A stretch of 43,121 bases of DNA from Opitutales bacterium (lineage in GTDB: Bacteria > Verrucomicrobiota > Verrucomicrobiia > Opitutales > Coraliomargaritaceae): contig JANQXM010000005.1 of NCBI GenBank assembly GCA_030729385.1, forward strand, positions 20,598-63,718, written 5' to 3'. A model generated the notes under the pieces. The model was not told where the DNA came from and searched no databases. It was given only the letters and a program-made list of their open reading frames with translations. Within the stretch, counting starts at the first letter, position 1. Each line of letters begins with the position of its first letter. The translations under genes and the position numbers were made by a program. Shown here in pieces: positions 1 to 43,121 of the stretch.

Positions 1-17
1 TGAACTCTTAGGCGTAA

Positions 18-701
18 TTATTTAGCCCAACCGTCTAGCATCGCGAATAGCGCTTCATGCATCGCCTCGTAAGTCTTGGCGGGCTCGGATTGCATACGCT
101 CGGCGGTCTGTATGTAGGGGGCAGGGGCAAGCTCGTTGGCGCATGCGGCGGAGAGCAGAGTGAGGCTTTGCGAGTAGACTTCTAAGTGATATTGCAGCGC
201 GAACACGTTCGCATGATAGCGAAAACCTTGGTTCAGGCAGGCATCGCTACTGGCGATCCGTTGCGCGCCTTTTGGGAGGTCAAATGTATCTCCGTGCCAA
301 TGGTAGGCGGTGAGTTGATCGGGCAGCGGGCAGTCGTCAGGATACTCCGAGTCGCGACGGATCGGAAACCAACCGATTTCTTTATGTTCACCTGCATAGA
401 CACGAGCGCCAAGTGCGTGAGCAATGAGCTGTGCACCAAGGCAGACTCCGAATACGGGTTTGCCTGCCGCGATGGCACCTCGGATGTAGGTCTTCTCACG
501 AGCCAACCATGGGTATTTGTCGTCTTCGTAAACATTCATCGGACCACCCATGATGATGAGTGCATCAAACGTAGCTGGAGCAGGGAGGTGTGGTTCAGAG
601 TAAATTGGAGCAATCGTCAAATTATGTCCACGGTCCTGCGCCCACACAGCAATCGCAGCAGGGCCTTCAAACCCGACGTGTTTGATGCAAAGAATTTCCA
701 T
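18..701 (-). CDS. Class I glutamine amidotransferase domain protein
   Basis: A 227-residue stand-alone class I glutamine amidotransferase fold, of the type often labelled GMP synthase-like. The nucleophile elbow GVCLGAQ places Cys87, and the H-x-E pair in the YHLE motif gives His172 and Glu174, so the full triad is present. An early GGP motif (about residues 52-54) fits the oxyanion region. There is no attached synthetase domain, so either it hydrolyses glutamine or a gamma-glutamyl compound by itself or it pairs with a partner encoded elsewhere. The substrate cannot be read from sequence. It is divergent from the protease gene, with about 90 bases between the start codons. Confidence 0.88.
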   Translation of the reverse strand: MEILCIKHVGFEGPAAIAVWAQDRGHNLTIAPIYSEPHLPAPATFDALIIMGGPMNVYEDDKYPWLAREKTYIRGAIAAGKPVFGVCLGAQLIAHALGARVYAGEHKEIGWFPIRRDSEYPDDCPLPDQLTAYHWHGDTFDLPKGAQRIASSDACLNQGFRYHANVFALQYHLEVYSQSLTLLSAACANELAPAPYIQTAERMQSEPAKTYEAMHEALFAMLDGWAK

Positions 702-788
702 GGTTTGGTAACTAATTGTAATAAGTGGCGATACAAGTGTTTCCTTCTCAGTTGTGTTTTTATGTGCTCTATGCCATCTATTGTTCCT

Positions 789-2396
789 ATGAAATTTGTC
801 CGTTTGCTGCTCGTCCTCTGTGCGCTTGCTATTTTTGGTGGGCTGCTCGGCTTCTTACTTTCTTTCCTATTGTCGAAGGACGAAGCTGAGCCTGAAGTTG
901 CCGAGGTCCAGGCACCACGAGAAGTGACTGGTGTTAAGGCACCGAAAGCATTGCAGGATTACTCCTTGCCCACCACTTTTGAAGAAGGAGAGATACAGAT
1001 CGATTATCCCGCGAGCACCATCGAGGGAGAGCTGGTGTTGCAATTCACATCACGCGCAGAATATGCGGCTTACCTGAAAGCCTTACTCGCTTCAGGCAAT
1101 TCCCCGATGGGGCAAATTGATGAATTGATGGTCGTGCGTATTGATCCCAGATCGTTAGGTGCGGTGAATTTGGATGATTTCGACGTGACTGCAGACTTTT
1201 CTTATGAGGTGATGCAGCCACTACCACCTGTCGAGTTTTCTCCCGAAGCCTTGGCAAGTTTGCAAGGGTTTGGTCTTACCGCACGGCAAATTGCCGGTGG
1301 TCCTGTGGATGGGGATGGTTCCGGAGTGATTGTTGGAATTTTAGATTCGGGCATTCAAGCGCATGCTCAATTTGATGATGTTTATATAGTGCACATTGAT
1401 TTGGCTGGTGGCGGAGTCGATGGTGCAGGTGCTGCGCATGGCACTTCGGTGGCTTCAATTATCACTGGGTCAGAGGGCATCGCGCCCGCAGCGGAACTCT
1501 TTGTCGTGAGAGTGCTGAATGATGAAGGGATGGGGAATAGTTATCACTTGGCCGAGGGCATTGTGCAGGCGACCGATATGGGAGTGAAAATCATCAACAT
1601 GAGTTTGGCGGTTTACCAAGATTCAGCTCTATTGAGACAGGCGGTAAGCTATGCGACACAGAAAGGCGTCATCCTTGTCGCGGCGGCAGGCAATGATGGC
1701 TATGATCGGATGCCGTATCCTGCTGCATACGCTGATGTGATCGCAGTGACCGCGATTGATGCGAACGGACGCCATGCCGTATTTCCAAATCAATCTAGCG
1801 AGATCGATATCGCTGCACCTGGGGTGGCGGTCTTGACTGCCAAAGAAGATTTAGGGACGACTTTGTTTACAGGCACCTCAGCAGCAGCACCATTTGTAAG
1901 TGGCACTTTGGCGGCAATGTTGTCTGCCGATTCAGACCGAACGCCAAAGCAAACCGTTGAACTCTTGAAGCGTTATCTGAACGATGCTGGCGCGGTTGGC
2001 GAAGACCCTGCGTATGGCGATGGAGTAATTGATTGGAATCGTCTGCGCGAGCGCGGGACCACAGGGATTTTGGATTTAGCCCTCGCGGACATTTACTTAG
2101 ACTCTGCTGCATTGCCGGGCACGACGATGCCAATTGAGGTGACCGTGCAGAATCGTGGCACTAAATGGTCTTCTGACGCGGTTCTTGAAGTGATGATTAA
2201 TGATGCTGAACCAGTCAGTTTTACAGTTGGTTCGATTGGTCCCGGTCTCACTACCACGCGAAAGGTTTACAGCGAAGTGCCCTCAAAAGAGGGTGGAGAG
2301 ACTTTGAGCATCGCAGCCCGCGTGCTCCCCGAGAAGTTGGAATCGGATGTGCGTTTGGAAAACAACCTGAAGGCGGTCTTTTTTCAGGCGAAATAA
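789..2396 (+). CDS. Membrane-anchored subtilisin-like serine protease (S8) with C-terminal CARDB-like domain
   Basis: The 535-residue protein starts with a hydrophobic stretch (about residues 5-30) and no obvious signal-peptidase site, so it is probably anchored in the inner membrane facing the periplasm. The peptidase S8 triad is complete: Asp186 (ILDSGI), His217 (AHGTSV) and Ser364 (TGTSAAAP), with the oxyanion Asn302 (AAGND). The region before the catalytic domain (about 35-165) may be a propeptide or inhibitor-like domain. The last 110 residues resemble a CARDB/Ig-like domain. The frame is open further upstream, back to 186, but that part lies antisense to the amidotransferase. In-frame ATGs at 762 and 771 are alternatives. 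I chose 789 because the hydrophobic anchor follows it directly. Confidence 0.88.
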   Translation: MKFVRLLLVLCALAIFGGLLGFLLSFLLSKDEAEPEVAEVQAPREVTGVKAPKALQDYSLPTTFEEGEIQIDYPASTIEGELVLQFTSRAEYAAYLKALLASGNSPMGQIDELMVVRIDPRSLGAVNLDDFDVTADFSYEVMQPLPPVEFSPEALASLQGFGLTARQIAGGPVDGDGSGVIVGILDSGIQAHAQFDDVYIVHIDLAGGGVDGAGAAHGTSVASIITGSEGIAPAAELFVVRVLNDEGMGNSYHLAEGIVQATDMGVKIINMSLAVYQDSALLRQAVSYATQKGVILVAAAGNDGYDRMPYPAAYADVIAVTAIDANGRHAVFPNQSSEIDIAAPGVAVLTAKEDLGTTLFTGTSAAAPFVSGTLAAMLSADSDRTPKQTVELLKRYLNDAGAVGEDPAYGDGVIDWNRLRERGTTGILDLALADIYLDSAALPGTTMPIEVTVQNRGTKWSSDAVLEVMINDAEPVSFTVGSIGPGLTTTRKVYSEVPSKEGGETLSIAARVLPEKLESDVRLENNLKAVFFQAK

Positions 2397-2468
2397 TCGC
2401 AGGAAGCGCTTCAACCATCGGCTGTAGGCATGTATCAGAATTTCAGGAAGCTTCTTCATTTGTCAGTA

Positions 2469-2573
2469 TTATCCGAATACTTTTTTACCCTAAAATGGAT
2501 ATTATCCGCATAGGAGTCGTGTGTCAGTAACGCTATGAAGGATTGATGTATCCCAAATCTAGGATGTTATCCG
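2469..2573 (+). repeat. Three TTATCCG direct repeats
   Basis: TTATCCG occurs at 2469-2475, 2502-2508 and 2567-2573, each in a similar A/T-rich context. TGTCAGTA also occurs twice, at 2461-2468 and 2522-2529. The second TTATCCG copy (TTATCCGCA) is one base from a DnaA box. The block lies just upstream of the small membrane-protein ORF and may be a regulator binding region. Function is unknown. Confidence 0.35.
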
Positions 2574-2604
2574 GAAATGAACTAATAACTTGTTCTGAGA
2601 AGGA

Positions 2605-2973
2605 ATGAATCTAGCCGATTTCACATCATTTTTAATCGTAACAACAGCCTTCATCTGTCCTGTTGTCGTTTGCTCCGAATGCAATGCACCTTGGTGGCTA
2701 TATATACCTTGTGGAATTATCGGCATAGTGATCGGATTTTTAATCGCGATTGGAGTAAGCAGATTAGCATACCAAATGCTTAAAAACAGAACGAATAAGT
2801 TTATCGATGTGATTTCATACATCGGTTATTTACTGCACCCCATAGTCAGCCTAGCACTCACGTTTACGATCTCCGCCTACCTCTGGGCATTCACCCTCGA
2901 TCAGCTTGGCTATCCCATACCAGATGCGATTTCAGAACCAGGTGGAGCACTCAACCAGATAACCCGCCCGTAA
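2605..2973 (+). CDS. Small three-helix membrane protein of unknown function
   Basis: A 122-residue hydrophobic protein with three likely membrane segments at about residues 6-24, 31-56 and 69-98, and Cys residues at the membrane-loop borders. I recognise no family. An in-frame stop at 2596-2598 fixes the start at or after 2605. The purine-rich AGAAGGA sequence sits almost on the ATG, too close for a classical ribosome site, so translation may be weak or the start may differ. It lies in a stretch (about 2400-3640) that looks richer in A and T than the flanking genes, which suggests acquired or fast-evolving DNA. A shorter antisense ORF overlaps it, but its hydrophobic pattern looks like the mirror of this frame. 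Confidence 0.55.
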   Translation: MNLADFTSFLIVTTAFICPVVVCSECNAPWWLYIPCGIIGIVIGFLIAIGVSRLAYQMLKNRTNKFIDVISYIGYLLHPIVSLALTFTISAYLWAFTLDQLGYPIPDAISEPGGALNQITRP

Positions 2974-3001
2974 AATTCGAAAAACCACTAGGACTCCAAA
3001 G

Positions 3002-3018
3002 CTCGACGGTTGGTCGAG
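3002..3018 (+). other. Short hairpin downstream of the small membrane protein
   Basis: CTCGAC and GTCGAG form a perfect 6-bp stem around a 5-base loop, 29 bases after the stop codon. No T-run follows, so intrinsic termination is doubtful. Confidence 0.3.
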
Positions 3019-3177
3019 TGTCCACTACGTTCCTTAACATTGCTGTAACTCCGTTGTGACGTGTTCACCGTATCGTAACGTAAATGAGCTTATTGATCAT
3101 TGCGGTCGAGCGGATGACTTGAACGATCTTAGTTGTTCTCGAATGACTAAGAATCAACACACAAGGAAAGGAATAGC

Positions 3178-3324
3178 ATGCCATTTGTATTTATAGATGA
3201 TGGAAATCCAGAAGCAGCCGACTACGAAAATAATTACGTATATTTTGAGCCGCACAATCCCAGCCTCTTAAAGGAGATTTTCGGATGGTTCAAAAGACTG
3301 ATCGCATGGGCTGGAATTCTGTAA
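3178..3324 (+). CDS. 48-residue small protein, unknown function
   Basis: This short ORF has a good ribosome-binding region: AAGGAAAGGAATAGC directly before the ATG. The product has an acidic, polar N-terminal half (IDDGNPEAADYENN) and a C-terminal amphipathic or hydrophobic segment (LLKEIFGWFKRLIAWAGIL) carrying Lys and Arg. That segment could insert in or lie along a membrane. It belongs to no family I recognise. It stands alone in the AT-rich islet between the small membrane protein and the glutaredoxin gene, with about 200 bases of non-coding DNA in front that could hold its own promoter. Annotation pipelines with a length cut-off may miss it. Confidence 0.55.
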   Translation: MPFVFIDDGNPEAADYENNYVYFEPHNPSLLKEIFGWFKRLIAWAGIL

Positions 3325-3646
3325 ATATTTGATCGATTGAATTGAATGGTAGCGCAGCACCGTCTCGGTGCGCACAACGTTCTGCTAGCAAACCTTACGG
3401 GTATTCGTGCGGTGCGAGACGCACGCGCGCTGCCAGATTAAACAATATTAAATATGGTATAGGGGGATATTGAAGTCAGTTAAATCAATTAGAGCCTAGC
3501 TCATAGAGGGAGGGGGGGAAGCACCAGCTCATGTGTTTGATTAACGATTCGTGTGAGCTGTCAGTAATTGCTGTTAATAACGAGACCATCGTGCCATGTA
3601 TAAACGAGACACATCAATGTTGTTAGATCTCTAACGCTAGAGCAAA
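3325..3646. other. Intergenic region with a hairpin pair, no convincing gene
   Basis: This 322-base stretch between the 48-residue ORF and the glutaredoxin gene holds the GTAG/GCAG hairpin pair (3349-3434), a G-rich run near 3508-3518 and otherwise A/T-rich DNA. A 31-codon frame at 3531-3626 was considered and rejected. Confidence 0.6.
3349..3434. repeat. REP-like inverted pair (GTAG/GCAG hairpins)
   Basis: The left unit (3349-3373) is GTAG followed by a stem GCACCG / CGGTGC around TCT. The right unit (3409-3434) is inverted and, read on the minus strand, begins GGCAGCGC, with a stem GTGCG / CGCAC also around TCT. The stems differ in sequence but keep pairing and loop, as expected for a structure-conserved repeat. 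It belongs to the GTAG-headed family seen at several sites in the window. Confidence 0.65.
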
Positions 3647-3931
3647 CTACCCGTCGGATGCGATGCCTAGTTGTTGGCGGACTTCGGGGAACTCGTCTAA
3701 TTCTGCGAGGAACTCATCGATGGCGAAATCGGCGACGACGAAGTCTTCGTATTCAAAAGTGGGTGTCTTTGTTTGACCACTCAGGGCGACCATGGCATCC
3801 ATATCTTTAGGGCTTTCAAGCACGTCGCGTATGTCGATATCGACGCCTTGTGAGTTGAAAAACGAGAGTGCTTCCCGGCACCAAGGGCATCCGGATTTGA
3901 TATAAAGAATGGGTGTATTTTTTCGGCTCAT
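3647..3931 (-). CDS. Glutaredoxin family protein
   Basis: A 94-residue thioredoxin-fold protein with the redox motif CPWC at residues 15-18 after a short first strand (ILYIKSG). A TPTF motif (the cis-proline loop) lies near residue 57. The size matches a classical monothiol/dithiol glutaredoxin. The probable role is glutathione-dependent reduction of disulfides or mixed disulfides in the cytoplasm. The second half is unusually acidic (FLAELDEFPEV) for the family. It is divergent from uvrA, sharing an intergenic region of about 130 bases. Confidence 0.88.
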   Translation of the reverse strand: MSRKNTPILYIKSGCPWCREALSFFNSQGVDIDIRDVLESPKDMDAMVALSGQTKTPTFEYEDFVVADFAIDEFLAELDEFPEVRQQLGIASDG

Positions 3932-4058
3932 ATTTGATTATTTAAACTATCATTTAGTGAGCTGCTGGCAACGTAAATGACGCATAAATGTGACTTTATT
4001 TTTCGCGGTCTTGCGCTTTGAGAATCAATTGTATATTAGCTTTCTTTCCGACTTTTCT

Positions 4059-6914
4059 ATGACGACTTCTACAGCACCACACACTGACTCCATTTCTGTA
4101 AAAGGTGCTCGTGAGCATAACTTGCGTAACGTGGATGTGGAGATCCCGCGCAATCAATTGGTAGTCATTACAGGTGTCAGTGGTTCGGGTAAATCGTCGC
4201 TCGCTTTTGATACGATCTATGCGGAAGGCTATCGTAAATACATCGATAGTTTGTCGACTAAAGCGCGAATGGTGCTCGAACAAATCCCACGTCCGGATGT
4301 GGACTATATTCAAGGACTGTCGCCGGTGATCGCGCTGGAGCAACGAACTGGTGGCGGTGGGAATCCGCGTAGCACGGTGGCTACAGTGACAGAGATTGCT
4401 GATTTTGCGCGTGTGCTATGGGCGGTCTGTGGCACAGCTTATTGTCCGAAGGATGGTGGAGTAATTGAGCGGCGCTCGATGGATGATTGTTTGACGCGTA
4501 TCTATGCCGAGCCAGAGGAGTCGCGATTAATGATCTTGGCGCCATGGATGGTGGCGAAGCCATCGATCCTGCGTGAGGAGTTGCCGCGATTGCAGCAGCG
4601 TGGTTTTCAACGTGTGCGTTTGAATGGTGAAATCTTTCGTTTGGATGAAAGTAATTTAATCGATTCGAAAGCAAAGGAGATTGTGGTTGATATTGTAGTG
4701 GACCGCATCGTCTTGCGCCCAGACCAACGAAGCCGTTTAGCAGATTCGCTAGAACTTGCTTTTAGTGAAGGCGATGACCGTGCGCTGATTTTGATTGAAG
4801 ATCGTGCGTCCGGCGAGTGGCGGGAGTTGCCTTTGAGTAATCGTTTGGCATGTGTGGATTGCGGCGATGTATACGAGCGCGTCTCGCCGCGACACTTTTC
4901 TTGGAATCATGCGGAAGGTGCTTGTGCGGAGTGCGGTGGTCTCGGCGAGACTTTGCAGTTTCAACCAGAGCTTTTGGTTCCTGATCCGAGTAAGTCGGTG
5001 AAGAAGGGGGCGATCAAACCTTGGCGTTTGGGATCGAAGCAAATGATTATTAAGCGCAATGCGATATTGAAGCAACTGGCAGAGCAATTGCCCTTTGATC
5101 CGACTTTGCCATGGGATGCTTTGGAACCTGATGTTCGAGAGCAAATATTACACGGCACAGGCAAGCGGCTTTTTAGTTTCAAATTAAAGCGGGGCAACTC
5201 GAAGCCGGAAGCTGTGCCGTTTGAGGGGGTCTTAGCAGACTTAGAGGAAATGCGTCGCACGACTAGTAGTGATGGTCTGCGTGCTCGCTTGATGGCTTAT
5301 CAAACGAGCAGTCGTTGCGAAGCTTGCCATGGCAAGCGATTGCGACCGGCGAGTCTCAGCGTTCTGATCGAGGGCACTTCGATCACTGATTTACTTGGGA
5401 TGTCATTGCAGGCGGCAGATGACTTTGTCCGCTCGCTCGAAAATAACACTGCGTATGCTTCGGTCAGCGACGCGGTGAGAGGTCTCGGCTCTCGTTTGCG
5501 CTTTTTGAATGAAGTGGGGCTGACCTATTTAACCTTGAATCGTAGTTATGCTTCATTGAGCGGCGGTGAAGCACAGCGAGTGCGACTCGCGACACAATTG
5601 GGCATGTCATTAATCGGGGTGGTATATCTATTGGATGAACCAAGCATCGGCTTGCACCCTTTGGATAATAGACGGCTGATTCAAACCTTGATCGGTCTGC
5701 GCGATCGTGGGAATTCCGTGGTCGTGGTGGAGCATGATGGCGAAACGATGCAGGCGGCAGATCACTTGATCGAGCTTGGTCCCGGTGCTGGAGTCGAAGG
5801 GGGCGAACTGATTTTCGAAGGACCACCTAAAGCATCATACAGTTCAAAGACCAGCCGTAGTGGATTGTTTTTGAGTGGTGAATGGCGGGTCGAAAAGAAT
5901 GCGGATACGTTGCGCCCTCAAAAGGAGTGGCTGACTGTGCGTGGTGCGGCGGAGCATAATTTGAAAGCGATCGATGCGCGTTTCCCTGTCGGTTTGTTGA
6001 CGGTGGTCTGTGGTTTGTCTGGTTCTGGGAAAAGCACTTTGGTGAATGACATTTTAGCGAAAGCAGCAGCATTCAAATTGAACCGAGCCAAGTCGATTCC
6101 CGGAAAGCACAAGAAGGTCGAGGGCTTGGAGCACTTTAGCAGTGTCGTGCAAGTCGATCAGTCGCCGATCGGTCGAAGCCCGCGTTCGAACCCGGCGACG
6201 TTTACTAAACTTTTTGATCAATTGCGCGACCTCTATGCGAAGTGCTCGTTGGCAAAAATCAGAGGTTATAAAACCAGCCGCTTTAGTTTCAATGTAACGG
6301 GTGGTCGTTGCGAACGCTGTAAGGGCGATGGGGTGATCAAACTCGATATGCAGTTTATGGCTGACGTTTATACTGAATGCCCGAGCTGCCTAGGTCGGCG
6401 ATACAATCGCGAGACACTCGACGTCCGTTTTAAGGGGCACAGTATCGCAGATGTTTTGGACATGAGTGTGGATGCGGCGCTTGAGGTATTTGGCAAGCAA
6501 CCACGCATCGCCGAAAAGCTGCGGACTTTGTCGGATGTCGGACTGGGCTATATCAAACTCGGGCAACCTGCGACGACACTTTCTGGTGGTGAGGCTCAAC
6601 GTATCAAACTTTCGCTCGAACTCAGTAAGCGGCAACAAGGAGAGACCTTGTATATTTTAGATGAGCCGACGACTGGTTTGCACTGGTTGGATGTGCAGCG
6701 CTTGATGGATTTACTCTTCAAGCTTCGCGATGCGGGCAACACGATCCTCATTATCGAGCATGATCTCGATGTCATCCGAATGGCAGATTGGATCCTAGAG
6801 CTCGGTCCCGAAGGCGGTGACGGTGGCGGCGAGCTGGTTTTTGAGGGCGATACGGTTTCGTTTCTGCAAGGCAAGGGCACGCCGACGCAGTCGGTATTTA
6901 ACCCTATTGCATAA
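4059..6914 (+). CDS. uvrA: UvrABC excinuclease subunit A (possibly a divergent UvrA subgroup)
   Basis: The 951-residue protein is a full-length UvrA, the damage-recognition ATPase of nucleotide excision repair that loads UvrB. Both ABC modules are intact: Walker A at 39-47 (GVSGSGKSS) and 652-660 (GLSGSGKST), and signatures LSGGEAQ at about 500 and 841. Zinc-finger cysteines are present at 265/268 with 289/292 and at 751/754 with 774/777. In-frame codons exist back to 3990, but the ATG at 4059 gives the canonical N-terminus. The segment around '[25 protein letters not shown]' positions (about 95-120) differs from the common UvrA form, so this may be a lineage-specific paralogue beside a canonical uvrA elsewhere. 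Confidence 0.93.
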
Positions 6915-6947
6915 TCCGGGTTTAAGTGAATCTCTAGTGCGATAATG

Positions 6948-6972
6948 GTAGCGGCGCTTGTCCCCAAGCGCC
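6948..6972 (+). repeat. REP-like GTAG hairpin (single)
   Basis: GTAG is followed by GGCGCTTG / CAAGCGCC, a perfect 8-bp stem with loop TCCC. It lies 33 bases after the uvrA stop and before the convergent phosphatase gene. There is no T-run, so it is better classed with the GTAG repeat family than as an intrinsic terminator. Confidence 0.65.
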
Positions 6973-7061
6973 ATGCGTCAGAGTCAGATCGGTAGGAAAG
7001 GTTGAGTTAAGCTGTCTGAGATCAGCGCAAGCTAGGCTGGTGGGACAATCTCTATCTTTGT

Positions 7062-8003
7062 TTAGATACCTAGCATCTCCGCAACGATCCCATAGCGCAG
7101 ATTATAAAAGGAATGTGTGAGCTCACTGCGTTGGGCATGGCGTAGCACCGTTTCGATTGTGATCAACGCGGTCGGCACAATGTCGGCGCGGGCTGCGGGT
7201 AAATGAGGCACGGCCATTCGTTCGTGTAGGGGGAGGGCGCTGAGCCGAGCTTTTAGATCCGAGATTTCGTTGGCGGAGAGTTGGGCACGAAAATGGTCGA
7301 TGGTGGTGCCGGCTTTGGCTGCGAGCACGGCGCGGGTGACGGAAAAGGCGCCGCCGGTGACAATGAGTGGGCATTCCGATGGGCTGAAATTGAAACCAGA
7401 CTTGGTGAGGCAGTCTTTTACGTGGCTTTGAATGGCAGTTTCAACATCGGGACTGACTGGAATGTCTCGATCTTCAATAAAGCGCTCGGTGAGTCGAACT
7501 GCGCCCAATTGTAACGAGATGGCTTGTTCGATGTGCCCGTGGTCGAAGCGAACCAATTCGAGGCTACCTCCACCGATGTCCATTTGGATAAATCGTTTCA
7601 CCCCTTTGATTTCGGGGTCACAAGCCAGACCTTTGCCGATGTAGGTCGCTTCCTGGGTGCCACTTAGGATACGAATCTCCAGTGTGGTGGCTTCTTTGAC
7701 CGCATCGATAAAGTCTTGGCCATTCAAGGCGTCGCGGACGGCGCTGGTGGCGACAATTTGGATATCGCTTGGCTGATAGAGTCGAGCGAGGCGGACCAGT
7801 TCACTAATGGTGGCGGTTCCCGCTTGCATCGCTTCGTCACTTAGACTGGGCAGTTCGCAGCTGATTCCAGCGCTGATACGAGTCTCAATGGTTTCTACAA
7901 AGACGGTTTCGACAATCTGTGGGCCATTGCCGGCTTTGGCGACGAGCAGTTTGATGGAGTTACTGCCGACATCGATGGCGGCGACGGTTTCGCGGGAAGA
8001 CAT
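7062..8003 (-). CDS. ppx: Ppx/GppA family phosphatase
   Basis: A 313-residue single-module Ppx/GppA protein of the ASKHA (actin/Hsp70) fold. The first phosphate-binding loop is AAIDVGSNSIKLLV (residues 8-21). The second is QMDIGGGSLEL, near residue 143, with the conserved Glu of the SGTQEA loop before it. Family members hydrolyse terminal phosphate from polyphosphate or pppGpp. The short form here lacks the C-terminal HD domain of E. coli Ppx/GppA, so polyphosphate versus pppGpp specificity cannot be decided. It is divergent from obgE, whose product also responds to guanine nucleotides and (p)ppGpp in other bacteria. A shared stringent-response context is only suggestive. Confidence 0.88.
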   Translation of the reverse strand: MSSRETVAAIDVGSNSIKLLVAKAGNGPQIVETVFVETIETRISAGISCELPSLSDEAMQAGTATISELVRLARLYQPSDIQIVATSAVRDALNGQDFIDAVKEATTLEIRILSGTQEATYIGKGLACDPEIKGVKRFIQMDIGGGSLELVRFDHGHIEQAISLQLGAVRLTERFIEDRDIPVSPDVETAIQSHVKDCLTKSGFNFSPSECPLIVTGGAFSVTRAVLAAKAGTTIDHFRAQLSANEISDLKARLSALPLHERMAVPHLPAARADIVPTALITIETVLRHAQRSELTHSFYNLRYGIVAEMLGI

Positions 8004-8122
8004 GTTTAAAAAGATCGAGTATCGCAGACTGAAGGTCGAACCCAGAATCGCTGGGAATTCCCCTTTATTGAATGTTTCCGCTTTGAAGTTGCAATGCGCG
8101 AAGCATCTGATGAAAACGTGGC

Positions 8123-9157
8123 ATGTTTTATGACGAGGTAAAAGTCAGTTTGAAGGCTGGCAACGGAGGCGACGGCTGTTTCAGTTTTCGCCGTGGCAAA
8201 TATGAACCCAAAGGCGGCCCTGACGGCGGCTGTGGGGGGCGGGGCGGAAATGTCTACATCGAGGGTGATACCAATGTGGCAGATTTGACTGCATACCACT
8301 TTAAACCCGGATGGAAGGCCAAGAATGGCGAACCGGGTCGTGGAGCCGATCAACATGGTGCCAACGGTGATGATTTTGTGGTTAAAGTGCCTGTGGGCAC
8401 CATCTTGGTCGACCGCGAGACGGGCGATCCTGTTGCTGAGGTGCTCAATCACGGTGATAAAGTGCTGATCCTCGAAGGGGGTAATGGTGGCCGAGGCAAT
8501 GCCGAGTTTAAATCGTCCACTAATCAAGCTCCACGTCAGTTCACTCTGGGTAAGCCAGGTGAAGAGGGCGATTTCCGTCTTATCATTAAGACAATTGCTG
8601 ATGTGGGTTTGATCGGTTTCCCGAACGCGGGAAAATCGACACTACTGAATATGGTGACCAACGCGCATCCGAAGACCGGAGCTTACCCGTTCACCACGAT
8701 GTTTCCAACGGTCGGCGTCTTAGAGTATCTAGAGCAATACGAGCGAATCACTGTCGCCGATATTCCTGGTTTGATCGAAGGTGCGAGCGAAAACCGTGGC
8801 CTAGGACACCGCTTTCTCAAGCACGTGGAGCGCTGTAAAGTGCTGCTCATCATGCTGGATATGCAAGGCACCGACGGCCGCGAGCCGATTGCTGACTATC
8901 GCGTGCTCGTCAATGAGTTGAAGCTCTACATGCCCGGATTGGTTAAAAAGCCTGTCCTTATCGCGGCCAATAAGATGGACGAGCCAGATGCAGCTGCAAA
9001 TTTGAAGGCTTTCAAGGCTAAGATCAAAGAGAAGGTGTATCCGATTTCTTGTGTGTCCGACGAAGGCTTTGAAGATCTCAAGCAAGCGCTCTTAGAGCAG
9101 GTGCTTGAAATCCGTCAGCTAGAAGCTGAGTTGGAAGCCGAAGAAGACGAATCATAA
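8123..9157 (+). CDS. obgE: Obg/CgtA family GTPase, ribosome assembly
   Basis: A 344-residue Obg GTPase. The glycine-rich Obg fold (about 1-158; many GG and PxGGxGG turns) is followed by a G domain: G1 GFPNAGKST at 165-173, G2 TT and FPT, G3 DIPG, G4 NKMD, G5 SCVSDEG. There is no C-terminal OCT domain. Instead the protein ends in a short acidic tail, as in many Gram-negative forms. Obg acts on the large ribosomal subunit and links growth to guanine nucleotide status. The start at 8123 gives the conserved N-terminus [15 protein letters not shown]. It is divergent from the Ppx/GppA gene. Confidence 0.95.
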
Positions 9158-9162
9158 GTTGA

Positions 9163-9195
9163 ATGTGAGTCCAAAATCCTTTTTTGTGCTCACAT
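9163..9195 (+). terminator. Possible hairpin downstream of obgE
   Basis: ATGTGAG (9163-9169) and CTCACAT (9189-9195) are perfect 7-bp complements around a T-rich loop. The T-run lies inside the loop, not after the stem, so this is not a textbook terminator. It may be a weak terminator or mRNA 3' structure. Confidence 0.3.
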
Positions 9196-9236
9196 ATAGC
9201 TGATCTACTACCGGGTCAGTTACACGACCTGATTCT

Positions 9237-10883
9237 ATGACTGCCCCGACCATTCTCGACCTCGACGAAAGCCAGTTTCAAAGTAAGCCAGAGCTTAAAA
9301 GTCATTTGGCCTATCAGAGCTTTTTGGCATTAGCTAAAAAACCGGGTCGAGTCATCATCGTGGATCGCACGCTGCAGCGGCGTGAAATGAAGTCGGGCTT
9401 TTTGCTCGCCGCTTCGTGGCTACTTTCGAAACGAGTCAAAACTTGGACGGACAAGTCGCGAGTGGGTATCCTGTTTCCGCCGGGCTTGGGTGGTTACATC
9501 GCCAACTTGGCGGTTGTGATGGCGGGAAAAGTGCCGGTCAATTTGAATTTTACACTAGGTCATAGCAGTGCCGAGGCTTGTATACGCAAAGCAGATATCG
9601 ACTGCCTGATTTCAACCGAACGTGTGCAGACAAAAATGCCCGCTTTTCCATGGCCCGAAACCGGAGTGGTGGACATGGTAGAAGAACTGAAGTCGCTGCC
9701 TCGAATACGGGCGATCGGTCTCTTGGCAGCCATGTATCTGATACCGGCCCGATGGTTGGCTAAGTGGTTGAAGGTGCCTTCCAAGGGTGATCATGCGGAG
9801 GCGGCTTTGCTCTTTACCAGCGGCAGCTCCGGTGAGCCAAAGGGCGTGGTGCTTTCGCACCGTAATATTTTGGGCAATTGCGCGCAGGTGGATGCTTCGG
9901 GCTTGTTGCCAGTCGATGAGAAGCTCATCGCGAATCTACCGATTTTCCATAGCTTTGGCTTCACTGTCACGCTTTGGTATCCGTTGCTGCGTGGTTGTGG
10001 TGTGGTGACTTTGCCGTCGCCTCTGGATGTAAAGAAAACTGCCGAAGCCATCGCTGAAGAGGGCGCGACCATACTTCTAGGCACGCCAACATTTTTGAAA
10101 CCCTACTTGAAGCGCGCGAAGCCTGAACAGCTAAGTTCGTTGAAGTATATTATCGCAGGCGCAGAAAAAACACCCGACGGACTCGCCGATCTCTGGGAGA
10201 AAACTTTTGGGAGTTTGTATTTGGAAGGCTATGGCCTAACCGAGACCACACCTGTTGTGAGCGTGAATTTACCGCACCCTCCGAAGGGCGTGCAATATCC
10301 CGGTGATTCCAGCGAAGGCAATCGCCGTGGGTCGGTAGGGCGTCCGATGCCGGGGCATGCAGCCCGTATCCTACATCCGGATACACGTGTCGATTTGCCT
10401 ATCGATGAAGTGGGCTTGTTACTGCTTAAAGGTCCAAATATTTTTAGCGCCTATTTGGATGAGCCTGATCGCACCGCGCAGGTGAAAGAGGGGGAGTGGT
10501 TTATTACTGGCGACCTCGCGCGTTTTGACGCAGATGGTTTCCTTTATATTGAAGGGCGGCTTTCTCGATTCTCTAAAATCGGCGGCGAAATGGTGCCGCA
10601 CGGCACAGTGGAGCAGGCATTGTTTGTCGCCTATGATTTAGTTGATTCGGAGTTTCCCATGCTCGCCGTGGCAGGACGTCCGGACGAAGCTAAAGGCGAA
10701 GCACTGGTTCTTATTGTCGCGGAGGATTTGAAAATTGAGCTCGATGATGTTCGCCAACGTCTGACTGAAGCCGGCATGCCCAACCTTTGGATTCCCAAAG
10801 TCATCAAACCTGTGGCGATTATTCCTACATTAGTGACAGGTAAGCTCGACTTGAAAGCGATCCAGTTACTCGCGCTGGAGTAG
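9237..10883 (+). CDS. AMP-dependent acyl-activating ligase (Aas-like, stand-alone)
   Basis: A 548-residue ANL-superfamily acyl-activating enzyme. The ATP loop [10 protein letters not shown] lies at about 194-203, the GYGLTETTP motif is central, and the hinge and C-terminal lobe contain [15 protein letters not shown] and a TGKLD lysine motif near the end. It would adenylate a fatty acid and transfer it to CoA or acyl carrier protein. It closely resembles the last third of the LplT-PlsC-Aas fusion at 20047-23445 (shared [24 protein letters not shown] and LPNLW-like blocks). This points to acyl-ACP synthetase-like use, possibly salvage of free fatty acids. The gene seems monocistronic, 79 bases after obgE. 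Confidence 0.88.
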
Positions 10884-10912
10884 AGCCAAATGATTGCAGA
10901 ACTGCTTGCCGC

Positions 10913-11548
10913 TTAATTTTCGATTATAAATAAAGTGCCGCCGAGGCTGCGTGGCTTCATTTCAGAATCCACGGCGTCTTCTTCATCGACAATCTGACCA
11001 GCTTCAAAAAAAGCAGGCTCTTTTAACCAGTGTTTTTTGAGTTCGTCGTGAAGGTCGAGTAGTTCTTGTCGGCTGGAAAGTCGGTATTCAACTGTGTGAG
11101 CGTGGGTAGCGATCGGGTAGTCTTTGATGACTGTGGAACTTGTCATTGCCTCTTGCGCACCAGCTGCCCGATCCGCGAGCTTTTGGATCTGGGGAGGCAA
11201 AGGTTTTTGAATGATGGAGCTCGGAGCTCCAGCGGCCGCGGCGCCATCAGCCAGTGCAGCCTGTATTTCGGCGGGTTTAACTGTGCGACTGTGGTAAATG
11301 CGTGTGAGTGCGCTACTGCTGGTGACTATGTTCAATTCAATTACATTGTAATTACCTGTGATGTATTGCTGTAGCGAAATAGACATCACTGTGTTTTCTT
11401 GAGCGAGAAAGGAACGGCCCGCTTCAGGGAATTCGATGCCGAAGATGGCTTTGTTGTGGACGCCTTTTGAATCGACGGTGACCGCAGATAAAGCGGTCAC
11501 GGAGCTAGCTAAAAGAGCAAGTAGGGAAATTTTGTTAAAAAGGGACAT
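10913..11548 (-). CDS. Secreted protein of unknown function
   Basis: A 211-residue protein. MSLFNKISLLALLASSVTALSA at the N-terminus is a signal peptide with likely cleavage after an ALSA-type site. The mature part has an Ala/Pro-rich middle (about 105-130) and a charged C-terminal half with predicted helices (around SRQELLDLHDELKKHWL) and many acidic residues. I recognise no family. The open frame extends upstream to 11674, overlapping the divergent transporter gene. I chose 11548 because the signal peptide begins there. It shares a short divergent promoter region with the ABC transporter operon, so a functional link to that exporter is possible but unproven. Confidence 0.65.
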   Translation of the reverse strand: MSLFNKISLLALLASSVTALSAVTVDSKGVHNKAIFGIEFPEAGRSFLAQENTVMSISLQQYITGNYNVIELNIVTSSSALTRIYHSRTVKPAEIQAALADGAAAAGAPSSIIQKPLPPQIQKLADRAAGAQEAMTSSTVIKDYPIATHAHTVEYRLSSRQELLDLHDELKKHWLKEPAFFEAGQIVDEEDAVDSEMKPRSLGGTLFIIEN

Positions 11549-11601
11549 GAGGATGAATATGCTGGTCTTTCTATCGTGTGCAAAAGTAATTTGTTGCGCA
11601 C

Positions 11602-13275
11602 ATGATATCTTGTAAAGAATTGTCCGTTGAGATTGGTCCCCAGAAGGTGCGCATCCTTGATCGTGCAACTGCACAATTTAAAGGGAATGCCTTGAATGCT
11701 GTGATTGGCCCTTCGGGTTGCGGTAAGACTACTTTGGTCAAGGCGATGCTAGGGATTTTACCGGGCGAGGGTGAAGTCTATTATGATGGTGAAGCCATTC
11801 ACGACAGTGCTGATTTTCAAGGTAAACTTTCTTTTGCGCCTCAGTTCAGTATTGCGCATGAGTTATTGAAGGTGGAAGAGGCCTTGCGCTATGCGTTGGA
11901 CCTTTGCGTGGTCGATACGACTATCAAAGCCGAGCGCTTGGAGGAGATATTGCGGCGCACGGGGTTGACTGAGCATCGTGAGAAACGAGTGGATAGTCTG
12001 AGTGGTGGTCAATTGCGACGACTCGGCTTGGGGCTGGAGTTGGTGGGTGATCCGCAAACGATGGTTTGTGACGAGGTGACTAGCGGGCTCGACCCTCGTT
12101 CTGAGGATCAAATCCTGACTGTGCTTCAGCGCTTACGCGATGATCGGGCGAAGAGCTTTATTTGTATTATTCATAATTTAGCCAAGCTAGAGTTCTTTGA
12201 CTGGATTACAGTCGTGTATGAAGGCGATGTCGTTTTCCAAGGCACCTTGGATGCACTGAATGCTTATTTTAATATTCCCGATGCGCTCCACCTTTATGAC
12301 CGACTGAACGAGCAACCAATTGATGTGTGGCGTCAGCGTTGGTCGGAGTCCAAGCAAACCGCTGAGAGTGCGGAAGAGGTGCCACCTCCTGAGCCCGCAG
12401 CTGCACCAAAACTATTAGCAAGACCCAGCGCGCTGAGCCAGACACTGACATTACTTCGTCGTAAAGCGGTTTTATTTAAGCGCGATCGTGGCTATTGGTT
12501 ACTCACCTTGGGCATCACCTTGGGGTTTCCATTGCTTGTGACGATCTTCGCGATGGATGGTCTGCCCCAGCTGCGCGGTATGGCGATGAACTCGGCGGGT
12601 GGCTTTTTGGAGCAGATGCAGGATAATTTGCGCTTTCGAATCGATGCGTTGGAAACGGCATCGTTGGTGACGGGCTTGATTCTCTTTCAGGTGATCTTGT
12701 TGACCTTGATGGGCAGTAATAATGGTGCCCGTGAGATTGCCGGAGAGCGCGATCTGTATGAAAAGGAACGTTTTGCCGGTTTGAATCCACATGCCTACGC
12801 AACGAGCAAATTGCTCTTTACCTCAGCGATTGCCTTGGGGCAAGGGGTGTGGATGACGCTTTTTGTGAAGTTGATTTGTGAGTTTCCCGGGCCCTGGATG
12901 CCACAAACGCTGATCTTGATCTTGAGCTGCGTATCGATGACCGCGGTGTGTCTTGGTTTCTCTGCAATCTTTGGTTCGGCGGACAAGGCTTCATTACTCT
13001 CGGTCTATTTGGTCGGCTTTCAGTTGCCGTTATCGGGGATCGTTTTGGCTTTGCCCGATGCTTTGGTTTGGATCTGCCGCCCCTTTATCAATGCATATTG
13101 GGGTTGGGCCGGATATTTTAGCTCGATGATCGAGACTCGATTCTATGATGCCTACCGCTTGGAGACCACGGAAGCAGTCCCCAGCCCGACGATGGCAGTC
13201 ATCGTCTTGCTTTTGCATTTTATGGTAGGTGCGGCTATGGTGTTTTGGGGTTGCCAGAGAAAACGCTGGGTTTAA
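11602..13275 (+). CDS. ABCG-type ABC transporter half-molecule (ATPase plus permease)
   Basis: A 557-residue fusion with the ATPase first. Walker A is GPSGCGKTT (36-44), Q-loop FAPQ (about 78-81), signature LSGGQ (133-137), Walker B with Asp157-Glu158, and H-loop His191. After a Pro/Ala/Glu-rich linker (about 255-280), the C-terminal half has about six membrane spans in the ABC2 layout (from about 295 to the end). This NBD-TMD order is typical of the ABCG/White family, and the protein should work as a dimer. Substrates range over lipids and small hydrophobics. None can be assigned here. It leads a probable three-gene operon with the next two genes (42-base gap, then a 26-base overlap). Confidence 0.88.
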
Positions 13276-13317
13276 CCCTTTTCTGCAACTATTGATAACA
13301 TTTTCCGTTTCATATCT

Positions 13318-13707
13318 ATGCCCCTATCTTCACACAAAACTGCCGGTAAAATACTGCCGCTCTTAATCGTAGGCATTGTCCTCTTGATTGGGGGCGCTGT
13401 TTATTTTCTAACGAAAGGGAGTGCCTTCTCAAATTTAGAGACTCTGCCAGCTGAACAATACCTGAATAAGCCAGCCGACTTTTTAGGTAATGATTATGCC
13501 ATCCGCGCTCAGATTGATTCGCAGATCAATTGGCAAAAAGGCTTGGGGCGTATTTTAGCCGTTACACCAGAAGGCAGCTCGATGCGTTTGCCGGTGTTTG
13601 TGCCGGAAAGTGTCGGCGGTAATATTCATATAGGGCAACGCTTTGAAATGCGTGTTCGAATCGAAGAAGGAGGGCTGATCTATGTTGAAGCGTTACGCAA
13701 GTATTAG
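13318..13707 (+). CDS. Small membrane-anchored protein, possible OB-like fold
   Basis: A 129-residue protein with one membrane span at about residues 11-31, followed by a beta-rich domain with alternating short strands (for example [18 protein letters not shown], then [18 protein letters not shown]). The pattern is reminiscent of a small OB-like barrel such as CcmE or YdeI-type domains, but I cannot assign a family. It is probably periplasmic and tethered to the inner membrane. Its 3' end overlaps the next gene by 26 bases in another frame, and it follows the ABC transporter by 42 bases. The three are therefore likely co-transcribed and translationally coupled. Confidence 0.7.
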
Positions 13708-15610
13708 TCTAGGGTTGTCGGTCGCATATCTGACCGTCTCAGGGCAGGGGATGCCATCATCGCCAACACCTACAGCGCCCGTTGCTCAAATGGGTGGTTC
13801 TGCGCCAACAAGTGGTCTCTTTGAGAGTAATACCTTTTTGGAATCCGCAAACCGAGTGTTTGATCCAACTAGCGATTCGATGGATTTTGAGGATGGGAGT
13901 TTCGTCTGGAAGGGGCGTTCTTTTAATCTTACCGAGCAACGTGCATTCCGTGCACGTTTCGAACGATTCCTATTGGCTTCACCAAGTGAGGATGAAGAGC
14001 AGTATTCGCAGTTGATGGACGACATTTTAGAGCGCTTGTCGGTAGCAAATAACAATAGCGACGAGGCAATGTTTGATACATGGGAACTCCTGTTTCGTGC
14101 TTCACGCTTCGACTCGGATGGTGGCAATAGTGTCGTTCTTGCCAATCAAGTGTTCAACGCTTGGCGTATCCGTAAGGAAAGCCGAGGCACTGCTATGTCC
14201 CAGCGTGAACTTGAGCAAATTCGCGTAACACAGCAAGAGATTGTGGCCAACCGTGCCGCTACCTTGCGCCGTATTCGTGAAAATCGCTTGAAGCAAACCA
14301 GCGTGTCGAACCGCGACGAAAACGAGACTAAAGTCGATCCCGATTCTGCACTGACTTCGGAAGACGCATTTCGCGCCCTGGACTTAGCTGAAACCGAAGC
14401 AAAGATTGTGGCCCTCGAAGCACAGACTGCACTCACTGGCATACAGGCAAAGATACAGTTTCAGAGCCAAATCGTCAGTTTCTTCATGCAGCGTCGTTTT
14501 CAGCACGCGTTGATTTTATCGAGTTTCTACCAATTGATCTTTAAAGGATCGCAGCAGCAACTGGAGGTCGGTAAAGACGAATTGACCGCCTTCTTCCCGA
14601 ATTCCGATCTGACTTTCACAGTCGATACGATGTCATTCATCTCACGTGAGGCGATCAATGATGTCAATAAAGGCGTCGAATCAGTGAACTCGGCTTACTC
14701 GGAAGGGCGCTCGATGATTGCGCTCGAGCGCTTGCAGGAGACTTTCTTCCTTGGTGAGTATTTGCCAGAGTTGAATCGTATTCCGACGGAGCAACGTCGT
14801 CATATGTTGGACCTATACCGTGGAATGATTGAGGCAGGTGAATTAGCCGAGTCGAAGGACTACGCAGGTGTAGGCGAATTGGTTGAATCTATTTCTCAAC
14901 TAGCCTCAGACTTCCCGAAGTCTCGTATAATTTCTAGCTTAGAGTCCGCAAAGAGCGCGAGCGACATGGCAGTATTTGCAGCCTCTCAATATAGAAATTT
15001 AGGAGATATCGATCAGGCTAGAGCCGAGCTCCAAACTGCGATGGAGATTTGGCCTTTAAATCCTGCTATCCGCGAGTTTCAGCAAGAAACTACGAAATTG
15101 GCGACAGCCGGTTCTCAAGGTGTTCAGGTGTTTGATGATCTGATGAAACGCGAAGATGCACGCGGTATTTACGAACGCCGCTTGGAACTTGGTTTCGCGC
15201 TTTCTGACGATGAAGCCCGCCGCCCATTACTTCTGGAAGTTGTCGACCAAGTGGCTCGTATTGAATTGTTGGTCAAACAGTCCGAGGAATTGGTCAAGCA
15301 GGGGAACCCATATGCTGCTTGGGAAATGTTGGCTGAGGCTGCGAAGATCGGCCCTGACGATGGTCCATTGAATCGTGCACGTGCCGATCTGGCTCCACGG
15401 GTAGCCGACTTTGTTCGTTATTTGAATCGAGCCGACCGTCAAACGGAAGATAGTCAATACGCCGCTGCATTGGCTGCTTATTTGATGGCGCAGGATGTCT
15501 ATCCAGCTAGCCGGCTTTGCCGAGAAGGTGTGGATCGCACAGCTGCTTTATTGATGTCCGTCCTTAGCAAGAATGCTGCTGCAGTAGAAGTGCCTGAAAC
15601 GCTGGAGTGA
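13682..15610 (+). CDS. Secreted alpha-helical repeat (TPR-like) protein
   Basis: A 642-residue protein with an N-terminal signal sequence (about 1-22) and a Pro/Thr-rich linker. The long helical body holds a coiled-coil-prone segment around 165-260 and TPR-like pairs in the second half (for example [20 protein letters not shown] and [20 protein letters not shown]). No catalytic motif is visible. It is probably a periplasmic or envelope scaffold or adaptor. The start overlaps the upstream gene by 26 bases, which suggests translational coupling. Last gene of the ABC transporter operon, so it may present substrate or link the exporter to the outer membrane. That role is inference. Confidence 0.72.
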
Positions 15611-15651
15611 GTTAGTCGATTTTATCCATATACTTGGCGTTAGAGGCTATG

Positions 15652-16029
15652 CTAGCGAATATGGGCTTCGTAGTTATTGTTCAGCAGATCGAAGAGGTTG
15701 CCGTCTGGGTCGGCAATGGTGACCACTCGACCTCCCCATGTTTCGTCGCGCACCTCGCCGCTGAATTTCACCCCTTTTGCTTTCAGCGAGGTATAAAGAC
15801 TATCGACGTCTTTAACATAGAGCTGGAGTCCTGAATGTGCTCGGTTGAATGGTTTTTGCCATTCGTAGAGGTGAATGCCAAAGCCTTTAACGTCAAAATG
15901 TGCAAAGCGTGAGTGGTGGTCAGTGCCTTCTTTGATGATCGGGAGACCTAGGAGGTCACGGTAGAAAACGAGGGAGGTCTCGAAGTCTGAGGCGGGAAAG
16001 GCAATAAATCCTGCTTTTTCGATATGCAT
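15652..16029 (-). CDS. VOC (glyoxalase/bleomycin-resistance) superfamily protein
   Basis: A 125-residue VOC fold of two beta-alpha-beta-beta-beta modules. Typical marks are the N-terminal AGFIAFPASDFETSLVFYRD, the phrase DPDGNLFDLL near the C-terminus and a His at about residue 39-40. A metal ligand set of His/Glu is plausible. Such proteins include glyoxalases, dioxygenases and isomerases. Specificity is not readable. Single gene, convergent with the helical-repeat gene (41-base gap). Confidence 0.85.
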   Translation of the reverse strand: MHIEKAGFIAFPASDFETSLVFYRDLLGLPIIKEGTDHHSRFAHFDVKGFGIHLYEWQKPFNRAHSGLQLYVKDVDSLYTSLKAKGVKFSGEVRDETWGGRVVTIADPDGNLFDLLNNNYEAHIR

Positions 16030-16160
16030 GACAATATCGTAGAATGGAGAATATTAAAGCTGTGGTCGAGGGATATTATAAGAGCTGAAAGATAATTGGC
16101 ACTGTTTTGGAATGAGGATTGCTCTGACGCTAAACATGCTTGGACTACAGTGCTTTTTTT

Positions 16161-18602
16161 ATGGTTAAAACGATCAACAACATTGCTCATGCATTCTGGG
16201 AGTCTGGGGATAGCGGAATTGTCATTCTAGGTAAAAACTGGACTAGCACGACTAATTTGCCGCCCCTTTCATTGGGTCCGGTCAATCGAGCGTTTCGTAA
16301 AATCGAGCGTATCACCGCGCAGGAGTCTGGCCGCTTTTATCGCTATTATCGCAGCAAGCAGAGTTGGATCTTTACGATTAACTCGAGGCGCCATCCACAA
16401 CTGTTGGACTCTAAGGTTCGAGTCTTTGTTGGTGGCGATTTCAATGGATGGGCGGATGCTATTGATCAAACTGAGTGGGAATTGAAGCCTGTGGCAGACT
16501 CACCGGATTCAGCGACTTATGAATTACGTGTGCCGGTAAAGGCACTGCCTGCTAAGGGTGTGTCAGCGTTTAAATTTGTGACGGAAACGGGCGATTGGCT
16601 GGATGTGCCCGACAGCGCACCGAATCGTGTTTCTGACCCTACGGGCGCGGCGAATTTTGAATTCAATCCGGAATGGACGGGGAAGCAGATGTTTCGCTTT
16701 TATTTACCAGAGGGCTATGAGCCCGTCGGCAATGAGCGTGTAGTCTGGAGTGATTTTAAGGGCGAGGAAGTGCATGAATTGCCACACACTCAGTATCTGA
16801 CGACAGCCGCGACTGATCTCGAATTGGGCGCGAATGTTGAAGGTGAGCGCACGACTTTTCGTTTGTTTGCACCACTTGCAGAAGGCGTGGAAGTCGTCTT
16901 TGGTCAAAAGGTCGATGCATCCGATGCTGAGCATATCCAAATGAAATGCGTGGACGGTGTGACTTGGGAGACCGTGATCGCAAAGAATCTGGACGGCTGG
17001 TATTACTCCTTCCGAGTGAAGGGGAATACTAAAGAAGGCACTTCTCACTTTGATTCATCGTTCCCGATTCTCGACCCTTATGCAAAGGCCTGCCTAGGAC
17101 ATAAGGGACCAGGGATTGTGGTGGCGCCTGAGCGTATGCCAAAGGTCGCCGCACCATACCAGCCGCCATCTTGGCACGATTTAATCATTCTCGAAGGTCA
17201 CGTTCGTGACTTAGCGGCGCATGCGCCGATTGACTTGACCGTGGAAGAGCGCCGAGGTTATGCAGGTCTACGTAAGTGGCTGAAAGCCGAGGGCTCTTAT
17301 TTGAAGGAGATGGGGATCAATGCGATCGAGCTGCAACCGATTCAGGAGTTTGATAACCGTAAGACCGAAGATTATCACTGGGGCTATATGACAGTGAATT
17401 ACTTTTCGCCGGAAAGTAGCTATGCCAGCGAACCCGAAAAGGCTTCGCAGATCGAAGAGTTTCGCGGACTCGTGCAAGACTTTCACGATGAAGGCATCGC
17501 TGTGATTGTGGACGTGGTTTACAACCACGTTGGTGAGCCGAATCATCTGCTCTTCGTTGATAAGTATTATTACTTCAATCTCGATGAGGCCAATGATTTG
17601 CTCAACTGGAGCGGTTGTGGAAATGACCTTCGTTGCGAAACCCCGATGGGGCGTCATTTAATTATCGAGAGTTTAAAGCATCTCGTTGAGACCTACGATA
17701 TTGATGGCTTCCGTTTCGATTTGGCCGAACTGATTGGTGTCGATGTTCTGAGTGAAATCGAAGTGGAGCTGAAGAAGGTGAAGCCTTCAGTGATTTTAAT
17801 CGCTGAGCCATGGAGCTTCCGTGGTCATATTCAGGACGAATTGAAAGAAACTGGTTTCGCCTCTTGGAATGATGGCTTTCGCGAATGTATCGCGAAGTAT
17901 GTTTTGGGGGAGAGCAGTCAGGAAACGATTCAATATTTCCTTTCCGGTTCGCCGAGCAGCACGCGTTTTGTCGCGCAGACGATTAACTACACTGAGTCGC
18001 ACGACGATCATTGCTGGCTGGATCGAATTACGGAACGTCCTGGTCATAATGGCGACGATCCCACGTTGTTGGACCGTCGTCGAACGCACCTGATGGCTGC
18101 GGTGTTATTCACTTCCTTAGGTGTGCCGATGCTTGCAGAAGGGCAGGACTTCCTGCGCTCAAAACGTGGTATTTCAAACACTTATCAACTCGGCGATGTG
18201 AATGCGCTCGATTACAATCGACGCTATGTGTTCTCCGGCACGCATGGTTACTTCCGGGATTGGATCCACTTCCGCAGTTCTGATGCGGGGCGTCCATTAC
18301 GTTTCGATGGTGGTTTAACCGTAGGCTACTTAGAGTTCTTTTTCACTCAAGGTTCCAGCGCGGTGATTATGTTGATCAATGCGGACAACTCGCGTCCGGG
18401 CGGTCAGCTAGTCTTCGGGCTCAATCCGCATTTGGAATATGCTAACATCGATTGCCCTACGGTCACTGCACGCTCTTTGAAACAGATCGTGGACCAAGAG
18501 CGTTTCGATTTGGATGGCCTCAAGTCGGCTCTGATTCCGTTGACCGATCATTCGATCCATCTTCCGCCACTCAGTTGTGGGCTCTGGCAAGTGGTTGAGT
18601 AG
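16161..18602 (+). CDS. GH13 alpha-glucan debranching-type enzyme (pullulanase/isoamylase-like) with N-terminal CBM48-like domains
   Basis: An 813-residue protein. The N-terminal part holds a CBM48-like module ([13 protein letters not shown], about 80-175) and a second beta module (about 215-310), then the GH13 barrel. Conserved GH13 regions are present: VDVVYNH (Asp451, His456), GFRFDLAE with nucleophile Asp520, acid/base Glu549 (IAEPW), and Asp615 in TESHDD. The motifs YNHVGEPN and [11 protein letters not shown] are typical of pullulanase/isoamylase-type members. No signal peptide is seen, so it probably acts on intracellular glycogen or starch. The frame opens at a TTG at 16140. I prefer the ATG at 16161, although neither has a clear ribosome site. 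Confidence 0.88.
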
Positions 18603-18617
18603 GGCGGTATAGTGAAT

Positions 18618-18642
18618 GTAGCCGCGTCAGTCTCCTGACGCG
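18618..18642 (+). repeat. REP-like GTAG hairpin (single)
   Basis: GTAG followed by the perfect stem CGCGTCAG / CTGACGCG with loop TCTC, 15 bases after the GH13 stop codon. Member of the GTAG-headed family. Confidence 0.7.
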
Positions 18643-18695
18643 TTCCGATCTCCTCGGTTTGGTCGTAGACTTAGTTCAGAGATTGCACTTCGTGA

Positions 18696-18740
18696 AGTCG
18701 TATATTTATGTGGTTTGAAATAACCCATAAATATACGACT
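18696..18740 (+). promoter_or_regulatory. 15-bp perfect inverted repeat ending at the aldolase start codon
   Basis: AGTCGTATATTTATG (18696-18710) and its exact complement (18726-18740) flank a 15-base loop. The right arm ends at the base before the ATG at 18741, so no Shine-Dalgarno is visible where one is expected. In RNA the hairpin would bury the ribosome-binding zone. In DNA it could be an operator. Either role is inference. Confidence 0.55.
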
Positions 18741-20036
18741 ATGAACTTTAACTTATTGCACCCTCGCGACCAAATTGAACTGACGATCGCCCGTATTTAT
18801 CGTCGCTATATGACCACGACTTCAGGTGGTAATATTTCAGTCCGGACCGATAAAGATGATGTATGGATCACACCAGCGCGTGTGGACAAAGGAAACTTGA
18901 AGCGGTCGGATATGGCACGTGTCAGCCTTGCTGGTGAACAGCGTGAAGGTCCGCATCCACCTTCATCGGAATGCCCGTTCCACCTTAGCATTTATAACGT
19001 GCGCCCTGATATCGGAGCCGTGATTCACGCGCACCCAGGTGCTTTGGTGAGTTTCAGTATTTGCGGGCAAGTGCCCAATACGAAGGTGTTCCCGGAAGCG
19101 TGGAATGTTTGCGGTGAAGTGGCGTTTGCGCCGTATGCTTTACCGGGCAGCCAGCAATTGGGTGACTCAATTGCAGAACAGTTTGCCGCTTCCAAAGATA
19201 CCATGTGCGTTGTAATGGAAAATCACGGTGTGGTTGTTGGGGGCGTTGACTTGCAAGATGCCTTCAAGCGTTTCGAGACCTTAGAGTTTACTGCACGAAC
19301 AATTCTACAGGCATGCAGCTTGGGAGCATTGCAAACACTCAGCGGTGATGATTTGAAGAAGTCGATCAAGGCCTCGTTTCCTGAGATGGCAGGTGAACCT
19401 GATGTTCCCTGCAATCGTGAGCGTGAACTACGTAAAGAGATCTGTGATTTCATTCTTCGCGCATACTCGCATGGATTGGTGACCAGCGCTTGGGGTAGTT
19501 TGTCGGCGCGGATTGATGAGGAGAGTTTTGTGATTACACCGACTTGGAACGACCGTGAGTATCTCACAATGGAGGACCTAGTAGTCATCCGTAAGGGCGT
19601 ATGCGTATCTCCCGGCAAGCCAAGTCGTGCGGTGCAATTACACGCGGCAATTTATGAGGCATACCCTGAAGTGGAGTCGGTGATGAATGCTTTGCCGGCA
19701 AGTGCGACCGCTTTCTCGGTCAGCGACGCCAAGTTAGATACTCGCACGATTCCTGAAAGTTATTTGTTTTTGAAAGATGTGCCGTTGATGCCATTTGCAG
19801 AGCTAATCGAAACGCCTGAAAATGTAGTCAACTACGTGGGACCAGATAATCCTGTCATGCTCTTGCAGCACAATGGCGCGCTGGTCGCAGGTCGTTCTGT
19901 ATTGGACGCCTTCGATCGCCTAGAGGTTCTCGAAGCCACTGCTGGCGCGATCATTCAAAGCAAGCCGCTCGGCGAAGTCGCTCCGATGAGTGATGCCGTG
20001 ATCGATGAACTGGTGAAGGCGTTCGGTCGGGTTTAA
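18741..20036 (+). CDS. Tandem class II aldolase/adducin-domain protein, second domain degenerate
   Basis: A 431-residue protein with two copies of the class II aldolase (fuculose-1-phosphate aldolase) fold. The first copy (about 1-205) keeps all FucA-type residues: Glu77 in PSSE, zinc ligands His96 and His98 in VIHAHPG, and His162 in ENHG. In the second copy (about 225-430) the aligned positions are Ala297 (for Glu), Asn316 and Leu318 (for the HxH pair). Only His377 survives, so that half can hardly bind metal. It is probably structural or regulatory. The substrate may be a sugar phosphate. An upstream in-frame ATG at 18708 lies inside the inverted repeat and is unlikely. Confidence 0.85.
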   Translation: MNFNLLHPRDQIELTIARIYRRYMTTTSGGNISVRTDKDDVWITPARVDKGNLKRSDMARVSLAGEQREGPHPPSSECPFHLSIYNVRPDIGAVIHAHPGALVSFSICGQVPNTKVFPEAWNVCGEVAFAPYALPGSQQLGDSIAEQFAASKDTMCVVMENHGVVVGGVDLQDAFKRFETLEFTARTILQACSLGALQTLSGDDLKKSIKASFPEMAGEPDVPCNRERELRKEICDFILRAYSHGLVTSAWGSLSARIDEESFVITPTWNDREYLTMEDLVVIRKGVCVSPGKPSRAVQLHAAIYEAYPEVESVMNALPASATAFSVSDAKLDTRTIPESYLFLKDVPLMPFAELIETPENVVNYVGPDNPVMLLQHNGALVAGRSVLDAFDRLEVLEATAGAIIQSKPLGEVAPMSDAVIDELVKAFGRV

Positions 20037-20046
20037 CCTGATTGCC

Positions 20047-23000
20047 TTAGTCAACCATTTCTTCAACCAAGGTCTTCATCGCGCGGAAGTCTTGCTTGCC
20101 TGTGCCGAGCATGGGCAGGGCTTCGACGCGGCACCAATCTTTTGGATTCGGTTTCCAGAGATTGGGCAGGTCGATGGTTTGCAGCTTTTCGCGGATGTTC
20201 TCTTCGCTTAGCTCGAATTGTGTGATGAGCACGCAGATTTTTTCACCTTTCTTGGCATCTGGTATCGCAACGACCGCCAGTTGATTGGGCTCCATGTTGA
20301 AGGATTCGCGCAACGATTCTTCGATCGCTCCATGCGGGATCATTTCGCCACCGATCTTACTGAAGCGTGAGAGACGACCTGTGATCGCGAAGAATCCGTC
20401 GGCATCCATCAGTCCGATGTCGCCGGTGTCATACCAACCATCGTGGAGCACTTCCTTCGTGAGATCTTCGCGATTGAGGTAGCCGATCATGACGTTCGGT
20501 CCTTTCACGCAAATCAAACCTTCTTCGCCGGGTGCGAGCGGTTCACTAGTTTCGGGGTGGACGATCTTCATGGCAATGCCAGGTAGGGTGCGTCCGAGAC
20601 GATCGCTGCGGTTGCCGGTTTCTTCAAGGGTGTCGACTATGACATTGGGCAGGCTGAGTGCGCAGACTGGCGCGAGCTCGGTGGCGCCATAGCCTTCGAG
20701 TGGGCGTATGCTGAAACGTTTCTCAAAGAGATCGCTGATGCGCGGTTGTAGTTTTTCGGCACCAGTGAAGACGTAGCGGAGGTTCGCGAATTGCTCGGGT
20801 TTCACTTTGCGTGCATAGGCGAGCAAGAAGCTGGGTGTCGTGAGCAAAAGCGTGGCTTTGTAAGTCTCGGCGAGTTTACCGATGGCTTCACCTTCCAGTG
20901 GATTGGTGTGGCAGGTCGTGGTGATGCCTGACAGCAGAGGGAACCAGAGTGTGGCGGTGTAGCCAAAAGAATGGAAGAAAGGCAGCGCGGTGAGCATGAC
21001 ATCCTTGCGTTTCGGTGCGAGCACACTGCGGAACGAATCGATATTGGAGAGCAGGTTATGATGGCTGAGCATGATACCCTTTGGCTCGGCAGTGGAACCG
21101 CTGGAGAAGAGCACTGTGGCGAGCGCATCTGGATCGATGGAGCCATTGACTAGGCGTTTCATCGGCGCGAGACGGGCGCGGATGGCGGCACGTCGTTTAT
21201 CGCTCGCGGTGAGATTGGCTAGCAGGTCTTCGACGTAGAGCACATTCTCGGGCAGTGGTATTTCAGGGAAACGCTCGAGAAACTTACGCGATGTGATGGT
21301 GGTGCGAATCTCGCATTGATGCATTGCCGACTCGATGCTTGCAGGTGCGGCGGTATAGTTGAGGTTGACGGCGACACGGCCATCAAAAGTCAGCGCAATA
21401 TTGCTGAGAGCAGAGCCGGAACCTGGTGGCAGCAAGATCGCGATCTTTGACTCATCTGCCTGGCTTTTTTCACGTATGCGATCGCGTAGCAAGAGGCTGC
21501 CGATGAGAAGTTCGCCGTATTTTAATTCGCGACCACTGCTATCTGCGATGGCTAGCTTCTTCCAATGCTCGCGAGCAGACTCGATAAACTGTAGCCCGAG
21601 GTGGCGTTTTGAGTCTTTCAGCATCTCGAAGGACTGGGTGGAGAGCTCGTTGACTGCTTGCTGAACTTCAAAAGCTGTGGAGGTGGATGGCATGTGATCG
21701 CCGTAGTGTAAGCTTACGGGGTAGCGCGGCTCGCTGAATATCTTGAGCTTTGGTTTGCCTTGATGGTAACTAGTTAAGCTGCCCCAAACGCCGCCGATGT
21801 AGGCTGGAATGATCGGGTAGTCGGTGCCTTTCACGATACGCTCGAAACCAGGCTTGAAAGGACGCAACATACCCGTGCGAGTGAGGGCGCCTTCCGCGAA
21901 GATGCAAACTAGGTAACCTTCATCGAGGGCTTCGCGAGCTGTCTTTAGTGATTGCAGCAGCTTCTTCGGGTTGTCTGCCGTATGGATGAGGATGACATTC
22001 GCTAGGTCGGCAATTCTGCGAGTCAACCAACTGGCTTCTTCGTAGTAGGCGCGTGACATGAGCATGCGGACGCGTCGTTGCTGGCTAGAGGTGACTAGAA
22101 TCGCATCGAGCATGCTGACGTGATTACAGACGATCAGTGCGCCACCCTGAGCAGGCACGTTATTCAATCCACTCACTCTAAACTTATAGCAAACCCGGGT
22201 GACGAGCATGCCAAGAAAACGGGCAAAGAAGTCGGGCAGAATCCATACGCTTAACAGTGCGAGCCCAAGTAGACCAAATCCGAGTAGAAGGAATCCGTGT
22301 TGAGCAGTCCAATCAAGGATCGATGAATTAAGAAAGATTAGTGCACTCGCAAAAAGTATACCGATCCAGTTCAGGAACGAGTGTGCTGCTTGAATGGCAC
22401 CGAGTTGATCCTCTGGGCTACGGTATTGGATGAACGAAGTGAGCGGGACGATGAACAAACCGGCACCTAGACCGATGCAGAACATGTTCAGCGCTGAGAG
22501 TAAGATCGAACCGTGGCTAGAAATGCCGAGGATGATCAAGTTAATACTCATCAATCCAGCGCCAATCGGAACGATGCCGAACTCAATTGAGCGACCACTC
22601 AACCATCCCGCGAGTGTGGAGCCGATGCCAATGCCTACTGCAGTTAATAAGAATAAGCGTGTGGCTTCCTCTGCGCGTAAATCGAGATGTTCAAATCCGA
22701 AGTCCAATACATTCAACTGGATAAATGCCGCCGCCAGTGAAAACACCGTCATCGCTAGAAAGGCTAGTGTCATGTAGCTGTCCTTACGCACATTTACGAG
22801 TGTCTTAAAAACCGAACCATAACCGTTGAGACTAAGTTTACGCCCAGGGTGGGAGACTGTGGGCGAAATCTGTGTCGCAGTGAAAAGTCCCAGCGCCGCG
22901 ATGACTAAACAGATACTGGCTGCGAGACTGAAACGACCTTCGACCAGGAGACTTAGCTCCGGTGCGAGCACGGTGCCCGATATGATCGCCAAAAAGGTGA

Positions 23001-23445
23001 AGAGTTGAATCGCGCCATTGGCTTTTGATAGACGCTCGTTGCCGACGATCTCAGGTAGAATGCCATATTTGCATGGTCCAAAGAACGCACTTTGCGCAGA
23101 CATCAAGAACATCGTGGTATAGAGCAGTGCTGGGATCTTCATCGAGAGTGCCAACACGCCGAAGCTCATAACGCCAATTTCGACAAATTTTAAAATTACA
23201 ATCAACGAGCGCTTACTAAATCTATCGGCGAAGTTGCCCGCGAACGGCACAATCAAGATAAAGGGCAGGGCGAAAAATAACCCCACTTTGGCAAGAATGC
23301 CGGCGGATGCTTCAGGGCCGCTCCATGCAATCAATGCATAGATCATTAGCAGCTTGAAGATGTTGTCATTCATCGCGCCGCCGAACTGGGTGAGATTGTG
23401 CCACCAGAAGGTTTTAGGAAGAGAGGTGTTGGGTTGTGTGCTCAT
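20047..23445 (-). CDS. aas: LplT-PlsC-Aas fusion: lysophospholipid flippase, acyltransferase and acyl-ACP synthetase
   Basis: A 1132-residue three-part protein. Residues 1 to about 410 are a major facilitator with about twelve spans, like the lysophospholipid transporter LplT. About 430-620 is a PlsC-type acyltransferase with H-x4-D (His442, Asp447) and an EG motif (Glu518). About 640-1132 is an ANL ligase with the ATP loop near 780-790, GYGATELAP and [14 protein letters not shown]. In E. coli, LplT flips lyso-PE and Aas re-acylates it using acyl-ACP. Here one chain would do both at the inner membrane. It is divergent from marR, with two palindromic operators between them, so it is probably repressed by that regulator. 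It faces the aldolase gene with a 10-base gap. Confidence 0.93.
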   Translation of the reverse strand: MSTQPNTSLPKTFWWHNLTQFGGAMNDNIFKLLMIYALIAWSGPEASAGILAKVGLFFALPFILIVPFAGNFADRFSKRSLIVILKFVEIGVMSFGVLALSMKIPALLYTTMFLMSAQSAFFGPCKYGILPEIVGNERLSKANGAIQLFTFLAIISGTVLAPELSLLVEGRFSLAASICLVIAALGLFTATQISPTVSHPGRKLSLNGYGSVFKTLVNVRKDSYMTLAFLAMTVFSLAAAFIQLNVLDFGFEHLDLRAEEATRLFLLTAVGIGIGSTLAGWLSGRSIEFGIVPIGAGLMSINLIILGISSHGSILLSALNMFCIGLGAGLFIVPLTSFIQYRSPEDQLGAIQAAHSFLNWIGILFASALIFLNSSILDWTAQHGFLLLGFGLLGLALLSVWILPDFFARFLGMLVTRVCYKFRVSGLNNVPAQGGALIVCNHVSMLDAILVTSSQQRRVRMLMSRAYYEEASWLTRRIADLANVILIHTADNPKKLLQSLKTAREALDEGYLVCIFAEGALTRTGMLRPFKPGFERIVKGTDYPIIPAYIGGVWGSLTSYHQGKPKLKIFSEPRYPVSLHYGDHMPSTSTAFEVQQAVNELSTQSFEMLKDSKRHLGLQFIESAREHWKKLAIADSSGRELKYGELLIGSLLLRDRIREKSQADESKIAILLPPGSGSALSNIALTFDGRVAVNLNYTAAPASIESAMHQCEIRTTITSRKFLERFPEIPLPENVLYVEDLLANLTASDKRRAAIRARLAPMKRLVNGSIDPDALATVLFSSGSTAEPKGIMLSHHNLLSNIDSFRSVLAPKRKDVMLTALPFFHSFGYTATLWFPLLSGITTTCHTNPLEGEAIGKLAETYKATLLLTTPSFLLAYARKVKPEQFANLRYVFTGAEKLQPRISDLFEKRFSIRPLEGYGATELAPVCALSLPNVIVDTLEETGNRSDRLGRTLPGIAMKIVHPETSEPLAPGEEGLICVKGPNVMIGYLNREDLTKEVLHDGWYDTGDIGLMDADGFFAITGRLSRFSKIGGEMIPHGAIEESLRESFNMEPNQLAVVAIPDAKKGEKICVLITQFELSEENIREKLQTIDLPNLWKPNPKDWCRVEALPMLGTGKQDFRAMKTLVEEMVD

Positions 23446-23476
23446 ATTTTGTGTGTTGATGGCGCAATCTTTAACA

Positions 23477-23493
23477 TGACAACAATGTTGTCA
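23477..23493. promoter_or_regulatory. Operator 1 of MarR-type regulator
   Basis: The 17-bp perfect palindrome TGACAACAATGTTGTCA (7-bp arms, 3-base centre) lies 32 bases upstream of the aas start codon. It shares its pattern with operator 2 and is the size of a typical winged-helix dimer site. Binding by the adjacent MarR protein is inference from position. Confidence 0.75.
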
Positions 23494-23502
23494 AATAAAT
23501 AA

Positions 23503-23519
23503 TGACAATAATATTGTCA
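23503..23519. promoter_or_regulatory. Operator 2 of MarR-type regulator
   Basis: The 17-bp perfect palindrome TGACAATAATATTGTCA is centred 26 bases from operator 1. The two sites share TGACAA / TTGTCA arms and the central AAT. Its last base is the A of the first possible marR start (23519), so occupation would block marR expression, consistent with autoregulation. Confidence 0.75.
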
Positions 23520-23548
23520 TGTTGGGAAATAGGTGTTTAGTTCCTCTC

Positions 23549-23989
23549 ATGTCTACAAAGAATAGTCTTCAGGAAATGCACATTTTGGCGAACTCCATTC
23601 GCCGCACTTATAATCGGTTGCGGCATACGACGGATCAGATTCATGCCGATACGAATTTGAGCGCACCGAAGCGAACCTTGATGATGGATTTGGACCGCGA
23701 AGGTCCGAAGACAGTGCCGTTGTTGGCTGGTGCACGCTATGTGAGCCGTCAGATTATTCAGACCCAAGTGAATGAGCTAGTGGATGCGGGGCTCGTCAAA
23801 GCGAAGGTCAACCCGGAGCATAAGCGATCGTCACTGATCACGCTAACCGGGAAAGGCACAAAGCTGGTCAAAGAAATGGCTGCCCGCGAAGATGCGTTTA
23901 TCCAAAAGCTAGGTTGGCTGCCGGATGCGAAAGCGCTTCGAACTTGTATCGAGGTTCTAGACTCTATTGATGCGAAACTGGAGGAGTGA
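23549..23989 (+). CDS. MarR family transcriptional regulator
   Basis: A 146-residue winged-helix protein of MarR layout: an N-terminal dimer helix, a central helix-turn-helix (about 60-95, including SRQIIQTQVNELVDAGLV), then a wing with the conserved pattern KRSSLITLTGKGTKLV. The ligand is unknown. Given its place, a fatty acid or lysolipid signal is a reasonable guess for control of the divergent LplT-PlsC-Aas gene. An alternative ATG at 23519 overlaps the second operator and would add ten residues. I prefer 23549 because the added residues do not resemble a MarR start and sit on the operator. Confidence 0.85.
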   Translation: MSTKNSLQEMHILANSIRRTYNRLRHTTDQIHADTNLSAPKRTLMMDLDREGPKTVPLLAGARYVSRQIIQTQVNELVDAGLVKAKVNPEHKRSSLITLTGKGTKLVKEMAAREDAFIQKLGWLPDAKALRTCIEVLDSIDAKLEE

Positions 23990-24058
23990 GGGTTATTCGA
24001 ATCTGTATCTAAAGGATCTATCGCGATAGAATAGCTCGATGATTGAATTAGGCGGAAT

Positions 24059-24156
24059 GTAGGGGCTTTGCTTGCGAAGACCGCGAAAGGATTTTCAAGC
24101 TCGGTAGATACGATGGATTTCGGAATGGTCGCGGTCTTCGCAAGCAAAGCCCCTAC
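24059..24156. repeat. REP-like inverted pair with 28-bp perfect arms
   Basis: The left arm (24059-24086) starts GTAGGGGCTTTGCTTGCG. The right arm (24129-24156) is its exact 28-base complement, ending CTAC, and the loop is 42 bases. It fills the space between the convergent marR and alaS genes and could form a very stable hairpin or cruciform. Perfect arms suggest recent formation or ongoing conversion between them. Member of the GTAG family. The adjacent DNA up to 24237 holds only a 6-bp GCTGGT/ACCAGC inverted repeat (near 24189-24214). Confidence 0.8.
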
Positions 24157-24237
24157 GTATTTTTAACGGACATCTCAAGGTAATGCCGCTGGTGACGCAC
24201 TCGCGCTACCAGCTTCGTTGAAATCGGTTACGAAACT

Positions 24238-26961
<2,724 letters not shown>

Positions 26962-26988
26962 GGGAAGAAGTTTGGCTTGTTGTTTTTT

Positions 26989-27017
26989 ACCGCAGATGGA
27001 CGCGGATAAACGCAGAT
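26989..27017 (+). repeat. Left terminal repeat of the GxxExxY unit (CGCAGAT family)
   Basis: The 29-base block begins ACCGCAGATGGACGC and ends AACGCAGAT. It matches the inverted block at 27394-27422 in 25 of 29 positions. It ends on the first base of the GxxExxY stop codon and starts 28 bases upstream of the alaS start. Confidence 0.75.
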
Positions 27018-27406
27018 TATTTTCGGGCAACACTAAGCCACTCGAGCTTTGCGTGTTTGAAGTTGATGATGAGGCCTATCTTGAGCCCAGTGATTTTGAG
27101 ATAGTTGAGCATCTTGCCTCGTTCGTGCTCTGTGATTTTTTCAATGGTCTTCGTATCAACGACAATTTTCTGATGGGTAATCAGATCAGGCACGTATTTA
27201 CCAACTTGGACTGTTTTATATTCAACATCGTATTCTGGTTGTTGAATGTAAGGGATCCCTCGTTGTCCGAATTCGACTACGAGGGCATTCTCATAAATCT
27301 TCTCGTGCAAACCATGCCCGATTTCGTTGAGCACCTCGAATGAGCAGCCGATGATCGCATGTGTTTCCTCGGAATTGAGGAAATCCTGATTGGTATCTGC
27401 GTTCAT
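27017..27406 (-). CDS. GxxExxY protein, PD-(D/E)XK-like fold
   Basis: A 129-residue protein of the GxxExxY family, which is grouped with PD-(D/E)XK nuclease-like proteins. The name motif is GLHEKIY near residue 32, followed by a PD ... VVDTKTIEKI pattern (about 80-100) that fits the D-x-K core. The cellular role is unknown in general. Its ATG lies within the right CGCAGAT repeat, so MNADTNQD is partly repeat-encoded. Its stop overlaps the left repeat, and the ORF fills the space between the inverted repeats. The unit lies between leuB and alaS in the same orientation, as if inserted in a former gene pair. In-frame codons upstream of 27406 read back into leuB and are rejected. Confidence 0.85.
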   Translation of the reverse strand: MNADTNQDFLNSEETHAIIGCSFEVLNEIGHGLHEKIYENALVVEFGQRGIPYIQQPEYDVEYKTVQVGKYVPDLITHQKIVVDTKTIEKITEHERGKMLNYLKITGLKIGLIINFKHAKLEWLSVARK

Positions 27407-27422
27407 CTGCGTGTATCTGCGG
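27394..27422 (-). repeat. Right terminal repeat of the GxxExxY unit (CGCAGAT family)
   Basis: On the minus strand this reads ACCGCAGATACACGC, then AGATG, then AACGCAGAT. It is the inverted partner of 26989-27017 with 4 mismatches, and carries the ATG of the GxxExxY gene at 27404-27406. No clear target duplication flanks the pair. Both outer sides are T- or A-rich. Confidence 0.75.
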
Positions 27423-27440
27423 TTAAAATGACCGCGTCTA

Positions 27441-28541
<1,101 letters not shown>

Positions 28542-28686
28542 ATATAAATGCGTAATTTGTGAAAAGCGGAGTAATTTGGGGCGCGTGGCGAGCGCTTCAA
28601 GCCTTTTCCTGTATGTTTCAGGCATGCGGGCTGAATGTTTTTAGGTTTAGGCTTTGCAGGTGGGGCGTGATTGCTAGCGTCGCGGC

Positions 28687-29685
28687 ATGAAATTTGAATT
28701 GGAATCACCACTAGATATGCACTTACACCTCCGTGAGGGGGCGATGATGGAGCGTGTGACGCCACTGACTGCGGATCATTTCGCTGGGGCGATCATTATG
28801 CCCAACTTGGTGCCGCCGGTGGACAATCTGGAGCGTTTGCTTGCCTACCGCGCACAGATCGAAGCCGCGAAAGGGGCAGCGACATTTGATCCTTTGATGA
28901 TGTTGTTCTTTAAAAACTATACCCGCGAGGAGCTGGAAGCCGCTCGTGAGCATATTTTTGGAATTAAGCTGTATCCTGCCGGTGCAACGACGAACAGCGA
29001 GGCTGGGGTCAAAGAACTGAGTGCTGCTGAGGATACCTTTGCATTGATGGAGGAGATGGGGATACCGCTCATGATTCACGGTGAGACACATGGTTTCGTG
29101 ATGGATCGTGAGAAGGAGTTCTTAACTAGTTATGCTTATCTCGCAGAGAAGTTTCCTAAGTTGAAAATCACGATGGAGCATATCACCACGCGCGACGCGG
29201 TGGAGTTGCTCGATCAATACGAAAACTTACATGCCACTGTTACGCTGCACCACTTGCTCATTACGCTCAATGATGTCGCAGGTGGGCTGCTTAATCCGCA
29301 CTTGTTTTGTAAGCCAATTGCGAAACGCCCAGAAGATCGCGAAGCCCTCTTGGGTGCGGCTTTGAAAGCGCATCCGAAGCTGATGTTTGGCAGTGATTCG
29401 GCTCCGCATCCAGTTTCGAAAAAGGAATGCTGTGGTTGCGCGGCAGGTCTCTTTACCGCTCCGGTCTGTTTGCCGACGTTGGTCGAGCTGTTTGAGAAGC
29501 ACGATGTGCTGGATAACTTGCAGGCATTTGTCAGCGGTAATGCCCAGCGTATACATGGCTACACGCCGCCGTCGACCAGGGTCGTGCTTGAGAAGACAGG
29601 AATGCTTGTGCCAGAGAAGTATGGCGATGTGGTGCCTTATCGTGCCGGGGAGACCATTCCTTGGGCGGTGACGAGCGTTTGTTAA
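28687..29685 (+). CDS. pyrC: Dihydroorotase (PyrC, E. coli type)
   Basis: A 332-residue class II dihydroorotase closing carbamoyl-aspartate to dihydroorotate in pyrimidine synthesis. The binuclear zinc ligands are visible: His12 and His14 (DMHLHLR), Lys94 to be carboxylated ([12 protein letters not shown]), His131 (MIHGE), His165 (MEHITT) and Asp237 (GSDSAPH). The length and the GATTN phrase match the E. coli PyrC type, not the longer class I enzymes. Its stop codon abuts the stop of the convergent phosphatase gene with no base between, so the transcripts must overlap. Confidence 0.95.
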
Positions 29686-30168
29686 CTATTTGTATTCGCG
29701 TTTCAAATACGAAACAACGGACGGTATCGCTTCGATCATCGAGTCTAGGCACTCGACGTAGGCGTCGTAGTTTTGCCCGTAAGGATCGGGGATTTGCGAA
29801 TCCGCGTCCTCATCCATAAAATCTCGGAACAGGTGCACCCGTTCCGGTAGGTTAGGGTAGTAGTGCTTGAGCACATCGATGTGTGAGTCGGTCATTCCGA
29901 AAATCGCGAATGCGCGGTCGACCAAGTCATTTGTAATGGGCTGACTTTTATGGCGGCTAAGGTCCAGCTTTAACTTTTTTAAGGCGGCCACGGAATTATT
30001 AGAGGCGGGCTCACCATAACCTGCGGCTACACCAGCAGACACGACGACGAGTTTGCTTAAGGGTTCACCTTCGGCATTAAGCGCATGCTGTAGGAGCTTT
30101 TCTGCCATCGGGCTACGGCAAACGTTGCCGGTGCAGATAGTGAGGATGAGATTACGTTCGTTAGCCAT
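29686..30168 (-). CDS. Low-molecular-weight protein tyrosine phosphatase
   Basis: A 160-residue LMW-PTP. The P-loop CTGNVCRS gives nucleophile Cys12 and Arg18, and the general acid Asp128 lies in the DPYG motif. These enzymes remove phosphate from tyrosine residues. Relatives also act on arginine phosphate or on tyrosine kinases of exopolysaccharide export, but no such kinase lies nearby. It is the third gene of the purD / S41-like / PTP operon, 14 bases after the previous gene. Confidence 0.92.
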   Translation of the reverse strand: MANERNLILTICTGNVCRSPMAEKLLQHALNAEGEPLSKLVVVSAGVAAGYGEPASNNSVAALKKLKLDLSRHKSQPITNDLVDRAFAIFGMTDSHIDVLKHYYPNLPERVHLFRDFMDEDADSQIPDPYGQNYDAYVECLDSMIEAIPSVVSYLKREYK

Positions 30169-30182
30169 GAGCGTGCGTTAAA

Positions 30183-31109
30183 CTAATGACTGTCTGGCAG
30201 TTGCTGCAAGATTTGTAAAGCGGCAACGATATCAACACCGCGTTGTAGCACGGCATCTGGCTCGAAGTTCGTATCTTTGTCGGTATCTTCTGTGTGTTCG
30301 TCAATTTCCTTGGTATCGTCTTTGAGTAGGCGCTGGATGTTGGTGCCTGCTTCGTAGAGATGATAACTCATGTAGTTCTTCTGGGGAGAACCTTCAATTT
30401 CTATACGTGGTATGAAACCACTGGCAATCAGTGAGGTGTCGCTCGACGGACGTAGTTCACCTTCGATCATCCATGCTGTGGCGTTGTCGGTTTGCTTGTA
30501 GTAACCAGTCCTTCCTGCGGTGGCTTCACCCACTGCAATGATGGATCCGTTGGCCTGTAGGCTGTGTAAGATGGCTTCGAATGGACCCGCTGTTTGACGA
30601 TTGCAGAGGACGACTGTGGGGTAGCGGCGATTGATGGTTGGTGCCTGTTCAAATGGTTTTAACTGGTCGGTAATTGCTTGGGGCACAACGCCGACAGTTG
30701 TGATCTTGGTATCAGCTTGTTTGCTTTGTAATAGAGGAATCAATGCCGCACCCGAGTGGGGCGATTGCAGGTAGCGCATGTCTAAAATCACTGCCTGGTC
30801 GTCTAATATTTCTTTGATTACCGGTATGGCCTCATCTAATCTGTAGATACGGATATAGGTAATACTGCGTGGCAGCTTTTCGATACGGGCGGCCTCTTCA
30901 CGCTCGCTTCGGGTGATTAGTTCGGGAGATTCGAATAGTATCGTGCCAGGGTAGAGCTGGGCGAGACCATGTAAGCGGATGCTTTCCTCGGTATGCTTTG
31001 ATGCCTCTGGAAAAAATGTTGGGTCCAGTTGCGCGCCGTGGCTTAGCTGAGTCAGTGTAGCTGCCGCTAAGAGACAGGCAATCAGGCGTGTATGGTTGAA
31101 ATTAAACAC
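30183..31109 (-). CDS. Secreted S41 (tail-specific protease)-like protein without recognisable catalytic serine
   Basis: A 308-residue protein with a signal peptide (about 1-25, cleaved near LSHGA). The body has the beta-strand pattern of S41 proteases: AVILDMRYLQSPHSGAA for the LDLRGNPGG-type strand, VVLCNRQTAGPFEAI where active enzymes have N.xSASASE, then GEATAGRTGYY for GEPTFGKG. The serine of the S-A-S motif is not visible (Gly/Pro there), so it is probably a non-enzymatic relative or a peptide-binding protein. The acidic C-terminal tail is predicted disordered. Located between purD (6-base gap) and the phosphatase gene. The family call is moderate and residue identity is inferred by pattern. 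Confidence 0.65.
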   Translation of the reverse strand: MFNFNHTRLIACLLAAATLTQLSHGAQLDPTFFPEASKHTEESIRLHGLAQLYPGTILFESPELITRSEREEAARIEKLPRSITYIRIYRLDEAIPVIKEILDDQAVILDMRYLQSPHSGAALIPLLQSKQADTKITTVGVVPQAITDQLKPFEQAPTINRRYPTVVLCNRQTAGPFEAILHSLQANGSIIAVGEATAGRTGYYKQTDNATAWMIEGELRPSSDTSLIASGFIPRIEIEGSPQKNYMSYHLYEAGTNIQRLLKDDTKEIDEHTEDTDKDTNFEPDAVLQRGVDIVAALQILQQLPDSH

Positions 31110-31114
31110 GGTTT

Positions 31115-32404
31115 CTATTTTCGATTGAGCTCACGATGTCCGATGTCGCGACGTAGATACTTGTTATCAAAATCGATTTGATCGCAGACACTGTAAGCAA
31201 GGTCGGCAGCTTCTTGGAGTGAAGGTGCTTGTCCGCTTACGCCGAGAACTCGGCCGCCATTTGTTGTGATCGTTCCTTTCGCATCGCGTTTGGTTCCAGC
31301 ATGCACAATTGCCGCACGCTCCGCGATTTCATTCGGGAAGGTGATGGTATCGCCTTTGGCGTAGTCGCCAGGATAGCCGCCGGCGGCCAATACGATCACT
31401 ATCGCAGCACCTTGGTGGAAGTTCAATTTAGCGGGCAGCGGTTCGCCCTTCGCTGACGCGAGAAGCACTGGCACGAGATCATCGGCCACCATAGGGAGAA
31501 GCACTTGAGTTTCGGGATCGCCGAAGCGCACGTTGTATTCAAGCACTTTGACGCCCTTATCGGTGAGCATCAGCCCCGCGTAGAGTGTGCCACAGAAGTC
31601 GATGCCGTCAGCCTTGAAGCCGTCTAGGGTGGGGCGGATGACTTGTTCTTCGATGGCGGCTTGCATTTCAGGAGTCACTCGGCTGGTCGGTGTATAGGCG
31701 CCCATGCCGCCGGTATTCAGACCTTGGTCGCCTTCGCCTGCGCGTTTGTGGTCTTGGCTAGGAGGGAGGCAGACAAAATGATCGCCCGATACGATGGCGT
31801 GGATGGAGGCTTCTTCGCCATAAAGTGTTTCTTCGATGACGATTTCAGCACCACTATCACCAAAAGCGCCGCCTTCCAGCATGTCTTTGACTGCTGCAAT
31901 GGCTTCTTCTTGAGTTTCTGCCATGATCACACCTTTACCGGCGGCAAGACCACTGGCTTTGATGACGATCGGGGCAGGGTGCGATTCTAAATACTCCAGC
32001 GCAGGTGCGACTTCAGTGAAGTTGGCATATTCTGCAGTCGGGATCTTGTGGCGGGCGAAGAAGTCTTTGCAGAAGGCTTTGCTCGATTCGAGCTGCGCAC
32101 CTTCTTTTTTCGGACCATATGCGGGTATGCCGACTGTTTCTAGGGCGTCGACGAGTCCGAGGCTCAGGGGCACTTCCGGTCCAACAACGACGAGACCGAT
32201 CTGGTTGGCTTGAGCCAAAGCGACGATTCCGTCGATATCTTCGACAGAAGTGTTAAAGCATTCGACCTCGCTCGCCATGCCACCATTCCCTGGTGCAGCT
32301 ATGACACGCCCTGCAAGTGGGCTTTGCAGACATTTTTGGACGATTGCGTGCTCGCGACCGCCCGAGCCAATTACGAGAATGTTCAATTTTGAAGAAGTTG
32401 TCAT
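31115..32404 (-). CDS. purD: Phosphoribosylamine-glycine ligase (GAR synthetase)
   Basis: A 429-residue PurD, which joins glycine to phosphoribosylamine with ATP in purine synthesis. Family signals are the N-terminal ILVIGSGGREHAI, then APGNGG, VVGPEVPL, GLAAGKGV (ATP-grasp glycine loop), the acidic cluster before SQDHKR and the central NTGGMGAYTP, and YNVRFGDPETQ. Length is standard. It heads the minus-strand operon with the S41-like and LMW-PTP genes. It is divergent from the SHD1-like gene over about 150 bases. No purine riboswitch is recognisable upstream. Confidence 0.97.
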   Translation of the reverse strand: MTTSSKLNILVIGSGGREHAIVQKCLQSPLAGRVIAAPGNGGMASEVECFNTSVEDIDGIVALAQANQIGLVVVGPEVPLSLGLVDALETVGIPAYGPKKEGAQLESSKAFCKDFFARHKIPTAEYANFTEVAPALEYLESHPAPIVIKASGLAAGKGVIMAETQEEAIAAVKDMLEGGAFGDSGAEIVIEETLYGEEASIHAIVSGDHFVCLPPSQDHKRAGEGDQGLNTGGMGAYTPTSRVTPEMQAAIEEQVIRPTLDGFKADGIDFCGTLYAGLMLTDKGVKVLEYNVRFGDPETQVLLPMVADDLVPVLLASAKGEPLPAKLNFHQGAAIVIVLAAGGYPGDYAKGDTITFPNEIAERAAIVHAGTKRDAKGTITTNGGRVLGVSGQAPSLQEAADLAYSVCDQIDFDNKYLRRDIGHRELNRK

Positions 32405-32553
32405 ATTAACTGCTCAAAGTTCCAGATTCTTATCGCTAGGTAAAGTTTGTTTTCTGTATCTTGTGGGGAACATTTCACATTCGAAGTGTCATGTATTTGC
32501 GGTTTAACTTCTGATTGACCCAAAGTAGACTTAATGTTAAAAGCTAACAAATT

Positions 32554-33315
32554 ATGAGTAAGATTTTCTATATTTTCGTGTTTTTATGCGTTTCAGTGCA
32601 GATGTTGTCTGCTGAAACTTGGACACTTGAAAGTAAGGATGGTCGTTCAATTGAGGTCGATTATCTCTACTACGATGGTGTCGATCTGACTATTCAGAGG
32701 GTTGGGGACTACAGGAAAATCAATCTTACCCCTGATCAACTTTCAGAAAAATCCTGGAAGAATATCGAAAAAGAGTTTTCTGCGAAGGCTGCTATCGAAC
32801 TTGAAGTGACGAGACAGACCAAGACTTCGACAGCAACTGAGCGCGAAAATCATGACAGTTATTACACCACTACGCGTAAGGAAACTGCGAAAATTAATCG
32901 ATTTATCATCGAGCTCAGTTCTTCATCTTACTTTAATTCAAAAGTAACGATTGAGTATTTCATATTCGTAGATGGCGAAGTCGAGTATGGTCGTATTCCG
33001 GCGGAATTATCGATGAGGAAGCCATTTGAAACTCAAGTGGAGAAGACCTTGGCGAGCACGTCTTACAAATCGTCTTTTAGTGATTATGGGACTTTTTACT
33101 CAAGTACTTCAGGTGATAGTAGTGCGAGTATCGGTGTGATCTTGCACAACGCTGAGGGCGATGAAATCGAAGATTACGCTTCTTCTGAAAAGCTCAAAGA
33201 GCACATGCATAGCATCAAGCAACAGCTAAGAGATAGTTACAAACCGCCAGCCAAGCCGAAGCCTAGCAAGTCGGCTCAGAGAATTAAGAACAACGATTCA
33301 TTCAAGATAGAGTAG
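32554..33315 (+). CDS. Secreted protein with N-terminal SHD1-like domain
   Basis: A 253-residue protein with a signal peptide (about 1-20, LSAET cleavage region). It is followed by a domain of the SLA1 homology 1 (SHD1-like) type: ETWTLESKDGRSIEVDYLYY, then GVDLTIQRVGDYRKINL and PDQLSEKSWKNIE. Such domains are frequent in secreted proteins of the PVC bacteria. The rest is beta-rich and Ser/Thr/Tyr-rich (around 100-190), then a Lys/Pro-rich C-terminus. The function is unknown. A -35-like TTGACC at 32515 and weak -10 at 32537 precede it. The gene stands alone between purD and mpl. Confidence 0.78.
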   Translation: MSKIFYIFVFLCVSVQMLSAETWTLESKDGRSIEVDYLYYDGVDLTIQRVGDYRKINLTPDQLSEKSWKNIEKEFSAKAAIELEVTRQTKTSTATERENHDSYYTTTRKETAKINRFIIELSSSSYFNSKVTIEYFIFVDGEVEYGRIPAELSMRKPFETQVEKTLASTSYKSSFSDYGTFYSSTSGDSSASIGVILHNAEGDEIEDYASSEKLKEHMHSIKQQLRDSYKPPAKPKPSKSAQRIKNNDSFKIE

Positions 33316-33393
33316 GATCTCCTCAGTTAGTTCTGATGTGGGATAGTTCTTTTTGCGCCTTGTATTTTTTATTAGGGAAGCAAAGAAAGAGTG

Positions 33394-34806
33394 ATGCGGA
33401 TTTATTTTATGGGGATCTGTGGCACGGCCATGGGCAATGCGGCATTATTGCTCAAAGAGCAAGGGCATGACGTGTTTGGAGCAGACGCTGGTATTTATCC
33501 GCCGATGAGCGATGTCTTGGCCGATGCTGGCATTGAAGTCTTCGACGGTTTTGATGCGAGTCGCTTGACCGAGCTCCAGCCGGATCGAGTCGTGGTTGGC
33601 AACGCGATGAGCCGTGGGAATGTCGAAGTCGAGTGGTTGCTCAATCAATCGGAGTTGCCATTTGTATCTCTGCCTCAGTTATTTCACGACACAGTGCTCG
33701 CTGGTCGCTGCCCTGTGGTTATCAGCGGCACGCATGGTAAGACGACGACTTCCACGCTGGCTGCTTTCTTACTGGATGCGTCTGGTGCTCAACCCGGTTG
33801 GTTGATTGGCGGGGTCCCGCATGATTTGCCAGGTGGTGCAAAGCTAGGAGAGGGCGCACCGTTTGTGATCGAAGGTGATGAGTATGACTCCGCATTTTTC
33901 GATAAGCGTAGTAAATTCATCCATTATAGGCCTCAAGTAGCGGTCCTTAATAATCTGGAATTCGATCATGCAGATATCTTTCGCGACCTCGCGGATGTGA
34001 AACGCACGTTCAGCCATTTTCTACGAATTATTCCGAGTGTGGGCTATGCGTTGATCAATGGTGATGATGCCAACCTGATGTCACTGTTGCCCGTTTCTTG
34101 GACCCAAGTGGTGACTGTGGGGCAGGGCGAAGCAAATGATCTTCGCATCGTGGATTTTAAAGACGGAGCCGAGGGCGCATCCTTTGACTTACTCTGGAAA
34201 GGTCAGCTATGGACGACTGTTCGCTGGTCGATGCATGGGCTCTTCAATGCGCGCAACGCGGCGATGGCCTCACTTGCGGCGGCATTGGCTACTGGGTTAA
34301 GTTGTCCGACGGAGTTCGATCTGAGTGCTTTATCTCGTTTTCAAGGTGTGAAGCGTCGACAAGACGTGCTGTATGCCGATGAAAATTGGACAGTAATTGA
34401 AGATTTCGCGCATCATCCAACCGCGGTCGCTGGTGCACTAGAAGCCCTTCGCGCGGCATATCCGGACCGACCATTGCTTGCATGTTTCGAGCCTCGAAGT
34501 AACACCGCCGCGAGTTCGCTGTTTCAATCTGCCTTCACTGAAGCCTTATCCGGAGCCGATTCCATTTATCTAGGAGCGGTGCATCGTGCTGATCGCATGC
34601 TTCCTGAGGAGCGATTGGACACCGCAAAAATGGTATCTGAGCTTCAAGGAGAAGGGCGCCAAGCATCTGCTTTTTCAAGTAACGTTCTGATGTTGGATCA
34701 ATTATATGCTGATATCGAGCAAGGGGCAGGTGGTTTAGTGGTCTTTTTTAGCAATGGTTCCTTCGATGGTGTGCAGGCAAAATTGGTTAAATTACTGGCT
34801 AAATAA
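33394..34806 (+). CDS. mpl: UDP-N-acetylmuramate:L-Ala-gamma-D-Glu-meso-DAP ligase (Mpl)
   Basis: A 470-residue MurC-family ligase of the Mpl type, which reattaches recycled tripeptide to UDP-MurNAc. The N-terminus IYFMGICGTAMGNAALLLKE is the Rossmann loop of this family, and the ATP loop GTHGKTTT lies at 112-119. EGDEYDSAFFDKRSKF is a Mpl hallmark, followed by EDFAHHPTA and FEPRSNT for the peptide-binding C-terminal domain. The length is Mpl-like. The frame also has a GTG at 33391, directly before the ATG. I chose the ATG. It implies meso-diaminopimelate peptidoglycan that is recycled. The gene is single and precedes tRNA-Phe. Confidence 0.93.
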   Translation: MRIYFMGICGTAMGNAALLLKEQGHDVFGADAGIYPPMSDVLADAGIEVFDGFDASRLTELQPDRVVVGNAMSRGNVEVEWLLNQSELPFVSLPQLFHDTVLAGRCPVVISGTHGKTTTSTLAAFLLDASGAQPGWLIGGVPHDLPGGAKLGEGAPFVIEGDEYDSAFFDKRSKFIHYRPQVAVLNNLEFDHADIFRDLADVKRTFSHFLRIIPSVGYALINGDDANLMSLLPVSWTQVVTVGQGEANDLRIVDFKDGAEGASFDLLWKGQLWTTVRWSMHGLFNARNAAMASLAAALATGLSCPTEFDLSALSRFQGVKRRQDVLYADENWTVIEDFAHHPTAVAGALEALRAAYPDRPLLACFEPRSNTAASSLFQSAFTEALSGADSIYLGAVHRADRMLPEERLDTAKMVSELQGEGRQASAFSSNVLMLDQLYADIEQGAGGLVVFFSNGSFDGVQAKLVKLLAK

Positions 34807-34835
34807 GGGCCATTGAAAAAATGTAAAAAACTCAG

Positions 34836-34864
34836 TTGACGAGTGCCCCAGTCGCACACTTAAT
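34836..34864 (+). promoter_or_regulatory. Sigma70-type promoter of tRNA-Phe
   Basis: TTGACG (34836-34841), 17 bases, then CTTAAT (34859-34864). The -35 matches the consensus in 5 of 6 and the -10 in 4 of 6 positions. Transcription would start near 34871, about 12 bases before the mature tRNA. Confidence 0.7.
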
Positions 34865-34882
34865 TCCGCCTTTCTCAAATGA

Positions 34883-34990
<108 letters not shown>

Positions 34991-35086
34991 TGTTCGTCCC
35001 AGTGGCTGCGCCACTCCCGCAGCTTCGCCGCTCACGAATCGTTGATTGTTCGTCCTGCGGACTTCACGCAAGTGCGTTGCACTTAG

Positions 35087-35135
35087 TCTGGGTCCGGCCA
35101 CCATTTGAAAAGCCCGCTTCGGCGGGCTTTTTTTT
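35087..35135 (+). repeat. Copy B: partial tRNA-Phe 3' end plus terminator
   Basis: The bases match the 3' half of the T-arm, the acceptor 3' strand and the CCA of tRNA-Phe, then the same terminator (stem 35109-35130). It may be a duplicate left by recombination or an old att-like site at the tRNA 3' end. No integrase gene that fits the site is present here, apart from chromosomal xerD about 2 kb away. Confidence 0.8.
35109..35135 (+). terminator. Duplicated intrinsic terminator
   Basis: Identical hairpin (AAAGCCCGC, TTCG, GCGGGCTTT) with a slightly longer T-run, part of copy B. No gene directly upstream needs it. Confidence 0.7.
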
Positions 35136-35212
35136 ATGTCAGGACCAGTGGTTGCGCCGTTCCGAGTGGCACTACCTTAAGAGGACAAACCTAACTATTT
35201 GCTGACGCAAAG

Positions 35213-35285
35213 GTAGGGACGCCTGCCCTCAGGCGTCCGAGGTTGAAGAAAATGTCAGCGGACGCCTAGGGGCAGGCGTCCCTAC
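35213..35285. repeat. REP-like inverted pair (GTAG ... CTAC)
   Basis: The left unit is GTAG followed by stem GGACGCCTG / CAGGCGTCC with loop CCCT. The right unit is its inverted copy with a few changes, ending CTAC at 35285. The central spacer is about 20 bases. The outer ends can also pair, giving one long cruciform. Confidence 0.8.
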
Positions 35286-35418
35286 CAAATACGCTCATAT
35301 ATACATTAATTCTTCCTTAAGGCCGTGCCATTCGCGTCACTCTCGCGCTCCGCGCCTACGATCCTAGTGAGGCGGCTACATTTAAATGCCGTCATTCTAG
35401 ATACGGAATACCACTGAC

Positions 35419-35748
35419 TTATGCTTCTTGGATTTGCCAGTTGCGGGCGTTGACTTTGTGAATTTCGCCGCGCGCGAGTTCTAACCAGAGTTCCAAAGAG
35501 GCTTTGCGTGAGACGCCTTTCATGAATCTGGGTGCTTCGTCGTTTTGATCGAGGTTTTCGAGACTAATGATTCCGCGGGGATAGACGGTCAGCATCCAGC
35601 CGCTGAAATCGTGGATGAGCGAGACGTCGGGGTGTGCGGTCTCGGTGATGTCGATATCGTCTAGCTCGTCCAGCAACTCCCGCATCCGCGCTTCACTGGG
35701 ATTGATCTCCGTGATGCCGTCGGCGTCAGTCGTGTGGTATAGCTCCAT
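35419..35748 (-). CDS. Small conserved-looking protein of unknown function downstream of argA
   Basis: A 109-residue soluble, acidic protein (many Asp/Glu in the first half: EARMRELLDELDDIDITE). A beta-rich middle (VSLIHDFSGWMLTVYPRGIISLENL) is followed by a basic helical end (RKASLELWLELARGEIHKVNARNW). No family is recognised. It lies 28 bases after argA on the same strand, so it is probably co-transcribed with it. A role in arginine metabolism is not supported by sequence. Confidence 0.65.
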   Translation of the reverse strand: MELYHTTDADGITEINPSEARMRELLDELDDIDITETAHPDVSLIHDFSGWMLTVYPRGIISLENLDQNDEAPRFMKGVSRKASLELWLELARGEIHKVNARNWQIQEA

Positions 35749-35776
35749 GGCATTCTTTCATTAAGAACGTTGAGGC

Positions 35777-37084
35777 TTATAAATCGCGATAGAGGATTTT
35801 TGAGTTCCGTCCGTTGGCGGTATAATCCTCTTTGCGTTCTTTCGGAAGATCGTTGATGTCGCCTTCGCTGAATTCGCAAACTTTTATGAAGAAATTGGAC
35901 GATTGTGTGGTCAAGGCAATCACGCGCTTGGCTTTCCGGCGCTCGGCTTCGACGCAGGCATATTTGACCATCTTACGCCCGACGCCTCTATTTTGATAAA
36001 AGGGTTGGACGTAAACACTACCGACTTCGACTACGGCGCCATCGTCGTAGGTTTGCAAATTAACGCATGCCACGATGCTGCCGTCGATTTCGTATACGAG
36101 GAAGTTTTCAATCGAGGCTTCGATTGATTCTTTGGAGCGGTCGCGAAGGGTTGCTGAGCGCACGCCGTTACGAGTGATGTTGTAGATGGAGTAAGCGTCC
36201 GCGGGAATCGCTTGGCGGATGGATTGATAGTCATTGCTATATACCATTGTGCCAATGCCGACCTTGTCGAAGATCTCATTGAGGAGTGCGCCAAAGACCC
36301 GTCCATCGAGAATGTGTGCTCGTGGAGTGCCGGCATTGATTGCTTTGACGGCATGTTGCACTTTGCTAAGCAGTCGCTCGGGAATGTTTTCGATGCCTGC
36401 TTCGAGAAGTGTTTCGAGTTCGGCGACTGGGATGTTCGTCAATGGAGCACCGTGGAGCGTTAGTCCATCTTGAGTGGTCATAAAAATCAACTTGGAGGCG
36501 TTGAGTTTTGACGCCAGCTCTGCGGCAAGATGATCTGAGTTGAGTCTGAGTGACGCGCCGTCGCGGTTGAAGGCGATCGGTGCTGCCACCGGGATGGTGT
36601 TAGAGTCGAGTAATTGCTTGAAGAGCGTGATGTCGAGCTTATCGACCTTGCCACTTTGTAGTTGGTCGACGCCTTTGACGATACCGACTTCGGTGCTGCG
36701 CACGCCATTGCAGGTCGCGCAGCGGAGTGCGTTGCGACTGAGGCCTTGCATGATCGAAAGCGTGACTCTGGCGGAGGCTTCTGTTGCGAGTTCGAGTGTT
36801 TGTGCATCAGTCGCACCTTCTCCGTGTGGATTGGTGATTTCGATGCCGCTTGTTTCCGCCATGTTGCGGAGCTGTAGCCCTGCACCATGCACAAGCACGA
36901 CATGGATGTTGAGCGATCGAAGCACAGCGATATCAAGGAGCACATTCTGAAAGTTCTCATGCGCGACAAGACTGCCATCGATTGCGATGACAAAGATTTG
37001 CTCCCGAAACATCGGGACATACTTCAAGATGCCCCTCAAATCTGTGGGTTTGATAGTGCTTTCGCTGATACTGTTGTCGACCAT
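35777..37084 (-). CDS. argA: Amino-acid N-acetyltransferase (N-acetylglutamate synthase)
   Basis: A 435-residue classical ArgA: an N-terminal amino acid kinase-like domain (about 25-270, with VVLVHGAG and the Leu/Asp-rich NSDHLAAELASKLNA region) and a C-terminal GNAT domain (about 290-435) with the acetyl-CoA loop QNRGVGRKMV and YACVEAERR. It makes N-acetylglutamate from glutamate and acetyl-CoA, the first step of arginine synthesis. The kinase-like domain normally senses arginine for feedback. Its length matches E. coli ArgA. It is divergent from xerD across a spacer of about 114 bases. Confidence 0.94.
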   Translation of the reverse strand: MVDNSISESTIKPTDLRGILKYVPMFREQIFVIAIDGSLVAHENFQNVLLDIAVLRSLNIHVVLVHGAGLQLRNMAETSGIEITNPHGEGATDAQTLELATEASARVTLSIMQGLSRNALRCATCNGVRSTEVGIVKGVDQLQSGKVDKLDITLFKQLLDSNTIPVAAPIAFNRDGASLRLNSDHLAAELASKLNASKLIFMTTQDGLTLHGAPLTNIPVAELETLLEAGIENIPERLLSKVQHAVKAINAGTPRAHILDGRVFGALLNEIFDKVGIGTMVYSNDYQSIRQAIPADAYSIYNITRNGVRSATLRDRSKESIEASIENFLVYEIDGSIVACVNLQTYDDGAVVEVGSVYVQPFYQNRGVGRKMVKYACVEAERRKAKRVIALTTQSSNFFIKVCEFSEGDINDLPKERKEDYTANGRNSKILYRDL

Positions 37085-37198
37085 AGTTATGCTGGTTACT
37101 GTGTAATATTGATGCGTGCTTGCAAGGAGTGTTTTGAGGGATGATGTGGGATGATTTGCGTGGTAATCATGCTGGGATTTGCTTTGCTTGTGCTGACT

Positions 37199-38137
37199 AT
37201 GCCGACTGATCCGTTAGATAAGATTCCAGAAGCTTTTGCCGAACCGGTAGAAAGCTTTCTCGGTTGGCTGGAGTTGGAACGTGGGCTATCGAAGAATACG
37301 ATTCAATCCTACGCCAGTGATTTAGTGCAGTGCGCTACGTTTTTAAAGCAAGAGGGGGTCGCCGACTGGCTGGCAGTCTCTGAGGGGTCGGTCAGTGCCT
37401 GGACCGCGCAGCTCAGTCGAAAAGATTACGCGAGGACTAGTCAGGCGCGTAAATTGTCAGCTTTGCGGATGTTTGCTAAGCATCTTGTTCGGGAGAATCT
37501 GCGAAAGGATGACTTCACCGAGCTCTTGGGCGCGCCGAAGCTTTCTCGGAAGTTGCCGGAGGTGCTGACTCGTGAAGAAGTGGAGCGCTTACTCAATGCG
37601 CCTGCGCAGACGACGCCTCACGGTTTGCGGGATCGGGCGATCTTGGAATTGTTTTATAGTAGCGGTCTGCGTGTTTCTGAGCTGTGCGGCATCCTGTTTC
37701 AGAATATTGATTTGGATGAAGGCTATGTGCGCGTTTTTGGAAAAGGCTCAAAGGAGCGCATCGCGCCAATCGGCAGCGCCGCGATTAAGGCCGTTCGTGA
37801 TTATGTGGCTGCGGGCCGCCCACAATTTATAAAAGCCAAAACCGGCAGTGAATTGTTCCTCAGTCAACAAGGTCGTGCGATCTCGCGGAAGATGGTTTGG
37901 GTGTTGATTAAAGGTTATGCGGCTAAGGCTGGCATTGAAAAACCGATCAAGCCGCACTTGTTGCGACATTCCTTTGCCACTCACCTACTGGAGGGTGGCG
38001 CGGATCTAAGAGCGATTCAAGAGATGCTCGGGCACTCTGATATTTCGACAACGCAGATCTATACCTCTGTTCAAGCTGCACGCCTAGCGGATGAGCATGC
38101 GCTGTATCATCCAAGATCAAAGCAGGGGAGCGAGTAG
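37199..38137 (+). CDS. xerD: Site-specific tyrosine recombinase XerD
   Basis: A 312-residue tyrosine recombinase with all catalytic residues: Arg158, Lys182, His253, Arg256, His279 and Tyr288. Their spacing equals that of E. coli XerD (R148, K172, H244, R247, H270, Y279) within one residue. An N-terminal SAM-like DNA-binding domain precedes them (about 10-100). Chromosome dimer resolution at dif with XerC is the expected role. The frame continues upstream to 37151 with hydrophobic residues unlike the family, so I chose the ATG at 37199. It overlaps the convergent cardiolipin synthase gene by 21 bases. No dif site is visible in the window. Confidence 0.93.
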   Translation: MPTDPLDKIPEAFAEPVESFLGWLELERGLSKNTIQSYASDLVQCATFLKQEGVADWLAVSEGSVSAWTAQLSRKDYARTSQARKLSALRMFAKHLVRENLRKDDFTELLGAPKLSRKLPEVLTREEVERLLNAPAQTTPHGLRDRAILELFYSSGLRVSELCGILFQNIDLDEGYVRVFGKGSKERIAPIGSAAIKAVRDYVAAGRPQFIKAKTGSELFLSQQGRAISRKMVWVLIKGYAAKAGIEKPIKPHLLRHSFATHLLEGGADLRAIQEMLGHSDISTTQIYTSVQAARLADEHALYHPRSKQGSE

Positions 38138-39577
38138 GTGCACGAAGTCCTGTGCGAACTTCGAAGGCATCAGGTCTGAATTTTTAAGGGCTTCCTCGTA
38201 GGTGATGCAGTCAGCCAACAACTTATTGGACCAGTTGGTCAGTTGCTCAATGTCTTTGCTGGAATAATGGAAGAGTCCGATCTCGTAGTTTACGAAAAGT
38301 GAGCGCATGTCGATATTGGCAGAACCAATGAGCCCGATCTGACCATCGGCTAGAATCAATTTCGCATGGATCATGCGTGGTTTATAAAGTAGAATTTCAA
38401 CTCCCGCTTTATGCAGTTGATGTAGATAGGTGTAACGTGCGATGTCGGCGAGTCGGTGATTTGATTTCAACGGCATGAGCAACCGTATGTGACGTCCTGT
38501 ATGTGCTTTCACTATGAGCGAACGAAACAGAACTTCATCGGGAATGAAGTAGGGGGTGATGATGGTGAGGCTTTGTTTGAACTCCTGAATGATACGGAGG
38601 ATCTGTTCCCAGAGCGGGTCGTCCGGCATGTCGGGGCCGCTGGCGATGACTTCGATGGTGCTGTCGCCAGCTTCATCAGGGCGGTAGCGAAGGATGTCTT
38701 TGAACAGTGAAGGGGATTGCTTCGCGGCGAAGGCCCAGTCGGCGATGAAGGTGCGATTCAAATCCGCAACTGCCGGACCGTGTGTGACCACGCTAAAGTC
38801 GACGAAGCGATCAGCGTCCGGTTTCGCACCGAGGAAGCGCATGTCGATATTTTGCCCACCAGTGATCGCCGTGGTATTATCGAAGATCGCGATCTTGCGA
38901 TGGTTGCGCAGGTTTGAAGAAGTCTGTGTCTGTAAAGGTAAGACGGGGATGAACATCGCGACTTCCGCTCCTGCCTGTCGTAGTCGGTGGCGTGAAGTGC
39001 GAGTCTGATTCCAACTCCCGAGTGAGTCCAATAACAGGCGAACCGCGACACCTTCGCGGGCGCGTTTGATCAGTAGATCAACGATCGCTAGCCCAGTTTC
39101 ATCTTTGCTCAATATGTAGGTGGCAATGTGGATGGTGTGCTCGGCTTGCTCGATTTCCTGGCAAAGTCGCTGGAAAGCGATTTCACCGTTCGCTAGCAAT
39201 TGAAAGTGATTGCCGTGGGTGACCATGCCGCGTCCCTCGCAGGCCATGATGTCGTGAGCGCAGGCACTGCCGACTTCGTCGTTGATCAGTGCTTGAGCCT
39301 CGCGTGCGACTTCGAGCTTTATTCGGGTATTTTTCCGGCTTTTACGTCCACCAAACATGAAATAGAGTGGCACGCCAATGAGCGGTGAAAACAGCACGAG
39401 CATCAACCAAGCGAAGAAATTGCTTGGAGAGCGTTTCTCGGTAAAGGCTCGACGTATGATCAGGAGACCGAGGACAAAGCCTACGATGGCAAAGATATTG
39501 GTGAAGAAAAACGCGCCTCCCGCGAGCATCCAGGAAGCAAATGGTTCAAGCAAATGAGTCTCTAACCAATTCCACAT
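38117..39577 (-). CDS. cls: Cardiolipin synthase (phospholipase D family)
   Basis: A 486-residue bacterial Cls. Two membrane spans at the N-terminus (about 20-45 and 55-78) carry the enzyme on the inner membrane. Two HKD motifs follow: His226-Lys228-Asp233 (NHRKIAIFD) and His404-Lys406-Asp411 (IHAKLILAD). The reaction condenses two phosphatidylglycerol molecules to cardiolipin and glycerol. The length equals E. coli ClsA. Its 3' end overlaps xerD, so the two converge. No other lipid gene is adjacent, but the two ligase genes elsewhere in the window act in the same membrane metabolism. Confidence 0.93.
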   Translation of the reverse strand: MWNWLETHLLEPFASWMLAGGAFFFTNIFAIVGFVLGLLIIRRAFTEKRSPSNFFAWLMLVLFSPLIGVPLYFMFGGRKSRKNTRIKLEVAREAQALINDEVGSACAHDIMACEGRGMVTHGNHFQLLANGEIAFQRLCQEIEQAEHTIHIATYILSKDETGLAIVDLLIKRAREGVAVRLLLDSLGSWNQTRTSRHRLRQAGAEVAMFIPVLPLQTQTSSNLRNHRKIAIFDNTTAITGGQNIDMRFLGAKPDADRFVDFSVVTHGPAVADLNRTFIADWAFAAKQSPSLFKDILRYRPDEAGDSTIEVIASGPDMPDDPLWEQILRIIQEFKQSLTIITPYFIPDEVLFRSLIVKAHTGRHIRLLMPLKSNHRLADIARYTYLHQLHKAGVEILLYKPRMIHAKLILADGQIGLIGSANIDMRSLFVNYEIGLFHYSSKDIEQLTNWSNKLLADCITYEEALKNSDLMPSKFAQDFVHLLAPLL

Positions 39578-39647
39578 GTTTGCAGGCTATAGCGTATTTC
39601 CCAAGGGTTCAACCTTTCGTGCCCAGTATTCCATCGATAGATGATCT

Positions 39648-39735
39648 GTAGCCACGGCAGTCTCCTGACCTGAGCTTGTCGAAGGTCTACCGTGTTCTCC
39701 TTCGGCATGTTCACGTCACAGAGTGACGTGGCTAC
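39648..39735. repeat. REP-like inverted pair (GTAGCCACG ... CGTGGCTAC)
   Basis: The left unit begins GTAGCCACGGCAGTCTC and contains CTGAGCTTGTCGAAGG, a motif also found at 42847-42862. The right unit is inverted and ends CTAC. It lies in the 276-base space between the divergent cls and the unknown gene at 39854. Otherwise I see nothing in that space but T-rich DNA near 39775. Confidence 0.7.
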
Positions 39736-39853
39736 AGCATTTGTCTAATTGTTCGTAAGGCACTATCGCAGCTTTTTTTATCTTCGACGAATCCGTGGTT
39801 GTCCGTTTTAGGAAAATGCTTACTATAGTCCATTCACTCAATTTTTTATCTCA

Positions 39854-40621
39854 ATGACATCAGACGCACAACCGAACCCCGGACAATCACAACAAATCAA
39901 TCTCCAGCAGATTGCACAGCAATTCATGGTCGGCCTCCAACGCCACTTTGACATGCTGGCCTTTAACTTGGCTGCCCGCGAATCCGTGCGGGAGAATGAT
40001 TACAATGACCGTTGCAATGCGCCGCGCATCATGCCGGCAGCACCACGTCACCAGAATTTCGAGCAAATGCAGGCTTACGCCCGCGATCTGCTGATTCGTC
40101 AGGTCATAGGTGATTGCATGAACCTAGCGATTACTGGGATGAATAATGCCCATTTCTTCCTCGCACTGGTCAAGGCAACAAATGCCAGTTCTGAAGTCTC
40201 TCCGGAATCGCAGAAAGCGGCACAAACCTCACAGCAATCCTTCATGCCTGCTCAGTTAGACGAGAAGTTCAATCGTCTCGAAAAGGAATACGGCATCATG
40301 TGTGAGCTGGAAGACACGATTATTTCGCTCGGCTTCACTATGCAGGCACTCATGCAACAAGGTGGTATCGTTAAAGCACCACAGTTGGATGATTCCGGTG
40401 AACTGGTGATCGAACTAAAGACGGTCCAGATTCTTGAGAAGGATAACGGGCAAGGCAAATCGGTTGGTAAGCTGGTTGATCAGCGCAAAGTCTTTCGCGA
40501 AGGCGATGCCCTTGCTTTCAGCGACGTCGAACTTCAGTTGATTCTCGTCACCATCGCCGCTTTTGCCGATGCACTCTTCAAGTCCGTGGCAACTTACGCC
40601 AAGTCTGTCAAAGAAGGCTAG
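39854..40621 (+). CDS. Soluble protein of unknown function, Gln-rich
   Basis: A 255-residue protein with no signal peptide or membrane span. A Gln-rich start (about 8-25) is followed by a helical body (about 20-110), a short Ser/Gln-rich linker (about 111-130), a helix pair (about 135-165) and a small beta segment (ELVIELKTVQIL), then a long C-terminal helix (about 215-250). No motif of a known family is recognised. The ORF is long with codon use like its neighbours, so I trust it as real. Its stop codon overlaps the GTAG of a REP-like hairpin. It may be co-transcribed with the next gene. Confidence 0.72.
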   Translation: MTSDAQPNPGQSQQINLQQIAQQFMVGLQRHFDMLAFNLAARESVRENDYNDRCNAPRIMPAAPRHQNFEQMQAYARDLLIRQVIGDCMNLAITGMNNAHFFLALVKATNASSEVSPESQKAAQTSQQSFMPAQLDEKFNRLEKEYGIMCELEDTIISLGFTMQALMQQGGIVKAPQLDDSGELVIELKTVQILEKDNGQGKSVGKLVDQRKVFREGDALAFSDVELQLILVTIAAFADALFKSVATYAKSVKEG

Positions 40622-40644
40622 TAGCTGCTCGCTTTGCGAGCAAA
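40621..40644 (+). repeat. REP-like GTAG hairpin (single)
   Basis: GTAG followed by stem GCTCGC / GCGAGC around TTT. Its first G is the last base of the stop codon of the upstream gene. Confidence 0.6.
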
Positions 40645-40677
40645 GTGGGGAGTTCGAAGTCGGCAATTAGGTGTCAG

Positions 40678-40722
40678 TATCCAGATCCCGCATCTCATAT
40701 CACGTATCCCCAATCCCGTGCC
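40678..40722 (+). repeat. Degenerate TATCCC-type repeat, left of EEP gene
   Basis: A run of imperfect CATATCCC-like units (ATCCAGATCCCG, CATCTCATATC, ACGTATCCCC, AATCCCG). A shorter inverted counterpart lies at 41525-41545 after the gene. The chosen GTG start of the EEP gene is inside it. Confidence 0.55.
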
Positions 40723-41509
40723 TCGAATAGCTGACAAACTTCGTATATTGACACTCAATATCGCGCATGGGCGCGGGCTGTCGACGTATCAGGGGTTTCA
40801 TACCGCGAAAGGGATTGAGCGTAACTTGAATCGGATCGCGGAACTGTTGCGACGAATCGGTCCTGATATTGTCGCGCTTCAAGAAGTCGACGAAGACTCG
40901 CATTGGAACAAGCGCATTCATCTTCTAGATTTCCTCAAAGAAGAAGCAGGTTTTGCTCACAGTCAGATGGGGATCAATACCCGCAGGGAAGGGCGCTTAC
41001 CTTTGTCCTATGGCAACGGAGTGCTCTCTCAGTTCCCGATCGAGCATGCCGACAACCAAGCCTTTGGCGAAGCCACACTAGGTGAAAAAGGCTTTCTCTA
41101 TACCGAACACACATTACCCCATGGGCATCTGCCGGTGGTGAACTTGCACCTTGATTATAAATCGCGGGTGCGCCGCATTGAACAGGTTGAGCGATTGATT
41201 GCCTATCTAGACGAGCGTCACAATGAGAAGGGGATGGAGAGTTATTTCTCGCCGATTATTTGTGGCGACTTTAATAGCCGCGATCGCAAGCCGAACGATG
41301 CCGTCCGTCATCTTTTCAGCTATCTTGAAAAGCAGTGTGAATATCAATTATACCCCATCGGAGGCCGCACCTTTCCCTCATTGTTACCCACTCATGGATT
41401 GGACTTCATCTTTGTCCCGCCTAGTTATACCGTGCGTCGCTGCAAAGTCCTCCGCGCCTATGTCAGTGATCATTGCCCAGTGTTAATTGACCTAGAGATT
41501 CGGGAGTGA
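40718..41509 (+). CDS. Endonuclease/exonuclease/phosphatase (EEP) family hydrolase
   Basis: The 263-residue protein has the complete EEP (DNase I-like) set: Asn in LTLNIAHG, Glu in ALQEVDED, His/Asp in NLHLDYK, GDFN, LDFIFV and SDHCP near the C-terminus. Members cleave DNA, phosphoinositides or sphingomyelin. Residues alone cannot decide. No signal peptide is seen. The start is uncertain: the frame opens at a TTG at 40634, but the extra residues derive from the repeats at 40621-40722, so I chose the GTG at 40718. Even that codon lies in repeat DNA, without a ribosome site. Followed by rlmH 133 bases downstream, across repeats. Confidence 0.8.
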   Translation: MPRIADKLRILTLNIAHGRGLSTYQGFHTAKGIERNLNRIAELLRRIGPDIVALQEVDEDSHWNKRIHLLDFLKEEAGFAHSQMGINTRREGRLPLSYGNGVLSQFPIEHADNQAFGEATLGEKGFLYTEHTLPHGHLPVVNLHLDYKSRVRRIEQVERLIAYLDERHNEKGMESYFSPIICGDFNSRDRKPNDAVRHLFSYLEKQCEYQLYPIGGRTFPSLLPTHGLDFIFVPPSYTVRRCKVLRAYVSDHCPVLIDLEIRE

Positions 41510-41524
41510 TGAGTGATGCTGAAT

Positions 41525-41545
41525 TCTGGATATGGGATGCCAGGC
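41525..41545 (-). repeat. Degenerate TATCCC-type repeat, right of EEP gene
   Basis: On the minus strand it reads GGCATCCCATATCCAG, the inverted counterpart of the block before the EEP gene. It is short and diverged. Confidence 0.4.
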
Positions 41546-41567
41546 ACTGAATCGTTTCTGTGATTTC

Positions 41568-41594
41568 AATGTTCGACGTTGGACGTTCGATCTT
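41568..41594 (-). repeat. CGAACGTCCAA family repeat between EEP gene and rlmH
   Basis: On the minus strand the units are CGAACGTCCAACGTCGAAC, the same family as the alaS copy and those at 42974-43078. It is followed, at 41609-41640, by a CATCACTCATTTCCC / CACCCATTACC-type run that ends just before the rlmH start. Confidence 0.7.
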
Positions 41595-41642
41595 ATTATT
41601 TTATCATCACTCATTTCCCATCACCCATTACCTATTACTACA

Positions 41643-42086
41643 ATGTTCCGCTACACCATCATCGCCATTGGTCGGATGAAGAACCGTTCCCTCGCGGCGC
41701 TCTGCGATGATTTTTCGAAACGTTTGAAGCGCACGGGTAATTTCGAGTTGGTTGAACTTAAAGACGGCGACATCGAGAGCGAAGGGCAACGAATACTCGA
41801 AGCCTTGGATAAGCGCAAAGACTCCCGCGTCTATGCGATGGCAGAAGAAGGCAAAACCAGGACCTCTGCAAAACTAGCGCAGGAACTGTTTCAGCTACAA
41901 GGTCAGCACGCGATTTTCATCATCGGCGGCGCGTATGGGCTCAGTCCCGATGTCAAAGCCCGAGCCGATGTCCTGCTCGCGCTCTCACCGCTCACCTTCA
42001 CCCACGAAATCGCCCGCATGTTACTCTGCGAGCAATTGTATCGCGTCGTCTCGATCAACACCGGATCAAAGTATCACCACGAGTGA
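41643..42086 (+). CDS. rlmH: 23S rRNA (pseudouridine-1915-N3)-methyltransferase RlmH
   Basis: A 147-residue SPOUT-class RlmH that methylates pseudouridine 1915 in helix 69 of 23S rRNA. Features are the SAM-binding knot region IIGGAYGLSPDV (about 105-116), then SPLTFTHEIARMLLCEQLYR and the C-terminal NTGSKYHHE matching the usual YHRE end. The length is near the 155 residues of E. coli. The frame extends upstream to 41532, but those codons are repeat DNA, so the ATG at 41643 is the start. It acts on complete ribosomes. No partner gene is adjacent. Confidence 0.94.
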   Translation: MFRYTIIAIGRMKNRSLAALCDDFSKRLKRTGNFELVELKDGDIESEGQRILEALDKRKDSRVYAMAEEGKTRTSAKLAQELFQLQGQHAIFIIGGAYGLSPDVKARADVLLALSPLTFTHEIARMLLCEQLYRVVSINTGSKYHHE

Positions 42087-42095
42087 GCCTTTGAA

Positions 42096-42127
42096 GAGGA
42101 GTTAGGAGCGAGGAGTTAGAAGTTAGG
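42096..42127 (+). repeat. GAGTTAG-type repeat, left copy
   Basis: Units GAGGAGTTAGGAG, GAGGAGTTAGAAG and TTAGG. The inverted partner is at 42309-42340. The pair encloses GTAG-type hairpins at 42138-42252. Confidence 0.65.
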
Positions 42128-42137
42128 CAATGTTGCT

Positions 42138-42160
42138 GGAGGGACGCGTTTCACGCGTCC
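42138..42160 (+). repeat. REP-like hairpin with GGAG head
   Basis: GGAG, then the perfect stem GGACGCGT / ACGCGTCC with loop TTC. It is a variant head of the same family. Confidence 0.5.
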
Positions 42161-42180
42161 GCTTTCTTGCCCTACACATC

Positions 42181-42252
42181 CCCGAAGCTGAGCTGCGAGG
42201 CTACTTCAATCTGAACTGAGCCCGCCCGTAGCCTCGTTGCTCAGCAACGGGG
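42181..42252. repeat. REP-like pair, tail-to-tail (CTAC ... GTAG)
   Basis: 42181-42204 is an inverted unit ending CTAC. 42228-42252 is GTAG followed by stem CCTCGTTGC / GCAACGGGG around TCA. Here the tetranucleotides face each other, the opposite arrangement to the pairs at 24059, 35213 and 39648. Confidence 0.6.
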
Positions 42253-42308
42253 TAGATCGAACCAAACTGCCTCATTCAATTCGTCCCGTTTGGTCGAACC
42301 ATTTAAAA

Positions 42309-42340
42309 CCTAACTCCTAACTTCTGCCTTCTAACTCCTA
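42309..42340 (-). repeat. GAGTTAG-type repeat, right copy, contains the DUF1456 stop codon
   Basis: On the minus strand it reads TAGGAGTTAGAAGGCAGAAG, then TTAGGAGTTAGG. The TAG stop of the DUF1456 gene (42331-42333) and the last few codons are provided by this repeat. Confidence 0.7.
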
Positions 42341-42792
42341 TTTATAATCGTGAGTCCTCTGAGGAAATTCCGCAAAAACTGGTCGCCACACTCCATGAAA
42401 TGCCTGTGCGTAGGCGCACGGAAGAGGGCGGTTATTTCGCTTTTTGAAACTAAAAAACCTGCACTTTTCATGGTCTCCACCACGTCGGTATCTCTCATTT
42501 CAAAGGCGATGCGTAATTTGCGGAGGATTACATTATTATCGATCGAAGACGTTGATATTTTTTTAGCTGGGCCATCGTTCGGTCCACGGCGTTCCAAAAT
42601 CAGGCCATCTAAAAATGCGTGAATTGTTTTTACCGGGCACACCGCGTAACCTTCATCCTCTTCATTCTTGAGGAGATCCACGACCTCGAGGACAGAAATT
42701 TCAACGCCACCTGCTTTGATCAGTTCGACGACTTCTTTGTTTTTAATTTCAAGCGTGTAGCGCACACTTTTCATTACTTCGTTGTTTGTCAT
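42331..42792 (-). CDS. DUF1456 family protein (YehS-like)
   Basis: A 153-residue protein made of two copies of the DUF1456 domain: residues 1-70 (SVRYTLEIKNKEVVELIKAGG, EEDEGY, FLDGLI) and about 85-150 (LRKLRIAFEMRDTDVVETMKSAG, FLRNFLRGL). It resembles E. coli YehS, whose role is poorly known. The start MTNNEVMKSVRYTLE matches the family N-terminus. Its stop codon and last residues come from a repeat, suggesting that the original 3' end was altered, though the second domain looks nearly complete. Single gene, convergent with rlmH. Confidence 0.88.
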   Translation of the reverse strand: MTNNEVMKSVRYTLEIKNKEVVELIKAGGVEISVLEVVDLLKNEEDEGYAVCPVKTIHAFLDGLILERRGPNDGPAKKISTSSIDNNVILRKLRIAFEMRDTDVVETMKSAGFLVSKSEITALFRAPTHRHFMECGDQFLRNFLRGLTIINRS

Positions 42793-42823
42793 TCTTTATA
42801 TTTTATGGGTGGTTGCAAAAAGT

Positions 42824-42908
42824 GTAGCCACGTCACTCTCTCGACCTGAGCCTGTCGAAGGTGTGACGTTTTCTTTGGGATTTTCCCGAAGCTGAGCTTG
42901 GAGGCAAC
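42824..42908. repeat. REP-like inverted pair (GTAGCCACG ... GGCAAC)
   Basis: The left unit is GTAG followed by CCACGTCAC with partner GTGTGACG, enclosing the CTGAGCCTGTCGAAGG motif. The right unit is inverted, CCCGAAGCTGAGCTTGG, ending CAAC instead of CTAC. It resembles the inverted unit at 42181-42204 and the left unit at 39648. Confidence 0.65.
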
Positions 42909-42973
42909 AAACTAAGTCAGTCACTAGTAGTTTGTGTCATCAAATGTTTCGTATCCTTTGGAGAAAGTTTAGG

Positions 42974-43004
42974 GAACTTCGAACGTCCAACGTCGAACGT
43001 CCAA
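42974..43004 (+). repeat. CGAACGTCCAA family repeat, plus-strand copy
   Basis: GAACTTCGAACGTCCAACG followed by TCGAACGTCCAA. It is inverted relative to the block at 43041-43078, and the spacer is about 36 bases. Confidence 0.75.
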
Positions 43005-43040
43005 TCACGAATGAAAACTGACGCTAGCGATCCGGAATAT

Positions 43041-43078
43041 TCAATATTCGAAGTTGGACGTTCGAAGTTGGACGTTCC
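43041..43078 (-). repeat. CGAACGTCCAA family repeat, minus-strand copy
   Basis: On the minus strand: GAACGTCCAACTTCGAACG, then TCCAACTTCGAATATTGA. It forms an inverted pair with 42974-43004. Confidence 0.75.
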
Positions 43079-43121
43079 CATTCTAAACCTTCCTCCACTT
43101 CCCACTATCGGCATAGGCGAC

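Follow-up and report, generated by a model that had tools for sequence, protein, structure and literature searches.

A small gene of the GxxExxY family lies between leuB and alaS in the stretch of DNA analysed here (the window: 43,121 nucleotides of an Opitutales bacterium, assembly GCA_030729385.1, contig JANQXM010000005.1, positions 20,598 to 63,718), and inverted repeats take in its start codon and touch its stop codon. What kind of unit is this, and what would its protein do with the repeats? The original prediction, made from the window alone, was of a compact unit, mobile or at least mobilisable, whose PD-(D/E)XK-like protein might itself act on the repeats. Our analysis upholds part of this, namely the compact mobile unit and the PD-(D/E)XK core, and supplies what the prediction had lacked: iterons that vary between cassettes, the exchange of cassettes, a counterpart with a four-helix bundle and a bias toward the sense orientation. 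We lean, somewhat past the even point, toward a minimal mobile element that resembles the REP/RAYT system but has, instead of the transposase, a Cas4-like nuclease that would read its own iterons.

Layout of the cassette

In the window, leuB (27441-28625), the GxxExxY gene (27017-27409; 130 aa plus stop) and alaS (24238-26961) follow one another in that order, all on the minus strand and in one direction; leuB was identified by sequence and is given as the listed ORF, whose true start may be internal. A repeat finder places two arms of 34 nt, 85% identical and 377 nt apart, at 26984-27017 and 27395-27428. Within them lie the inverted 29-nt blocks originally noticed (26989-27017 and 27395-27423), which do match at 25 of 29 positions, and the start and stop codons are placed as described: the ATG (27407-27409, minus strand) falls within the upstream arm, and one base of the stop codon (27017-27019) lies in the downstream arm. 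The placement between leuB and alaS holds as well. From the leuB stop at 27441 it is 12 nt to the upstream arm, and the alaS start (26961, minus strand) is 22 nt from the 34-nt arm, or 27 nt from the 29-nt block. The whole element measures about 445 bp.

The arms are not a unique 29-mer; each consists of three tandem units of about 10 nt (CGCAGAT or CGCGGAT, followed by NN and A). The upstream arm (27395-27428, minus strand) has the iterons CGCAGAT-AC-A, CGCAGAT-GA-A and CGCAGAT behind an AACC lead, and the downstream arm (26984-27017, plus strand), its inverted copy, has CGCAGAT-GG-A, CGCGGAT-AA-A and CGCAGAT behind ACC. Local alignment of arm against arm scores 43, compared with 22 for the best of 20 shuffles; together with the control ORFs described below, these scores rule out a chance origin of the repeats.

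A predicted Cas4-like nuclease

The encoded protein is a member of both TIGR04256 (GxxExxY; 122.7 bits, cut-off 35) and PF13366 (PDDEXK_3; 114.2 bits, cut-off 22). G33, E36, Y39, P74, D75, K87 and Y103 are invariant among 54 relatives, and the catalytic pattern of the window protein reads P74-D75 ... D85-T-K87, with Y103; the PD-(D/E)XK-like pattern first seen in the ORF is thus an intact core, with catalytic residues conserved among those relatives. The family consensus also contains QxxxY, which we take to be the motif of RecB-like nucleases, and the window protein has K99 at its Q position.

A sequence search against solved structures returned nothing useful for the GxxExxY protein. The predicted structure (pLDDT 91) has its best solved match in SSO0001 (4ic1; Z 10.1 over 99 residues, 3.2 A, identity 15-16%), a Cas4 protein, while LHK-Exo and the Holliday junction resolvase Hjc are matched at Z about 7, in a range (below 8) that may mean little. 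As modelled, then, the fold is closest to Cas4, and family, conservation and predicted fold together point to a Cas4/RecB-like PD-(D/E)XK nuclease. What is shared with such nucleases is the fold, the PD-(D/E)xK core and, in the family consensus, QxxxY; in contrast, GxxExxY proteins have only about 130 aa and do without the iron-sulphur cysteines (the Cas4 cluster needs four, and the window protein has one), and here the gene adjoins leuB and alaS, with no cas1, cas2 or CRISPR neighbourhood. One published GxxExxY call stands where another tool saw cas4, with no role given.

Iteron arms at other GxxExxY genes

The original prediction had proposed comparing other GxxExxY genes for flanking inverted repeats. 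At an alignment score of at least 26, inverted arms are called at 50 of 58 GxxExxY loci; of 312 control ORFs on those contigs, 4 have them. These loci come from Verrucomicrobia, Planctomycetes, Desulfobacterota, Proteobacteria, Acidobacteria, Bacteroidota and others, many of them in metagenome bins, and are not all independent, since some are orthologues. Within the order, where the closest named genomes are Coraliomargarita and other Puniceicoccaceae, 43 of 62 GxxExxY loci have arms. Both counts rule out an isolated oddity of the window's genome.

Among the cassettes the unit may be CGCAGAT, CACGAAT, CACRGAT, CGCGAAT, CGTTAAT, CGCAGAG, CGCAAAG, CACAAAA, CGCTTAA or CGCGAAA. Seven GxxExxY genes in the window's genome have seven different iteron units, and the genomes examined hold up to eleven GxxExxY matches each. 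Mapped on a tree of 76 proteins, the unit shows 26 changes, compared with at least 47 in 200 shuffles, a correlation that is partly linkage because arms and gene travel together; judged from this tree, iteron type follows the protein phylogeny, and does so in both arms together. A search for phage matches gave none, and a plasmid search gave four distant ones.

Two further observations concern the loci themselves. One genome of the set (G019) has nine GxxExxY matches; most are fragmentary or interrupted by stops, and it looks as though the family expanded there and then decayed. At L062 (G018:C40), L159, L169 and L185 the genes lie between two full hairpins and not in the loop of one.

Agreement between the arms

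Three units on each side are present in 38 cassettes. Between the left and right arms of these, 89% of the variable iteron positions agree, against 51% between cassettes, whereas the pair of spacer bases adjoining each unit agrees at 50%, against 45% between cassettes; the likeness of iterons inside a single arm is 0.87. An RNA-stem constraint or arm-to-arm copying is therefore disfavoured as the sole cause of the symmetry, since either would match the spacers too. The same figures bear on a purely mutational origin, in which template switching or gene conversion would keep the arms alike with no recognition involved. That both arms differ together between elements would suit such a by-product, but copying would equalise the spacers as well, and the arms are specific to GxxExxY and four-helix-bundle genes; we consider it highly improbable.

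The simplest reading is that each unit is read by a protein, and the GxxExxY protein would be the obvious candidate. That the nuclease acts on its own repeats, as originally suggested, is plausible. Alternatively, the iterons might be operator sites at which this protein or a host regulator controls the gene, with the cassettes spread by ordinary recombination. Conservation of the iteron core would suit any protein binding, and the start codon does lie in or adjoin an arm. Control of the gene, however, needs neither an inverted array right after the stop codon nor many gene-less hairpins, and cassettes have been duplicated with their arms into unrelated flanks (see below), which makes the operator explanation improbable in our judgement.

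Duplication and exchange of cassettes

Near-identical copies within one genome, which the original prediction suggested looking for, do exist: L053 and L064 are 95% identical over 469 bp in unrelated flanks, the similarity ending just beyond the arms. A cassette of the window's genome (L007) and one from another genus (L061) match over 535 bp at 84%, again with unrelated flanks. Both pairs have the appearance of a transposon-like duplication, and comparison of such loci shows that the GxxExxY gene moves and is duplicated together with its arms, as a single unit. The L053/L064 duplicates and the exchange of cassettes at leuB-alaS bear out the compact mobile unit bounded by arms.

Across the family, GxxExxY cassettes at the leuB-alaS junction have arms of the CGCAGAT, CACRGAT or CGCGAAT type. 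In G012 the cassette has an internal deletion but its arms (CACGAAT) are intact, G016 retains a single arm, and G005 a decayed remnant. A four-helix-bundle gene (PF05635), with arms of its own that are different, takes the place in G001, G002, G011 and G019, and some relatives have no cassette. Orthologues in place with the repeats absent, named beforehand as evidence against the unit, were not seen: all GxxExxY genes found at this junction have arms. In G004 and G011 both neighbour genes are about 92% identical, and the former has a GxxExxY cassette where the latter has a four-helix-bundle one. Neighbours that are 92% identical also enclose the GxxExxY genes of G014 and G018, whose proteins are only 66% identical and whose iterons differ; flank homology between these two reaches the AACC of the arm and resumes from GGTT, and a tree with the two proteins as sisters is rejected (AU p=0.025). 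Different cassettes thus occupy one intergenic site in close species, and both pairs disfavour strict vertical inheritance at leuB-alaS. Several independent insertions there are not proven, because a single clade of the seven leuB-alaS GxxExxY proteins is not rejected (AU p=0.52); nor is a grouping of G010 with G021 (AU p=0.43). At the G014 locus (L098) the usual leuB stop is lost, and leuB now ends inside the upstream arm.

A second exchange junction, which we read as gatA-gatB from its protein sequence, holds cassettes whose arms are of the CGCAGAG or CGCAAAG type, hairpins built of CGCAGAT or CGCGAAT units, or neither. The gene-less hairpins there, in G000 (CGCAGAT) and G010 (CGCGAAT), each have the unit of the genome's own leuB-alaS cassette. 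ACGTA-like similarity is present on both sides at gatA-gatB, with no clean empty site for comparison; the junction of G011 was rejected as a true empty site, for its joined flanks match as one but another small palindrome is present. In none of the relatives compared at leuB-alaS and gatA-gatB did we see a clean pre-insertion site together with a target duplication. The hairpins might instead belong to the host, serving to process operon mRNA at junctions, with genes having invaded their loops, and the many species in which leuB-alaS and gatA-gatB hold a hairpin or a cassette would fit. Several species, G015, G022 and G009 among them, have neither, however, and hairpins are present at many other sites; we give this explanation hardly any weight.

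Gene-less hairpins

Repeats do occur independently of GxxExxY genes, which goes against the original prediction in the letter: gene-less hairpins stand at many places. A strict hairpin pattern finds them in 6 genomes, its reversed control in none, and single iteron arrays are present in 21 of 38 genomes (control 0). These hairpins still look like non-autonomous derivatives of the cassettes, dispersed through the genome and built of the same iterons. Arrays are found in 18 of the 19 genomes with a GxxExxY gene and in 3 of the 19 without, an association weakened by its confounding with genome size and kinship; of the three exceptions (G003, G012 and G016), the latter two keep cassette remnants. 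Dispersed arrays also favour the iteron type of the cassette resident at leuB-alaS, which accounts for 49 of the 93 arrays listed for seven genomes, compared with a permutation mean of 27; a count of 49 was reached in 2 of 105 permutations.

Like MITEs, the hairpins are short, gene-less and dispersed between genes. Unlike MITEs, they have no parent transposon with a known transposase that we could find, and the coding relatives seen carry GxxExxY. One genome of the order, G026, has 97 iteron arrays in 3.4 Mb, far above any other genome tested. A gene-less element of about 226 bp is represented by L245 (G010:C1:3481572-3481797), L246 (G010:C1:3925396-3925611) and also L242; two copies are 93% identical, the element reaches beyond the iteron arms, and its outer ends, CCTAAATA/TATTTAGG, resemble terminal inverted repeats.

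Four-helix-bundle cassettes and the 23S rRNA IVS

In size and shape the nearest analogue, by our comparison, is the 23S rRNA IVS. That of Coxiella is 428-444 nt long, has a 28-bp terminal stem (-143 kcal/mol), is cut by RNase III and encodes the S23 protein (PMC4990558). Folded as RNA, the whole cassette has a minimum free energy of -140.9 kcal/mol (z -6.0) with its arms paired. Both are some 430-445 nt long, with one small ORF between inverted ends, enclosed by a strong terminal stem, and both are sporadic at conserved sites; the cassette differs in lying between protein genes, in having iteron arrays for arms and in encoding a nuclease where the IVS encodes a four-helix bundle. An insertion in 23S rRNA is not the case here: the site is the leuB-alaS junction, and the 277 loci examined contain none of the marker strings for 23S rRNA that were tried.

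Cassettes of the IVS family, PF05635, share the leuB-alaS site with GxxExxY cassettes in relatives. PF05635 genes of the order have inverted arrays at 19 of 30 loci (L118-L147), with units that differ from the GxxExxY ones and vary from gene to gene (GGGATGC, AGAAGTTAGG and GGTTTTCGGTT, for example). Here the same architecture comes without the nuclease motif, and mobility therefore need not depend on an encoded nuclease. In three places (G036:C19, G010:C1:965-968 kb and G031:C92) GxxExxY and four-helix-bundle genes lie about 1-3 kb apart.

Between co-directional neighbours, called by a simple ORF finder, the GxxExxY gene is in the sense orientation 27 times and antisense once. Since it nearly always has the sense orientation within an operon, read-through from the host operon is its probable means of expression. 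This bias, the match in length, stem and folding energy to the Coxiella IVS (PMC4990558), and the presence of PF05635 between inverted arms at the leuB-alaS site of sister species would all suit a passenger of the IVS type, whose arms work at the RNA level only through RNase III excision, which moves by host or RNA-based means and whose protein has another job. Pairing alone, however, predicts something other than iteron cores matched between arms next to spacers hardly above the between-cassette level, and has no need of iterons alike inside one arm; the loci examined also lack any marker of 23S rRNA tried. We think such a passenger unlikely, although the arms of a mobile element may in addition have an RNA role like that of the IVS.

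A proposed REP/RAYT-like mechanism

RAYT genes are flanked by REP sequences. REP and REPIN are dispersed gene-less palindromes served by the RAYT (TnpA-REP) transposase, with repeat type following the protein (PMC3116915, PMC8266576). The GxxExxY gene likewise is flanked by inverted repeats of a dispersed, gene-less palindrome family whose type tracks the protein. The systems differ in their enzymes, RAYT being a Y1 HUH transposase, a trait absent from GxxExxY, which falls in the PD-(D/E)XK family as a putative Cas4-like nuclease; moreover, the cassette arms are arrays of iterons of about 10 nt, and the GxxExxY gene is itself multi-copy and moving.

As a minimal mobile element, the cassette would have the plan iteron arm, GxxExxY gene, inverted iteron arm, in about 445 bp. 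The nuclease would bind the iterons and cut or process the element ends as a hairpin, a cruciform or a single strand, and would in this way mobilise the cassette that encodes it as well as, in trans, the hairpins that lack a gene, similar to what has been proposed for RAYT and REP sequences. The arms can also fold into an mRNA stem, and the cassette RNA may be cut out by RNase III as in the IVS, so that insertion would be harmless. Our confidence is less than full because the four-helix-bundle cassettes lack the nuclease, no clean empty site was found and the action of the protein is inferred.

The open-access literature searched holds no description of the cassette design, of the arm sequences or of a role for PF13366, and nothing relevant that pairs a four-helix bundle with inverted repeats; as far as we have found, a design that recurs in several bacterial phyla is apparently undescribed there. 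More tentatively, and with rather less confidence than we have in the mobile element itself, we suggest a widespread, undescribed class of tiny elements, each with a solitary Cas4-like nuclease as its sole mobiliser and with private iterons, which would spread hairpins in trans and swap cassettes at fixed operon junctions; the four-helix-bundle IVS would be a sister class on the same plan. A private iteron that differs from element to element would let several elements share a genome with no cross-reaction.

GxxExxY genes occur in several phyla with no established role, and their iteron arms point to a likely one, as the protein of a minimal mobile element. Since close relatives have either the GxxExxY or the four-helix-bundle kind of cassette at the same site, GxxExxY would join the old puzzle of how the 23S rRNA IVS moves. 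If the proposal is true, a Cas4-like nuclease would drive mobility with neither Cas1 nor a transposase, and a family of dispersed hairpins would be explained.
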